In this document: one piece after another, positions 1 through 64,000 of the stretch
Numbering within the stretch: the first letter of the stretch is position 1
Layout of the letters: each line of letters starts with the position of its first letter
Source of the DNA: Asaia bogorensis
Lineage (GTDB): Bacteria > Pseudomonadota > Alphaproteobacteria > Reyranellales > Reyranellaceae
Assembly (NCBI GenBank): GCA_945905835.1
Contig: CAMDQJ010000003.1
Location: 1 to 64,000 of the forward strand
DNA length: 64,000 nucleotides
Reading direction: 5' to 3'
Made by a program: the position numbers and the translations under genes
Notes under the pieces: model-generated
Seen by the model: the letters and a program-made list of their open reading frames with translations, nothing else
The model's database searches: none
What the model was told of the DNA's origin: nothing

Positions 1-236
1 GCCACCTCTCGATTGCTGATCAACTCGCGAATGTATTTCGTCGCCTCGATGCCAGTAGGCCAGCCATCGGCGCAGACTTGCTTTGTTTCCGGGGCGTCGA
101 TGCCCCACAGCCGATAGGTCATGCCAGCGAGCTTGAGCGTGTCGCCGTCGGTGACGGTCTGGGCCAAGGCAGCGGCCGGAAAGGCGAACGTGAGAGCGAG
201 CGCCGTCCTAATAAGGCAAGCGCGAAAGGTCATCAT
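1..236 (-). CDS. Thermonuclease-like (SNase-domain) secreted protein, N-terminal part, runs off window edge
   Basis: Read by hand from minus strand: MMTFRACLIRTALALTFAFPAAALAQTVTDGDTLKLAGMTYRLWGIDAPETKQVCADGWPTGIEATKYIRELI..; signal peptide plus DGDTL..RLWGIDAPE SNase motif. Missing from ORF track because it is open at the edge. Confidence 0.85.
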   Translation of the reverse strand, partial: MMTFRACLIRTALALTFAFPAAALAQTVTDGDTLKLAGMTYRLWGIDAPETKQVCADGWPTGIEATKYIRELISNREV

Positions 237-315
237 TGCACTGAGGTACTCCCCGCAAATCGGACAGTGACGTAAGCTACGGCGAGGGTGTCTGCTGATC
301 TTCAAGGAGAGGAGA

Positions 316-651
316 TTGGCGATGACGAAGCGCAAGCAGCACAGGCCCGAGTTCAAGGCACGGGTCGCGCTGGAGGCCCTGAAGGGCGAGCAGACGGTTA
401 CGGAGCTGGCGAGCCGTTTTGGCGTCCACCCGACGATGGTCCATCAATGGAAGAAGGCGTTGCTCGAAGGAGCGACGGACATCTTCCAGCGTGGCCGCAG
501 CCATGCGGAGCCGGAGGCGGATGCCGCTCAGGTCAAGGAGCTGCACGCCAAGATCGGCGAGCCAGCCGCTGTAAACAGCGGCGAGACGGTGGAACGGGAT
601 TTTTTGGAACGAGGGCTGCGTCTGCTCCCCGGCAGGAGCGCAAAGCGATGA
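316..651 (+). CDS. IS3-family transposase OrfA (HTH)
   Basis: MAMTKRKQHRPEFKARVALEALKGEQTVTELASRFGVHPTMVHQWKKALLEGA: typical IS3 OrfA HTH. Confidence 0.92.
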   Translation: MAMTKRKQHRPEFKARVALEALKGEQTVTELASRFGVHPTMVHQWKKALLEGATDIFQRGRSHAEPEADAAQVKELHAKIGEPAAVNSGETVERDFLERGLRLLPGRSAKR

Positions 652-1514
652 TCCAGCCTGATCACCCCACGCTGTCGATCGTCCAGCAGTGCCGGCTGGC
701 GTCGATCGGCCGTTCGACGTTCTATCATGTGCCGCGAGGCGAGAGCGCGAAGAACCTTGAGCTGATGACCGAGATCGATCGTCAGTTCCTGGAGACACCG
801 TTCTACGGTGCGCAGCAGATGACGTGGCATCTGCAGGCTGCAGGACATCCGGTAAACATCAAGCGGGTTCGCCGCCTGATGCGGCTGATGGGGTTTATGC
901 CGATCTACCGGCAACCGCGGACCAGCATTCCCGCCAAGGGGCACAAGCTTTACCCGTATCTGCTGCGGGGCATCCGCATCGACCGGCCCAACCAGGTGTG
1001 GTGCGCCGACATCACCTACATCCCACTGGCGAAGGGCTTCCTGTATCTGGTGGCGATCATGGACTGGTGGAGCCGCAAGGTTCTGGCATGGCGTCTGTCG
1101 AACACCATGGACGTGCAGTTCTGCGTCGATGCGCTGGATGAGGCGTTGGCCCGCCATGGCCGACCGGAGATCTTCAACACCGACCAGGGCAGCCAGTTCA
1201 CGTCGTGGGCATGGACGCAGCGATTGAAAGAGGCCGGAGTGCGCATCTCGATGGATGGCCGCGGCCGGTTCCTCGACAACATCTTCATCGAGCGGCTGTG
1301 GCGCTCGTTGAAGTACGAGTGCGTTTATCTGCACGCCTTCTCGGGCGGTCGCGAGGCTCGTCAGGGGATCGGCGACTGGGTGATCTTCTACAATCACCGG
1401 CGCCCTCATGCCGCGCATGGCGGCGAGACGCCCGTCAGGATATATCGAAACCGGCTGTCGGCTTGCGGCCCGGGCTTACGCCCGGACCTTCACCCGACAG
1501 CCCTGGCAGCGTAA
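648..1514 (+). CDS. IS3-family transposase OrfB (DDE integrase)
   Basis: WCADITYIP, NTDQGSQFTS, FIERLWRSLKYECVYLHAF, YNHRRPHAAHGG; ATG overlaps the orfA stop (ATGA). Confidence 0.93.
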   Translation: MIQPDHPTLSIVQQCRLASIGRSTFYHVPRGESAKNLELMTEIDRQFLETPFYGAQQMTWHLQAAGHPVNIKRVRRLMRLMGFMPIYRQPRTSIPAKGHKLYPYLLRGIRIDRPNQVWCADITYIPLAKGFLYLVAIMDWWSRKVLAWRLSNTMDVQFCVDALDEALARHGRPEIFNTDQGSQFTSWAWTQRLKEAGVRISMDGRGRFLDNIFIERLWRSLKYECVYLHAFSGGREARQGIGDWVIFYNHRRPHAAHGGETPVRIYRNRLSACGPGLRPDLHPTALAA

Positions 1515-1660
1515 CGAGCGTAAGGTGAAACCCGGTCGGCAGGCCCAGACTGTAGCTTAATCTACTGCCAATCCTGTCCAACTGGCGGGGAGTACCTCAG
1601 TTCGCCTACGGCTTCGCCCTGCCCCCGCTCTGCGAAGCCATCCACCGGGTGAACCTTTAA

Positions 1661-1692
1661 ACCCGCCCCTGGGCTTGCCCCGGGGGCGGGTT
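1661..1692. terminator. Rho-independent-like hairpin
   Basis: acccgccccTGGGCTTGCCCCgggggcgggt stem-loop followed by tgctctttt. Confidence 0.55.
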
Positions 1693-1720
1693 GCTCTTTT
1701 GGGGCCTATTCAGCCTAGCT

Positions 1721-2689
1721 TTAGCCAGCAACCAGCCAGGTAACCGCGAACATTTCGGCCGGATCGGTCCAGGTCTGGGCCAGGCGAAAGCCTGCCTCCG
1801 ATGCGGCGGCGGCGAACTGGGCGGGGTCGTATTTGTAGGAATATTCGGTGTGAACCCGCTCGCCGGCCGAGAAAGCGAAGCTGCGCCCCGCCACCGTCAC
1901 CAACTGGTCGCGCAGCGAGCGGAAGTAGATCTCGATGCGGCCGAGGTCGGGATTGTAGGACGCGTCGTGTTCGAAGGCGGCAAAATTGAAGTTGCCGTCG
2001 AGTTCGCGGTTCATACGTCGCAGCAGGTTGAGCGTGAAGGCCGCCGTGACGCCGGCGCCGTCGTTGTAGGCGGCATGCAGCATCCCAGCGTCCTTCCTGA
2101 GATCGATGCCGATCACCATGGCGCCATCGTCGCCGACCATCCGGCGGGCCCGGCGCAGGAAGGCCGCTGCTTCCCACGGCTCGAGATTGCCGATGGTCGA
2201 GCCGGGGAAGAAGCCGATGCGGCGGCGGGCCGATGCAACGACCGGCGGCAGCGTCTCGATGGTCATGAAGTCGGCGCATACGGGCGCGAAATGCAAGCCG
2301 GGATAATCGCCGTTCAGTCGCGCGACCGACTGGTCCAGGTGCCGGCGCGAGATGTCGATCGGTGCGTAGATCGTGAGCTCGGGCATGGCGTCGAGCAGCA
2401 GGCGCGACTTGATGCTCGAGCCGCTGCCGAATTCGATGAGCGCACAGCGCGGTCCGGCAAGGCGGGCGATGTCGCCGGCGCAGGCCGTCAGGATCGCGGT
2501 CTCGGTGCGCGTAAGGTAGTACTCCGGCAACTCGCAGATCGCGTCGAACAGCGCCGAGCCGCGGCTGTCGTAGAGGAAGCGAGCCGGGATGGCGCGCGGT
2601 ATGCGCGACAGGCCTGCCAGCACGGCACGGCCGAATTCCTCGCGGTCGCCCGCGTCGACTGGCTCGAGTTCGATTACCGAATCGTTCAT
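1721..2689 (-). CDS. egtD: L-histidine N(alpha)-methyltransferase (ergothioneine biosynthesis)
   Basis: RFLYDSRGSALFDAICELPEYYLTRTE, FGSGSSIKSRLLLDAM, FFPGSTIGNLEP; 4-bp overlap with egtB. Confidence 0.93.
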   Translation of the reverse strand: MNDSVIELEPVDAGDREEFGRAVLAGLSRIPRAIPARFLYDSRGSALFDAICELPEYYLTRTETAILTACAGDIARLAGPRCALIEFGSGSSIKSRLLLDAMPELTIYAPIDISRRHLDQSVARLNGDYPGLHFAPVCADFMTIETLPPVVASARRRIGFFPGSTIGNLEPWEAAAFLRRARRMVGDDGAMVIGIDLRKDAGMLHAAYNDGAGVTAAFTLNLLRRMNRELDGNFNFAAFEHDASYNPDLGRIEIYFRSLRDQLVTVAGRSFAFSAGERVHTEYSYKYDPAQFAAAASEAGFRLAQTWTDPAEMFAVTWLVAG

Positions 2690-3894
2690 GGCCGGTCCTC
2701 TGCCAGACGGATGCCGCCGAACATCCAACGCGCGTCGGGCGGGAAGAAGTTGCGGTAGTTGGTGCGGAGATGGCCGGGTGGCGTGGCGACGCAGCCGCCG
2801 CGCAGCACCATCTGATTGGCCATGAACTTGCCGTTGTACTCGCCGATCGCACCGCCGGGCTCGCGATAGCCCGGATAGGCAACATAGGGACTGGCCGTCC
2901 ATTCCCAAACGGCACCGGTCATCTGTACGGAAGCTGACGCGACTTCCCACTCGCCTTCACGCGGCAGCCGCTTGCCCGCCCACTTGGCAAAGGCCGCGGC
3001 CTCATAGTGGCTGACATGGCAGACCGGATCGGCCGGCCGCAACGCGCGTAGACCGTTGAGGGAGAAGACGTGCCACTGGCCATCCTTCTTCTCCCAATAA
3101 AGCGGCGCCTGCCAGTCGCGTTGATTGGCGCAATCCCAGCCCGCCGAGAGCCAGAAGTCCGGCCGGCGGTAGCCGCCATTCTCGATGAAGGCGAGATACT
3201 CGCCGCAGGTCACGGGGCGCGAGGCGATCGTGAACGGATCGAGCCAGATGCGGTGGCGCGGACCTTCGTTGTCGAAGGCGAAACCGTCGCCATCATGGCC
3301 GATCTCGACCAGCCCGCCCTCGAAGTCTATCCAGTACAGCGGCACCGCAACGTGCGCCGCCTCGGCCGCCGGCGGCCGATACGCCGGACGCAACGGATTG
3401 ACCGAGAGCACGTGCTTGATGTCCATCAGGATCAGTTCCTGATGCTGCCGTTCGTGATGAAGTCCCAACTCGATCAGCGACCGGCAATTGACGGCTCCGC
3501 CTTCGATCAGCGCCGTCATCGCCGCAGTGACATGCAGGCGATAGGCCATGATCTCGGCAACACCGGGGCGCGACAGCAATCCGCGCAGCGGCCGCGGATG
3601 ACGCGGGCCGACGGCTTCATAGTAGGAATTGAAGAGGTATTCGTAGGCAGCATCGAAGACGCGGTAGCCCGTGGCGTGCGGGCGCAACACGAAGGTCTCA
3701 AAGAACCAGGCCGTATGGGCGAGATGCCACTTTGTCGGACTGGCATCCGGCATCGACTGGACGGTCTGATCCTCGGCCGAAAGCGGCGCGGCGAGTTCTT
3801 CCGTAAAGGCTCGGACCGACAAAAACCGTTGTGCGTCCGCCACATCGTGCACGACCGCACGCGACATCAGATTCGACACCGATACCCTCCGCAC
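2686..3894 (-). CDS. egtB: Ergothioneine biosynthesis protein EgtB (DinB + FGE-sulfatase domains)
   Basis: SPTKWHLAHTAWFFETF, FNSYYEAVGPRHPRPLRGLLSRP, ELGLHHERQHQELILMDIKH, C-terminal FGE domain GAVWEWTASPY..LRGGCVATP. Confidence 0.94.
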   Translation of the reverse strand: MRRVSVSNLMSRAVVHDVADAQRFLSVRAFTEELAAPLSAEDQTVQSMPDASPTKWHLAHTAWFFETFVLRPHATGYRVFDAAYEYLFNSYYEAVGPRHPRPLRGLLSRPGVAEIMAYRLHVTAAMTALIEGGAVNCRSLIELGLHHERQHQELILMDIKHVLSVNPLRPAYRPPAAEAAHVAVPLYWIDFEGGLVEIGHDGDGFAFDNEGPRHRIWLDPFTIASRPVTCGEYLAFIENGGYRRPDFWLSAGWDCANQRDWQAPLYWEKKDGQWHVFSLNGLRALRPADPVCHVSHYEAAAFAKWAGKRLPREGEWEVASASVQMTGAVWEWTASPYVAYPGYREPGGAIGEYNGKFMANQMVLRGGCVATPPGHLRTNYRNFFPPDARWMFGGIRLAEDRP

Positions 3895-3985
3895 CGGCCT
3901 TAACGCCGCCGACGATAGCCGGTTGCAACCGTCCCGTCGTCAAACACTTGTGTTAGCCTCGTACCCTGTTGGCGAAGGAACGTAC

Positions 3986-4897
3986 GTGCCGATTTGCGAA
4001 ATAGATCCATGGCGAATGCAGTACTTTCAGGGCGTGCCCTGCCCGGGCAATGTCCTCATTCCGACTGAGGACAGCGACGCTTGGCTGTGGAACGTTCGCC
4101 ATCGCTGGGTCTATGACAAGCTCGCGGTCGCCCTGAGCCAGGGTCTCGACGGCGCCCCGCACGGCGTCACCCCGGCCGACTTCCCGGTCTTCTCCAAGCC
4201 GATCTACAACCTCAAGGGCATGGGCGTGGGCAGCCGCGCCATAGCTTCGGCTGAGGAACTCGCGGCTGCTCAGACTGCCGGTCACATGTGGTCGACGATG
4301 CTCACCGGCGAACATATCAGCAGCGACCTCGCGGTAGTCGATGGCGTGCCGCGCTGGTGGCGCCACGCCACGGGGCATGCCAGCGGCGACGGCACCTTCG
4401 ACTATTGGGAGATACACGCCAACGCCAACCCCGCCGTCGAGGAATGGTGCGGCCAATGGTGCCGCAAGCACCTCGCCGGCTACACCGGCATGATCAATCT
4501 GGAAACCATCGGCGGGCGCATCATCGAGGTGCATCTGCGCTTCGCCGACCAGTGGCCCGACCTCTATGGCGGCGCCCCCTGGGTGCGCTCCCTCGTCGGG
4601 CTCTACGAGCATGGTACCTGGCAATTCGACGATGCTGCCCGACGGACCGGCTACAGCGTCGTGCTGTTCATGCCGCATGGTCCGCGCTACCGGCCGCCAT
4701 CGGAGGACCTGTTGCAAGCCCTTCGCGCCATGGCAGGCGTCTCGAGCGTCCAGATCACCTTCCATGCCGAAATCGCACCGGACCGTCACGCCATGCCACC
4801 CGGCGGGTTTCGCGTCGCCATCGTCAATTGCTGGGACCGCGCAACCGGCAATGCAGCTCGCGAACGGCTGCGCGTTCATTTCGCCGCCCGTCCGTAA
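3986..4897 (+). CDS. Hypothetical protein, possible ATP-grasp fold, divergent from egtBD
   Basis: FPVFSKPIYNLKGMGVGSRAI, STMLTGEHISSDLAVVDG, INLETIGGRIIEVHLRFADQWPDLYG resemble ATP-grasp nucleotide/Mg motifs. GTG start chosen after gaagga RBS; longer in-frame ORF starts at 3923. Confidence 0.6.
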   Translation: MPICEIDPWRMQYFQGVPCPGNVLIPTEDSDAWLWNVRHRWVYDKLAVALSQGLDGAPHGVTPADFPVFSKPIYNLKGMGVGSRAIASAEELAAAQTAGHMWSTMLTGEHISSDLAVVDGVPRWWRHATGHASGDGTFDYWEIHANANPAVEEWCGQWCRKHLAGYTGMINLETIGGRIIEVHLRFADQWPDLYGGAPWVRSLVGLYEHGTWQFDDAARRTGYSVVLFMPHGPRYRPPSEDLLQALRAMAGVSSVQITFHAEIAPDRHAMPPGGFRVAIVNCWDRATGNAARERLRVHFAARP

Positions 4898-4963
4898 CCC
4901 CAAACGCAAGCAAGCCTCCCCACCATTACGGTGGGAAGGCTCAACTCGATTTAGTTCGAAAGA

Positions 4964-5163
4964 TCAGCCCGGGGTGCGGTAGGCCGTCTCGCGCTGCACG
5001 CAGCGCTCGTAGCGCTCCGAGCCGCGCGACAGGCCGTAGGAGGAGCAGGCCTCCTGCGAGTCGGCGACGACGCGCGCCTGCGTGTAATCCGAGCGGGACA
5101 GACGGCCGGCGCGGCCAGCAACCATGGCAGGACAATCGTGGCGATCGCGCATCGGAGCTTCAT
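4964..5163 (-). pseudogene. Small secreted protein/lipoprotein gene split by a frameshift
   Basis: Signal peptide MKLRCAIATIVLPWLLAA is in one frame; SDYTQARVVADSQEACSSYGLSRGSERYERCVQRETAYRTPG is in another. Confidence 0.5.
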
Positions 5164-5237
5164 GTCATTCCCCCTGTCGTCTTTCCCGGCGCCATCATGC
5201 AGGATGGCGGCACAACAGGAAATGGGAGCGGAACGAG

Positions 5238-6002
5238 ATGAGCCTTTTCGATCTTTCCGGACGCGTGGCGATCGTGACCGGCGGCAATGGCGGTATCGGC
5301 CTCGGCATGGCCAAGGGCATGGCGGCGGCCGGCGCCACCGTGGTTGTGGCGGGCCGTGACGCGGCCAAGAACGCTGCCGCGGTGAAAGAGCTGCAGGCGC
5401 TCGGTGCCAAGGCGAGCGCCATTCCGGTCGACGTGCTGAAGGAGGAGTCCTGCCGCGCCCTGATCGCCGGCACGGTGAAGCAATATGGCCGCCTCGACAT
5501 CCTGGTGAACAATGCCGGCATCAACATCCGCAAGCAGCCGCAGGAATACAGCGCCGCCGAATGGCATCAGGTGCTCGACAGCAACCTGACCAGCGCCTTC
5601 CTGTGCAGCCACGCCGCCTACCCCGAGATGATGAAGGGCAAGCAGGGCAAGATGATCAACATCGGCTCGATGATGTCGATCTTCGGCGCCTCGTTCACCA
5701 CCGCCTATGCCGCAAGCAAGGGCGGCATCGTGCAGATGACCAAGGCGATGGCCACGGCGTGGGCCAAGGACAACATCCAGGTCAACGCCATCCTGCCGGG
5801 CTGGATCGACACCGCGCTGACCCAGCGCGCCCGCAAGGACGTCCCTGCCCTGCACGATTCGGTGTTGAAGCGCACGCCGGCGGGCCGCTGGGGCACGCCG
5901 GACGATTTCGCCGGCATTGCGGTGTTCCTCGCCGCTTCGGCGTCGGATTATGTGACCGGCTCAGCCATCACGGTCGATGGCGGCTACTCGGTGCAGGGCT
6001 GA
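5238..6002 (+). CDS. SDR-family oxidoreductase
   Basis: VTGGNGGIGLGMAKGMAAAGA, NNAGINI, YAASKGGI, PGWIDTALT, DGGYSVQG. Confidence 0.92.
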   Translation: MSLFDLSGRVAIVTGGNGGIGLGMAKGMAAAGATVVVAGRDAAKNAAAVKELQALGAKASAIPVDVLKEESCRALIAGTVKQYGRLDILVNNAGINIRKQPQEYSAAEWHQVLDSNLTSAFLCSHAAYPEMMKGKQGKMINIGSMMSIFGASFTTAYAASKGGIVQMTKAMATAWAKDNIQVNAILPGWIDTALTQRARKDVPALHDSVLKRTPAGRWGTPDDFAGIAVFLAASASDYVTGSAITVDGGYSVQG

Positions 6003-6554
6003 TCAGCCGGCCAGCGCGAAGATAGTCCAAAGACCCCCGGCGGCAATGGCGGGCCCGTACGGCAGACCGCCGCGTAACCTTGCGGCGACCGTGCCGCCGC
6101 TGGCCGGTACGGCGGGACCGAGCGGCAGGCCGGCCATGATCGCGCAGCCCAAAGCGCCGCCGACGAAGGCCGTAACCAGCAGGAGATCGGGCAGCAGAGC
6201 CGGCCCGGCGAACAGGCTTGTCGCGGCGAGCAGCTTGACGTCGCCGCCGCCGAAAGCGCCGGCCGCGAAGGCGAGCGCGCCCAGCCCGAACATGACGATC
6301 GCGCAGCCAAGAGCCAGACCGAGGCCGGCCAGCGACAGGCTATCCGACAGCAGACCGGCCACGGCCCAAACGGCGAAGATCGCGACGATGGCGGCCGACA
6401 GCTTGTTGGCGATGCGCATGGTGCGCAGATCCTGCCAAGCCGCGACGATCAGCAGCGACCCGAAAGCGATCAGGCAAATGGTCTGTAGAGAAGCGAGCAG
6501 CACCATCCAACACCCATCTGGTCGCGACGCCGCTGAGGCATCGCATGAAGACAT
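6003..6554 (-). CDS. Prepilin peptidase, A24 family (CpaA/TadV-like)
   Basis: AWQDLRTMRIANKLS, FGGGDVKLLAATSLF motif, polytopic. Confidence 0.85.
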   Translation of the reverse strand: MSSCDASAASRPDGCWMVLLASLQTICLIAFGSLLIVAAWQDLRTMRIANKLSAAIVAIFAVWAVAGLLSDSLSLAGLGLALGCAIVMFGLGALAFAAGAFGGGDVKLLAATSLFAGPALLPDLLLVTAFVGGALGCAIMAGLPLGPAVPASGGTVAARLRGGLPYGPAIAAGGLWTIFALAG

Positions 6555-6661
6555 TCAGGCCGCAGCGAGCGAACGACTAGAGAACCATGTACTCCAAATA
6601 GAACAGGTGGGCGTCCATCGCTGGATCGCTCGCCCTGAAAACCTGCAAAGAGCGTTGCGGA

Positions 6662-6826
6662 TCAGGTCATCGCGTTGGCGACGTTGCTCAACACGTTGGT
6701 GACCTTGCCGCCGACCGTACGCATCGAGGCAATGGCCGCAACGGCGATCAGCGAAGCAATGAGCGTGTACTCGATCGCCGTGGCACCCTGCTCGTTCTTC
6801 ATGAGGCGACGGAAGATGGACAGCAT
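6662..6826 (-). CDS. Flp-family type IVb pilin, 54 aa
   Basis: Read by hand (below ORF-track cutoff): MLSIFRRLMKNEQGATAIEYTLIASLIAVAAIASMRTVGGKVTNVLSNVANAMT*; GATAIEYTLI processing motif; GGAG RBS. Confidence 0.93.
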   Translation of the reverse strand: MLSIFRRLMKNEQGATAIEYTLIASLIAVAAIASMRTVGGKVTNVLSNVANAMT

Positions 6827-7142
6827 TTCTTGTACTCCAAAGTCTTTAACTGGACGGCCAGGCTCGGTTCACTCTGGGAAATGAACGCGGGCTGCGTTCG
6901 GTCCTATTTTTTGTGGCCATAAAATATTGAGGATCGCTCTCCGAAAGCCGCCCCAACCACAGCGAGCGACTTCACTTAATCAATGTACTTAAACTCATTT
7001 CTGAGGTCAATTAACAATTAAGATAAATTATGAATATCGCACTATAATAAGATGAAATACAACGCGATTCTAGAAATCGTACCCAAGCCTTAGAGCGTCG
7101 AGAACCAGAAGATTCTAAATATTGAAAAGTTCAAAATTGAGA

Positions 7143-7742
7143 TTAGACCTTGGCCGCGTCACGCAGACGCATGAGCACTGTCCAGAGGCAAAGGCCGGCA
7201 AAAATCCCGGCCAGCCAGGCAAAGGCGTCGGGGAACAGGCAGAAGAGAACGAGGGCCAGGATGGTCTCGCTGCCTTCGATGATTCCCGCGGCATAGAAAA
7301 ACGATTTTGAGCCCCGCGTGCCACCATCGCGCTCGCCGCGTTGGGCCGCCATCACCGCCCGGCCGAGAAAGGACGTCGAGGTGGCAACGAACGTCGCCAG
7401 CAACAGCGCCGCCCATATCGCGTTCTGCGGCCGCGCCAACGCCATGCCCAGTGGCACGGCGGCGTAGAAGAGCATGTCGCAAACGATATCGAGGTAGCCG
7501 CCGAACGGTGTCGCCGTGGAATGCCGCGCTATGGCGCCGTCGAGGCCGTCGAATAGGCGGTTGAGCAGGATGGCCGCGAGGGCCAGCAGATAATGCTCGT
7601 GCGCCAGCAGAGGCACCGCCAGCAAACCGACCGCCAGCCCGACCAGCGTGGTTGCATTTGCCCGCACGCCCCGTCCTGCCAGCCAGCCGCCCGCACGGTC
7701 GAGCGGTGGATCGACGATACGGCGCAGCAGCGGATCGAACAT
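7143..7742 (-). CDS. CDP-alcohol phosphatidyltransferase family protein
   Basis: NRLFDGLDGAIARHSTATPFGGYLDIVCD = DG..AR..G...D motif. Confidence 0.88.
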   Translation of the reverse strand: MFDPLLRRIVDPPLDRAGGWLAGRGVRANATTLVGLAVGLLAVPLLAHEHYLLALAAILLNRLFDGLDGAIARHSTATPFGGYLDIVCDMLFYAAVPLGMALARPQNAIWAALLLATFVATSTSFLGRAVMAAQRGERDGGTRGSKSFFYAAGIIEGSETILALVLFCLFPDAFAWLAGIFAGLCLWTVLMRLRDAAKV

Positions 7743-7769
7743 CAGGGAAGCAGCGTCAGGTAACCGGTG

Positions 7770-8594
7770 TCACGGGGGCGGTGCTGCCCCGGGCTCCACG
7801 GCGCGCAACGGCACGACCGAGTCCGCCTGCTGGTCGGCCTGCGCCTGACGGCGATAGGCCATGACGCTGAACGGAATCAGCGAGACGTAAGCCAGCCCCA
7901 GCAACGACATGGCGATCCACGGCGAGGTGGCGAGCAGCCCCATCACCAAGGCGACGCCCAGCAGACCCGGCAGCACAAGATGGCGCGGCACCCGCCCCTT
8001 CTTGAAGGAAAAGGTCGGCAGGCGGCTCACCATCAGGCCGCCCACGATCAGCAGCACGGCACCGACCACGAGGTAGTGGCGGGGCCACGCTGATTCGGCC
8101 TCGAAGCTGACCAGGAGCGGGATAAGCGCCACCAGGGCGCCCGCGGGCGCCGGCACGCCGGTGAAATACGAGCCGGTCCAGGCCGGCGGCGGCGTGTCGG
8201 AGACCAGCGCGGTGTTGAAGCGGGCGAGACGCAGCGCCGAGCAGATCGGAAACATCAGCGTGACGACCCAGCCCAGCGCGCCGCCCTCGCTCAGCGAGGC
8301 GAGATAGAGCACCAGCGCTGGTGCGACGCCGAAGCACAGGAAATCCGAGAGCGAATCGAGCTCGGCGCCGAAGCGGCTGGCGACGCCCAGCCGGCGCGCG
8401 ACGCGGCCGTCGAGCGAGTCGAAGATCGCCGCCACGATGATGGCGATCACCGCCAGCTTGTACTCGTGCTGCAGCCCGAAGCGGATCGCCGTCAGGCCCG
8501 AGCACAGCGCCGCCAACGTCAGCACGTTGGGGATCAGCCGGTTGATGGAAAAGCCGCTCAGACGGCCGCGGCGGGTGCGGAGGTCGTTGTCCAT
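7770..8594 (-). CDS. pssA: CDP-diacylglycerol--serine O-phosphatidyltransferase
   Basis: IFDSLDGRVARRLGVASRFGAELDSLSD, multi-TM; adjacent to psd. Confidence 0.92.
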   Translation of the reverse strand: MDNDLRTRRGRLSGFSINRLIPNVLTLAALCSGLTAIRFGLQHEYKLAVIAIIVAAIFDSLDGRVARRLGVASRFGAELDSLSDFLCFGVAPALVLYLASLSEGGALGWVVTLMFPICSALRLARFNTALVSDTPPPAWTGSYFTGVPAPAGALVALIPLLVSFEAESAWPRHYLVVGAVLLIVGGLMVSRLPTFSFKKGRVPRHLVLPGLLGVALVMGLLATSPWIAMSLLGLAYVSLIPFSVMAYRRQAQADQQADSVVPLRAVEPGAAPPP

Positions 8595-8604
8595 GGAAGG
8601 TTCC

Positions 8605-9300
8605 CTAGAACTCCACCGCGGCCCGGGCCTCGGTGGTTGCCGCAGGCCGCAGGTCGGCCATCACAGTTTCGCCGCCGATCATACGCTGTCCCGGCGCAAC
8701 AAGCAGCCGCGCGCCGGCCGGCAGGTAGAGGTCGGTGCGGCTGCCGAAGCGGATATGGCCGAAGCGTTCGCCGACCGCCACGTCCTGGCCCGGCTTGACG
8801 TAGCAGATGATGCGGCGGGCGACCCAGCCCGCGATCTGCACGAAGCCGATGCGGCTGCCGTCGGCGCGATTGAGCGCGATCGCCATGCGTTCATTGTCCT
8901 CGCTCGCCTTGTCGTCCGAGGCGTTGAGGAACTTGCCCGGGCGATAGGCCACGACATCGATCGTGCCGGCGCAGGGCACGCGATTGATGTGGACGTCGAA
9001 GACGCTGAGGAAGATCGACACCCGGACCAGCGGGTCGCTGCCAAGGCCGAGCTCGGCCGGCGGCACGGCGAGCACGATCATCTGCACCAGCCCGTCGGCC
9101 GGTGCCACCAGCAACCCGTCTTCCTGCGGCACGCCGCGCGGCGGATCACGGAAGAAATAGACCGACCACAGCGTCAGGATGAGCAGCGGCCAGAAAATCC
9201 ACGCCGCGCCGGTCAAGGCGCCGAGAAAGGTCGCGACGGCGAAGGTGCCGATGAAGCGCCAGCCGTCGTCGAGGATGGGCACGAAGAAGTTGGTCAGCAT
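8605..9300 (-). CDS. psd: Phosphatidylserine decarboxylase proenzyme
   Basis: FFRDPPRGVPQ, DVHINRVPCAG, IRFGSRTDLYLPAG autocleavage GS motif. Confidence 0.93.
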   Translation of the reverse strand: MLTNFFVPILDDGWRFIGTFAVATFLGALTGAAWIFWPLLILTLWSVYFFRDPPRGVPQEDGLLVAPADGLVQMIVLAVPPAELGLGSDPLVRVSIFLSVFDVHINRVPCAGTIDVVAYRPGKFLNASDDKASEDNERMAIALNRADGSRIGFVQIAGWVARRIICYVKPGQDVAVGERFGHIRFGSRTDLYLPAGARLLVAPGQRMIGGETVMADLRPAATTEARAAVEF

Positions 9301-9328
9301 GGACCCGCCTTTGTTGGCCGCCGTCCGT

Positions 9329-10324
9329 TCAGTTGGACTTCGGCAAGCTGAAAATCTGGCCGGGATATATCAGATTCGGATCGCGAATCTGTTCCTTATT
9401 CGCGTCGAAAATGACGGTGTAGCGCCAGCCGTCGCCGTAGTGGGCGCGCGCGATGTTCCAGAGATTGTTGCCCTGCACGATGTGCAGCTTGCGGCCGTCG
9501 GGGTTGGCCGCCATGAGCGCGCGTTCAAACGACATCTCAAGGCGCTGCGCCGGCTTGCCGTCCGCCGCGAGGCGCTCGACGCGCAGCACATGCTTGCCGA
9601 CGGAAACCGGTTGCTCCGGCGCCAGCCGCCAGCGGCCATCGGCGCCGGCCCGGCCTTCGGCGACGGCCTTGTCGTCGAGATAGATGCGCACGGTGCTGCC
9701 GGCCGTGGCCTGGCCGGAGACCGTCACCTGGCCGCGATCGTCGTAGTCGAGCGTCGAGACCGAAAGATCGCCCGAGCGCGGCACGCCGCCCGGCGACGGC
9801 GGCTGCACCAGTGTCGAGGGGCCGCGCGGCGGGTCGATCATGACCAGCGCCCCTTCCTTGCCGGCGGCGGAGGCCGGCGGCACGACGACGATGACGACCT
9901 GCTCGGAGGTCACGGGGGCGCGTCCTTCGAGGTGCTGCACGACGCGCAGTTCGTGCTGGCCCGGCGCCAGCGGCGGATCCTGGACCATCAGCACCCATTC
10001 GCCGCGGGCATCGGAATCGCCGCGGACGGATTCCTTGCCGCCGTCGAGCAGCACGATCTTGGCCTTCGGCGCCGAACGGCCGGCGATTACGGCGCGGCCA
10101 TCCGGACCGACGCGGACCACATCGAAGGTCGGAACCATGACGGTATCTGTGGCGGCGGGTGGCTTGGCGGGCTCGGCCGGCGCGACGGCAGCCGTCTCGG
10201 GCACGGGCTTGGCGGCCTCGGCGATGGCGGCCTGTTCGCTCTGCTTGCCATACCAGGCATAGCCTAGTGCAGCCGCTATTACGGCTACACCGACCGCTAC
10301 CAATCCGATGATGATTTTGGACAT
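9329..10324 (-). CDS. LysM peptidoglycan-binding domain protein with Ig-like repeats
   Basis: C-terminal HIVQGNNLWNIARAHYGDGWRYTVIFDANKEQIRDPNLIYPGQIFSLP. Confidence 0.9.
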   Translation of the reverse strand: MSKIIIGLVAVGVAVIAAALGYAWYGKQSEQAAIAEAAKPVPETAAVAPAEPAKPPAATDTVMVPTFDVVRVGPDGRAVIAGRSAPKAKIVLLDGGKESVRGDSDARGEWVLMVQDPPLAPGQHELRVVQHLEGRAPVTSEQVVIVVVPPASAAGKEGALVMIDPPRGPSTLVQPPSPGGVPRSGDLSVSTLDYDDRGQVTVSGQATAGSTVRIYLDDKAVAEGRAGADGRWRLAPEQPVSVGKHVLRVERLAADGKPAQRLEMSFERALMAANPDGRKLHIVQGNNLWNIARAHYGDGWRYTVIFDANKEQIRDPNLIYPGQIFSLPKSN

Positions 10325-10458
10325 CTGTCCCTTTGGTCTCAGCCTTTAGAACGCAGCCGCTCCCCCGCGGGTTGCGCCATCAACTTCCCAGTGCCAAATG
10401 TTACCATGCGCCCGCAGTCCGCAAACCGTGCGGATTGCCCCATTTTCAAGAAGTTTCC

Positions 10459-11046
10459 GTGTCCCTGCCCTCCTCCCTTTGCGTGTTCTGCGGCGCCCGG
10501 TTCGGCGCCAATCCCGCCAACCGCGGCGCCGCCGCCGCCCTCGGCAAGCTGTTGGCCGACAACGGCGTCACGCTGGTCTATGGCGGCGGTGGCGTCGGTC
10601 TGATGGGGCTGGTGGCCAATGCCGCCCTCGGCGCCGGCGGCAAGGTGGTGGGCGTAATCCCGCAATTCCTGCTCGACCGCGAAGCCGGCCACCCCGCCCT
10701 CAGCGAAACCGTGATTGTGCAGAACATGCACGAGCGCAAGCTTGAGATGTTCGAGCGCTCCGAAGGTTTCGTGGTCCTGCCGGGCGGATTGGGCACCCTG
10801 GAGGAGTTCTTCGAGGTGCTGTCGTGGCGGACGCTCGGCCTGCACGACAAGCCCATCGTCATCATCGACCAGGACGGCTACTGGCAGCCTCTCCACGCCC
10901 TGCTGACAAGCGTCGTGGAAGGCGATTTCGCCGACCGGCGCTACCTCGACCATGTGGCCTTCGTGACCCGGATCGAGGACGTCCTGCCGGCCATCGAGGC
11001 GATGCCGCGCACTCTTGTCGCGGACAAGAAGCTCGACCGCCTTTGA
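10459..11046 (+). CDS. LOG family protein (TIGR00730-type Rossmann fold, nucleotide 5'-monophosphate phosphoribohydrolase)
   Basis: LCVFCGARFGANP, YGGGGVGLMG, LPGGLGTLEEFFEVLSW; GTG start chosen. Confidence 0.92.
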   Translation: MSLPSSLCVFCGARFGANPANRGAAAALGKLLADNGVTLVYGGGGVGLMGLVANAALGAGGKVVGVIPQFLLDREAGHPALSETVIVQNMHERKLEMFERSEGFVVLPGGLGTLEEFFEVLSWRTLGLHDKPIVIIDQDGYWQPLHALLTSVVEGDFADRRYLDHVAFVTRIEDVLPAIEAMPRTLVADKKLDRL

Positions 11047-11087
11047 TTGCGGGAGAGACGCGCCGGCAGGCCGTCCTCCGCGTCCTT

Positions 11088-12716
11088 CTACAAGCCTGGA
11101 TGAAGACCCGGCGCCTCCTGGCCCGTTCGTGCCACATATTCCGTGTAGCCGCCGCCGTACTGATGAACGCCCTCGGGCGTCAGTTCCAGCACTCGATTTG
11201 AGAGCTTGGCCAGGAAGTGGCGATCATGCGAAACGAACAGCATGGTGCCCTCGAATTCCGCGAGCGCCGCGACCAGCATCTCCTTCGTCGCCATGTCGAG
11301 ATGGTTCGTCGGCTCGTCGAGAACCAGGAAGTTCGGCGGATCGAACAGCATCTTGGCCATGACCAGACGCGCCTTCTCGCCGCCGGATAGAACACGGCAG
11401 GGCTTCTCGATATCGTCGCCGGAAAAGCCGAAGCAGCCGGCCAGCGACTTCAGCGCGCCCGTGCCGGCCTGCGGGAACGATCCGTCCAGCGATTCGAACA
11501 CCGTCTCGTCGCCATCGAGCAAGTCCATGGAGTGCTGGGCGAAGTAGCCCATCCTGACACTGGCGCCGAGGGTCACGCTGCCCTGGTCAGGCTCGGTCGC
11601 GCCCGCCACCAGCTTCAGCAGCGTGGACTTGCCGGCGCCGTTGACGCCCAGCACGCACCAGCGTTCCTGGCGGCGCATCCGCAGATCGAGTCCCTCATAG
11701 ATCGGCTGCGTGCCGTAGCCCTTGTGGACGTCCTTGAAGCTTACGACGTCGTCGCCCGAGCGCGGCGGGCTGCGGAACTCGAACCGGACGGACTGGCGTC
11801 GCCGCGGCGGTTCCACCTTCTCGATCTTGTCGAGCTTCTTCACGCGGCTCTGGACCTGGGCGGCGTGAGACGCGCGCGCCTTGAAGCGCTCGACGAACTT
11901 CATCTCCTTGGCCAGCATCGCCTGCTGGCGGTCGAATTGCGCCTGGCGTTGCTTCTCGCCCAGCGCCCGCTGCTCCTCGTAGAAATCGAAGTTGCCCGAA
12001 TAGGTGATGAGCGAGCCGCCGTCGACCTCGACGATCTTGCCGATGATGCGGTTCATGAACTCGCGGTCGTGCGAAGTCATCAGCAGCGCGCCCTCGTACT
12101 TCTTGAGGAAGTCTTCCAGCCAGATCAGGCTTTCGAGATCGAGATGGTTGCTGGGCTCGTCGAGCAGCATGGCATCGGGCCGCATCAGCAGGATGCGGGC
12201 GAGCGCCACGCGCAACTTCCAGCCGCCGGACAACAGGCCGACGTCGCCGTCCATGCGCTCCTGGCTGAAGCTCAGACCGCTGAGCACCTCGCGCGCCCGG
12301 GCATCGAGCGCATAGCCGTCGAGCTCCTCGAAGCGCCCCTGCACCTCGCCATAGCGCTCGACCAGGGCGTCCATCCTGTCGGCCTGCTCCGGGTCGGCCA
12401 TAGCCGCCCCGAGCTGGGCGATTTCGGTCGCGAGCGCACTCACCGGCCCGACGCCATCCATCACGGTGGCGACCGCGCTGCAGCCCGACATCTCGCCGAC
12501 ATCCTGGCTGAAGTAGCCGATCGTCACGCCTGCTTCGACCGTCACCTGGCCGTCGTCGGGCTGCTCCTGGCCGGCGATCATGCGGAAAAGCGTCGTCTTG
12601 CCGGCGCCGTTGGGCCCGACAAGCCCCGCCTTCTCGCCCTTCTGGATGCCCATCGACGCGTCGATGAACAGGATCTGATGGCCGTGCTGCTTGCTGATGT
12701 TATCGAGCCGAATCAT
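11088..12716 (-). CDS. ABC-F family ATP-binding protein
   Basis: Two ABC domains (GPNGAGKTT, GVNGAGKST; LSGGWKLRVALARILL, LSGGEKARLVMAKML) and linker, no TM segments. Confidence 0.93.
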   Translation of the reverse strand: MIRLDNISKQHGHQILFIDASMGIQKGEKAGLVGPNGAGKTTLFRMIAGQEQPDDGQVTVEAGVTIGYFSQDVGEMSGCSAVATVMDGVGPVSALATEIAQLGAAMADPEQADRMDALVERYGEVQGRFEELDGYALDARAREVLSGLSFSQERMDGDVGLLSGGWKLRVALARILLMRPDAMLLDEPSNHLDLESLIWLEDFLKKYEGALLMTSHDREFMNRIIGKIVEVDGGSLITYSGNFDFYEEQRALGEKQRQAQFDRQQAMLAKEMKFVERFKARASHAAQVQSRVKKLDKIEKVEPPRRRQSVRFEFRSPPRSGDDVVSFKDVHKGYGTQPIYEGLDLRMRRQERWCVLGVNGAGKSTLLKLVAGATEPDQGSVTLGASVRMGYFAQHSMDLLDGDETVFESLDGSFPQAGTGALKSLAGCFGFSGDDIEKPCRVLSGGEKARLVMAKMLFDPPNFLVLDEPTNHLDMATKEMLVAALAEFEGTMLFVSHDRHFLAKLSNRVLELTPEGVHQYGGGYTEYVARTGQEAPGLHPGL

Positions 12717-12805
12717 GGGGGCTGTGCTGGCGGGAAAGACGCGGCAACGCAAGCCGCAGCCAGACCACGGGATTGCGGCCGATTGTCCTCTGCCTTCATT
12801 TATTT

Positions 12806-12817
12806 AACCATATGGTT
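12806..12817. promoter_or_regulatory. Perfect 12-bp palindrome AACCATATGGTT, candidate operator upstream of DHFR-like gene
   Basis: tttaaccatatggtttagtatataaaac ahead of the 12854 start. Confidence 0.5.
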
Positions 12818-12853
12818 TAGTATATAAAACTTACCGCGCAGAGGGAGACATCG

Positions 12854-13495
12854 ATGGCCAAAGTGAAAGTTGCCGGGTTCAGTGTCTCGCTCGATGGCTT
12901 CGCCGCAGGAACCGCTCAGAGCCTGGAACATCCGCTTGGTGTGCGAGGCGAGGAGCTCTTTCAGTGGTTTTTCCCAACTCAGACTTTTCATCAGATGCTG
13001 GGAAAAGAGGACGGTGAAACCGGCCTCGATGACAGGTTCGGCCGACGCGCCATGGAAGATTTCGGCGCCTTCATCCTCGGTCGCAACATGTTCGGACCTG
13101 TGCGTGGCGAATGGCCGGACGATCAATGGAAAGGCTGGTGGGGTGACACTCCGCCTTATCATGCGCCCACTTTCGTCCTGACACATTACCCGCGACCGCC
13201 GATCGAGATGCTGGGTGGAACGACATTTTATTTTGTCTCTGGCGGCATCGAGGAGGCGCTGCAAAAGGCACGCGACGCGTCGGGCGCAAAGGACATCAAG
13301 ATTGGCGGCGGTGTCGAGACGGTGAAGCAATACGTTCAGGCCGGCCACGTGGATGAAATTCACCTCGCCGTTGCTCCCGTTGCGCTTGGCCAAGGGGAAG
13401 CGCTCTTTAGCGGCCTGGATCTCCGCGCTTTGGGATATCGGACCGTCGAGCATGTTCCCACGGACCGAGCCACGCACATTGTCCTCGCGAAGTAG
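12854..13495 (+). CDS. Dihydrofolate reductase / RibD C-terminal domain family protein
   Basis: VAGFSVSLDGFAAG, GAFILGRNMFGPVRGEWPD, KIGGGVETVKQYVQAGHVDEIHLAVAPVALGQGEALF. Confidence 0.9.
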   Translation: MAKVKVAGFSVSLDGFAAGTAQSLEHPLGVRGEELFQWFFPTQTFHQMLGKEDGETGLDDRFGRRAMEDFGAFILGRNMFGPVRGEWPDDQWKGWWGDTPPYHAPTFVLTHYPRPPIEMLGGTTFYFVSGGIEEALQKARDASGAKDIKIGGGVETVKQYVQAGHVDEIHLAVAPVALGQGEALFSGLDLRALGYRTVEHVPTDRATHIVLAK

Positions 13496-13555
13496 CGTTG
13501 GCGATTACGTGATGTCATAGGTCTCACGCTTGAGGCAGCGCCGACTTGGTTTCGC

Positions 13556-13680
13556 CTACTCCCACTCGATCGTGCCCGGCGGCTTGCTGGTGATGTCGTA
13601 CGTCACGCGGTTGATGCCTCGGGCATTCGTTGATGATGCCGGTGCCGACGCGGCCGAGGAAGGCGTGCTCGAAGAGAAAG
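13556..13680 (-). pseudogene. guaA: 3' terminal remnant of GMP synthase
   Basis: Minus strand [20 protein letters not shown] (GuaA C terminus), preceded in a shifted frame by [16 protein letters not shown]; no upstream guaA body. Confidence 0.75.
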
Positions 13681-13703
13681 TGCACTACGGCTTGAACAAC
13701 GCT

Positions 13704-14180
13704 TCAAGTCCCGACCGCCTGCGCCGCTTTGGACCGGTCCACAGGACGCCGGGAAAGCCCTTCAACGGCTTCAGCGCCTCTCCGCGCCGGCCCACTCCGG
13801 CGAGTCCTCGAGGGCGATGTGGTAGAGCGGCTCGCGGCCGGTGCCGCTGTCGAACAGCGCGCGCGGCAGGTTGACCATTTGCGGCGAGCGCTTGCGCTCG
13901 TAGGAAACGGGCGTGCCGCAGTTGGCGCAGAAGCCGCGAACGTCACCCGCCTCGTCCTTGAACCGCGTGATCGCCGTGGCGCCCTTGGCGATGCGGTGGC
14001 GCCCGTGGCGATGCGGAAGCGGCTGCGCCAGCTGCCGACATAGGTCGCGTAGGCAGCGCCGTGCGCGTGGCGGCTCTTGCTGGAGTGATCGTGCCAGGCC
14101 CAGCGGGCGGGGACGCCGATCTCGACCTGGACCTTGCCGCATTGGCAGCGGCCCTTCGCGATTCCCTTGGTGGTCGGCAT
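13704..14180 (-). pseudogene. GFA-family (glutathione-dependent formaldehyde-activating-like) protein, frameshifted
   Basis: N part MPTTKGIAKGRCQCGKVQVEIG..HGAAYATYVGSWRSRFRIATG and C part RIAKGATAITRFKDEAGDVRGFCANCGTPVSYERKRSPQMVNLPRALFD lie in different frames, separated by a 20-bp tandem duplication. Confidence 0.85.
13977..14016. repeat. 20-bp imperfect tandem duplication (19/20)
   Basis: tggcgcccttggcgatgcgg (13977-13996) then tggcgcccgtggcgatgcgg (13997-14016). Confidence 0.97.
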
Positions 14181-14309
14181 GAGAAATTCCTAGCAAATAT
14201 ACGCGCAGATTGCTCCGCCCTGCCCGCGATGGCAGGTCGCTGCCATGCTGTGCTGGAGATTGCCTTTCCCCCACCGCGGTGCAACAAGACAGGCCATAAT
14301 CAGCAATAG

Positions 14310-16574
<2,265 letters not shown>

Positions 16575-16629
16575 CGCGGCGTCGGGTGGAACCGTCCAGG
16601 GCAACCGAGGCGGCTCGAAGGAAGAAGCG

Positions 16630-16860
16630 ATGCCGAAAATCAAGGTGAAGAATCCGGTCGTCGAGATGGACGGCGACGAGATGACCCGGATCATCTGGAA
16701 GTTCATCAAGGACAGGCTGATCCTTCCCTACCTCGACATCGACCTCAAGTATTACGATCTCGGCGTCGAATACCGCGACCAGACCAACGACCAGGTGACG
16801 ATCGATTCGACCAAGGCGACACAGCAGTACGGCGTCGCGGCGATCGACGGTGGTGGCTAG
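16630..16860 (+). pseudogene. icd: N-terminal stub of dimeric (eukaryote-like) NADP-isocitrate dehydrogenase
   Basis: [70 protein letters not shown] then IDGGG*; rest of the ~400-aa enzyme absent. Confidence 0.9.
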
Positions 16861-16882
16861 CCGAGCGCGCTGCAGTTCCCGC

Positions 16883-17875
16883 TTACTCCGGCTTGATGCC
16901 CGCCGCGTTCAGCACTGGCACCCAGATCGGCTCCTGCACCTTCAACCAGTCGGCGAGTTGCTGCGGCGTGCCGCCCATGGCGACGAAGCCGCGCTTGCGC
17001 AGTTCCTCCTTCGCCTCCGGCGTCGACACGGCGGCGTTCAGCGCTTCGTTCAACTTGGCGATCGTGGCCGCCGGCGCGCCCGCCGTCGCCAGCAGCGTGT
17101 AGACGATGGTGCCGTCGACCCCGCCCATGCCCTGCTCCTTGAAGGTCGGGATCTCCGGCGCGACCGAAGAACGCTCCGGCGAGGCCATGGCATAGGCCTT
17201 CAGCTTGCCCGACTGGAGGTGCGCGGCGACCGAGGTGATGCTCGACATGCCGAGCTTGATGTGGCCGCCCAGCAGGTCCGTCACCAGCGGACCGGTGCCG
17301 CGAAACGGCACGTGAGTCAGCTTGAAGCCGTTCAGCATGGCGAACTGCTCGGTCGACAGATGCATCGGTGTCGTCAGGCCGGCCGTGCCATATTGCACCT
17401 GGCCGGGCGCCGCCTTGGCGGCCGCGACGATCGCCTTGAGGTCGGCCCATGGCGCATCAGCACTGCCGACAAACACCGATTCCTGCTTGGCGATGAAGCC
17501 GACCGGCACAAACGCCGTCTTGGGATCGAAGCCGAGCTTGGCCACGATATAGGGATAGAGGACGAGGTTGTTGCTGCTGACGACCATCCAGTGGCCGTCG
17601 CCCGGTTGCTTGGCCACGAACTCGTGGGCGATGCTGCCGCCCCCGCCGCCCTTGTTGTCGACGATGACGGTCTGCCCCAGCACCTTCTGCATCGGCTCCT
17701 GAACGGCGCGCGCCAGCGCGTCGGTGCCGCCACCCGGCGGGAACGGCACCACCATGTGCACCGGTTGCGTCGGAAAAGTCTGCGCACCAGCGCGAGACGC
17801 GCCCGCCAACGTGGCGAGCGCGCCCGCAATGAAGGTGCGTCTTGTGCTCAACGGTCCGTCGAAGCGCGTGAGCAT
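16883..17875 (-). CDS. Tripartite tricarboxylate transporter substrate-binding protein (TctC/Bug family)
   Basis: Tat/Sec-like leader, FPTQPVHMVVPFPPGGGTDALAR, IVDNKGGGGGSIA, YGTAGLTTPMHL. Confidence 0.93.
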   Translation of the reverse strand: MLTRFDGPLSTRRTFIAGALATLAGASRAGAQTFPTQPVHMVVPFPPGGGTDALARAVQEPMQKVLGQTVIVDNKGGGGGSIAHEFVAKQPGDGHWMVVSSNNLVLYPYIVAKLGFDPKTAFVPVGFIAKQESVFVGSADAPWADLKAIVAAAKAAPGQVQYGTAGLTTPMHLSTEQFAMLNGFKLTHVPFRGTGPLVTDLLGGHIKLGMSSITSVAAHLQSGKLKAYAMASPERSSVAPEIPTFKEQGMGGVDGTIVYTLLATAGAPAATIAKLNEALNAAVSTPEAKEELRKRGFVAMGGTPQQLADWLKVQEPIWVPVLNAAGIKPE

Positions 17876-17922
17876 ATTCCCCCTCTTCAGCCCCGTTATC
17901 TGCAGGGGCCCTGAGGAGAAGC

Positions 17923-17958
17923 CTAGCCGGTTTTTTCCGGCTAGACGATAGCCGGCTA
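17923..17958. repeat. Clustered inverted repeats: ctagccgg-tttttt-ccggctag and palindrome tagccggcta overlapping the gapR stop
   Basis: 17923-17944 stem-loop and 17949-17958 palindrome share the tagccgg core. Confidence 0.8.
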
Positions 17959-18228
17959 GACCATTCCCAGCGCGTGCGTATAGGTATCGAGCAGCGCCTC
18001 CTGCTCGGCGCGGTCGGCGGCGTCCATCTTCCGCAGGCCGACGACCTTGCGCATGGTCTTGACGTCGTAGCCGACGCCCTTGGCCTCGCTGTAGATGTCG
18101 CGGATGTCGCTGCCGATGGCGTGGCGCTCTTCCTCGAGCTTCTCGATGCGCTCGACGAAGCTCTTCAGGCGGTCAGCCGAAATCGGCCCAGCCTTGGTCT
18201 TTTTCGAAACAGCGCTACCGTCCGGCAT
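17956..18228 (-). CDS. gapR: DUF2312 protein, GapR-like nucleoid-associated protein
   Basis: RLKSFVERIEKLEEERHAIGSDIRDIYSEAKGVGYDVKTMRKVVGLRKMDAADRAEQEALLDTYTHALGM. Confidence 0.9.
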   Translation of the reverse strand: MPDGSAVSKKTKAGPISADRLKSFVERIEKLEEERHAIGSDIRDIYSEAKGVGYDVKTMRKVVGLRKMDAADRAEQEALLDTYTHALGMV

Positions 18229-18341
18229 GGCCAACACTCCACTCAAGTCCAACTGGGATCCGACTGGCCGGACCATAGGAGCGCGGGGCCTGCCGGCTCA
18301 ATGGCCGGGAGGCGATGAATGACGGGGATAACGGGGACTGC

Positions 18342-18614
18342 TCAGCCGTGCTTGTGCGGCGCCTTGGCGTCCTTCTGGAACTTGGCCTTCCACTCCTCGT
18401 ACGGCATGCCGTAGACGACCTCGCGGGCCTTGGGATCGGGGATCTCGATGCCCTGCTTGCCCGCCTCCTCGCGATACCAGCGCGACAGGCAGTTGCGGCA
18501 GAAACCCGCGAGATTCATCAGATCGAGGTTCTGCACATCGGTGCGCTCGCGCAGATGCTCGACAAGGCGGCGGAAGGCGGCGGCTTCGAGTTCAGTCTTG
18601 GTCTTGTCGTCCAT
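18342..18614 (-). CDS. DUF1244 domain-containing protein
   Basis: AAAFRRLVEHLRERTDVQNLDLMNLAGFCRNCLSRWYREEA.. VVYGMPYEEWKAKFQ. Confidence 0.93.
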   Translation of the reverse strand: MDDKTKTELEAAAFRRLVEHLRERTDVQNLDLMNLAGFCRNCLSRWYREEAGKQGIEIPDPKAREVVYGMPYEEWKAKFQKDAKAPHKHG

Positions 18615-18646
18615 GGGAAGGCTCCTCGGCTATTCCGGATATAGGC

Positions 18647-19411
18647 TCAGCCCAATGCCGCCGCAACGGCGGCCCGGATGGGCGCCGCGAGCCGCCGGCC
18701 CCAGTCACGCGCCGTTTGCGGCGTCGCCATCAGGTCCTGGCGCACTTCCACCGAGCAATGCGGGATGGCGCGCGGCCGAGCGTGGGCGGTCAGGGTGTAT
18801 TCGTAGGAGGCGCGTGCCGAATAGGGTTCGTTGTCGCCCACCACGAGCGTGCTGTCGCGGCGCAGCTCGGCGAGCAGCGGCTCGGGCAGGCGTGGATCGT
18901 CGTTCCACAGCACGCCGACATGCCAGGGGCGTTTGAAGCCCTTCATCTCCGGCGTGAAGCTGTGCATGACCAGCATGCAGATTTTCCGGCCGCCCGCCGT
19001 CATGCGGTCGATCTGCTCGTCGACCGCGCGGTGATAGGGCCAGAAGCAGGCCTCGGCGCGCGCATCGATCTGTTCCTGGGTAAGGCCGCGGTTGGCAGGA
19101 ATGGATGTCTCGTCGCTGATCTCCGGCGTCGAGCCCTCGCCGCCCGGCCAGCGGTTGCAGTCGATTACCAACCGCGAGAAGCCCGAGGCAAGCACCGGCG
19201 CACCGAGGATCGACGCGAGCTCGATCGCCGCGTCGAGCGCGCCGATGTCCCAGCCGATATGGCGGTCGAGTTCGTCGGCCGAAATGCCGAGATCGCCCAG
19301 GGACTTTGGCACGGCCTTGCTCGCGTGGTCGCACAAAAGAAGAAGCGGCGCCTTGCCGGCGCTGTTGTGGACGGAGAAAGGCGGCGGATCGCCAGGACCG
19401 AGCAGTTGCAT
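18647..19411 (-). CDS. N-formylglutamate amidohydrolase family protein (copy 1)
   Basis: LLLCDHASKAVPKSLGDLG, HIGWDIGA, RLVIDCNRWP, HSFTPEMKG, NEPYSAR. Confidence 0.9.
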   Translation of the reverse strand: MQLLGPGDPPPFSVHNSAGKAPLLLLCDHASKAVPKSLGDLGISADELDRHIGWDIGALDAAIELASILGAPVLASGFSRLVIDCNRWPGGEGSTPEISDETSIPANRGLTQEQIDARAEACFWPYHRAVDEQIDRMTAGGRKICMLVMHSFTPEMKGFKRPWHVGVLWNDDPRLPEPLLAELRRDSTLVVGDNEPYSARASYEYTLTAHARPRAIPHCSVEVRQDLMATPQTARDWGRRLAAPIRAAVAAALG

Positions 19412-19440
19412 CGCGCCCCTATAGTGCCAAGATCGAGCGA

Positions 19441-20718
19441 ATGAAAGACGCCGACGCCCGCGCGCTGCTGCGCGACCTCTTCGACGCGGCCCTCGCCGCT
19501 GCGCGTCCGGCGACTTGTCTGGCACCGCATATTGCAGCGCTGAAACCGCCCAAGGGCCGCACCATCGTCATCGGTGCCGGCAAGGCCAGTGCCGCCATGG
19601 CCAAGGCCCTGGAAGACCAGTGGCCGCATCCACTCGAAGGGCTTGTCGTGACGCGCTACGGCTATAGCGAGACCTGCAAGCGCATCGAGATTGTCGAAGC
19701 CGCACACCCCGTACCCGATGAAAAGGGCCGCGCCGCTGCAGGCCGCATGCTCGAAATGGTGAAAGGCCTGACGGCCGACGATCTCGTCCTGTGCCTGATC
19801 TCCGGCGGTGGCTCCGCCCTGCTCGCCTATCCGGCACCCGGCCTGACGCTTGCCGACAAGCAGGAAGTCAACCGCGTCCTGCTGCGCTCCGGCGCCAACA
19901 TCGGCGAGATGAACACGGTGCGGAAGCACCTCTCCGCCATCAAGGGCGGACGACTCGCCATCGCCGCCCAGCCCGCCCGCGTGCTATCGTGGCTGATCTC
20001 CGACGTGCCCAATGACGATCCGGGCGTCATAGCCTCCGGTCCGACCGTGCCCGATCGCACGACGTTCGCCGACGCTTTGGCCGTATTGGCGAAATACAGG
20101 ATCGAGCCGTCGGCTGCCGTGCGTTCCCATCTCGAAGCCGGCGCCGCCGGCAAGATCGAGGAGACTCCCAAGCCGGCCGATCCTCGTCTCGCGCGCGTCA
20201 AGACCATCATGGTGGCGACGCCCAAGCGCTCGCTCGATGCCGCCGCCGCACTCGCCCGCTCGCGCGGCTGCGTCGTCGTCATGCTGGGCGACAATCTCGA
20301 AGGCGAGGCCCGTGAGATGGGCGCCAGCCACGCCCGCCGCGCCCTCGATCTCGCCTCTCGCACCACCAAGCCCACCGTCATCCTCTCCGGCGGCGAGACC
20401 ACGGTGACGGTGCGCGGCAAGGGCCGCGGCGGCCGCAACGTCGAATATCTGCTCGCCGAGGCGATCGAGGCGCACGGTGCACCACAGGTCTGGGGGCTTG
20501 CCGCCGATACCGACGGCGTCGACGGCGCCGAGGAAATCGCCGGCGCGATCTTCACGCCCGACACGCTTGCCCGCGCCCAAGCCAAGGGCCGCGTCCCCAA
20601 GGCGATGCTCGACGACAACGACGGTCACGGCTTCTTCCAGTCGATCGGCGACAGCCTTGTCACCGGCCCGACCCGCACCAACGTCAACGACTTCAGGGCA
20701 ACCCTGATCGCGCCATGA
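19441..20718 (+). CDS. Glycerate 2-kinase (MOFRL/DUF4147)
   Basis: VIGAGKASAAMAKALE, LISGGGSALL, SDVPNDDPGVIASGPT, GRNVEYLLA, DTDGVDG. Confidence 0.94.
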   Translation: MKDADARALLRDLFDAALAAARPATCLAPHIAALKPPKGRTIVIGAGKASAAMAKALEDQWPHPLEGLVVTRYGYSETCKRIEIVEAAHPVPDEKGRAAAGRMLEMVKGLTADDLVLCLISGGGSALLAYPAPGLTLADKQEVNRVLLRSGANIGEMNTVRKHLSAIKGGRLAIAAQPARVLSWLISDVPNDDPGVIASGPTVPDRTTFADALAVLAKYRIEPSAAVRSHLEAGAAGKIEETPKPADPRLARVKTIMVATPKRSLDAAAALARSRGCVVVMLGDNLEGEAREMGASHARRALDLASRTTKPTVILSGGETTVTVRGKGRGGRNVEYLLAEAIEAHGAPQVWGLAADTDGVDGAEEIAGAIFTPDTLARAQAKGRVPKAMLDDNDGHGFFQSIGDSLVTGPTRTNVNDFRATLIAP

Positions 20719-21133
20719 CGAGCTATCCCGGTTCCTGCCACTGCGGCGCGATAAAAATCCGCTTCGAGTCGGAGACGAAACCTGAGGAGATGCGCGTCGG
20801 CCGCTGCGGCTGCTCGTTCTGCCGCCGTCACGGCGCGCGGACGATGGGCGACCCGGCGGCTCGGTCGAATTCCGCGCCGCTCCCGGTGCCGTCTCGCGCT
20901 ATCGCTTCGGCCACGGCATCACCGACTATCTCCTCTGTGCCAGGTGCGGAGCCTATGTCGGCGCAGTGATGGAGGACGAGGGCCGCTCGATCGGCATCGT
21001 GAACGTCAATTCACTCGATATCCGCGATTCGTTCGATCCGGCCCCGCCCTTGCACAACTATGACGGCGAAAACGCCGAACGGCGGCGGGCGCGGCGCCGA
21101 AAGTTCTGGATGAAGGCGGCCGTCATCGCCTAA
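20715..21133 (+). pseudogene. GFA/CENP-V-like small zinc protein, single-base frameshift
   Basis: MTSYPGSCHCGAIKIRFESETKPEEMRVGRCGCSFCRRHGARTMGDP in frame 1; GGSVEFRAAPGAVSRYRFGHGITDYLLCARCGAYVGAVMEDEGRSIGIVNVNSLDIRDSF..* in another frame, switch at ~20853. Confidence 0.85.
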
Positions 21134-21142
21134 CGTCCGGCC

Positions 21143-22399
21143 ATGACAGTTCTCGGCGTAATTGCAGACGACTTCACCGGCGCCACCGACATCGCGGGCA
21201 TGCTGGTCAAGGGCGGCATGCGCACCATCCAGACCATCGGCGTGCCGCCGCGCGGGTCGATTCCCGACGATGTCGATGCCGTCGTCGTGGCGCTGAAGAG
21301 CCGCTCGATTCCCGCGAAGGAAGCCGTCTCCCAATCGCTCGAGGCGTTGAAGGCGCTGCAGGCCGCGGGCTGCGTGCGCTTCTTCTTCAAATATTGCTCG
21401 ACGTTCGATTCGACGGATCAGGGCAACATTGGCCCGGTGGGCGACGCGCTGCTCGATGCGCTGAAGGCCGAGCAGGCGATCTACTGCCCCGCCTTCCCCG
21501 AGAACGGCCGTACGATTTTCCGCGGCCACCTGTTCGTCGGCGATCTGCTGCTGTCGGATACCCACATGCGGCACCATCCGCTCAATCCCATGACCGATTC
21601 AAGCCTGGTGCGCGTGCTGGCGCGCCAGACCAGGCACAAGGTCGGTCTCGCGACCTACAGGCAGGTCCAGGCAGGGCCTGCCATCTTGCGCGACGCACTC
21701 GATGCGCTGGCCAAGGACGGCGTGCGTCACATCATGGTCGATGCCGTGGCCGACACCGATCTCGGCATCATCGGCGAGGCGGTCGGCGACGATCTTCTGG
21801 TCACTGGCGGCTCGGGCGTGGCGCTCGGCCTGCCCGCCGCCTATCGCCGGCGCGGCTTGCTCGCTCACAAGGCCAACGCCGACACGCTGCCGAAAGTTGG
21901 CGGCGCTTCGGCAGTACTGGCCGGCTCGTGCTCCGCGGCGACGCTGGGCCAGATCGCCGCCTTCAAGGGTGCGCATCTCGCCCTCGACACCGATGCGATC
22001 TGCCGCGGCGAGAATGTCGGCGCAGCCGCGCTCGCCTGGGCCAAGGGCAAGCTCGGCAACGGTCCGATCCTCTTGTCGGCCAGCGACATGCCGGAAGCGG
22101 TGAGGGCGCTGCAGACCAAATACGGCATCGAGAAATCAAGCCAGGCGATCGAGAAGACCATGGCCGACCTGGCGCGCGGGCTGGTCGGCGCCGGCGTCCA
22201 TCGCCTCGTCGTCGCCGGCGGCGAGACCTCGGGCGCGGTCGTCGGCGCACTTGGCGTGACGGCGCTGCGCATCGGGCCGGAGATCGATCCCGGCGTGCCG
22301 TGGACGGCGTCGGTCGGCGACAGGCCGCTGCTGCTGGCGCTCAAGTCGGGCAATTTCGGCGCACCGGATTTCTTCACCAAGGCGTTCGCCCGGCTATGA
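21143..22399 (+). CDS. otnK: 3-oxo-tetronate kinase (four-carbon acid sugar kinase family)
   Basis: VLGVIADDFTGATDIAGMLVKGGMRTIQ, FKYCSTFDSTDQGNIGPV, VAGGETSGAVVGALG. Confidence 0.94.
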   Translation: MTVLGVIADDFTGATDIAGMLVKGGMRTIQTIGVPPRGSIPDDVDAVVVALKSRSIPAKEAVSQSLEALKALQAAGCVRFFFKYCSTFDSTDQGNIGPVGDALLDALKAEQAIYCPAFPENGRTIFRGHLFVGDLLLSDTHMRHHPLNPMTDSSLVRVLARQTRHKVGLATYRQVQAGPAILRDALDALAKDGVRHIMVDAVADTDLGIIGEAVGDDLLVTGGSGVALGLPAAYRRRGLLAHKANADTLPKVGGASAVLAGSCSAATLGQIAAFKGAHLALDTDAICRGENVGAAALAWAKGKLGNGPILLSASDMPEAVRALQTKYGIEKSSQAIEKTMADLARGLVGAGVHRLVVAGGETSGAVVGALGVTALRIGPEIDPGVPWTASVGDRPLLLALKSGNFGAPDFFTKAFARL

Positions 22400-23043
22400 G
22401 CACCAAGGAAGACAAGGCGCGCGACGAGATCTGTCGCCTTGGCGCGAAGCTGGCGGCGCGCGGCCTCTGCCCCGGCACCTCGGGCAATATCAGCGTGCGC
22501 ACCGACGACGGCTGGCTGATGACGCCGACCAACTCGTCGCTGGGCGAGCTCGATCCCGGCACGCTGTCGAAGCTCGATTCGTCGGGCAAGCATGTCGGCG
22601 GCGATCCGCCGACCAAGGAAGTGCTGCTGCACCGCTCGGTCTACGACGTGCGGCCGAAGGACGGCGCCATCGTCCATCTCCATTCGACGCACGCGGTGGC
22701 CATCTCCTGCCTCGATCCGTCGTGCCACCACAACGCCGAGACGACGCTGCCGCCGATCACACCCTATTTCGTGATGCGCGTCGGCAAGCTGCCGCTGGTG
22801 CCCTACTTCAAGCCCGGCGATCCCAAGCTCGCCGATGCCATCCGCGAGTATGCCAAAGGCCACCGCGCCGTGCTGCTGGCCAATCACGGGCCGGTCGTCG
22901 CCGGCACCTCGCTGTCGGCCGCCTCGGCCTCCATCGAGGAACTCGAGGAGACGGCCAAGCTTCACCTGCTGCTGCAGGGCCTCAGGACGCGCACCCTGTC
23001 GGACTTCCAGGTCCACGAGATCGAACAAGCCTTCCCTTCCTGA
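22396..23043 (+). CDS. otnC: 3-oxo-tetronate 4-phosphate decarboxylase (class II aldolase family)
   Basis: ARGLCPGTSGNISVRTDDGWLMTPTNSSLGEL, HLHSTHAVAISCL, LLANHGPVVAG; 4-bp overlap with otnK. Confidence 0.93.
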   Translation: MSTKEDKARDEICRLGAKLAARGLCPGTSGNISVRTDDGWLMTPTNSSLGELDPGTLSKLDSSGKHVGGDPPTKEVLLHRSVYDVRPKDGAIVHLHSTHAVAISCLDPSCHHNAETTLPPITPYFVMRVGKLPLVPYFKPGDPKLADAIREYAKGHRAVLLANHGPVVAGTSLSAASASIEELEETAKLHLLLQGLRTRTLSDFQVHEIEQAFPS

Positions 23044-23056
23044 TCGGACTGAAAAT

Positions 23057-23842
23057 ATGACCAAGCTCGCCGCCAACCTGTCGTGGATCTACCAGGAAGT
23101 GCCGTTCATGCAGCGCTTCGCCGCCGCGGCGAAGCACGGATTCAAGGCCGTCGAGATCCTGCTTCCCTACGAGGCGTCGGCGCCCGACATCGCCGCCGAG
23201 CTCAAGAAGCACAAGCTCGTGCAGGCGCTGTTCAACATGCCGCCGGGCGACTGGGGCAAGGGCGAGCGCGGCATCGCCGCCCTGCCCGGCCGTGAGGCCG
23301 AGTTCTCCGCGTCACTCGACAAGGCGCTCGACTACGCCAGGCACCTGGAATGCCGCACGGTGCACGTCATGTCGGGCCTGATCCCGCCGGGCGGCGACGA
23401 GGCCGCGATGCACCGCACCTACATCGCCAATCTCAAGAAGGCCTGCGACCGCACTGCCAAGAGCGGGATCACGCTGGTGATGGAGCCGATCAACCGCCGC
23501 GACATTCCCGGCTACTTCACCAACACCACCGACCAGGTGAAGAAGATCATCGACGAGGTCGGCGCACCTCATCTCAAGCTGCAGCTCGACCTCTATCACA
23601 TGCAGGTGACCGAGGGAGACCTCGCCAAGCGCACCGAGAAGCTGTTTCCGATCACCGCCCACGTGCAGATCGCCGGCAATCCCGACCGCAACGAGCCCGA
23701 CGCCGGCGAGGCCAATCATATGTACATGCTCGACCTGCTCGATCGCCTGGGATTTCAGGGTTACGTCGGCTTGGAGTACAAGCCCAGGACGACGACCGCG
23801 GCCGGGCTCGGCTGGGCGCGCAAATACGGCATCGAGACCTGA
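23057..23842 (+). CDS. otnI: Hydroxypyruvate isomerase-like 2-oxo-tetronate isomerase
   Basis: KLAANLSWIYQEVPFMQRFAAAAKHGFKAVEILLPYE, EPINRRDIPGYF, LDLYHMQVTEGDL, GLEYKP. Confidence 0.93.
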   Translation: MTKLAANLSWIYQEVPFMQRFAAAAKHGFKAVEILLPYEASAPDIAAELKKHKLVQALFNMPPGDWGKGERGIAALPGREAEFSASLDKALDYARHLECRTVHVMSGLIPPGGDEAAMHRTYIANLKKACDRTAKSGITLVMEPINRRDIPGYFTNTTDQVKKIIDEVGAPHLKLQLDLYHMQVTEGDLAKRTEKLFPITAHVQIAGNPDRNEPDAGEANHMYMLDLLDRLGFQGYVGLEYKPRTTTAAGLGWARKYGIET

Positions 23843-23847
23843 ATTCC

Positions 23848-24762
23848 ATGGCAGACAAGAACACGCCGACCATCGCTTTCGTCGGGCTCGGCTCGATGGG
23901 GCTCGGCATGGCGAAGAACCTGCTGAAGAACGGCCATCGCGTCGTCGGCGTCGATCCGAGCGCCGTTGCGCGCGACGCCTTCACGGCGGCCGGCGGCACG
24001 ATCGCCGCAACGCCTGCGGCTGCGGCGGCAACCGCAGACGTCGTGATCGTGGCGGTAGTCAACGCCCAGCAGGTCGAGACCGTCTTGTTCGGCGACGGCG
24101 GCGCTGTATCGGGTCTGCGCAAGGGCGGCCTCGTCATGCAGTGCGCCACCTGTCCTGCCGCCTTCATCCGCAAGCTCGACGAACGCCTCACCGCGAGCGG
24201 CCATGCGCTTCTGGACGCGCCGATGTCGGGCGGCCGCGCCCGTGCTGAGTCGGGTGAACTCACCTTCATGGCGTCGGGCGCACCGGCTGCGTTCGCCACG
24301 GCCGAACCGATCCTCGCCGCCACCTCGGCCAAGGTCTTTCGCCTGGGCGATGCCGCGGGCATCGGTTCCCTCGTCAAGACCGTGAACCAGCTTTTGGCCG
24401 GCGTGCACATCGCCACGGCCGCCGAGGCGATGGCGCTCGCCGCCAAGGCCGGCGCCGACACCCGCGCGGTCTACGAAGTCATCTCGGCCAGCGCCGGCAA
24501 CTCCTGGATGTTCGGCAACCGCGTGCCGCATATGCTCGACGACGACTACACGCCGCTCTCGGCGGTGGAAATCTTCGTCAAGGATCTCGGCCTCGTGCTC
24601 GACACCGGCCACGAGCTGCGCCTGCCGCTGCCGATCGCCGCCGCCGCGCACCAGCTCTTCATTGCCGCCGCCGGCGCAGGACACGGCCGGCTCGACGATG
24701 CAGCTGTCGTGAAGGTTTACGAGCAGGCGGGTGACTTCAAAGTGTCGTCGCCGAAGCGATAG
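23848..24762 (+). CDS. ltnD: L-threonate dehydrogenase-like (beta-hydroxyacid dehydrogenase)
   Basis: VGLGSMGLGMAKNLLKNGH, DAPMSGGRARAESGELTFM, KTVNQLLAGVHIATAAEAM; operonic with otnKCI. Confidence 0.9.
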   Translation: MADKNTPTIAFVGLGSMGLGMAKNLLKNGHRVVGVDPSAVARDAFTAAGGTIAATPAAAAATADVVIVAVVNAQQVETVLFGDGGAVSGLRKGGLVMQCATCPAAFIRKLDERLTASGHALLDAPMSGGRARAESGELTFMASGAPAAFATAEPILAATSAKVFRLGDAAGIGSLVKTVNQLLAGVHIATAAEAMALAAKAGADTRAVYEVISASAGNSWMFGNRVPHMLDDDYTPLSAVEIFVKDLGLVLDTGHELRLPLPIAAAAHQLFIAAAGAGHGRLDDAAVVKVYEQAGDFKVSSPKR

Positions 24763-24771
24763 ACTGCACCG

Positions 24772-26184
24772 ATGCGTCGCCAGCGTTTCACCAAGATCGT
24801 CGCCACCCTCGGGCCCGCCACCTCGACCCCGGAGCGCCTGCGCGCTTTGTTCGAGGCTGGCACCGACGTCTTCCGCCTCAACTTCAGCCACGGCACGCCC
24901 GACGACCACCGCCAGCGCGTCGAGCAGCTGCGCGCGATGGAGGAGCATTACAAGCACCCCATCGCCATCCTGATGGACCTGCAGGGCCCCAAGCTGCGGC
25001 TGGGCGTCGTCGGCAAGCAGCCGATGGCGCTGAAGAAGGGCCAGAAGCTGCGCTTCGACATGAGTCCCGAGCCGGCGACGGCCAAGCGTGTGCCGCTGCC
25101 TCATCCCGAGATATTCAAGGCGGCCCAGCCCGGCGGGCTGCTGCTGATCGACGACGGCAAGGTGCGCCTGAAGATCCTCGCCCACGACAAGGACACGATC
25201 GATACAGAGGTCGAGGTCGAGGGCGCCATCAGCGACCGCAAGGGCGTGAACCTGCCCAACCTCATCGTGCCGCTGTCGCCGATGACGACCAAGGACCGCA
25301 AGGACCTCGATTTCGGCCTGTCGCTGGGCGTCGACTGGGTGGCGCTGTCGTTCGTGCAGCGCGCCGACGACATGGCCGAGCTCAAGAAGCTGGTGGCCGG
25401 CCGCGCTGCCGTCATGGCCAAGCTCGAGAAGCCCGCCGCCATCGACCATCTCGACGAGATCATCGAGCAGAGCGACGGCATCATGGTGGCGCGCGGCGAT
25501 CTCGGCGTGGAGATGCCGCCGGAAGCCGTGCCGCCCCTGCAGAAGCGCATCCTCGCGGCCTGTCGCGTGCTCGGACGGCCGGCCATCGTGGCGACCCAGA
25601 TGCTGGAATCCATGGTCCATTCGCCGACACCGACCCGCGCCGAGGCGTCGGATGTCGCGACGGCGGTCTATGACGGCACGGACGCGGTGATGCTTTCGGC
25701 CGAATCGGCGTCCGGCAACTATCCGATCGAGGCGGTCACCATGATGGACCGCATCCTGCGCAGCGTTGAGGCCGATCCGCTCTACCGCCGCCTGATGGAC
25801 GCCAGCCGCCGCGAGCCCGAAGCCACCACCGCCGACGCCATCAGCGCCGCCGCACGGCAATGCGCCCACACGTTATCGGCTGCAGCCATCGTCACCTACA
25901 CCAACACCGGCTCGACCACGCTGCGGGCCGCCCGCGAGCGGCCCGACACGCCGATCCTCTGCCTGACACCGAACCTCAACACCGCCAGGCGCATGACCCT
26001 TGCATGGGGCGTGCATCCGGTTCACACCGAGGACGCGCACAATTTCGCCGACATGGTCCAGCGCGCGGTGCGCGTGGCCCGCCACGAAGAGCTGGCGAAA
26101 CAGGGCGAACGGCTGGTCATCACGGCCGGCGTGCCCTTCGGCACCCCCGGCGCGACCAACATTCTGCGGATTGCCTACGTCTGA
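24772..26184 (+). CDS. pyk: Pyruvate kinase
   Basis: TKIVATLGPATSTPERLRALFEAGTDVFRLNFSHG, DLQGPKLRLG, MVARGDLGVEMP, VMLSAESASGNYP. Confidence 0.96.
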   Translation: MRRQRFTKIVATLGPATSTPERLRALFEAGTDVFRLNFSHGTPDDHRQRVEQLRAMEEHYKHPIAILMDLQGPKLRLGVVGKQPMALKKGQKLRFDMSPEPATAKRVPLPHPEIFKAAQPGGLLLIDDGKVRLKILAHDKDTIDTEVEVEGAISDRKGVNLPNLIVPLSPMTTKDRKDLDFGLSLGVDWVALSFVQRADDMAELKKLVAGRAAVMAKLEKPAAIDHLDEIIEQSDGIMVARGDLGVEMPPEAVPPLQKRILAACRVLGRPAIVATQMLESMVHSPTPTRAEASDVATAVYDGTDAVMLSAESASGNYPIEAVTMMDRILRSVEADPLYRRLMDASRREPEATTADAISAAARQCAHTLSAAAIVTYTNTGSTTLRAARERPDTPILCLTPNLNTARRMTLAWGVHPVHTEDAHNFADMVQRAVRVARHEELAKQGERLVITAGVPFGTPGATNILRIAYV

Positions 26185-26230
26185 GGGAAAGTTCGGGGAT
26201 GGACCGAAAGGTTCCCCCGTAATATTTCAC

Positions 26231-26476
26231 ATGAACATGCAGCCTCAAGCCCGGGCGATCGCCCGCCGCCGTTCGAAATCGGCCCTCAACTGGGTGGATT
26301 TCCTGGTCATCGCGGCCACTGTCCTGACCTTTGCGGTCGTCGTTATCGCCAATAACCCCCACTCCAAGAAATCGAGCCACACCTGGCTCCTCAAGGACGC
26401 CTCCCTCCAGACCGGTCACGTCCACGAAGACATCGATGTGGTACGGGTCCGCCTCAGGGTCGCGACAGGCGCCTAA
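26231..26476 (+). CDS. Small single-TM hypothetical protein
   Basis: 81 aa, one hydrophobic segment (VDFLVIAATVLTFAVVVIAN). Confidence 0.45.
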   Translation: MNMQPQARAIARRRSKSALNWVDFLVIAATVLTFAVVVIANNPHSKKSSHTWLLKDASLQTGHVHEDIDVVRVRLRVATGA

Positions 26477-26491
26477 CTGCGGACCGCGGGG

Positions 26492-27787
26492 TTAACTCTT
26501 CGGGCGGCGGTCGATCACGCGACGCGCCTTGCCCATCGAGCGTTCGACCCCGCCGGGTGCGGCGATCTCGATCTCGGCCGACAGGCCGCACATCCCCTTC
26601 AGCCGCCGCGCCAGCTCAGCCGTTGAATGGCCGAGTGCCTGCGCATCCAGAACAACCCGCGCCTCGACGCGCACCAGCAGGTCGTCGAGCGCGCCGGTCC
26701 GACTCAGCTCGATCACGTAGTGGCCGCTGAGCGCCGGGTCGCGCAGAATCTGCTCCTCGACCTGGCTCGGAAAAAGATTCACGCCACGCACGATCAACAT
26801 GTCGTCGCTGCGGCCGGTGATCTTGGCCATCCGCCTCATGACCGACGATGACCCGGGCAAAAGCCGCGTGAGGTCCCGCGTGCGATAGCGAATGACCGGC
26901 ATTGCCTCCTTGGTGAGTGAGGTGAACACAAGTTCCCCTGGCTCGCCGTCGGCCACCGCAACGCCGGTCTCGGGATCGACGATCTCGGGATAGAAATGGT
27001 CCTCCCAGACCGTCGGCCCGTTCTTGTCCTCGACGAATTCGCAGGCGACGCCCGGCCCCATCACTTCGCTCAGCCCATAGATGTCGACGGCGTCGATGCC
27101 CAGGCGCTTCTCGATCTCGGCCCGCATGCCCTCGGTCCACGGCTCGGCGCCGAAGATGCCGACTCGCATCGCCGTCCGGCGCGGATCGATGCCCTGGCGA
27201 TCGAACTCGTCGGCGATGGCCAGCATGTAGGACGGCGTCATCAGCACGACGCGAGCGCCGAACTCGACGATAAGCTGGACCTGGCGCTCGCCGAACCCAC
27301 CCGACATCGGCACCACGGTGCAGCCCAGCCGCTCAGCGCCGTAATGCGCGCCAAGGCCGCCGGTGAAGAGACCATAGCCGAAGGCATTGTGGATGATATC
27401 GCCCGGCCGCGCGCCGCCGGCATAGAGCGAACGCGCCATCAGATCGCCCCAGGTCGCGATGTCCCTGGCTGAATAGCCGACCACCGTCGGCCGCCCGGTC
27501 GTGCCGCTGGAAGCATGCACACGCACGCATTTCTCGCGCGGAATGGCGAACATGCCGAAGGGATAGGCGTCGCGCAGGTCACTCTTGGCGGTGAAGGGAA
27601 AACGCCGCAGGTCCTCGAGTTGATGCAGATCGTCGGGATGCAGCCCCGCTGCCTGGCATTTGGCGCGATACGGCGCCTGGTTGGCATAGGCATGCGCCAG
27701 AGCCTGCTTCAGCCGCGTGAGCTGCAGACTGCGCAAATGATCGAGCGAGAAGGCGAATTCAGGAAACAGGCGCGTACTCATACCCAA
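26492..27787 (-). CDS. paaK: Phenylacetate--CoA ligase family protein
   Basis: PFTAKSDLRDAYPFGMFAI, VHASSGTTGRPTVVGY, DIYGLSEVMGPGVACEF, GRSDDMLIVRGVNLFPSQVEE. Confidence 0.93.
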   Translation of the reverse strand: MGMSTRLFPEFAFSLDHLRSLQLTRLKQALAHAYANQAPYRAKCQAAGLHPDDLHQLEDLRRFPFTAKSDLRDAYPFGMFAIPREKCVRVHASSGTTGRPTVVGYSARDIATWGDLMARSLYAGGARPGDIIHNAFGYGLFTGGLGAHYGAERLGCTVVPMSGGFGERQVQLIVEFGARVVLMTPSYMLAIADEFDRQGIDPRRTAMRVGIFGAEPWTEGMRAEIEKRLGIDAVDIYGLSEVMGPGVACEFVEDKNGPTVWEDHFYPEIVDPETGVAVADGEPGELVFTSLTKEAMPVIRYRTRDLTRLLPGSSSVMRRMAKITGRSDDMLIVRGVNLFPSQVEEQILRDPALSGHYVIELSRTGALDDLLVRVEARVVLDAQALGHSTAELARRLKGMCGLSAEIEIAAPGGVERSMGKARRVIDRRPKS

Positions 27788-27790
27788 CTC

Positions 27791-28951
27791 TTATTTGGTC
27801 GGCGCTCCGAAGACAAAACGCCGATACGCATAGCCAAGCCCCATCAAAGCGGCCCCAGCCCGAGGAACGACAGCACGCGTAGCAGGCCGTGCAGCCCCGC
27901 CATGTCCGATCAGGAACACCTTGGCCACCACGATGCACACCAGCACCATGCCGGCGTGCCGCAGCGGCGGGGCGTTGCGCAGGAAGCCCAGCGCCAGCAG
28001 CCCGACACCGAACAGCAGCCAGACGATCGAGTAGGCATAGAGCTCGATGCCCTCGGCGCCAAAGCCATCGCGCTCGAAGTTCGGATCGAACCAGTGGCGG
28101 ACCTCGAACGAGACATAGGCGAAGGCCAGCACGAGCGCGATGGCCGCCACCGCCTGCCCCACCCGCCTGTCGCTTTCGACATCGGTCCAGCGCCGCGCCA
28201 TCGCCGCCATCACCGCCGGGAGCGCATAAGCAAGGAAGAGCCCGTTGGCGATCGGCAAGGACCCGACATCGGCCGTGTCGAACACCGGATTGAGCACCAG
28301 CACCTGAACCAACAACGCCACTGCCACCGCCAGCCCGCCGGAAATCCGCCAGGCCCACAGCGCCACGACGTGATGGCGCGTGCGGGCGACCCATAGCGCG
28401 GCCAGCGCGAAGGCGCCCCAGACCAGCACATAGAAGCTGCGCTCCATGAACGCCGTCTCGGGCCTATCCATCGCATCGCGCTGGAAGACGCTGCGCACTT
28501 CGAGCGTCACCAGCACGAAGGCGAGCAAGGCGATGGTGGCTTCGACCGCGAGCACCAGCCGGTCATCGCGCACGATCCGTAGGTAGCGCGCGCCCACGAC
28601 CAGCGCGGCGATGGAAATGCCGTAGCCCCACAGGATCCAGTTGACGATCGGCGCCACCGTCAGCGGATATGTCAGCACCTCGGGATTCAGTACGAAGCGC
28701 ACCACCACGATCGCCAGCAATCCCCAGCAAAGACGCCGCATCACCAGCAGCTCGAGCTTCCAGGCAATGACGGCAACGGCGGCAAGTTCGACCGCATAGG
28801 CGACCGTGATCCATTCACGGTTGAATTCCAGCGCAATGGCGACGGCAATGAAGAACGAGACACCCGCCGCCAGATAGCCCAGCGCCTCGGTGGCGCCGGT
28901 CATGCGGTCGCGCCAATGCGACAAGTGCTCGGCGGCGACCAGGAACGGCAC
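27791..28951 (-). pseudogene. DUF2339 membrane protein, C-terminal part only, with two compensating frameshifts
   Basis: Multi-TM C terminus ..HAGMVLVCIVVAKVFLI..MGLGYAYRRFVF. Residues between are out of frame; the alternate frame gives DMAGLHGLLRVLSFLGLGPL. Confidence 0.7.
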
Positions 28952-29013
28952 GGCAAGCCCGACGCTGATCAGACCACACGGCGTGCCGGCCGCTGCCCAA
29001 GGGCGGCAAGCCG

Positions 29014-29619
29014 TCAGTCCCGGCTGGCGGTCCGCGGTGGACCGCAGCCCAGCGGATCGGACGACGACACATCGCCGCCGAGCGCCTTGAGGCGCGCGAT
29101 TTCTTCGGCAATGCCGACGATGTGCGGATTGTACTTGCGCGCCAGCTCGAAGGCCGCGACGGCGCGGCCGTTCTCGCCCATCTCGGCGCGGATCATGCCG
29201 AGGCCGGAATAGGCGCCGAAGTGGCGTGGCTCGAGCTTGATGGTCGCGCAGATATCGGCCAGCGAGGCCGGGAAGTCACCGAGCAGCCAGTGCACCGTGG
29301 CGCGCTTGTTCCAGGCCTCGGACAGCTCCGGCGCCTTGTCGATCAGGCGAGTGAAGGTCTCGGCCGCGCTCCTGAGCTCCTGCTGCTGCATCTCGGCGAT
29401 GCCGCGCATCATCATCTGGCGCTGCTGCAGGTCGGGCACCATCGTCCACTGCTCCCAGATCGCCCCCTCCAGCGACTGGATGGCGAAGGGATCGGTCGCG
29501 GTTCGCAGTTTTTCAAAGAGGGTGTCGAGCACGGCGCCGCTCCCGGTGTTTTGCGCGAGCACGTTGGTTGCCAGCATCAGGCCGAACAGCAGGGCGAGGC
29601 AAGAGCGAACGAGCTTCAT
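29014..29619 (-). CDS. Tetratricopeptide-repeat secreted protein
   Basis: Signal peptide MKLVRSCLALLFGLMLATNVLAQ; EAWNKRATVHWLLGDFPASLADICATIKLEPRHFGAYSGLGMIRAEMGENGRAVAAFELA. Confidence 0.85.
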   Translation of the reverse strand: MKLVRSCLALLFGLMLATNVLAQNTGSGAVLDTLFEKLRTATDPFAIQSLEGAIWEQWTMVPDLQQRQMMMRGIAEMQQQELRSAAETFTRLIDKAPELSEAWNKRATVHWLLGDFPASLADICATIKLEPRHFGAYSGLGMIRAEMGENGRAVAAFELARKYNPHIVGIAEEIARLKALGGDVSSSDPLGCGPPRTASRD

Positions 29620-29626
29620 ATCGTCC

Positions 29627-30946
29627 CTATTCCAGGGCAGCCGGCTTCGGCCCGCCGGTGGCCCAGTCCAGCAACTCGACGGTATGTGCAATCGGGATGC
29701 CAGTGCCTGACGCGATGTTGCCGATGCAGCCGAAATTGCCGGCGGCGATCACGTCGGGCCGCAGGCTCTCGATCTTGGTCACCTTGGCGTCGCGCAGGCG
29801 GCGCGACAGCTCGGGCTGCAGCACCTGGTAGGTGCCGGCCCAGCCGCAGCAGAGATGGCCGTCGGGCACGTCCTTCACTATGAAGCCGGCATCGCGCAGC
29901 AGCTTCTTGGGCTGGGCGTCGACCTTCTGGCCGTGCTGCATCGAGCAAGCCGAGTGATAGGCGACGGTGAGCGGGCGAGCAGTGACGTCGCGCAAACCGA
30001 CATCGAGCATCACTTCGCTCACATCCCTCGCAAGCTTCGACACGCGCGCGGCCTTGTCGCGCCACGCCGGATCGTTGGCGAACATAGCGCCGTAATCCTT
30101 CACCGTGGTGCCGCAGCCCGATGCATTGATGACGACGGCGTCGAGCCCCTCGCCGTCGGCCTCGCGCAGCCACGCCGCGATATTGGCCTTGGCGAACTCC
30201 AGCGCCTGCTCGTTGCGCCCGACATGCAGCACCGAAGAGCCGCAGCAGCCGGAGCCCGCGACGTTCACCACCTCAACGCCGTGGCGCGTCAGCAGCCGCA
30301 CCGTGGCCTCGTTGACCTCCGGCGCCAGCACCTGCTGGCCGCAGCCCGGCATCAGCGCCACCCGTTTGCGGCGCAGGCCGGCGGCGGCGAAGGTCTGCGG
30401 CCGGTCGACCGGCGACGGCGGCGACACGCTGTCTGGCACCGCCTCTAGCATGGCGCGCAAGCGGCGCAGGAAGGTGGCGCCGCCCGGATCGCTACTGGTC
30501 GCCGGCAGGATCGCGGCGAACGGCTTGGCGAGACGGCCCAGCACCATGGTCCAGCGAAAGAGCCGCGGCCGTGGCATCAGCAGCGCCAGCACGGCGCGCA
30601 TCAGGCGGTCGGGCAGCGGGCGCGTGTAGGTCTGCTCGATGTGATGCCGGCCGTGGTCGATCAGGTGCATGTAGTTCACGCCCGACGGGCAGGTCGTCAT
30701 GCACGACAGGCAGGACAGGCAGCGATCGAGGTGGCGCACCTCCTGTGCCGTGGCCGCCCGCTCGCCCTCGAGCATCGCCTTGACCAGATAGATCCGGCCG
30801 CGCGGCGAATCGCGCTCGTCGCCCAAAAGCACGAAGGTCGGGCAGGTCGCCGTGCAGAAGCCGCAATGCACGCACTTGCGCAGGATGCTCTCGCTGCGCG
30901 CGTTGTCAGGATCGGCAAGCTGGGCGAGGGTGAAGTTGGTTTGCAC
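29627..30946 (-). CDS. glcF: Glycolate oxidase iron-sulfur subunit
   Basis: CVHCGFCTATCPTF, CLSCLSCMTTCPSGV, GSGCCGSSVLHVGR; next to glcE/glcD. Confidence 0.95.
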   Translation of the reverse strand: MQTNFTLAQLADPDNARSESILRKCVHCGFCTATCPTFVLLGDERDSPRGRIYLVKAMLEGERAATAQEVRHLDRCLSCLSCMTTCPSGVNYMHLIDHGRHHIEQTYTRPLPDRLMRAVLALLMPRPRLFRWTMVLGRLAKPFAAILPATSSDPGGATFLRRLRAMLEAVPDSVSPPSPVDRPQTFAAAGLRRKRVALMPGCGQQVLAPEVNEATVRLLTRHGVEVVNVAGSGCCGSSVLHVGRNEQALEFAKANIAAWLREADGEGLDAVVINASGCGTTVKDYGAMFANDPAWRDKAARVSKLARDVSEVMLDVGLRDVTARPLTVAYHSACSMQHGQKVDAQPKKLLRDAGFIVKDVPDGHLCCGWAGTYQVLQPELSRRLRDAKVTKIESLRPDVIAAGNFGCIGNIASGTGIPIAHTVELLDWATGGPKPAALE

Positions 30947-30955
30947 GGACGATCC

Positions 30956-32125
30956 CTAACCCATCCGCCCCGGATTGAAGAGGCCTTTGGGGTCGAAGCT
31001 TTCCTTCACGCGTTGCGCCAGCGCCGCCAGCGCCGGCGATTGCGGCTGGAACACCGGCACGGCGGCGCGAATTTCCTCAGGCGCGCGGATCAGGGTCGCG
31101 TGGCCGCCGGTCTTGCCGAGCGCGCCGCGCACCAGCGCATGGTCGGCGTCGGCGCTGGGCGGCAGTTCGAGCCACAATAATCCACCGGACCAGTCATAGA
31201 TGATTCGCGCCGCGGGTAGCGCGATTCGAATGCGAGATGCGATGGCCGGCCCCTCGCTGGGCGGGCACGAAATTTTCCAGACAAATGTTTCACGTGAAAC
31301 AATGACGCCACGGACGTCGCGGATGTCCCGCCAGAGGGCGCGGCTTTCGAGCGTGCCGAGCTCTTCCATCTTTGCGCCGCTGTCGGCCAGCAGCTCGCGC
31401 AGACCCTTCAGGCGCGCTTCGACGGACGGGGCAACGCCTTCGATGCGCAGCGCCGTCCTGCCCGGCAGGTGGGCGGCACCGGAGACCTCATGCGGGCTGC
31501 CCATGGCGGTGCACATGGCACGCACGGCGGCTTCGTCGGAGAGACCGAGCAGCAGGAGCGTGCGCGTCTGGTCGGGTGCCGGCAGCACCTTCACCGAGAC
31601 CTCGTCGAGCACGGCGAGCGTGCCCCAGGAGCCGGCTAAAAGCTTGGAGAGGTCGTAGCCGGTGACGTTCTTCATCACCCGGCCGCCCGACTTGAAGGCC
31701 TCACCGCGGCCGTTGACGCCGCTGAAGCCCAAGAGGTGATCGCGCGCCGCGCCGGCGGCGAGACGGCGCGGACCGGCAAGATTTCCGGAAAGCGCCCCGA
31801 CCAGCGTCCCCTCGCCTGCTTCGCGGCCCAGCAGCGGGCCGAGATCGGGCGGCTCGAAGGCCAGCATCTGGTTGCGCTGGGCCAGCAGCGCCTCGATCTC
31901 GCGCATCGGCGTGCCGGCGCGCAGCGTGACCACGAGTTCCTCGGGGGCATAATCGACGACGCCCGACAGGCCGGAGACATCGAGCACCTGATCGACGTGC
32001 ATCGGCTTGCCGAGCGCCAGCTTGCTGCCGCTACCGCGCACGTCGAGCGTCTTGCTGTCGTTCAGCGCCCACTCAATCGCCCGGCATAACTCCTTGGTAT
32101 CACGCGGCTTTATCGTTCCCGCCAT
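30956..32125 (-). CDS. glcE: Glycolate oxidase FAD-binding subunit
   Basis: VRGSGSKLALGKPM, GRVMKNVTGYDLSKLLAGSWGTLAVLDEVSVKVLP. Confidence 0.94.
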   Translation of the reverse strand: MAGTIKPRDTKELCRAIEWALNDSKTLDVRGSGSKLALGKPMHVDQVLDVSGLSGVVDYAPEELVVTLRAGTPMREIEALLAQRNQMLAFEPPDLGPLLGREAGEGTLVGALSGNLAGPRRLAAGAARDHLLGFSGVNGRGEAFKSGGRVMKNVTGYDLSKLLAGSWGTLAVLDEVSVKVLPAPDQTRTLLLLGLSDEAAVRAMCTAMGSPHEVSGAAHLPGRTALRIEGVAPSVEARLKGLRELLADSGAKMEELGTLESRALWRDIRDVRGVIVSRETFVWKISCPPSEGPAIASRIRIALPAARIIYDWSGGLLWLELPPSADADHALVRGALGKTGGHATLIRAPEEIRAAVPVFQPQSPALAALAQRVKESFDPKGLFNPGRMG

Positions 32126-32128
32126 TGC

Positions 32129-33634
32129 CTAGAACCGAGGAATGTCCGGGAACGGCAGCTTGTTGTGATGGACCACAACGCGGCCCAATTCGGCGCAGCG
32201 GCGGAGCTGGGGGAAGACCTTGCCGGGATTGAGCAGATGGTCGGGATCGAAGGCGCATTTCACGCGCATCTGCTGGTCGAGATCGATCTCGGTGAACTGC
32301 ACCCCCATCAGGTCGCGCTTTTCGATGCCGACGCCATGCTCGCCGGTCAGCGCACCGCCGACCCGCACGCACAGGCGCAGAATGTCGGCGCCGAATTCCT
32401 CGGCGCGGCGCAGCTCGTCGGGATCGTTGGCGTCGAACAGGATCAGCGGATGGAGGTTGCCGTCGCCGGCATGGAAGACGTTGACGACGCGCAGGTGGTG
32501 CGTCTTGGACATCAGGCGCATCTCGCCCAAAACCTCGACCAGGCGGCCGCGCGGCACCGAGCCGTCGAGGCACATATAGTCGGGCGTGATCTGGCCGACG
32601 GCGGGGAATGCCGCCTTGCGGCCGGCCCAGAACAGCAAGCGCTCCTGCTCGTCCTGGCTGACACGGCAGGTCGTGGCGCCGCGGCCGCGGGCGATTTCCT
32701 CGACGCGCTCGATCAGATGATCAACCTCGACCGCGGGGCCGTCGAGCTCGACGATCAGCAGGCCCTCGGCGTCCATCGGGTAGCCGGCGCCGACATAGGC
32801 CTCGGCGCATTTCACCGCGTCCTTGTCCATCATCTCCATGGCGCCAGGGATGATGCCCGAGGCGATGACGGCGGCGACGCAATCCGCGGCGCCCGCTTCG
32901 GTCGGGAAGCCCAGCAGCACGGCGCGCGCCGTCGAGGGCTTGCGCAGCAGCTTCACCGTCACCTCGGTGACGACACCCAAAAGACCTTCCGAGCCGGTCA
33001 TCAATCCGAGCAGGTCGTAGCCTTCCGAGTCGAGATGCTTGCCGCCAAGACGCACGGTCTCGCCGTTCATCAGCACCATCTCGATGCCTAAAAGGTTATT
33101 GGTGGTGAGGCCGTACTTCAGGCAGTGGATGCCGCCGGAATTCTCCGCGACGTTGCCGCCGATCGAGCAGGCGATCTGCGAACTGGGGTCGGGCGCGTAA
33201 TAGAAGCCCTCGTGCTCGACCGCCTTGGTGATGCCGAGGTTGGTGACGCCGGGCTGCACGCGCGCGCAGCGGTTGGCGTAGTCGACCTCGATGATACGGT
33301 TGAACTTGGCCATGCCTAAGAGGATGGCGTCGCCGACCGGCATCGAGCCGCCCGACAGCGAGGTGCCGGCGCCGCGCGGCACGACCTTGACCTTGTGATC
33401 CTGGCAATAGCGCAGAATGGCAGCGACCTCGGCAACGGTCGTAGGCAGTACGACGACCAGCGGCATCTGGCGATAGGCCGACAGCGCGTCGCATTCGTAG
33501 GGCCGCATGCCGTCGAGATCGTCGATCACGCCCTCGCCGGAGACGATGCCGCGCAGGGCGGCCACGATTTCGTTCCGGCGGCGGAGGATGTCGGGGTCAA
33601 GCGGCGGCATCTGCATGCCTCGCTCATACGCCAA
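32129..33634 (-). CDS. glcD: Glycolate oxidase subunit GlcD (FAD-linked oxidase)
   Basis: VVPRGAGTSLSGGSMP, GITKAVEHEGFYYAPDPSSQIACSIGGNVAENSGG, HAGDGNLHPLI, TGEHGVGIEKRDLM. Confidence 0.95.
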   Translation of the reverse strand: MAYERGMQMPPLDPDILRRRNEIVAALRGIVSGEGVIDDLDGMRPYECDALSAYRQMPLVVVLPTTVAEVAAILRYCQDHKVKVVPRGAGTSLSGGSMPVGDAILLGMAKFNRIIEVDYANRCARVQPGVTNLGITKAVEHEGFYYAPDPSSQIACSIGGNVAENSGGIHCLKYGLTTNNLLGIEMVLMNGETVRLGGKHLDSEGYDLLGLMTGSEGLLGVVTEVTVKLLRKPSTARAVLLGFPTEAGAADCVAAVIASGIIPGAMEMMDKDAVKCAEAYVGAGYPMDAEGLLIVELDGPAVEVDHLIERVEEIARGRGATTCRVSQDEQERLLFWAGRKAAFPAVGQITPDYMCLDGSVPRGRLVEVLGEMRLMSKTHHLRVVNVFHAGDGNLHPLILFDANDPDELRRAEEFGADILRLCVRVGGALTGEHGVGIEKRDLMGVQFTEIDLDQQMRVKCAFDPDHLLNPGKVFPQLRRCAELGRVVVHHNKLPFPDIPRF

Positions 33635-33638
33635 ACAA

Positions 33639-33671
33639 AAAGGCGGCGGAAGCCGTGGCCCCGCCGCCTTT
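33639..33671 (-). terminator. Rho-independent terminator downstream of rpmJ
   Basis: 11-bp stem aaaggcggcgg/ccgccgccttt; on minus strand followed by TTGTTTGG. Confidence 0.75.
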
Positions 33672-33691
33672 GTGCGTCCCTGGACGCTGCC

Positions 33692-33817
33692 TTAGCCCTG
33701 GCGGGCCTTGTAGCGCGGGTTGGTCTTGTTGATGACGTAGACGCGGCCCTTGCGGCGCACGATGCGGCAGTCCTTATGGCGCAGCTTCACCGATTTGAGC
33801 GAATGACGGATCTTCAT
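33692..33817 (-). CDS. rpmJ: 50S ribosomal protein L36 (cysteine-less type)
   Basis: Read by hand: [41 protein letters not shown]. Confidence 0.96.
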
Positions 33818-33921
33818 GGTCCTTACTCAACAAAAAGCCCCGACCGGGCCGGGGTGAATTCCGAAAGCGGCCGGAAAATAGGCACCTGACAGGCCCCCGT
33901 CAACCCGCAATCCGGGCTAGA

Positions 33922-34920
33922 TTGGTCGTCATGGCCCGTATATCCCGCCGCCGCCTGTTCGGCGCCACAATTGTCGCTGGCGCGACCCTCCCAGCGTGGC
34001 GTGCTGCAGCCCAGACGGCACCCTTCCCCTCCCGGCCCCAGCGGGCCCTCGGAGAGCTTCTGCGCCAGAATGCGGGCGATCACGTCGTTGCCGCCGCCGG
34101 CGGCGAAGCCCACCAGAATGCGGATCGGCCTATGCTGGTCGACAACCGAACCGGGGCGAGCGGCCTCATCGCCGCCGACATGCTGGCCAAATCGCCGCCC
34201 GACGGCACGACGCTGATGATCGCCTCGCAGACGACCTACGCCGTGGCGCCGGTGCTCTACGCCAAGTCGGTGACGTTCGACGCAACGCGCGATGTCGCAG
34301 GCGTGGCGATGCTCGGCATCTCGCCGCTGGTGCTGGTGGTGCATCCGTCGTTTCCGGCCAAGTCGGTGCGCGACTTGATCGACATGGCCAAGGCCAAACC
34401 CAGCGAGATCAATTTTGGTTCGGGCGGCGTCGGCACGACACCACACATGGCGGCCGAGCTCTTCTTGTTCAACGCCGGCATCCGCATGACCCACGTCTCC
34501 TACCGCGGCGAGGCGCCGGCGATCACCGACCTCCTGGCCGGCCAGTTGCCGGTGCTGTTCTCCAACCTCTCGGTGATCACCGGCCATGTGAAGTCCGGGA
34601 CGGTCCTCGCCGTCACCTCGCCGCAGCGCGCCCCCGCCCTGCCCGACCTGCCGACCCTGGCCGAGTCGGGCCTGTCGGGGTTCAACGTCGAGACATGGTT
34701 TGGCTTGACCGCGGCGGCGGCGACACCACGTGATATTCTGCAGCGTCTCAACGCAGAGATCACAAAGGCGCTCGCCAACCCCGATCTGCAGCGGCGCTTC
34801 GCCGAACTCGGCCTGTCGGCGACCCCGAGCACACCCGAACAACTCGATGCCACAATCAGATCGGAAATCGTCCGTTGGGCCGACGTCATCCGTCACGCCG
34901 GCATAAAGGCCGCGGAGTAG
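33922..34920 (+). CDS. TctC/Bug-family substrate-binding protein with an internal micro-inversion (probably non-functional as read)
   Basis: ..PFPSRP[QRALGELLRQNAGDHVVAAAGGEAHQNAD]RPMLVDNRTGASGLIAADMLAKSPPDGTTL..; bracketed part reads RPIRILVGFAAGGGNDVIARILAQKLSEGPLG on the opposite strand. Confidence 0.85.
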   Translation: MVVMARISRRRLFGATIVAGATLPAWRAAAQTAPFPSRPQRALGELLRQNAGDHVVAAAGGEAHQNADRPMLVDNRTGASGLIAADMLAKSPPDGTTLMIASQTTYAVAPVLYAKSVTFDATRDVAGVAMLGISPLVLVVHPSFPAKSVRDLIDMAKAKPSEINFGSGGVGTTPHMAAELFLFNAGIRMTHVSYRGEAPAITDLLAGQLPVLFSNLSVITGHVKSGTVLAVTSPQRAPALPDLPTLAESGLSGFNVETWFGLTAAAATPRDILQRLNAEITKALANPDLQRRFAELGLSATPSTPEQLDATIRSEIVRWADVIRHAGIKAAE

Positions 34921-34924
34921 TGTC

Positions 34925-35710
34925 ATGAGCGAGGACTCCTACGACATCGACATCGTCATCCAGGGCTTCCCGGGAAAATCGGTGTGCCATGGCGGGCTGG
35001 GCTGGAGCAGCGTCGTGCTGCTGCGCGGCCACGGCCGCGTGGCGCTGGTCGACACCGGCACGTTCGGCATGCGCCACCTGCTGATCGAGCGGCTGGCCAA
35101 GCGCGGACTCAAGCCCAAGGACGTGACCGACGTGCTGCTGACGCACTCGCACCACGACCATTCGGTCAACTGGACGCTGTTCCACCACGCCCGCATCGTG
35201 ATCGGCGCGACAGAGCTTTCATGGTCGCTGAAGCAGCCATGGGGCGAGACGCCGGTGCCGGAACTCTACATGCGCGAGCTCAGCCGCTGGCCCAGCGTCG
35301 CGAAGGTCGAGGACGGCGAGGAAGTGCTGCCGTCGGTATTCGCCCACGCGGCGCCGGGCCACACGCCGGGCTGCCTCGTCTTCGTGGCGCACGATAAGCG
35401 GCGCGACATCATCTTCACCGGCGACGCCGCCAAGAACCGCGCCGAGCTCCTGTCGCGCAAGGCCGACATGACCGACAGCGCCGACCAGACCGCTCAGTCG
35501 ATGGCCATGATCTGGGAATTCTGGCGCCGCCGCCGCGGCAACATCCTGGTGCCCGGCCACGACCTCCCGATGACCCAGGACAAGGGCCGCACCTCTTACA
35601 TCGGCAAGCGCGAGGCCGCGATCTCGACCTGGTACGGCGACGATCTCGAGCAGACGACCCTGATCGAACTCACCCACAAACGCGCGGCGGCAATCCTGGC
35701 GGCGGGATAA
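34925..35710 (+). CDS. MBL-fold metallohydrolase
   Basis: ALVDTGTFGMRH, LLTHSHHDHSVNW, HAAPGHTPGCLVF, FTGDAAKNR. Confidence 0.92.
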   Translation: MSEDSYDIDIVIQGFPGKSVCHGGLGWSSVVLLRGHGRVALVDTGTFGMRHLLIERLAKRGLKPKDVTDVLLTHSHHDHSVNWTLFHHARIVIGATELSWSLKQPWGETPVPELYMRELSRWPSVAKVEDGEEVLPSVFAHAAPGHTPGCLVFVAHDKRRDIIFTGDAAKNRAELLSRKADMTDSADQTAQSMAMIWEFWRRRRGNILVPGHDLPMTQDKGRTSYIGKREAAISTWYGDDLEQTTLIELTHKRAAAILAAG

Positions 35711-35712
35711 GA

Positions 35713-36138
35713 CTACTCGACCGCCTCCGGCGGCCTCCGCCGGACCAATCCGATGCCGCACAGCAGCGACGGCAGCAGGAGCAACGCGAAGCCGCCGATC
35801 ACCAGGGTCGAGACCAGCGCGTTGTCGAAGAAGATGCCGAGCGAGCCGCGCGACATCAGCATGGACTGGCGGAAGGCGTCCTCGGCCTTGTCGCCGATGA
35901 CGATGGCCAGCACCAGCGGCGCCAGCGGATAGCCGAGCTTCTTGAACAGGTAGCCCAGCACGCCGAAGCCCATCATCAGCACGACGTCGAGGTAGGAGTT
36001 CGACACCGAATAGGCGCCGACGACGCAGACGATGAAGATCAGCGGCGCCAGGATGAAGAACGGCAGGCGCATCAGGGCGGCGAAGATCGGCACGGTCAGC
36101 AGGACGAGGACCACGGCCACTATGTTGCCGAGATACAT
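35713..36138 (-). pseudogene. C-terminal fragment of TctA-family permease
   Basis: 141 aa (LIFIVCVVGAYSVSNSYLDVVLMMGFGVLGYLFKKLGYPLAPLVLAIVIGDKAEDAFRQSMLMSRGSLGIFF) matches the last third of intact TctA at 46631-48136. Confidence 0.85.
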
Positions 36139-36153
36139 CGAGGCGCTTGTTGT

Positions 36154-36951
36154 TTAGTCGCGGAAGCTCGGGTCCATGCGGTCGAGCTTGCGCAGCAGTG
36201 CCGGCCAGTCGAGCACGCCGAACGGCCGGCGGACATGCGGCTGGAAGTTCTGATAGGTGTCGTCGACCACCTTCTGCGGCAGGTGGATCATCTGGGTGTT
36301 GCACGACATCGCCGCGATCTGCGTCTTGCACGAAAGCTCGAGCCGATGCATCGCGTTGAAGGCCTCGGGGATGGTGGCGCCGGTGGTGAGCAGGCCGTGG
36401 TTGCGCAGGATAAGCGCGTTGTTGTCGCCCAGGCTCTTGCCCAGCGCCTCGCGCTCGGCGGTGTCGAGCACGACGCCGGTGTAGTCGTGATAGCTGATCT
36501 TGGCGAAGCGCATCGAGGTCTGGGTATTGGGCAGCAGGCCGCATTCCAGGGTCGATAACGCCATGCCGGCATAGGTGTGGGTGTGGATGATGCAGTTGAC
36601 CTCGGGCTTGGCCATGTGGATCGCCGAATGGATGATGAAGCCCGCGCGGTTGACACCGTAGTCGAGGTCGCCGGCGAACTCCGGCTTCATCAGGACTTTG
36701 CCGTCATGGTCGATCTTGACCAGGCTCGAGGCGGTGATTTCCTCGTAGAGCAGGCCGTAGGCGTTGATCAGGAAGGCATGCAGCTCGCCCGGCACGCGCA
36801 TCGAAATGTGGTTGGCGATCAGGTCGGACATGCCGAAGTGGGCGATCAGCCGGTAGCAGGCGGCGAGATCGACACGGGCAGCCCACTCCTCGGGCGTCAC
36901 CTCGTCCTTGAGCTGGGCGACATGTTGCGGCTTCAGGGCATGGACGGACAT
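36154..36951 (-). CDS. Class II aldolase/adducin family protein
   Basis: YRLIAHFGMSDLIANHISMRVPGE, IIHTHTYAGMALS, LILRNHGLLTTGATIPEAF. Confidence 0.93.
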   Translation of the reverse strand: MSVHALKPQHVAQLKDEVTPEEWAARVDLAACYRLIAHFGMSDLIANHISMRVPGELHAFLINAYGLLYEEITASSLVKIDHDGKVLMKPEFAGDLDYGVNRAGFIIHSAIHMAKPEVNCIIHTHTYAGMALSTLECGLLPNTQTSMRFAKISYHDYTGVVLDTAEREALGKSLGDNNALILRNHGLLTTGATIPEAFNAMHRLELSCKTQIAAMSCNTQMIHLPQKVVDDTYQNFQPHVRRPFGVLDWPALLRKLDRMDPSFRD

Positions 36952-37116
36952 CGGCGGACCTCCGGTGAATTTGCAGCAGGAGCTTAATCCGCCCCTCTCC
37001 CACCGTCCACGAAGGCCTAGCGCAGCAGCCATGCGCCGCTCTGGCGGGCGCGAAGCATCTGCGCAGCGTCGGGACGACGGGGGGCGTTTAAAGGATTCCC
37101 ACTTTAGTATCCACGC

Positions 37117-37731
37117 ATGACCATCGAGCTCTACCTCGCCTTCATCGGCGCCGTCGCGATCCTGATGCTGATTCCCGGTCCCAACGTCGCGCTGATCGTG
37201 GCCAACAGCCTGGCGCACGGCGCGCGCTTCGGGCTGCTGACGGTGGCCGGCACCAGCTCGGCCGTGGTCGTGCACCTCGTACTCACGGTCGCCGGCATGA
37301 CGGCCTTCCTCGACCTGCTGGCCGACTGGTTCGAGACCTTGCGCTGGATCGGCGCCGCCTATCTCGTGTGGCTGGGCGTCCAGGCGTGGCGGGCGCCGGC
37401 GACCGATCTTTCCAACCCGGCGGCCCAGGCGCGCTCGGCACGCACGATCTATCTGCGCGGCTTCCTGGTCGGGCTGACCAATCCCAAGACGCTGCTGTTC
37501 TACGGCGCGTTCTTTCCGCAGTTCATCGATCCAGCGGGCGACACGCGCAGCCAGCTCATCCTTCTCGCCGTCACGTTCCTCGCTGTCGCGGTCGTGCTCG
37601 ACAGCACATGGCCGTTCCTTGCGTCGCGGCTGCGCGGTGCGCTTTCGATGCGGGCCAAATTGCGCAACCGGCTGACCGACGGCCTGCTGGTCGGCGCCGG
37701 CGTGGGCCTTGCGCTCGCGCGACGGCCGTAG
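37117..37731 (+). CDS. LysE family translocator
   Basis: AILMLIPGPNVALIVANSLAHGARFGLLTVAGTSSA, GLTNPKTLLFYGAFFPQFI. Confidence 0.93.
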   Translation: MTIELYLAFIGAVAILMLIPGPNVALIVANSLAHGARFGLLTVAGTSSAVVVHLVLTVAGMTAFLDLLADWFETLRWIGAAYLVWLGVQAWRAPATDLSNPAAQARSARTIYLRGFLVGLTNPKTLLFYGAFFPQFIDPAGDTRSQLILLAVTFLAVAVVLDSTWPFLASRLRGALSMRAKLRNRLTDGLLVGAGVGLALARRP

Positions 37732-37736
37732 CCCGC

Positions 37737-38042
37737 CTACTCCTCGGGCTCGGTCGAGAACATCAGCGGATAGCCTTTGCTGCGGCCCATCTCGGTGCCT
37801 TCCGTCGCCTTGGTCTTGGCGATGTCCTTGGTGAAGGTCGCCACGACGCAAACGCCGCGCTGGTGCGCCGTCATCATGATCCGGTAGGCCTGATCCTCGT
37901 TGGTGCGGAACACCGCCTTCAGGACCTGGACCACGAACTCGCGCGGCGTGTAGTCGTCGTTGACGAGGATGACCTTGTAGAGCTTGGGTTGCTCGACCTT
38001 CGGTACGACGACGGTCTGCGGCTTGACGTCGATATCGCTCAT
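37737..38042 (-). CDS. clpS: ATP-dependent Clp protease adaptor ClpS
   Basis: YKVILVNDDYTPREFVVQVLKAVFRTNEDQAYRIMMTAHQRGVCVVATFTKDIAKTKA. Confidence 0.97.
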   Translation of the reverse strand: MSDIDVKPQTVVVPKVEQPKLYKVILVNDDYTPREFVVQVLKAVFRTNEDQAYRIMMTAHQRGVCVVATFTKDIAKTKATEGTEMGRSKGYPLMFSTEPEE

Positions 38043-38096
38043 GGCACCACCCGCGAAGCTTGAGATCGAGGATGCTTTCGCTAGTCTGCCCCGCCC

Positions 38097-39704
38097 ATGC
38101 CGCTCGCTCAACCCGCTCCCGATGTCTGGTCGCTGCTGGCCGGACTTGCCGAAGCCACGCCCGACGCGCCGGCTTTCATTCACGGTGAAGAACGCCTGAG
38201 CTTCGCGCGCCTGCTCGATCAGGCCGGCCGCGCGGCGCAGGGGCTGGCCGATCTCGGCGTCGGTCCGGGCGACCGCGTGGCGCTGTGGCTGCCCAACGTG
38301 CCGGCCTACCCCGTGCTCTATTTCGCCTGCGCGCGGCTGGGCGCCATCGCTGTCGCGGTCAACACGCGTTACCGCGCTGTCGAGGTCGCCGACATCGTCG
38401 ACCGCTCCGGCGCCAAGGTGCTGGCCTGCGCGCCCACCTTCCGGCGCATCGATTTCCTGTCCATCCTGGCCGATATCGATCCGGCGGCGCTCGACAGCCT
38501 CGGCGCCGTCGTCACCGTCGGCGACGAACCCGCCACGGCACCGCCGGCCATCGAACGGTTGCGCCGCGTACCCTATGATCGGCTGCTGTCGCGGCCGCCA
38601 CTTGCCGCCAACCATGCCCGCGCCGATGCACCATGCAACATCTTCACGACCTCGGGCACCACCAGCGCGCCCAAGTTCGTGCTGCACCGCCAGCGCAGCA
38701 TCGCCAGCCATGCCCAACAGGTGGCGCGCGTCTTCGGCTTCGACGCGCCCGAGACGGTGTCGCTCGCCATCCTGCCGCTGTGCGGCGTCTACGGCTTCGA
38801 CCAGACCATGGCGACCTTCGCCGCCGGACGGCCTTCGGTACTGGTCGAGTCCTACGAGATCGACGAGATCGCGCGCCTGATCGCACTACATCGCCCAACG
38901 ACCCTGTTTGGCAGCGACGATCTGATGGCGCGCGTGCTCGACGAGATCCCGGGCGAACGGCCGTTGCCGTCGGTGAAATGGGCGGGCTACGCCGCCTTCA
39001 ATGCAGCACTTGCCGACCTGCCCGAACGCGCCGAGGCGCGCGGCCTGATCCTGTGCGGCCTTTACGGCATGAGCGAGGTCCAGGCGCTCTATGCGCAACA
39101 GCCGATCGACCTGCCGACGGCGGAGCGCAAGCTAGGTGGCGGCGTGCCGACTTCGCCCCTCGCCCACGTCCGCATACGCGACCCGGAAACCGGCGCACTG
39201 CTCGGACCGGGACAGCCGGGTGCGCTGGAATGCGCCGGGCCGTCGCTGATGGCCGGCTACTACGGCAACGACAGGGCCGCCGCCGAGGCGATGACGTCCG
39301 ATGGTTACGTGCGCACCGGCGACCTCGCCGAACTCGACACGCGTGGCGGATTCACGTTCCTCAGCCGCATGGGCGATGTGCTGCGGCTGTCGGGCTTCAT
39401 GGTCAATCCGCTGGAGATCGAGACACACGTCCAGGAAGTGCCGGGCATCGACGGCTGCCAGGTGATCGCCGTGCCGAGCGCCGTGGGCGTGCGCGCCGTG
39501 GCCTTCGTGATCCTTAAGTCCGGTGCAGTGCTCGACGAGGCGGCGGTGATCGCGCACAGCCGACGCGGACTGGCCAACTACAAGGTGCCGATGCGGGTGT
39601 TCGCGGTGGCCGAGTTTCCCGTCACGCCCTCGCCCAACGGTCCCAAGGTCCAGCGCGGCAAGCTCAGGCAAATGGCCGAGGCGCTGATTCAGCGCCAGAG
39701 CTGA
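38097..39704 (+). CDS. AMP-dependent acyl-CoA synthetase/ligase
   Basis: FTTSGTTSAPKFVLHRQRSI, LCGLYGMSEVQALYA, GYVRTGDLAELDTRGGFTFLSRMGDVLRLSGFMVNPLEIE. Confidence 0.93.
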   Translation: MPLAQPAPDVWSLLAGLAEATPDAPAFIHGEERLSFARLLDQAGRAAQGLADLGVGPGDRVALWLPNVPAYPVLYFACARLGAIAVAVNTRYRAVEVADIVDRSGAKVLACAPTFRRIDFLSILADIDPAALDSLGAVVTVGDEPATAPPAIERLRRVPYDRLLSRPPLAANHARADAPCNIFTTSGTTSAPKFVLHRQRSIASHAQQVARVFGFDAPETVSLAILPLCGVYGFDQTMATFAAGRPSVLVESYEIDEIARLIALHRPTTLFGSDDLMARVLDEIPGERPLPSVKWAGYAAFNAALADLPERAEARGLILCGLYGMSEVQALYAQQPIDLPTAERKLGGGVPTSPLAHVRIRDPETGALLGPGQPGALECAGPSLMAGYYGNDRAAAEAMTSDGYVRTGDLAELDTRGGFTFLSRMGDVLRLSGFMVNPLEIETHVQEVPGIDGCQVIAVPSAVGVRAVAFVILKSGAVLDEAAVIAHSRRGLANYKVPMRVFAVAEFPVTPSPNGPKVQRGKLRQMAEALIQRQS

Positions 39705-40900
39705 CGGCTCGCGATCGCCGCCCCCTGGGCCAGCGTCTCGAGCTTGGCCCAGGCGATATCGGCATGGACGCGCCCACCAAGGCCGCAATCGGTCGAGGCG
39801 ATGACGCGCTCGCGGCCGACCAGCTTGGTGAAGCGGCCGATGCGCTCGGCCACCAGTTCGGGATGCTCGACCACGTTGGTGGCGTGGCTCACCACGCCCG
39901 GCAGGATGAGCTTGTCGTCGGGCAGCTTGGTGTCTTGCCAGACCGCCCATTCATGCTCGTGGCGCACGTTGCCGGCCTCGAAGGAATAGGCGCCAGCGTC
40001 GATCTTGAGCATCACCTCGACGATGTCGCGCATGGCGACGTCCGTTGTGTGCGGGCCGTGCCAGCTTCCCCAACAGAGGTGGAAACGGATGCGGTCCTTG
40101 GGCAGGCCGCGCAGCGCATGGTTCAGCGCCTCGACCTTGGGCATGCTGAACTTGCGGTATTCCTCGGCCGTCGGCTCGGGATTGATCTGGTCGAAATTCT
40201 CGGCAATCGCCGGATCGTCGATCTGCAGGATGAGGCCGGCGTCGACGATCGCCTTGTATTCCTCGCGCATGGCATCGGCGCAGGCGAAAACGAACTCGTC
40301 GTCGCTCTTGTAGTGATGATTGCCGATGCGCGCGCAGCTCGCCGGGCCGATCGAGGTCATGAAGCCTTCGCTCACCTTGTTCGCCGCGAGCGCTGCCTTG
40401 AAGTTCGCTATGTCGGCGGCGATGGCAGCCTTGCCGGTATAGCTGAGTGGCTCGACGCAGAACGGCCAGTTCATCAGGCGCGGCCCGGTCGTGATCCCCG
40501 AATCGGGATCGGAATAGGCCGCCGCGAAACGCGCGCGGTCACGGCGATCGGCGAAGGTCGAGAGCACCGGGTTGCCCGGCGTCGAGCGCTGGACCGGCAT
40601 CTTGTCGCGATCGATGTCCTCGATCTTCAATCCGCCCAGCCGGGTGAAGGAATAGCTCCACCAGGCGCGGTAGTTGATCTTCGAGCCCATCGACTTGCCG
40701 TATTCGCCGTCGCCCGGCACGGCGATGCCGGCCGCCACCTGGCGCTTCACGACGTCACTCACCGAAGCGGTCAGCGATTTCTGAAAGGCCGCCTCGTCGA
40801 CCGTGCCGGCCTCGCGCTGGTGGTTGGCGTCGATGAGAGCGTCAGGCCGCGGCAGGCTGCCGGCATGGCTGGTCAGGATGCGATCGCTGCTCTTTCTCAT
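39689..40900 (-). CDS. Cobalamin-independent methionine synthase II (MetE C-terminal-like) family protein
   Basis: RILTSHAGSLPRPDAL, IDDPAIAENFD, FHLCWGSWHGPHTTD, GVVSHATNVVEHPELVAERI, ASTDCGLG. Confidence 0.9.
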   Translation of the reverse strand: MRKSSDRILTSHAGSLPRPDALIDANHQREAGTVDEAAFQKSLTASVSDVVKRQVAAGIAVPGDGEYGKSMGSKINYRAWWSYSFTRLGGLKIEDIDRDKMPVQRSTPGNPVLSTFADRRDRARFAAAYSDPDSGITTGPRLMNWPFCVEPLSYTGKAAIAADIANFKAALAANKVSEGFMTSIGPASCARIGNHHYKSDDEFVFACADAMREEYKAIVDAGLILQIDDPAIAENFDQINPEPTAEEYRKFSMPKVEALNHALRGLPKDRIRFHLCWGSWHGPHTTDVAMRDIVEVMLKIDAGAYSFEAGNVRHEHEWAVWQDTKLPDDKLILPGVVSHATNVVEHPELVAERIGRFTKLVGRERVIASTDCGLGGRVHADIAWAKLETLAQGAAIASRQLWR

Positions 40901-40913
40901 GGCTCGCGCCCGC

Positions 40914-41696
40914 TCAGCGTCCGTGGAATTTGCCCGGCTTGCGCTTCTCGGCGAAGGCGCGCGCCGCCTCACCGAAATCCTCGCTGAGATAGAGTTTCTC
41001 CGGCGCCCCCATGAACATGACCTCGCGGCTTAGCCGATCCATGTAGTAGCGCCGCATGCGCACGGTCGAGCGCACGCTGAGCGGCGGGTTCTTGATGACC
41101 TCGCGCGCGAGCTCGAGCGCGGTGTCGATATACTTGCCCTTGGGCGCGACGCGATTGATCAGGTTGGCCTTGAAGGCCTCCTCGGCGGTGAAGAAGCGGC
41201 CGGTGAGTGCCGCCTCCATGGTGAAAGCGCCGCCGCCGCGATAATGCATCAGCGCCCAGTACTTGCCGGCGCCGAGGCCACGCGAGGTCTCGGTGATCTG
41301 GAACTGCGTGCCCTCCTCGGCCACGACCAGGTCGCACTCCAGCACGATGCCGACCGAAAGCCCCAGCACGTAGCCGTGCGCCGCGGCGATCACGGGTTTC
41401 CAGTTGACCGACTTAGTCAGGAGATCGGAGGAATGGGTGCCACGGCCCTGCGGACCGCCGAGCTTCAAAAACTCCTCGCGGCTGCGTAGCTGGCGCTGCT
41501 GGACGTCGGCGCCAGTGGAGAAGGCGCGGCCGTTGCCGCAGAGAATGGCGATGTGCGCCGTTTCGTCGGCGTCGAAGCGGTGCAGGGCCTCGCCCAACGC
41601 TCCCACCAGCTCGTCGGAGAAGGCGTTGAGCTTTTCTGGACGATTGAGCGTCAGCGTGACGATTTCTCCCTGCTGCTCATAGTTCACGAGCGCCAT
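40914..41696 (-). CDS. Enoyl-CoA hydratase/isomerase family protein
   Basis: VTLTLNRPEKLNAFSDEL, GNGRAFSTGADV, KPVIAAAHGYVLGLSVGIVLECDLVVAEEGTQF. Confidence 0.93.
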   Translation of the reverse strand: MALVNYEQQGEIVTLTLNRPEKLNAFSDELVGALGEALHRFDADETAHIAILCGNGRAFSTGADVQQRQLRSREEFLKLGGPQGRGTHSSDLLTKSVNWKPVIAAAHGYVLGLSVGIVLECDLVVAEEGTQFQITETSRGLGAGKYWALMHYRGGGAFTMEAALTGRFFTAEEAFKANLINRVAPKGKYIDTALELAREVIKNPPLSVRSTVRMRRYYMDRLSREVMFMGAPEKLYLSEDFGEAARAFAEKRKPGKFHGR

Positions 41697-41759
41697 CGTT
41701 TCCCCCTTTGCAGTCGCTTCTCCTGCCGCCATGCTACTCGACAAAATCGGGAGGGAACC

Positions 41760-42707
41760 ATGGCTATTGTCCAAGTAGCGGCAACTGCGTTCCTGTCGCT
41801 TGCCCTGCTCGCCCTGCCGGCGGCAGCGCAGAAGAAATACGATCCGGGCGCCAACGATACCGAGATCAAGCTCGGCCAGACCATGCCCTACAGCGGCCCC
41901 CTGTCGGGCTTCATCACGCTGGCCAAGGCCGAGATCGCCTACTTCGCGATGATCAACGACCAGGGCGGCGTGAACGGGCGCAAGCTCAACATGATCTCGC
42001 TCGACGACGGCTTCAGCCCGCCCAAGACGGTCGAACAAACGCGCCGTCTCGTCGAGCAGGACCAGGTGCTGGCGATTTCCGGCTCGCTCGGCACCGCCAC
42101 CAACGCGGCGGTGCAGAAATACCTTAATGCCAGGAAGGTGCCGCAGCTCTTCCTGGCGACGGGCGCCAGCCGCTGGGCCGATCCCGAACACTTCCCCTAC
42201 ACGATGACTCTGACGCCGATCTACCAGGCCGAGGCGCGCATCTATGCGACCTACGTGCTGAGGGAAATCGCCAATCCCGCCGCCTCGATCGGCGTCATCA
42301 TGCGGCCGGCCGGCGTCGAGGCGTCGAAGGGCATCATCTCGGCGGCCTTCGTGAAGGACCCGACCGACCCGCAATTGAAGGACGATCCGGAGTTCCAGAC
42401 CTGGGTCGCCTGGATGAAGAAGTACTATCCGGCCGGCAGCCTGGAAGATCCGCAGAACGTCGTGGGCTACGTCCAGGCGCAAGCCATGGTCCAGGTCCTC
42501 AAGCAGTGCGGCGACGACCTCACGCGCGAGAACGTCATGAGGCAGGCGGCCAATCTCAAGGCCTTCCATCTCGCCATGCTGCTCAAGGGCATCAACATGA
42601 ATACCAGCCCAACCGACTACGAGCCGATGGAGGAGATGGCGCTGCAGCGCTTCAACGGCGAGCGCTTCGAGCTGTTCGGCGGACTTTTAAGCGCCCGCTT
42701 CAACTGA
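41760..42707 (+). CDS. Branched-chain amino-acid-type ABC transporter substrate-binding protein, apparently internally deleted
   Basis: LGQTMPYSGPLSGFITLAKAEIAYFAMINDQGGVNGRKLNMISLDDGFSPPKTVEQTRRLVEQD; mid-lobe missing between YVLREI and ANPAASIGVIMRPAGVEASKG. Confidence 0.85.
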   Translation: MAIVQVAATAFLSLALLALPAAAQKKYDPGANDTEIKLGQTMPYSGPLSGFITLAKAEIAYFAMINDQGGVNGRKLNMISLDDGFSPPKTVEQTRRLVEQDQVLAISGSLGTATNAAVQKYLNARKVPQLFLATGASRWADPEHFPYTMTLTPIYQAEARIYATYVLREIANPAASIGVIMRPAGVEASKGIISAAFVKDPTDPQLKDDPEFQTWVAWMKKYYPAGSLEDPQNVVGYVQAQAMVQVLKQCGDDLTRENVMRQAANLKAFHLAMLLKGINMNTSPTDYEPMEEMALQRFNGERFELFGGLLSARFN

Positions 42708-42730
42708 TCAAACGTCGAGGGAGTACCGAC

Positions 42731-43117
42731 ATGGCCAAGCGCAAGAGCATCAACTATCCCGGCTTCAAGCATGAGAACCCGATCCCCAACGCCAGCCGGA
42801 TTGGCAACATCCTGATGTCGAGCATCATCAGCGGCCGCGATCCCGAGACCAAGGCCATGCCGGCCGAACTCGACGCCCAGGTCATCAACATCTTCAAGCA
42901 GATCAGGCTGTGCGTGGAGGCTGCCGGCGGCAGCGTCGAGGACATCCTCAAGGTCAATTTCTGGATGAAGGATCCCGCAACCGGGCGTAAGGCCCTGAAC
43001 GGCGAGTGGTCGAAGATGTTTCCCGACGAGGGTTCACGCCCGGCGCGTCACACGCTCAGCCTCGGTGCCAACAACCCCAACCACGTGACCTGCGATTTCA
43101 CGGCGGTGATCGGCTAG
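42731..43117 (+). CDS. RidA family protein
   Basis: NILMSSIISGRDPETKAMPAELDAQVINIFKQIRLCVEAAGGSVEDILKVNFWMKD..R.ARHTLS. Confidence 0.9.
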   Translation: MAKRKSINYPGFKHENPIPNASRIGNILMSSIISGRDPETKAMPAELDAQVINIFKQIRLCVEAAGGSVEDILKVNFWMKDPATGRKALNGEWSKMFPDEGSRPARHTLSLGANNPNHVTCDFTAVIG

Positions 43118-43120
43118 CGG

Positions 43121-44026
43121 CTACCGCCCCGGGATGCGCAGGTCGAAGACCGATGAGCCGACGAAGTTCTGCGGGTCCGACGCCGCCTTGATCGAACGCG
43201 TGCGCTCGAGGTTGTCGACGCAGGTGCGTGTCGCCGCGGTAAGGTCGCGCCAGGTCGCGACCTGGTCGAAGCTCTGCAGCAGGCACTGGTCGTAGTAGGT
43301 GTAGAGGTCGGTCGCGCCGCAGCCGAAGCTGGTGCGATCGCGCGCCGCCGCTGTCATGATGATGCGGTTGGGCTTGCGCAGCTCACCGGTCATGAAGGTG
43401 CCGCTGTGGCAGGCGGAGATGATCACCACCGTCGGCGCGTTGCCGCAGCCGGCGGCCAGCGCCGATTCCATCGTCGACGGTTCGAAGAACTTGCGATCGG
43501 AGCGCAGGAAGAAGCCCTTGGGCTCGCCGTGGCTGGTGATGAAAGCGAGACAGGCATCGCCGCCCAGGCCGCGGATGGCGCCGCGCACATTACCCGAGGT
43601 CGCGAGCTGGCCGGGTGCGGCGCGCGCCGGATTGGACGAGAAGACCCGGATCGACTGCACGCCGCGCGCCGCGAGTTTTTCGCGGAACGACTCGACGCCA
43701 TTGTCGAAGGCCGGACTGTTGTTGTCGCCGGCGATCAGCACAGCGCGCCAGCGGTTGGCCGGGACGTTGTTGGCCGATGCCGGCCCGGCGGGCGCTGCGG
43801 CAGCCACAGCCGTAGCCGGCGTTGACGCGGGTGGCGGCAAGGCGCCCGAGGGTGCGCGCGATGCCGACGCGGGTGGCGGCAGCGCGCCGGAGGGCGGAGG
43901 AAGCGCGACAACCGGCGTGCGCTGTCCCGGCGCCTGGGCCGACGGTGGCGCCTTGTCGCTGCTCTTCGACGTACAGGCAGCCACGAGCAGAACCGCCGCA
44001 ACGGCGACGCCAACACGCAAAGACAT
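43121..44026 (-). CDS. Lipoprotein with caspase/legumain-like (clan CD, C13-type) peptidase domain
   Basis: Lipobox LLVAAC; Pro/Ala-rich linker with APSGALPPPAS repeats; ACLAFITSHGEPKGFFL (His) and PTVVIISACHSGTFM (Cys) dyad. Confidence 0.8.
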   Translation of the reverse strand: MSLRVGVAVAAVLLVAACTSKSSDKAPPSAQAPGQRTPVVALPPPSGALPPPASASRAPSGALPPPASTPATAVAAAAPAGPASANNVPANRWRAVLIAGDNNSPAFDNGVESFREKLAARGVQSIRVFSSNPARAAPGQLATSGNVRGAIRGLGGDACLAFITSHGEPKGFFLRSDRKFFEPSTMESALAAGCGNAPTVVIISACHSGTFMTGELRKPNRIIMTAAARDRTSFGCGATDLYTYYDQCLLQSFDQVATWRDLTAATRTCVDNLERTRSIKAASDPQNFVGSSVFDLRIPGR

Positions 44027-44040
44027 GCTTTGCTCCTATC

Positions 44041-44688
44041 CTAGTCCCGGGCTTTGGCACCGACGGCGCGGAGGGCAGTCTCGGCGTATAATTTCGCCAT
44101 CTGTTCCTCACTCATCCGGCCACCCGGACCGTACCACATCGAAACATGGGTGCACTGGTCAAGTAGCGCCATCGCCTGCGCCTTGAGATCGCGCTTGCCG
44201 TCGATCTGCGGCGGATCGAACACTCCTTTTTCGACGCCCTGCGTCAGGATGGTCACAAGGATGTCGCGGATGGCGCGCCGGCTGCGGCGGATATCGGCCA
44301 CCAGCTCCGAATCGAGCCAGCCGATTTCGCGGTTGGCGACCAGCGCCTCGACGCGCATGCGACAATGGCGCACCACGTAGACGCGGACGAAGGCCGCGAG
44401 TTTGGCGCGCGGATCGTCGCCGGCGCCGGTAACCGCCTGCTGACACAGGCGCTCGAGTTCCGCCTGCGTCGAGGCGATGATGTCGTGCAGCAACTCGTCC
44501 TTGGACTTGAAGTGATTGTAGAGCGCCCCCTGGGTCAGCCCGCAGGCCTTCATGATGTCGCGCACCGTCACCACCGGATAGCCACGCTCGGCGAACTGCT
44601 TGAAGGCGGCTGCACGAATCGCCTCGACCGGTGCGGGCGGCTTGGCGGAGGAAGACGGCGCCGGACGAACGGCCTTGCGCTTGCTCAT
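44041..44688 (-). CDS. TetR/AcrR family transcriptional regulator
   Basis: AIRAAAFKQFAERGYPVVTVRDIMKACGLTQGALYNHFKSKDELLHDII. Confidence 0.95.
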   Translation of the reverse strand: MSKRKAVRPAPSSSAKPPAPVEAIRAAAFKQFAERGYPVVTVRDIMKACGLTQGALYNHFKSKDELLHDIIASTQAELERLCQQAVTGAGDDPRAKLAAFVRVYVVRHCRMRVEALVANREIGWLDSELVADIRRSRRAIRDILVTILTQGVEKGVFDPPQIDGKRDLKAQAMALLDQCTHVSMWYGPGGRMSEEQMAKLYAETALRAVGAKARD

Positions 44689-45734
44689 CGGGCAGCGCCG
44701 GCGGCAAGGCGCTCGACCAGGCTCCAGCCGAGATCGGCGGCAGGCTTCACCAGCTTGCCGGATTCGGCGGCGCGCATATTCGACGCCGTGCCGTCGAGCG
44801 AGCGGGCATAGACGCCCTGGCGGATGCACGACACGCGGAAGAGATTGTAGGCCATGTAGAAATTCCACAGCGCCGGATCGGGCACCGTGCGCTTCGAGAG
44901 ATCGCAATAGTAGGCCACCATCTCCTGCTGCGTCGGCAGGCCGAAGGAAGCGAGATCGTGGCCCTCGAGCCCGCCCCAATCCTTGGGCGTGCGCCACAGC
45001 ATGCAAAGGTAGGAGAGCTCGGCCAGCGGATCGCCAAGGGTAGAAATTTCCCAATCGATGATGCCGAGCACCCGGGGCTCGGTCGGATGGAAAACCATGT
45101 TGTCGAGGCGATAGTCGCCGTGGACCAGAACCGTCTCGTCGTTGGCCGGCAGATGCGCCGGCAGCCAGTCGAGCAGCCGGTCCATCGAATCGATCTTGTC
45201 GGTCTCCGAGGCCTTGTACTGCTTGCCCCAGCGCGAGATCTGGCGGGCGACGTAGCTGCCGGGCCGGCCGAAATCGGCCAGGCCCAGTGTCGCATAGTCG
45301 ACGGCGTGAAGCCGGGCGAGGGTCTCGAACTTGGCGCGGTAGATAGCGAGGCGTCCCTCTTTCGCGACCTCGGGCAGCAGCGGATCCCACAACACGCGGC
45401 CGTCGCAGTACTCCATGATGTAGAAGGCGGTGCCGACGACATCGTCGTCCTCGCACAGCGCATAGGCGCGCGGCGTCGGCACGTTGGTCTTGTTGAGGGC
45501 TGCGATGACGCGGAACTCGCGGTCGACGGCGTGCGCCGAGGGCAACAGTTTGCCGGGTGGCTTGCGCCGCAGCACGTAATGCCGGCCGGCCCCGTCGGTC
45601 AGGCGATAGGTCGGATTGGACTGGCCGCCCTTGAACTGCTCGGCGCGCACCGGCGGCACGAAGCCCTCGACGTGGGCCGACATGAAGCGGGCGAGCTTAC
45701 CCTCGTCGAAGCGGTGCTTCTCTTGCACCTCCAT
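44685..45734 (-). CDS. Phosphotransferase (APH family, acyl-CoA-metabolism-associated)
   Basis: QFKGGQSNPTYRLTDG, YVLRRKPPGKLLPSAHAVDREFRVIAAL, LVHGDYRLDNMVFHPTEPRVLGIIDWEISTLGDPLAELSYL; 4-bp overlap with tetR. Confidence 0.92.
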   Translation of the reverse strand: MEVQEKHRFDEGKLARFMSAHVEGFVPPVRAEQFKGGQSNPTYRLTDGAGRHYVLRRKPPGKLLPSAHAVDREFRVIAALNKTNVPTPRAYALCEDDDVVGTAFYIMEYCDGRVLWDPLLPEVAKEGRLAIYRAKFETLARLHAVDYATLGLADFGRPGSYVARQISRWGKQYKASETDKIDSMDRLLDWLPAHLPANDETVLVHGDYRLDNMVFHPTEPRVLGIIDWEISTLGDPLAELSYLCMLWRTPKDWGGLEGHDLASFGLPTQQEMVAYYCDLSKRTVPDPALWNFYMAYNLFRVSCIRQGVYARSLDGTASNMRAAESGKLVKPAADLGWSLVERLAAGAAR

Positions 45735-46179
45735 CGTACCGATGTAATCCGCCCCACGTCTCGCCACTGAACCCCCTGAACGCTCGTTTACATTGGCCCG
45801 GAGTTTGCTCGCCCGTTCATGGCGGTGCAATAACGACCATCAAGGTCTCGACGCTGCGACCTTCTCGGCGCTCGGCTCGGGCGCCTCAAGCCGCCCCGCC
45901 CGATGTGCTGGGCGAAGCCTCGTTGTTCTTTGCGGCGGCGCTGTTGCTGCCTGCGCTCTTTGTCGCGCCCATGGCCGCGCCGTGGTCGGCGCGCGTGCCG
46001 GTGGCTATTGCGCCGCCTGTTGGCGCTCTGTCTCGCCTTGATCGCAGTCCGGCTGCTGGTGCGGCTGTAAAATTTGGCGCTTGGGAAACAGTCGCAAATC
46101 GTGGTTATCTTGTCATATTACCGGTCCGGGGGTTCGGACCCAAGATCACGATGACGAACGCGATCACTGGGAGGCTTCG

Positions 46180-46629
46180 TTGCAACGATTCCTAAGCAAG
46201 GACTTCTTATCTGGGCTGTTGTTCATTGGCTTCGGGCTGATTGCCCTCTATTTCGGCCAGAAATTGGCGATCGGCACGACGGTTCGCATGGGACCGGGCT
46301 GGGTGCCGAACGCGCTGTCCTACATTTTGATCGGCCTCGGCTTGCTGATCTGCGTCGTCGATCTGGTGATGGGCAGCGAGCTGACCGAGATGCCGAAGTG
46401 GAAGCCGATCACCATGGTGACCATCGGCATCGTGTGCTTCGCCTATCTTTTCGAGACCGCCGGCCTCTTCCCCGCGCTGGTCGTGCTGATCCTCGTCGCC
46501 TCTCTCGGTGGCGAGGAATTCAAGCTGAAAGAAGTGATCGGCAACATCGCGATATTGACGTTCCTCTGCGTCATCGTGTTCAAGGTCGGTCTCAGTATGA
46601 ACATCTCCGTCATTCGCGGGATCTGGTGA
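46180..46629 (+). CDS. Tripartite tricarboxylate transporter TctB family protein
   Basis: ~150-aa 4-TM protein GLLFIGFGLIALYFGQKLAIGTTVRMGPGWVPNALSYILIGLGLLI; TTG start inferred; directly upstream of TctA. Confidence 0.88.
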   Translation: MQRFLSKDFLSGLLFIGFGLIALYFGQKLAIGTTVRMGPGWVPNALSYILIGLGLLICVVDLVMGSELTEMPKWKPITMVTIGIVCFAYLFETAGLFPALVVLILVASLGGEEFKLKEVIGNIAILTFLCVIVFKVGLSMNISVIRGIW

Positions 46630-46630
46630 G

Positions 46631-48136
46631 ATGGACGTTTTTCACAATCTAATTATCGGCATGGGCGTCGCGCTGACGTTTCAAAATCTGCTTTATGCCC
46701 TCATCGGCTGCATGGTCGGCACGCTGATCGGCGTGCTGCCGGGCATCGGACCGGTAGCGACCATCGCCATGCTGCTGCCGATCACCTTCCACCTGCCGCC
46801 GACCGCCTCGCTGATCATGCTCGCGGGCATCTACTACGGTGCGCAGTACGGCGGCTCGACCACGTCGATCCTGGTCAACCTGCCGGGCGAGGCGTCGTCG
46901 GTCGTGACCTGCCTCGACGGCTATCAGATGGCGCGCAGGGGTCGCGCCGGTGCCGCTCTGTCGATCTCGGCCATCGGCTCGTTCTTCGCCGGCACCATCG
47001 GCACCATCATCATCTTGCTGTTCGCCGAACCGCTGACGCTCATGGCGCAGAAATTCGGCCCCGCCGACTACTGCTCGTTGATGGCGCTCGGCCTTGTTGC
47101 CGCCGTCGTGCTGGCGAGCGGCTCGGTGCTGAAGGCGATCGCCATGGTGTTCCTCGGCCTGCTGTTCGGCCTGGTCGGCACCGACGTCAATACCGGCGCC
47201 CAGCGTTTCACTTTCAATGTACCCGAACTCAGCGACGGCATCGACTTCGCGCCGATCGCCATGGGCCTGTTCGGCATCGCCGAAATCGTCGTCAACCTCG
47301 AACGACATTTGACGCGAGGCGGAGCGATCAAGATCACGTCGCTTTGGCCGACGCGCGAGGAAGTCCGCCGGGCGATCCCGGCGGTGTTGCGCGGCACGAT
47401 GCTGGGATCGATCCTGGGTGTACTGCCCGGCGGCGGCCCGACACTCGGCGCCTTCTCGGCCTATACGCTGGAGAAGAAGATCTCCAAGACCCCCGAGCAG
47501 TTCGGCAAGGGCGCGGTCGAGGGCGTGGCGGCGCCGGAAGCGGCCAACAACGCCGCGGCCCAGACCTCGTTCATTCCCATGCTGACCCTGGGCATTCCAT
47601 CCAACGCCGTCATGGCGCTGATGGTCGGCGCCATGATCATCCAGGGCATCCAGCCCGGCCCCGAGGTCATGACCAAGAAGCCGGAGCTGTTCTGGGGCCT
47701 GATCGCCTCGATGTGGCTCGGCAACCTGATGCTGGTGGTCATCAACCTGCCGATGATCGGCATGTGGGTGAAGCTGCTGACGGTGCCCTACCGCTATCTG
47801 GCACCGGCGATCCTCCTGTTCTGCTGCATCGGCGCCTACAGCCTGCAGAACAGCACCTTCCACGTCCTGCAGGTCGCGGGCTTCGGTGTGCTCGGCTACA
47901 TCTTCGCCCGCCTCGGCGTCGAAGGTGCACCGTTCCTGCTGGGTGTCGTGCTCGGGCCGCAGATGGAAGAATATTTCCGGCGCGCCATGCTGCTGTCGCG
48001 CGGCGATCCGTACGTCTTCATCGAGCGGCCGATCAGCCTCGGCCTGCTGATCACGACCATATTCCTGCTCATCCTGATGGCCCTACCCAGCATCAAGAAG
48101 GCGCGCAAGGAAGCGTTCCAGGAAGAAAAGACCTGA
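46631..48136 (+). CDS. Tripartite tricarboxylate transporter permease TctA
   Basis: GTLIGVLPGIGPVATIAMLLPITFHLPPTASLIMLAGIYYGAQYGGSTTSILVNLPGE, full length 501 aa. Confidence 0.96.
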   Translation: MDVFHNLIIGMGVALTFQNLLYALIGCMVGTLIGVLPGIGPVATIAMLLPITFHLPPTASLIMLAGIYYGAQYGGSTTSILVNLPGEASSVVTCLDGYQMARRGRAGAALSISAIGSFFAGTIGTIIILLFAEPLTLMAQKFGPADYCSLMALGLVAAVVLASGSVLKAIAMVFLGLLFGLVGTDVNTGAQRFTFNVPELSDGIDFAPIAMGLFGIAEIVVNLERHLTRGGAIKITSLWPTREEVRRAIPAVLRGTMLGSILGVLPGGGPTLGAFSAYTLEKKISKTPEQFGKGAVEGVAAPEAANNAAAQTSFIPMLTLGIPSNAVMALMVGAMIIQGIQPGPEVMTKKPELFWGLIASMWLGNLMLVVINLPMIGMWVKLLTVPYRYLAPAILLFCCIGAYSLQNSTFHVLQVAGFGVLGYIFARLGVEGAPFLLGVVLGPQMEEYFRRAMLLSRGDPYVFIERPISLGLLITTIFLLILMALPSIKKARKEAFQEEKT

Positions 48137-48153
48137 TCCCGAGGAGACTGCCC

Positions 48154-49110
48154 ATGTCCGACCTCCCCAAGCGTGTCCTGATCGACGAGGAAGGCCCCCG
48201 CGAGGGCTTCCAGTCGGAGAAGAGGGCAATACCGGTGGCCGACAAGGTGCGGTTGATCGAGGCGCTGGCCGATACCGGCCTCGAACGCATCGCCTGCGTG
48301 TCCTACGTGAACCCCAAGCGCGTGCCGACCATGGCCGACGCCGAGGAAGTCGCGGCGGCGATCCGGCGCAAGCCAGGCATCCGCTACAGCGCCCTGTGGC
48401 TCAACCAGCAGGGCCTCGAACGGGCCCTGCGCGGGCCGCTGCACGTCGATGGCGGTGTGCGCGTCACCGCATCGGACACTTTTTCGCGCAAGAATATCGG
48501 CAAGTCGGTGCCCGACGCCATGATCGAGCAGCGCATGTCGCTCAAGACCTTCAAGGACCGCGGCATGCCGGTCGAATGGGGCATCATTCTCGGTGCCTTC
48601 GGCTGCAACTATGAGGGCGAGCTCTCGACCGAGCTGATCCTGCAGCGCGTACAATTGGCGCTCGACGAGGCCGAATTTGCCGGCTTCAAGCTCAAGGGCA
48701 TCAAGCTCACCGACGCCATGGGCTGGGCGACGCCGCAGTCGGTCGAGCGCCTGATCGGCGCCATCCGCAACAAGTGGCCCGACCTCGAGATCGGGCTCCA
48801 CCTGCACGATACGCGCGGCACCGGCATGGCTGCGGCCTATGCCGGCCTGCGCCTGGGCGTGAGCAAGTTCGACGCCTCGATCGCCGGCCTCGGCGGCTGC
48901 CCGTTCGCCGCCACCGATGGCGCGGCGGGCAATATCTGCACCGAGGACTTCGCCTTCATGTGCGAGGAGATGGGCGTCGATACCGGCCTCGACATCGACA
49001 AGCTGATCGAAGTCGCCAAGCTCGCCGAGGAAGTGGTCGGCCGGCCCCTGCCCGGCCATGTCATGCGCGGCGGTACGCTCAAGGCCGCGAAGCAAAAGGT
49101 GGCGGCATGA
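48154..49110 (+). CDS. HMG-CoA lyase-like (DRE-TIM metallolyase) protein
   Basis: VLIDEEGPREGFQSEKRAIPVADKVRLIEALADTGLERIACVSYVNPKRVPTMAD, IGLHLHDTRGTGMAAAYAGLRLGVSKFDASIAGLGGCPFA. Confidence 0.92.
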   Translation: MSDLPKRVLIDEEGPREGFQSEKRAIPVADKVRLIEALADTGLERIACVSYVNPKRVPTMADAEEVAAAIRRKPGIRYSALWLNQQGLERALRGPLHVDGGVRVTASDTFSRKNIGKSVPDAMIEQRMSLKTFKDRGMPVEWGIILGAFGCNYEGELSTELILQRVQLALDEAEFAGFKLKGIKLTDAMGWATPQSVERLIGAIRNKWPDLEIGLHLHDTRGTGMAAAYAGLRLGVSKFDASIAGLGGCPFAATDGAAGNICTEDFAFMCEEMGVDTGLDIDKLIEVAKLAEEVVGRPLPGHVMRGGTLKAAKQKVAA

Positions 49111-49454
49111 ACGTCTCAGCCCTGATTCCCGATTCGACCTACGTCGACGTCGCCTCGGTACCGTGGACCAAAACGCGTTTTCCCGGCATCGACCAGAAGA
49201 TCCTGATGGAGGACAAGACCACCGGGATGGTCACAGTGCTGATGCGCTGGGCCAAAGGCACCAGGCTGCCGAAGCACGAGCATGTCGAGATCGAGCAGAC
49301 CTACGTTCTCGAAGGTTCGTTCTCCGACCACGACGGGACCTGCCGCGCCGGCCAGTATGTCTGGCGCCGCAAGGGCAGCCGGCACGACGCCTGGAGCGAC
49401 GAAGGCGCGCTGATGCTGGCCTTCTTCTTGAGGCCCAACACCTTCTTCGACTAA
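49107..49454 (+). CDS. Cupin domain protein
   Basis: LPKHEHVEIEQTYVLEGSFSDHDGTCRAGQYVWRRKGSRHDAWS. Confidence 0.9.
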   Translation: MNVSALIPDSTYVDVASVPWTKTRFPGIDQKILMEDKTTGMVTVLMRWAKGTRLPKHEHVEIEQTYVLEGSFSDHDGTCRAGQYVWRRKGSRHDAWSDEGALMLAFFLRPNTFFD

Positions 49455-49484
49455 GCAAAAACAACAAGCGGGAGAGACGCGACC

Positions 49485-50669
49485 ATGGCGGGCGTTCTGG
49501 AGGGGATTCGCGTCCTCGATTTCGGCCGGTACATCGCCGGCCCCTTCTGCGGCACCATGCTGGGCGACCTCGGCGCCGAGGTGATCCGCATCGAGAAGCT
49601 CGAAGGCAGCGAGGATCGCTGGGTGACCCCCGTCGTCGAGGGCGGCGAAGGCTCGATGTTCCTCCAGATGGGCCGCAACAAGCTCGGCCTGACGCTCAAT
49701 CCGATGAAGCCGGCCGGCCGCGAGATCGTGAAGAAGCTGGTGGCAACGGCGGACGTGGTGATCGCCAACCTGCCCTACGGAGACCTGCAGAAAATGGGCA
49801 TAGACTACGACACCATCGCAGCCATCAACCCGCGCATCATTCTCGCCACCACCTCGACCTTCGGCTCGGAAGGCCCCTACGCCACACGCGTCGGCTTCGA
49901 CACGATCGGCCAAGCGATGTCCGGCGCCATGCACTTGTCCGGCAACGGCGAGGTGCCGACACGCATGAATGCGCCTTATGTCGATTTCGGCACCGCACTG
50001 CTCAACACCGTAGGCGTGCTGGCCGCGCTGATGGACCGCGCCAAGAGCGGCAAGGGTCAGAAGGTCGAGACGGCCCTGCTGCGCACCGCCGTCAACATCA
50101 CCAACAGCCATCTGATCGAGCAGGCCATGCTCAACCTCAACCGCGTGGCCACGCTCAATCGCGGCTTCACCGCCGGCCCATCCGACACGTTTAAGTGCAA
50201 GGACGGCTGGATCTACGCCATGACCATCGGCCAGCCGCTGTTCGTGCGCTGGTGCAAGCTGATGGGCGATGAGGGCTTGGCCAAGGACGCGCGCTTCAAC
50301 GACGACCTGGCGCGCGGCGACAACGGCGAGGCGCTGTCGGCGATCATGCAGAAATGGTGCGACAGCCGCTCCGTCGCCGAGGCGCTGGCCGCCCTGGAGG
50401 CCAATCGCATTCCCGCCGGGCCGGTCTACACGCCGCAGCAGACCCTCGACGACAAACACGTCCAGGAGGCCAAGTTCTTCCATCCAATGGACTATCCAGG
50501 CGCTGCCAAGCCGATACCGGTGCTGCAGGAGCCGGTGAAGCTGTCGCGCACGCCGCTCACCATCCGCCATCGGGCGCCGACGCTCGGCGAACATACCGAT
50601 CAGATCCTGCGGGAACTTGGTTACGAGCCCGCCGTTATTGCCCAGTTGAGGGCCGAACGGGTCGTTTAA
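49485..50669 (+). CDS. CaiB/BaiF family CoA transferase
   Basis: LEGIRVLDFGRYIAGPFCGTMLGDLGAEVIRIEKLEGSEDR, MGRNKLGLTLNPMKPAGREIVKKLVATADVVIANL. Confidence 0.95.
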   Translation: MAGVLEGIRVLDFGRYIAGPFCGTMLGDLGAEVIRIEKLEGSEDRWVTPVVEGGEGSMFLQMGRNKLGLTLNPMKPAGREIVKKLVATADVVIANLPYGDLQKMGIDYDTIAAINPRIILATTSTFGSEGPYATRVGFDTIGQAMSGAMHLSGNGEVPTRMNAPYVDFGTALLNTVGVLAALMDRAKSGKGQKVETALLRTAVNITNSHLIEQAMLNLNRVATLNRGFTAGPSDTFKCKDGWIYAMTIGQPLFVRWCKLMGDEGLAKDARFNDDLARGDNGEALSAIMQKWCDSRSVAEALAALEANRIPAGPVYTPQQTLDDKHVQEAKFFHPMDYPGAAKPIPVLQEPVKLSRTPLTIRHRAPTLGEHTDQILRELGYEPAVIAQLRAERVV

Positions 50670-50735
50670 GCCTCTGAAATTCAAGGGTGATCCGGCGCCG
50701 CCTCAGGCCGTATAATGGCGATGGGGACAGACTTA

Positions 50736-51433
50736 ATGGGCAGGTTGTTGATTGCCGTCATCGTGATGGTGCTGGCCGGGCGGGCCGTAGCCGCCGCGGA
50801 CGACTTTCCCTACCCGCAGACCGTCACTTTTTCGGCGACACGCAATGGCGAGCAGATCGGCCTCCATACCCTCACCTTCGCCGGCAACAGCGCGCAACGG
50901 ATTGTCACGGTCTCAGTCGACATCGCCGTCAAGATCGCCGGCGTCACCGCCTATCGCTACACGCATCGCAGCAAGGAAATCTGGGCTGGCGACCAGCTCC
51001 AGTCGCTGGCCAAACCGACGACAATGGCACGCGCTACGTCCTGAAAGTCGAACGTGCCGGCGACGCGCTGGCCGTCGAGAACGAGGAGATCCTGCCGATC
51101 GTCCAGGCGGAGGCGTTCGACCAGGGTCTGCCGCAGCGGCAGGTCGTGAAGGAAGTCATCCCCGGCAACGTGATGCTGACATCGCACTGGAACACGCGCC
51201 AAGCCAGCCAGTCGGTGCTGCTCAACACGCAACATGGCGTTCGCTCCAATATCCAGGTGTCCAAGATCGGCCGCGAGAACGTGCGCACCAGCACGCGCGC
51301 CGTCGAGGCGACGCACTACCGCTACAGCGGCGACGTCAGGATGGACCAGTGGTTCGACGACAAGGGCCGCTGGGTGAAGGCGAGTTTCGCCGCTTCCGAC
51401 GGCTCGGTGATCGAGTACACTCTGCAGGAATGA
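50736..51433 (+). pseudogene. DUF6134-like secreted protein, single-base frameshift
   Basis: MGRLLIAVIVMVLAGRAVAAADDFPYPQTVTFSATRNGEQIGLHTLTF..YRYTHRSKEIWAGDQLQSLA / TDDNGTRYVLKVERAGDALAVENEE.. lie in two frames, switch ~51012. Confidence 0.75.
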
Positions 51434-51804
51434 GTCCTGCCGACCGCTTCGCCCTTCTGAACCAGCTCATCGCCGCCGATTCCGACCTCGTCCGGCGCGG
51501 ACGCTGGCTCGCTGTCGACTGCCGCGTCGATATCGGCGCCGAGCCGTTTTTCCTTTCCATACGCGAGGGCGCCCTCGCCGCCCTCGATCGCGGCCCCGGG
51601 CTGATGCGTTCCACCGCCTTTACCGTTCGCGGCAGCGACGAGGCGTGGACCGAGCACTGGAAGCCCGTACCCGCGCCGGGCTGGCACGACCTGTTCGCGC
51701 TCACCAAGCGCGGCGCCGCCTCGATGGACGGCGACCTGCGGCCGCTGCTGCAGAACCTGCAGTACTTCAAGGATCTGCTGGCATTGCCGCGCGGGGCGAG
51801 CTGA
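51430..51804 (+). CDS. Hypothetical protein, possible SCP2-like sterol-transfer fold
   Basis: FFLSIREGALAALDRGPGLMRSTAFTVRGSDEAWTEHW..GDLRPLLQNLQYFKDLLAL; ATG overlaps the upstream stop. Confidence 0.6.
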   Translation: MSPADRFALLNQLIAADSDLVRRGRWLAVDCRVDIGAEPFFLSIREGALAALDRGPGLMRSTAFTVRGSDEAWTEHWKPVPAPGWHDLFALTKRGAASMDGDLRPLLQNLQYFKDLLALPRGAS

Positions 51805-52664
51805 TGGCGCCGAAGCTCGATCCCATGGTCGGCCGCTACGTGCGGCTCGACATCGACGGCGTCGGCCATCGCATCTACTTCGAGGAAGCCGGCCCCAAAT
51901 CGGACGGGGGCATTCCGCTGATCTGCCTGCACACCGCCGGCGCCGACAACCGGCAATACCGCCATCTGCTGGCCGACCCCGAGATCACCAGCCGCTTCCG
52001 CGTGCTCGCCTTCGACATGCCGTGGCACGGCAAGTCGACACCGCCTGACGGCTGGGAACGCCAAGAATACAGGCTGACGACGGCGTCCTACACGGCAGCC
52101 ATCCGCGCCTTCTGCAAGGCCATGGAACTCGACAAGCCGGTCGTCATGGGCTGCTCGATCGGCGGGCGTATCGTGCTCAACCTCGCCATCGCCCATGCCG
52201 CCGAATTCCGCGCCCTGATCGCCCTCGAGGCTGCCGATTTCCAGCAGCCCTGGTACGACACGAGCTGGCTGCACCGGCCCGACGTGCATGGCGGCGAGGT
52301 CTGTGCCGCCCTTGTCTCCGGCCTGATCGCGCCGCAGAGCCCGACTGTCAGTCGCCATGAGACGCTGTGGGGCTACATGCAAAGCGGGCCGGGCATCTTC
52401 AAGGGCGATCTCTATTTTTATCGGGTCGACGGCGACCTGCGTGAGAAAGTGAAGACCATCGATACCAGGGTCTGCCCGCTCTACCTGCTGACCGGCGAAT
52501 ACGATTTCTCCTGCACCTCGGAAGACACGCTGCGCACGGCGTTGCAGATACCCGGCGTCGAGGTGCAGATCATGAAGGAAGTCGGCCACTTCCCGATGAG
52601 CGAGAACCCGGCCCAGTTCCGCAAGTACATCCTGCCGGTGCTGGACAGGATCGCCGGCGCCTAG
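51804..52664 (+). CDS. Alpha/beta hydrolase
   Basis: ICLHTAGADNRQYRHLLAD, VLAFDMPWHGKSTPPDGW, VVMGCSIGGRIVLNLA nucleophile elbow, VGHFPMSE. Confidence 0.93.
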   Translation: MAPKLDPMVGRYVRLDIDGVGHRIYFEEAGPKSDGGIPLICLHTAGADNRQYRHLLADPEITSRFRVLAFDMPWHGKSTPPDGWERQEYRLTTASYTAAIRAFCKAMELDKPVVMGCSIGGRIVLNLAIAHAAEFRALIALEAADFQQPWYDTSWLHRPDVHGGEVCAALVSGLIAPQSPTVSRHETLWGYMQSGPGIFKGDLYFYRVDGDLREKVKTIDTRVCPLYLLTGEYDFSCTSEDTLRTALQIPGVEVQIMKEVGHFPMSENPAQFRKYILPVLDRIAGA

Positions 52665-53289
52665 CGCCGCGTGTCGAACGCAAGCCTGACAGCAAGGCCT
52701 GCAAATACGGTTCCAAGCACAAGCTGAGGCAGCCGGTTGAGGCCGCCGCCGCCGGAGAACGTCTGGCCAAGACGGCTGGCCGTCATGATGACCGCACCGT
52801 TGACGAACAAGCCGATCAGATTGAGCACGCTCGCCAGCAGAATGATCTGCAGCGCAACGCAGTCCGCCTCCGGACGCACGAATTGCGGGAACAGCGCCAG
52901 GACGAACAGGGCCGTCTTGGGATTGAGCAGGTTGGTCAGGAGGCCCTGCCAGAACATCGTTCCGATCGGATAGCGGCGCAATCCGGCGATGGGCGCGAGC
53001 GCTGTCGCGGCCGAGCGAAAGGTCTTCCACGCCAGATAGAGCAGGTAGACCGCGCCCACATAGCGCACCACGTCGTAGGCAAGCGGAACGGCGAGGAACA
53101 ACTGCGAGAGGCCAAAGGCCGCAGCCAGCGCATGACAGTAGGTGCCGGCCTGGATGCCGACGAGCGTCGCAAAGCCGGCGGCCCTGCCCTGACTGACACT
53201 GCCGAGGCGATGAGCAGCATATCGGGCCTGGGGGTGGCCGTGAGCGCCAGGCAAGCCGTGGCGAAAAGGACGAGGGTCGAGAGATCCAA
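52661..53289 (-). pseudogene. LysE family translocator, frameshifted near the N terminus
   Basis: MDLSTLVLFATACLALTATPRPDMLLIAS in one frame, SVSQGRAAGFATLVGIQAGTYCHALAAAFGLSQLF.. in another; switch ~53205. Confidence 0.85.
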
Positions 53290-53302
53290 GCGACGCTCCC
53301 CG

Positions 53303-53773
53303 TCAGAGAATCTGAAACACCTCGTAGACCGGCCCGCCCGGATCGCGCCGGCCGGTCGCCACGCAGACGATACGATTGAGGAAGCGGTATTTCTCCGACG
53401 AGGTCTCGAACCACGGGGTCGAGCGGAAATAATACTGGCTGGGATCGACCTTCTCGCCCTTGTTGAGCTGGTCGATGACCCATTGCGGCCCGTGCCGCAT
53501 GCCGCGATAGCTCATGTAGACGAGATGGCCGTCGTCGGTCTTGAGCGTCAGCCGCACGTCGAGTTGCAGGATGCCGTCGCGCCGCAGCAGCAACCAGTCG
53601 CCAGCCGGCGCCGGAACGACCGTGCCACGCAGTTCCTCACCCTCGAAATGGCCGCCCAGCACCGTGGCGATGCGGCGGCGGCCGTATGGCGTCTCGCCGA
53701 CGTCGGTGACGTCCGGGCTGACGTCGAGCGTCAGGGTGAAGAGGTGGGTCGAGCGCAGGGTCGGTTCGGTCAT
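53303..53773 (-). CDS. DUF3237 domain-containing protein
   Basis: VGETPYGRRRIATVLGGHFEGEELRGTVVPAPAGDWLLLRRDGILQLDVRLTLKTDDGHLVYMSYRG. Confidence 0.93.
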   Translation of the reverse strand: MTEPTLRSTHLFTLTLDVSPDVTDVGETPYGRRRIATVLGGHFEGEELRGTVVPAPAGDWLLLRRDGILQLDVRLTLKTDDGHLVYMSYRGMRHGPQWVIDQLNKGEKVDPSQYYFRSTPWFETSSEKYRFLNRIVCVATGRRDPGGPVYEVFQIL

Positions 53774-53780
53774 CGGTTCC

Positions 53781-55382
53781 TCAGATCTTGGCGGCTCGGC
53801 CTTCCCAGTAGGGCGCCCGCAGTTCGCGCTTCATGATCTTGCCGATGGTGCTGCGCGGGAGCGAGTCTCTAAATTCCACAGCGGTGAGTCGTTGTGTCTT
53901 GCTGAGCTGGCCGTTGGCCCATTCGCGGATGCCTTCGGCCGTCGCTTTCGAGCCCGGCCGCCGCACGCAAAGCGCCATCGGCGATTCGCCCCACTGCTCG
54001 CTCGGCACGCCGATCACCGCCACGTCGATCACCTCGGGATGCTTCAGCAGCAGGACCTCGATGTCGGCGGCGTAAACGTTGAAGCCGCCGGAAATGATCA
54101 TGTCCTTCTTGCGGTCGAGCAGGACGACGAAGCCGTCCTCGTCGAGCTTGCCCATGTCGCCGGACTTGAAGAACAGCCGGCCGCTTCGGTCGTACCAGAA
54201 CAGCTCGCGAGTCTTCTCGGCCTGCTTGTAGTAGCCCTTCATCATCATCGGCGCCCGTCCGGCGATCTCGCCGACCTCCCCCGCCGCGATCTCCCCGCCC
54301 TGCTCATCCAAAAACTTCAGCTCGACGCCCTCGCTCGGCTTGCCGACGGTATGGAGCTTGTCGGGGAAAAGGTTGGCCTCGAGCATGCAGCTGCCGCCGC
54401 CCTCGGTGAGGCCGTAGATCTCGATCAGCCGTCCAGGCCAGCGCGCGAGACAATCGGCCTTGATCTGGGCGCGCAACGGCGCGCTGGTCGACAGCTTGCA
54501 CTTGAAGGCCGAGAGGTCGTACTTGCCGAAATCGGGATGCGCCAGGATGCGCTGGTACTGCACCGGCACCAGCATGGCATGCGTCACGCGCTCGGCCTGC
54601 GCCAATTCGAGAAATTTGACGATGTCGAAGCGGCGCATCAGCACCGCAGTGCCGCCGACGCCCAGGGTCGTGATCAGGGCTACCAGCGTGGTGTTGGAAT
54701 AAAGCGGCGTCGACACCAGCGAGACTGACTCGGGCGAAAAGTCGAAACCCACCCACTTGACCCAAAGCTGGCTGCGCAGGGCGTGCGAATGGAGGATGCC
54801 CTTGGGCAGGCCGGTCGTGCCCGAGCTGTAGATGATGTTGAAATCGTCGAGAGGGGCGATGGCCTCGTCGAACGGCGCGTCGCTGGCTTCGGCCAGCCAG
54901 GCCTCGAAGCCCTGCCAACCCGGCCGGGCGAAGTCGTAGGCTATGCGGCCGCCCTTCAGCAGCTTGCCGAGGTGCTCCTCGTAGGGCTCGACCAGCGGCC
55001 GGTACCGCTCGGACACGAACAGCATCTTGGCGTCGCAGTCGTCGACCATCTTTTCCAGCGCATCGGCCGCCGCCATGGTCGAGAGCGGCACGACGCAGAC
55101 GCCGGCGCGCAGGCCACCCATGAAGGTTTCGAGGTATTCGATGGAGTTGGCCGCCAGGATCGCGATCTTGTCGCCGCGCCTCAGCCCCAGATCGCCAAGC
55201 CGGCGCGCGATCCTGTTCAGGCGCTTGTCGAAGGCGCTCCAGGTCCGCGTGTCGCCATCGCACTTCACCACGACCCTGTCCGGCCACTGCGCCGCGTGGC
55301 GCGCGATCATGTGCGGCAGCGAAGCGAAGTCCGGCATGCCATCGACATCGGGCTGCGGCACGATAGTCTGGTCGGGACTCAT
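53781..55382 (-). CDS. AMP-dependent acyl-CoA synthetase
   Basis: IIYSSGTTGLPKGILHSH, IEIYGLTEGGGSCML, FKSGDMGKLDEDGFVVLLDRKKDMIISGGFNVYAADIEVLLLKHP. Confidence 0.95.
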   Translation of the reverse strand: MSPDQTIVPQPDVDGMPDFASLPHMIARHAAQWPDRVVVKCDGDTRTWSAFDKRLNRIARRLGDLGLRRGDKIAILAANSIEYLETFMGGLRAGVCVVPLSTMAAADALEKMVDDCDAKMLFVSERYRPLVEPYEEHLGKLLKGGRIAYDFARPGWQGFEAWLAEASDAPFDEAIAPLDDFNIIYSSGTTGLPKGILHSHALRSQLWVKWVGFDFSPESVSLVSTPLYSNTTLVALITTLGVGGTAVLMRRFDIVKFLELAQAERVTHAMLVPVQYQRILAHPDFGKYDLSAFKCKLSTSAPLRAQIKADCLARWPGRLIEIYGLTEGGGSCMLEANLFPDKLHTVGKPSEGVELKFLDEQGGEIAAGEVGEIAGRAPMMMKGYYKQAEKTRELFWYDRSGRLFFKSGDMGKLDEDGFVVLLDRKKDMIISGGFNVYAADIEVLLLKHPEVIDVAVIGVPSEQWGESPMALCVRRPGSKATAEGIREWANGQLSKTQRLTAVEFRDSLPRSTIGKIMKRELRAPYWEGRAAKI

Positions 55383-55391
55383 CGCGACTGC

Positions 55392-55799
55392 CTACTTCTT
55401 GGGTTCGACCGTCGCCACCGGACCGCCGGCCTTCTTCCAGGCGCTCAAACCGCCCTCGAGATGGGCCACCGGTGTCAGGCCCATGTCCTGCGCCGTCTTG
55501 GTCGCCATCGCCGAGCGCCAAGCGCCGGCGCAGAAGAACACGAATTTATTGCCGGTCTGGAAATAATCCTTGGCGTAGGGGCTCTGCGGATCGATCCACA
55601 TCTCCAGCATGCCGCGCGTGACGTTGATGGCGCCGGGAATGGTGCCGTCGCGCCACAGCTCGCGTGGATCGCGGATGTCGATGAAGGTGACGCCGGGCTG
55701 GCCGACCAGCTTCATCGCCTCGGCGACAGGCACGGTCTCGACCTCGCCCATGGCCTCGTCGACCATCTGCTGCACGGTCTTCTTGATCTGGAGCGGCAT
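55392..55799 (-). CDS. Rhodanese-like domain protein
   Basis: VTFIDIRDPRELWRDGTIPGAINVTRGMLEMW, FVFFCAGAWRSAMATKTAQDMGL. Confidence 0.93.
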   Translation of the reverse strand: MPLQIKKTVQQMVDEAMGEVETVPVAEAMKLVGQPGVTFIDIRDPRELWRDGTIPGAINVTRGMLEMWIDPQSPYAKDYFQTGNKFVFFCAGAWRSAMATKTAQDMGLTPVAHLEGGLSAWKKAGGPVATVEPKK

Positions 55800-55801
55800 C
55801 T

Positions 55802-57847
55802 CTATTTCTCCGGAACCTGCTGGGCGAGTTCGGCCAACCATACATCGGGACTGCCGTCGGAGGGCGCCCGCCAGTCGCCGCGCGGCGACAGCGAGCCGCC
55901 CGACGAAATCTTCGGGCCGTTGGGCAGTGCCGAGCGCTTGAACTGGTTGTGGAAGAAGCGGTTGAGGAACAGACCCAGCCACTTCTTGATCTCGGCCATC
56001 GTGAAAGCCCGCTTCGATCCGGCCGGAACGTTCGCCGGCCACGCGCCCTTGTCGACATCGTGCCAGGCATTCCAGGACAGGAAGGCGATCTTCGACGGTC
56101 GGTAACCGAGCCGCGTGAGGTAGTAGAGGTTGAAGTCCTGCAGGGCATACGGGCCGACCGACTGCTCGGTCGACTGGATCGCGCGTCCGTCGCCGGCCGG
56201 AATCAGTTCCGGCGAAATCTCGGTGTCGAGGATGTCGTGCAGGGTCGCTGCGGTGCCCTTGTCGACGTCGCCAGACGCCGCGACGAAACGGATGAGGTGC
56301 TGGATCAGCGTCTTGGAGACCGAGCCGTTGGGATTGTAGTGGGACATGTGATCGCCCACGCCGTAGGTGCACCATCCCAGTCCCAGCTCCGAAAGATCGC
56401 CGGTGCCTACCACCATGCCGCCGTGCTGGTTGGCGAGGCGGAACAGGTAGTCGGTGCGCAGACCCGCCTGCACGTTCTCGAAGGTGACGTCGTAGACCTT
56501 CTTGCCGCTGCCGAAGGGATGGCCGATATCCTTAAGCATCTGCGTGGCCGACGGCTTGATGTCGATTTCCGCCGGCGTCACGCCCAGCGACTTCATCAGC
56601 TTCCAGGCATTCTTGTAGGTTTTGTCCGAGGTGCCGAAGCCCGGCATGGTGAAAGCCAGCACCTGCTTGCGGTCGAGGCCCAGCAGGTCCATCGCCCGGC
56701 AGGTCACCAGCAGCGCATGGGTCGAATCGAGGCCCCCCGACACGCCGATGATGGCACGCTTGGTGCGGCTCGACTGCAGGCGCTGGGCCAGGCCCTGGAC
56801 CTGGATGTTGTAGGCCTCGTAGCAATTGTCGCGCAGCTTGGCCGGGTCGGACGGCACATAGGGAAAGCGCTCTATGGCGCGCTGCAGCGGCACGCTCTTC
56901 TTCGGTGCATCGAGCTGGAACGTCAGCGCGCGGAACCGCGTCACGCGCGCGCCCTCGTTGGCCGCGCAGTCGGCGAAGGCGTTGTAGCGCAGCCGCTCCT
57001 GGCGGATGCGACCGAGGTCGATGTCGGCCTGGATGACGACCGATTCCTTGGCGAAGCGTTCGGACTCCGCCAGCTGGTCGCCGCATTCGAAGATTGCGGC
57101 GTGCCCGTCCCAGGCGAGATCGGTCGTCGATTCGCCCGCACCCGATGCCGAATAGGCATAGGCCGCGACGGCACGCGACGACTGGCTGCCGCACAGCAGC
57201 CGGCGCGTCTCGGCCTTGCCGATGGTGATGTTGCTGGCCGACAGGTTCACCAGCACTTCGGCACCGGCGAGGGCCGCGTGGCTCGAGGGCGGCACCGGCA
57301 CCCAGATGTCCTCGCAGATCTCGACATGGAAGGTGAACGGCACGCTGCCGGTCGAGCGGAACAGAAAATCCGTGCCGAACGGCACCGTCTGGTCGGCGAG
57401 CCTGATCTCGGGCTCCAGCACGTTGGCGCCCGAAACGAAGTGACGCTTCTCGTAGAACTCGCGGTAATTCGGCAGGTAGGTCTTTGGCACCGCGCCCAGG
57501 ATGATACCGCGATGGATGACGATGGCGGTGTTGTAGAGCCGACCGCGCACGCGCAGCGGCGCGCCGACGATCAGGACGGGATTGAGCTTCTTCGAGGCCT
57601 GCACGACGCCAGCGATCGAGCGCTCGACTTCGTCGAGGAGTGCATCCTGCAGCAGCAGGTCCTCGATGGCGTAGGAAGAGAGCCCGAGCTCGGGAAAGAC
57701 CATGAGCGCCACCCCGGCTTTGTCGCCCTTGGCCGCCAGCCGCAGGGTTTCGGCCAGGTTGTACGCCGCGTCGGCAACGCGGGTTCGGGGCACACAGCAG
57801 GCGATGCGCGCGAAGTCGTGGGAATAGAGCGAGTAAAAATCAGGCAT
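55802..57847 (-). CDS. nadE: Glutamine-dependent NAD(+) synthase
   Basis: Nitrilase-like N domain (FPELGLSSYAIEDLL, EICEDIWVP) and synthetase domain (IIGVSGGLDSTHALLVTCRAMDLLGL). Confidence 0.96.
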   Translation of the reverse strand: MPDFYSLYSHDFARIACCVPRTRVADAAYNLAETLRLAAKGDKAGVALMVFPELGLSSYAIEDLLLQDALLDEVERSIAGVVQASKKLNPVLIVGAPLRVRGRLYNTAIVIHRGIILGAVPKTYLPNYREFYEKRHFVSGANVLEPEIRLADQTVPFGTDFLFRSTGSVPFTFHVEICEDIWVPVPPSSHAALAGAEVLVNLSASNITIGKAETRRLLCGSQSSRAVAAYAYSASGAGESTTDLAWDGHAAIFECGDQLAESERFAKESVVIQADIDLGRIRQERLRYNAFADCAANEGARVTRFRALTFQLDAPKKSVPLQRAIERFPYVPSDPAKLRDNCYEAYNIQVQGLAQRLQSSRTKRAIIGVSGGLDSTHALLVTCRAMDLLGLDRKQVLAFTMPGFGTSDKTYKNAWKLMKSLGVTPAEIDIKPSATQMLKDIGHPFGSGKKVYDVTFENVQAGLRTDYLFRLANQHGGMVVGTGDLSELGLGWCTYGVGDHMSHYNPNGSVSKTLIQHLIRFVAASGDVDKGTAATLHDILDTEISPELIPAGDGRAIQSTEQSVGPYALQDFNLYYLTRLGYRPSKIAFLSWNAWHDVDKGAWPANVPAGSKRAFTMAEIKKWLGLFLNRFFHNQFKRSALPNGPKISSGGSLSPRGDWRAPSDGSPDVWLAELAQQVPEK

Positions 57848-57855
57848 TGCGGGGG

Positions 57856-57910
57856 GGCGATGGTGGGCGCGACAGGGATTGAACCTGTGACCCCTGCCAT
57901 GTCAAGACAG
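57856..57910. repeat. 55-bp direct repeat, copy 1 (attachment-site-like partial tRNA-Val)
   Basis: ggcgatggtgggcgcgacagggattgaacctgtgacccctgccatgtcaagacag; identical to 62124-62178; includes the 3' 50 nt of tRNA-Val. Confidence 0.95.
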
Positions 57911-57914
57911 GTCG

Positions 57915-58631
57915 ATGAAAAAGCCCAGCTTCGACTATGATGGAGGAATCCCCGCGGGCTTCTACGACGAAATTTATCGCCGGAAGGCCGGTGTCCGCTA
58001 TTCGTGGCACGACCTGAAGTTTCGGGCGGTCGCGGCCCATCTGCCGCGGGCCAAGAGGCTTCTCGACATCGGATGCGGTCCCGGCACCTTCATCGGGAAC
58101 TACCTGGACGGCACCGAAGCACTGGGAATCGACGCGAGCGCACCGCAGATCGAATACGCGAATCGGCACTACTCAACGGGCTTTCATCGCTTTTCGACCC
58201 AGCCGGTGGCCGCTCTCGCGGACGCCCGCGAACGCTTCGACGCCATAACAATGATTGAGCTGCTGGAGCATCTGGCCGCGGATGAAGCCGTTCGACTACT
58301 GACGCAGGCGAGGGAGCTCCTCGCCCCGGACGGCATCCTGATCGTAACAACACCCAACTACGGGTCCCTTTGGCCGGTTATCGAGTGGGGACTCAATCGT
58401 TTGTCTCAGGTGAACTACGAGCAGCAGCATATAAATCCGTATCGCCGCAAATACCTCACCCGCCACTTGGCCGCCGCCGGCTATCGCAGCGCGACCGTCA
58501 AGACAATCGTCGGCTTCGCGCCGTTTGCGGCTGTGTTCGGCATGAAGCCAGCGCAATACCTGGATGCCTTCGAGACACGGCTGAGACATTTCGGCGTTGG
58601 CAATCTCCTGCTGGCCCTGGCCAAGCCCTGA
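57915..58631 (+). CDS. Class I SAM-dependent methyltransferase
   Basis: RLLDIGCGPGTFIGNYL, AITMIELLEHLAADEAVRLLTQARELLAPDGILIVTTPNYGS. Confidence 0.92.
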   Translation: MKKPSFDYDGGIPAGFYDEIYRRKAGVRYSWHDLKFRAVAAHLPRAKRLLDIGCGPGTFIGNYLDGTEALGIDASAPQIEYANRHYSTGFHRFSTQPVAALADARERFDAITMIELLEHLAADEAVRLLTQARELLAPDGILIVTTPNYGSLWPVIEWGLNRLSQVNYEQQHINPYRRKYLTRHLAAAGYRSATVKTIVGFAPFAAVFGMKPAQYLDAFETRLRHFGVGNLLLALAKP

Positions 58632-58655
58632 CGCCAGACGAAATTGAGTTAAGGT

Positions 58656-59762
58656 GTGCATATGCGCCCGATTTCGATCGTCGTTCCGACCTACAACGAA
58701 GCGACCAACATACCCATGATCTACAGTGGGCTTGCCCAGGCTCTTCAGCATACGCCCTGGGAGTTGATCATCGTCGACGACGACTCCCCAGATGGAACGG
58801 CAGATGCTGTACGCGGTCTAGCGCAGCAGCACTCCAACATCCGATGCATACAGCGTCTCCAGGAAAGAGGTCTCTGTTCGGCCGTTCAATGGGGCGTTCA
58901 GGCCGCCCACGGCGACATCGTCGTCGTCATGGATGGGGATCTCCAGCACGATCCTGACCTGATCCCGGCCATGGTCGAGGAACTGGGCAAGGGCTCCGAT
59001 ATCGCGTCTGGATCACGGTTCTTGTCCACGGCGCACACGAAAGGCCTGTCATCTCCTCTCCGCAGCAACCTTTCCGCCTACGGCAATAAATTCATCAATT
59101 TCTGCCTCGGCACCAAGCTAACCGACCCCTTGACCGGCTTCTTCGCTACGTCGCGCACCTTGTTCCTACGGTCGATTCCACGAATGCAGGCCGACGGATT
59201 CAAGGTGTTCTTCGATCTGGTCTATCATAACAAAAATGCAACGGTGAAAGAGCTGGCCTTCGATTTTCGAGTTCGCCAGCATGGCGAGTCCAAGCTCCAA
59301 CTCTATGTGCTCTGGCTGCTCCTGTGTGACGTGATCTCGAAACTATCCGGCGGCTTGGCGCCTCCCCGCTTGATCAGCTTCGTTGGTGTCGGATTGATCG
59401 GCTCGATCGTTCACTTTTCTTTTTTGTACGCGAGCCTCGCATCGGGAACGGTATTCTGGATTGCCCAGACGATCGCCACCGTCACGGCGATGGCTTTCAA
59501 CTTCACCATAAACAATGTGTTGACGTATTCCGCGGATCGTCTCAGGAAGGATGAGTTTTACAAGGGCTTGCTGCTGTACAGCGTCATCGCATCATTTGGA
59601 ATCGTCGCGAATGTCAGTACCGCGCAACTTACCTACGATCACTTCAAAGGACATACGTTCGTAGCAGCCTCAATGGGTATCGTCATCGACGTGATCTGGA
59701 GGTTCGTTGTGTCGAACCGCCTGATCTGGGGACGATCGTCGATACTCAGGAGGAAAAAGTGA
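58656..59762 (+). CDS. Glycosyltransferase family 2 (dolichyl-P-mannose synthase-like) fused to C-terminal GtrA-like flippase domain
   Basis: ISIVVPTYNEATNIPMI, IIVDDDSPDGTADAV, VVMDGDLQHDPDLIP; C-terminal 4-TM LISFVGVGLIGSIVHFSFLYASL..AMAFNFTINNVLTYS. Confidence 0.93.
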   Translation: MHMRPISIVVPTYNEATNIPMIYSGLAQALQHTPWELIIVDDDSPDGTADAVRGLAQQHSNIRCIQRLQERGLCSAVQWGVQAAHGDIVVVMDGDLQHDPDLIPAMVEELGKGSDIASGSRFLSTAHTKGLSSPLRSNLSAYGNKFINFCLGTKLTDPLTGFFATSRTLFLRSIPRMQADGFKVFFDLVYHNKNATVKELAFDFRVRQHGESKLQLYVLWLLLCDVISKLSGGLAPPRLISFVGVGLIGSIVHFSFLYASLASGTVFWIAQTIATVTAMAFNFTINNVLTYSADRLRKDEFYKGLLLYSVIASFGIVANVSTAQLTYDHFKGHTFVAASMGIVIDVIWRFVVSNRLIWGRSSILRRKK

Positions 59763-59777
59763 CGCTCATTTCGGAGG

Positions 59778-62093
59778 TTGAGCGTGCGCATGACCGTTAA
59801 GCAAGCGCTGCTTCAGCCTGCCTACAATCTCTCACTCAGCGGCCTGATTTCTCTGACGGCAGCTTTCCTTCTGGTACTGGGCGGGTTTCTCGTCCCGTCC
59901 CGGGCGCTGTTCCTGATCGCGGCGACCCTGACGATCTTGTGTGCACTCTTCATCATTTGCGCGGGCTCGAGGGCCGAGCGTCAAAACATCGACGTCCGAA
60001 TTTTTCATGCCCTGCGCCACACAGGCTTTGCCCTCCGGACAGGCAGTGCATCGACGCCAAGCACGCTGGCGGTTCTTCTGTATTCCGCGGGCTTCATCGG
60101 CTGCATCGGCGCCTATAGCTACCTTGCGTTGACAAGTTTCGGCGCGCTATCGGACAGCGATCAGAATCTCGCTTGGGGACTGGTAGACAAGCGGCCACTT
60201 ATTTTCGGCTATGTGCTCGGCGCAATCTTCATTTCATTTCATTGGCTGATGGTCAGGGCCTTCTTCAATACGCAGAAATTCGATCGCTACCCACGGCACG
60301 CCGGATGGGAAACAACGGGCTTTCGGCCAAGCATCCATGCATTGAACGCAAGCCGGCTGCTCGGCGGCGTGGTGATCGCGTTTCTGGCCTATTGGTGGAT
60401 CTGTCTCCCCGCCCTGCGCGACGTGGATCCTGGCGTCGGCAGCACGTTCGCTCCTTTTTACAGTTACTACTCCCATATTCACGTTCACCTCGGCGCGCTG
60501 GAACAAATTCGCCTTGGAGCGATCCCTGCTCTGGAAGCGCAAACCCAGTACGGTCTGGGCAACCAGGTTCTTATGTACTTCCTGACCCAATGGCTCGGCT
60601 TCAGCAGCCATGGATTCTATGCCGCTAATATTCTCCTCAATGCGATTTGCACCGTTGGGTTCTTCGTTGTCCTCCAGAGATTTCTGGGGTTCGCCTGGGC
60701 ACTCGCCGGTTTGCTTGGATGGATGCTCTGGCCAAGCCCATATCAGGCCATCGAGATGACCGGCTGGGCGTTCTTCACCCGATGGCTCGCCATACCGATC
60801 TTGTCGCTGTGGCTTGCGCACTTGCTGCTAAATTCCGATTCAAGAAAACGGATGACGCTCGCACCGCTTCTCTCCGGAGCCCTCTGGGGAATCGGCGGAT
60901 TCCTCAGCCAGGAAAACCTCTCAGGCGGGGGGCTGGTCTTCGCGCTTTGCATCGCGCTCTTTGGTCCGACGTCCGGCCTGCATTGGCGCGCCATCGCCAG
61001 ATTTTCCGCGCTATTCGTGGCGGGCGGCCTAAGTACGTTCTTGGTGCTGGTGGCCAACTTTGTCGGAATTCCCCGGTTGCTCGAATTTTTTCGAATGGCG
61101 AACGTGAAATCCAATCTTGTCATAGCCGGTGTTTCCAATTCCTGGTGGTCGGACAAGTTGGAGTTGTCCGTGGGACTAGGCGTTGCTGATGGCAGGCCTC
61201 ACGCATCGCTGGCCTCGATCGGTGAGTGGGCGTCGGCTATCCAAACGTATGGCTGTGCCTTCCTGCTGATCGTCTCGATCGGGCTCCTGGCGGCGTTCTT
61301 CAGTCGCCGCGCATCGCCGATGACGGCTCGAGAGAGGCAGTTCATCCGCAAATTCGGTGGCGTTGCGGTCGGCGCTTTTGTGCTCCATCTATTCACGCTG
61401 ATGAGGTCGGACTTTACCCACCTCGCTGGTCCGTCATTTCTCCTGGCACTCTTTCTGGCGATGTTGCCGATGTTCGTATGGCGCTTTGTTCCGACGGGGT
61501 TCGCGCGCAACTCCGTTTTGGCTGTTTCCGTCATGGCCATCCTTGCGGCAGCCCTTGCCGGCGGATCCGATATCGGCCGCAAGATCGCTGGCATCGACGC
61601 CCTGGGCCGAGATTCGAGAACTGCGTTTGGAATCTATGCCGAGCTTCTGAAGTTCAAGGATCAGTCTTCCGATCTTGCCTCTCGTTATTCGCCGATACCG
61701 AGGTTTCTGCCGCCGTTCCGAAATCATCCGGACTATGCCGACACGCAGGAGCTGTTCGGATTACTGCACGACCGGTTGCGGGGAAGGAGATTGGAACTGG
61801 GCTTCCACAAGCTCAACGGGCTCATTCCACATGCCGAGTTGTTCTATTTCTTCGGCAAATTCCGATCCATATCGGGCATCACGTCCTCGACAGTCAGCAT
61901 ATGGCTGAGGTCCGAGGAAGACGCGTGGGTCGACCGCGTCGTTGGCTCCGAAACGGCTTGTGTCTTCTTCGAACCAGTTCCCGCCGGCAGACTATTCGAG
62001 GCGTGGCAGAAATCGGTTCAGCCCCTGAGTTCGGTCGTCACCGAGCCAATAGTGGGTCGCAAGAACTACGGCGTATTGTCCTGCAGGACCTAG
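59778..62093 (+). CDS. Large polytopic membrane protein, possible GT-C-type glycosyltransferase (GtrC-like)
   Basis: 771 aa, about a dozen hydrophobic segments and a C-terminal soluble tail; directly downstream of GT2-GtrA; start codon uncertain (TTG 59778 or ATG 59790). Confidence 0.65.
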   Translation: MSVRMTVKQALLQPAYNLSLSGLISLTAAFLLVLGGFLVPSRALFLIAATLTILCALFIICAGSRAERQNIDVRIFHALRHTGFALRTGSASTPSTLAVLLYSAGFIGCIGAYSYLALTSFGALSDSDQNLAWGLVDKRPLIFGYVLGAIFISFHWLMVRAFFNTQKFDRYPRHAGWETTGFRPSIHALNASRLLGGVVIAFLAYWWICLPALRDVDPGVGSTFAPFYSYYSHIHVHLGALEQIRLGAIPALEAQTQYGLGNQVLMYFLTQWLGFSSHGFYAANILLNAICTVGFFVVLQRFLGFAWALAGLLGWMLWPSPYQAIEMTGWAFFTRWLAIPILSLWLAHLLLNSDSRKRMTLAPLLSGALWGIGGFLSQENLSGGGLVFALCIALFGPTSGLHWRAIARFSALFVAGGLSTFLVLVANFVGIPRLLEFFRMANVKSNLVIAGVSNSWWSDKLELSVGLGVADGRPHASLASIGEWASAIQTYGCAFLLIVSIGLLAAFFSRRASPMTARERQFIRKFGGVAVGAFVLHLFTLMRSDFTHLAGPSFLLALFLAMLPMFVWRFVPTGFARNSVLAVSVMAILAAALAGGSDIGRKIAGIDALGRDSRTAFGIYAELLKFKDQSSDLASRYSPIPRFLPPFRNHPDYADTQELFGLLHDRLRGRRLELGFHKLNGLIPHAELFYFFGKFRSISGITSSTVSIWLRSEEDAWVDRVVGSETACVFFEPVPAGRLFEAWQKSVQPLSSVVTEPIVGRKNYGVLSCRT

Positions 62094-62123
62094 ACCGCAC
62101 GACGTCAGCCTGGGCTGGTCGGA

Positions 62124-62178
62124 GGCGATGGTGGGCGCGACAGGGATTGAACCTGTGACCCCTGCCATGTCAAGACAG
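62124..62178. repeat. 55-bp direct repeat, copy 2 (within intact tRNA-Val)
   Basis: Identical to 57856-57910. Confidence 0.95.
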
Positions 62179-62203
62179 TGCTCTGCCGCTGAGCTACGCG
62201 CCC
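62129..62203 (-). tRNA. tRNA-Val (anticodon GAC), CCA encoded
   Basis: gggcgcgtagctcagcggcagagcactgtcttGACatggcaggggtcacaggttcaatccctgtcgcgcccACCA; 7-bp acceptor stem gggcgcg/cgcgccc, T-loop ggttcaatcc. Confidence 0.96.
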
Positions 62204-62284
62204 ATCGCCGCGGAAGCCCGGTCGTCTACATCGGCCCTAAAGCCTTGGCAAGGGCGCCCCCCTGCGAGCGGTTCGCGTGACGCG

Positions 62285-63211
62285 GTGCCCGGCCCGCGCT
62301 ATGAGGTTTGCATGCTGCTTATGCCGGGCGTCCCCGATCACGAGTCTATCGACCTGCGCCGCCCGGCGCACCAGACCACGCCGCTGGTCGTCGCGTCGCC
62401 GCATAGCGGCTCCCACTACTCCACCGAATTCCTCGCCGCGACGGCCGTGCCGCTGGCGGTGCTGAAGCGCGCCGAAGACGCCTTCATCGACGAGCTGTTC
62501 GCCGCTGCGCCCACGCTCGGTGCGCCCCTGCTGGCGGCGCGCTTTCCGCGCTCCTACGTCGATGCCAACCGCGAGTCCTACGAACTCGACCCCGCCATGT
62601 TCGAAGGCCCGTTGCCGCGGGCGCTCAACCACCGCACGTCGCGGGTGGCGGCAGGCCTCGGCATGATCCCGCGGGTCGCGGCGAGCGGCGAAGCGATCTA
62701 TCGCGGCCGCGTGCCCGCCGACGAGATCGAGCGCCGCCTGGAGAGTTGCTGGCGTCCCTATCACGGCGCGCTGTCAATGCTGATCGAGCAGACCCATCGC
62801 GTATTCGGCGGCAGCCTGCTGATCGACGCCCATTCCATGCCGTCGTCGGCCTCCGGCATCGGCCCGCGCGAGCGCGAGGCGCGGGTCGACGCGGTGCTGG
62901 GCGACAATCACGGCGAGGCCTGCGCGCCGGAGCTGGTCGCCTCGATCGAGCACTGGCTGCGCGACCGCGGCCTGCGCGTGCAGCGCAATCAGCCTTACGC
63001 CGGCGGATACACGACCCAACGCTACGGACAGCCCGCCACCGGCCGGCATGTCCTGCAGATCGAGATAAACCGCGCCCTCTACATGGATGAGGCGCGGCAC
63101 GAGAAGCTCGCGACCTGGGGGGTCACCGAGCGGCTCATTTCCGGCCTGCTGGAGCACGTTTCGCAGGCCGCGCTGGAAATCCTGCTGCCCCGTTCGTTGG
63201 CAGCTGAATAG
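62285..63211 (+). CDS. N-formylglutamate amidohydrolase (copy 2)
   Basis: PLVVASPHSGSHYSTEFLAA, RFPRSYVDANRESYELDPAMFEG, LLIDAHSMPS, NQPYAGGYTTQRYG, LQIEINRALYMDE. Confidence 0.93.
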   Translation: MPGPRYEVCMLLMPGVPDHESIDLRRPAHQTTPLVVASPHSGSHYSTEFLAATAVPLAVLKRAEDAFIDELFAAAPTLGAPLLAARFPRSYVDANRESYELDPAMFEGPLPRALNHRTSRVAAGLGMIPRVAASGEAIYRGRVPADEIERRLESCWRPYHGALSMLIEQTHRVFGGSLLIDAHSMPSSASGIGPREREARVDAVLGDNHGEACAPELVASIEHWLRDRGLRVQRNQPYAGGYTTQRYGQPATGRHVLQIEINRALYMDEARHEKLATWGVTERLISGLLEHVSQAALEILLPRSLAAE

Positions 63212-63241
63212 GCCTGCCAGGGCGCCAAAAGGCCAAAAAAA

Positions 63242-63261
63242 GGGCCGTGCTAGCACGGCCC
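63242..63261. terminator. Perfect 20-bp palindrome flanked by an A7 tract (terminator-like for minus-strand transcription)
   Basis: aaaaaaa-gggccgtgctagcacggccc-gagttta. Confidence 0.5.
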
Positions 63262-63530
63262 GAGTTTAGGGAGGAAACGCCCAAGACGGGCATACAGCAA
63301 CAAGTTGCTGCTCCACAAAAATGGTGCAAGTGCGAAGAGAATTCAAGAGACAAAAAGACTTTTCTTTTCACAGGCTTAACCGGCGTCTTGTTCGAATAAT
63401 GGTGTGGCCTTTTTGCAACGCACAAGATTCACGCGAAGCAGGTTTGCGGTGACTGCAAGGCTCATGCGGCTCCATCGCACCGGCATTTTGTAGACTGATC
63501 AATGGCTTAGCTTTCCTGGGGGAGGTCCTC

Positions 63531-64000
63531 GTGGCGAAAAAGTTCGTAGTGGCGATGATGATGCACGAGACCAACACGTTCTCGCCGCTGCCCACGCCGA
63601 TTGAGTCGTTTTCCCGCGCCGGCGCCCTAGCCGGGCCCCCGGCGATTACCGAGGCGGAAGGCACCAACACCTCGCTCGGCGGCTTCATCGAGGTGGCGCG
63701 CAAGGCCGGCGCCGAATTCACCGTGCCGATGGCGGCCTCCGCGCATCCCTCCGGCCTGGTCACAAAGGTTGCCTATGAGCAGATGACCGGCGCCATCGTC
63801 GAGGAGATCAGGAAAGGCTGCGATGCTGTGCTGCTGGCGCTGCACGGCGCCATGGTCGCCGAGCATTTCGACGACGGCGAAGGTGAGCTCTTGAACCGTA
63901 TCCGCAAGATCGCGCCCGACCTGCCGATCGCCGTGGCGCTCGATTTCCACACTCAGATGACCGACGCCATGATCAAGGGCGCCACGATCATCACCGGCTA
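63531..64000 (+). CDS. M81 family metallopeptidase (MlrC-like), N-terminal part, runs off window
   Basis: GTG start after gggggagg; VAKKFVVAMMMHETNTFSPLPTP..AVLLALHGAMVAEHFDDGEGELLNRIRKIAPDLPIAVALDFHTQMTDAM. Confidence 0.93.
   Translation, partial: MAKKFVVAMMMHETNTFSPLPTPIESFSRAGALAGPPAITEAEGTNTSLGGFIEVARKAGAEFTVPMAASAHPSGLVTKVAYEQMTGAIVEEIRKGCDAVLLALHGAMVAEHFDDGEGELLNRIRKIAPDLPIAVALDFHTQMTDAMIKGATIITG

Follow-up and report, generated by a model that had tools for sequence, protein, structure and literature searches.

An integrase-less islet between tRNA-Val(GAC) repeats beside nadE in Reyranella, a probable residue of a tyrosine-integrase element

Genomic islands inserted in tRNA genes are recognized by the Islander approach from an intact tRNA followed by a correctly placed 3' fragment in the same orientation, with a length of 2-200 kb and an integrase inside the island, and candidates devoid of integrase are rejected; about half of its set uses attachment sites centred on the anticodon (PMC4383910). 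Cis-mobilizable elements (CIMEs) are defined by the conservation of attL and attR, the loss of integration and transfer genes and the descent from an ICE or an IME, and their remnants may lie in tandem at one site (PMC5704250). A CIME is further expected to move in cis with an accreted element. Similarly, the ssrA islands of Dehalococcoides, which involve a serine recombinase and the tmRNA, consist of cargo bounded by repeats of the 3' end of the RNA gene, some without integration module, and form tandem arrays (PMC3146451). In the serotype-converting phages of Shigella integrated at tRNA-thrW, gtrABC cassettes associate GtrB and GtrA functions with a membrane transferase in an operon that abuts attP, with int on the other side of attP (PMC3636060). 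Phage satellites such as the PICIs are recognized by an integrase, a regulator and a primase-replication module.

The locus studied here lies in a 64-kb window (the whole stretch of DNA analyzed) and, judging by its sequence, would be a decayed, integrase-less tRNA island with a CIME-like anatomy (Table 1). As in CIMEs, att-like repeats are present at both ends, integration and transfer genes are absent, presumably through loss, and remnants occur in tandem at the same site in the genus; unlike CIMEs, an ICE or IME origin is only putative, since the islet carries no conjugation gene and the elements of relatives at this site are satellite- or phage-like. The organization of the Dehalococcoides islands is also alike, but the Reyranella site is a tRNA-Val with an attachment site in the anticodon loop and is used by tyrosine integrases. 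The islet exhibits the intact tRNA and the downstream 3' fragment of Islander islands over 4.27 kb, but no integrase. Like the Shigella cassettes, the operon abuts an att site and contains GtrB-like GT2 and GtrA-like functions; compared to them, these two functions are fused in one protein, a methyltransferase is added, the third gene encodes a 771-aa GT-C-like membrane protein of a Reyranella family and the phage body is missing. The set of integrase, regulator and primase-replication module typical of satellites is absent from the islet, and is found in part in the element of one relative only (G086, see below). The islet is thus a clear but fairly ordinary example, as integrase-less decayed islands bounded by att repeats have already been described in the form of CIMEs and at ssrA of Dehalococcoides.

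Table 1. Features of the tRNA-Val(GAC)-nadE locus, in positions of the window
Feature	Positions	Strand	Basis
nadE (NAD synthetase), left flank, 8 bp from orphan copy	55802..57847	-	
Orphan 3' part of tRNA-Val(GAC), displaced att copy beside nadE	57856..57910	-	repeat search, junction comparison
Islet between repeats, 4,213 bp, GC 57.5%	57911..62123	.	repeat search, composition
SAM-dependent methyltransferase	57915..58631	+	PF13489 (4.5e-21)
GT2-GtrA fusion, GtrB-GtrA-like polyprenyl-phosphate hexose synthase/flippase	58656..59762	+	PF00535, PF04138
771-aa membrane protein, probable GT-C glycosyltransferase	59778..62093	+	family almost confined to Reyranella; structure matches
Second 55-bp repeat copy, inside intact tRNA	62124..62178	-	repeat search
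Intact tRNA-Val(GAC)	62129..62203	-	ARAGORN, Rfam
N-formylglutamate amidohydrolase (FGase), right flank	62285..63211	+	

A repeat search recovered a direct repeat at 57853-57910 and 62121-62178 with 57 of 58 positions identical, of which the 55 bp claimed by the original prediction are perfect; the runner-up repeat families of the region cover ~28-36 nt and match at 68-72% only. This 55-mer is found twice in the whole 4.07-Mb assembly, at the two ends of the islet. An assembly artefact through a word of k = 55 is unlikely because the contig ends of the assembly overlap by 148-149 bp, so that a repeat of 55 bp is much shorter than the word apparently used for the graph, and both junctions were directly assembled. 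ARAGORN and Rfam agree on a single tRNA-Val(GAC), and the placement of the right copy inside this intact gene was borne out: the repeat extends from nt 26 through the CCA and 5 bp beyond, covering anticodon stem, loop, variable region, T arm and acceptor strand. The left copy is an orphan 3' fragment in the correct orientation downstream of the intact tRNA. It had been described as a 3' half running from the anticodon loop through the CCA. Nt 26, where the repeat starts, is also where the anticodon stem begins, in agreement with an attachment site centred on the anticodon (PMC4383910). At nt 19 of the islet tRNA-Val (position 62185), the D-loop harbors a C in place of the T of the relatives whose tRNA was compared. 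Rfam also reported a suhB/mmgR small RNA (RF00519) at 63227-63298 on the minus strand.

Three co-directional genes only are present between the repeats, the start codon of the methyltransferase being 4 bp past the left repeat and the stop codon of the 771-aa gene 30 bp ahead of the right one. In agreement with the initial reading of the locus, domain and PHROG searches revealed neither a recombinase nor a relaxase nor a gene for a phage structural protein between the repeats, with the nuance that the phage family nearest to the GT2-GtrA protein is PHROG 841, a "moron" family of GtrB-like O-antigen conversion; moreover, no PF00589 match exists anywhere on the contig. A scan for sigma-70-type promoters across the islet found nothing. 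Domain analyses of the GT2-GtrA protein used the in-frame start at 58662, and its closest match in the PDB is a dolichol-phosphate mannose synthase (5mlz). The 771-aa protein has no sequence match in Pfam, NCBIfam or the PDB; the top PDB structure matches of its AlphaFold model (mean pLDDT 72) are GT-C enzymes, ArnT first (E 1.1e-4, the only one under 0.001), followed at weaker E-values by the oligosaccharyltransferase catalytic subunit, ALG9, ALG3 and AftB, all with low TM-scores. On this modelled fold, it is probably a GT-C glycosyltransferase. The operon would then likely synthesize a polyprenyl-phosphate-sugar and flip it before a GT-C transfer: a sugar is probably loaded on polyprenyl phosphate, flipped and passed to a surface glycan or protein, and methylation would be a further step. 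The composition of the islet is foreign, as both checks of GC and codon bias that had been proposed indicate, with a GC content of 0.575 compared to 0.657 +/- 0.012 in equal-sized stretches of the window and a GC3 of 0.69-0.74 (~0.70) compared to 0.87-0.88 in three flanking genes.

The 771-aa protein is encoded in 27 other Reyranella genomes, mostly within two conserved chromosomal settings, and is missing from the nearest relatives, except for a diverged copy at another locus in G023. Cultured species that carry the operon include R. soli and R. aquatilis. No match was obtained in the phage and plasmid records searched. The operon loci retrieved in 19 other genomes are devoid of the repeat, and among the operon loci compared, the islet copy alone is flanked by a direct word >30 bp. 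A repeat-bounded, integrase-less unit with this operon, the search for which had been suggested at the outset, was not found at these loci; a different one, a 2.0-kb islet, is shared by G022 and G036. A low-GC copy of the three-gene operon in G081 (G081:C704) starts 190 bp after tRNA-Ser(CGA); it was considered as a tRNA-bounded copy and rejected, no second tRNA-Ser repeat being found on its far side. The trees of the GT2 and methyltransferase genes do not separate G000, G081, G023 and G088, nor do they point to a source of the islet copy.

The junction between tRNA-Val(GAC) and nadE could be read in 63 of 65 Reyranella genomes. The empty junction that was to be sought in relatives is present in 45 of the 63, with a complete tRNA 12-100 bp from nadE, no insert and the gene order FGase-tRNA-nadE. 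All nine sister species with a readable tRNA (nadE identity of ~90% or more) display such an empty site; in the tenth, G026, the contig breaks at the repeat and the tRNA is not readable. Ten further genomes have 0.3-3.7 kb separating tRNA and nadE, without clear orphan. Other genomes harbor elements at this position. G086 (G086:C8:136000-155900) carries a 12.1-kb satellite-like element flanked by two tRNA-Val(GAC) copies and encoding an intact 335-aa PF00589 integrase, a VapE/DUF5906 protein, a CBASS-like cyclase and a patatin phospholipase, and the 7.0-kb insert between the two tRNA copies of G015 contains a pseudogene homologous to this integrase. In G022, whose 3'-half orphan repeats measure 51-52 bp, the 11.2-kb insert carries an integrase that adjoins the tRNA, as well as an ERF gene and a 51-bp 3'-half orphan, and is followed by the above-mentioned 2.0-kb islet, which encodes a TauE-family protein and no integrase, and then by a second orphan; the G036 counterpart at the same tRNA shares 87% identity (L032:3151-5176 and L033:10211-12295). 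G011 presents an orphan with a 0.3-kb integrase-less insert, and in G088 orphan copies lie on two contigs, one of which holds two. In Reyranella, the tRNA-Val(GAC)-nadE junction has served for integration repeatedly.

Comparison of the tRNA-Val(GAC) loci of 61 Reyranella genomes revealed two main forms of the 3' half, T1 and T2, which differ at three linked positions. At least nine switches between the two forms are seen on the nadE tree, a count that is indicative, as the tree derives from one gene that adjoins the site. The displaced fragment resembles T1 in G011, G036 and the inner copy of G022, whereas the complete tRNA is T2, a mismatch that indicates the replacement of the 3' half by the element, and the switches between T1 and T2 are probably footprints of past integrations. 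Gene conversion from other tRNA-Val genes was considered as the source of the haplotypes and rejected, as the genes sampled (the CAC genes of eight genomes, an odd CAC gene of G026 and one TAC gene) do not have the T2 motif. This odd tRNA-Val(CAC) of G026 (G026:C119, L043:537-611) has the T1 body of a tRNA-Val(GAC), T arm included, and differs from the CAC genes of relatives; conversion, secondary integration or a foreign contig are possible.

Altogether, the view of the repeat as a tyrosine-recombinase scar at a tRNA 3' end is upheld by the empty sites, the integrase-bearing elements of G086 and G022 and the swapped haplotypes. Of the two findings that would have contradicted this view, a lack of empty-site alleles in relatives and an ancestral tandem duplication of the tRNA, neither was obtained. 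The islet is probably the residue of a tyrosine-integrase element, either a prophage or a phage satellite, of which only the gtr-like operon next to the att site is left. According to this scenario, a tyrosine integrase would have inserted the element into tRNA-Val(GAC) through strand exchange in the anticodon loop, joining the 5' half of the host tRNA to the 3' half brought by the element, now the right copy, and pushing the 3' half of the host beside nadE, now the left copy. A later deletion would have taken the body of the element and the end presumed to carry the integrase, and the survivor would be the operon abutting the other attachment site, with its methyltransferase, GtrB-GtrA fusion and putative GT-C transferase. 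Since gtr and int flank attP in the Shigella phages, a prophage of this kind has gtr and int at opposite ends; a deletion from the tRNA-side end would thus spare the operon beside the nadE-side copy, together with a short remnant by the tRNA. The integrase of G022 adjoins the tRNA-side copy, i.e., the end lost in the proposed deletion. By analogy, the presence of a GtrB-like gene in an att-adjacent operon, the position of gtrABC in the serotype-converting phages (PMC3636060), may also support this origin. The foreign composition of the islet, the smaller integrase-less remnants at the site (2.0 kb in G022 and G036, 0.3 kb in G011) and the leading rank of GT-C folds among the structure matches speak for it as well.

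Several observations argue against it. No integrase fragment is found in the islet, the insert corresponds almost exactly to the operon with margins of 4 and 30 bp, so that the deletion would have had to stop near the tRNA, and the operon is chromosomal elsewhere in the genus, without phage or plasmid relatives of the 771-aa protein among the records searched. Both repeat copies of the islet are T1, so that no swap is visible there. Finally, in the gap between nadE and the tRNA fragment (57848-57855), the 54-70 bp leader of the sister species, which contains CTGGAG, is missing; the left junction is hence not cleanly derived from attB, and some local change took place with or after the insertion.

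The original prediction had offered two origins, mobilization in trans and the residue of a larger element, of which the latter is favoured. A minimal non-autonomous cassette, made of the operon and one tRNA-derived attP and moved in trans by the integrases of co-resident elements, would account for an insert trimmed almost to the operon between two perfect att copies; integrases for the tRNA-Val(GAC) site circulate in the genus (G086, G022), and a second low-GC copy of the operon lies near tRNA-Ser(CGA) in G081. However, a cassette of this sort should come with a matching integrase or with other copies between repeats, and neither was found. Six PF00589 proteins are encoded by the genome itself, none of them close to the integrases of G086 and G022 (33-34% identity at most, over partial alignments), leading to the rejection of a helper integrase in this genome. 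The 19 other operon loci retrieved lack the repeat, and no tRNA-Ser repeat was found on the far side of the G081 copy. We therefore regard mobilization in trans as unlikely. It is quite unlikely that a bare surface-glycan operon without movement gene travels at tRNA-Val(GAC) with integrases borrowed from resident satellites and that glycan types are thereby shuffled among Reyranella strains.

An already decayed islet might also have been gained from an unsampled Reyranella by homologous recombination over FGase-tRNA-nadE. The nadE leader unlike that of the sister species and the restricted distribution of the 771-aa protein among the nearest relatives are in line with such an import, but nadE of the islet strain groups with its expected sister species at full support, and we consider this route rather improbable. 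A partial tandem duplication of the tRNA in an ancestor, followed by the unrelated insertion of the operon between the copies, could draw on the orphan tRNA pieces seen in other Reyranella too, but was rejected as highly improbable. In close relatives, the tRNA is complete and single and the junction is empty; moreover, the end of the repeat coincides exactly with the anticodon stem, integrases are present in other inserts at the site and displaced fragments differ from the tRNA in haplotype.

The descent of the islet from an integrase element, if correct, indicates that a gtr-like operon can be the sole survivor at the tRNA-Val(GAC)-nadE site. At this site of Reyranella, intact elements, remnants and empty sites are all available for comparison, and swaps of the tRNA 3'-half haplotype may record past integrations even after the element has been lost.
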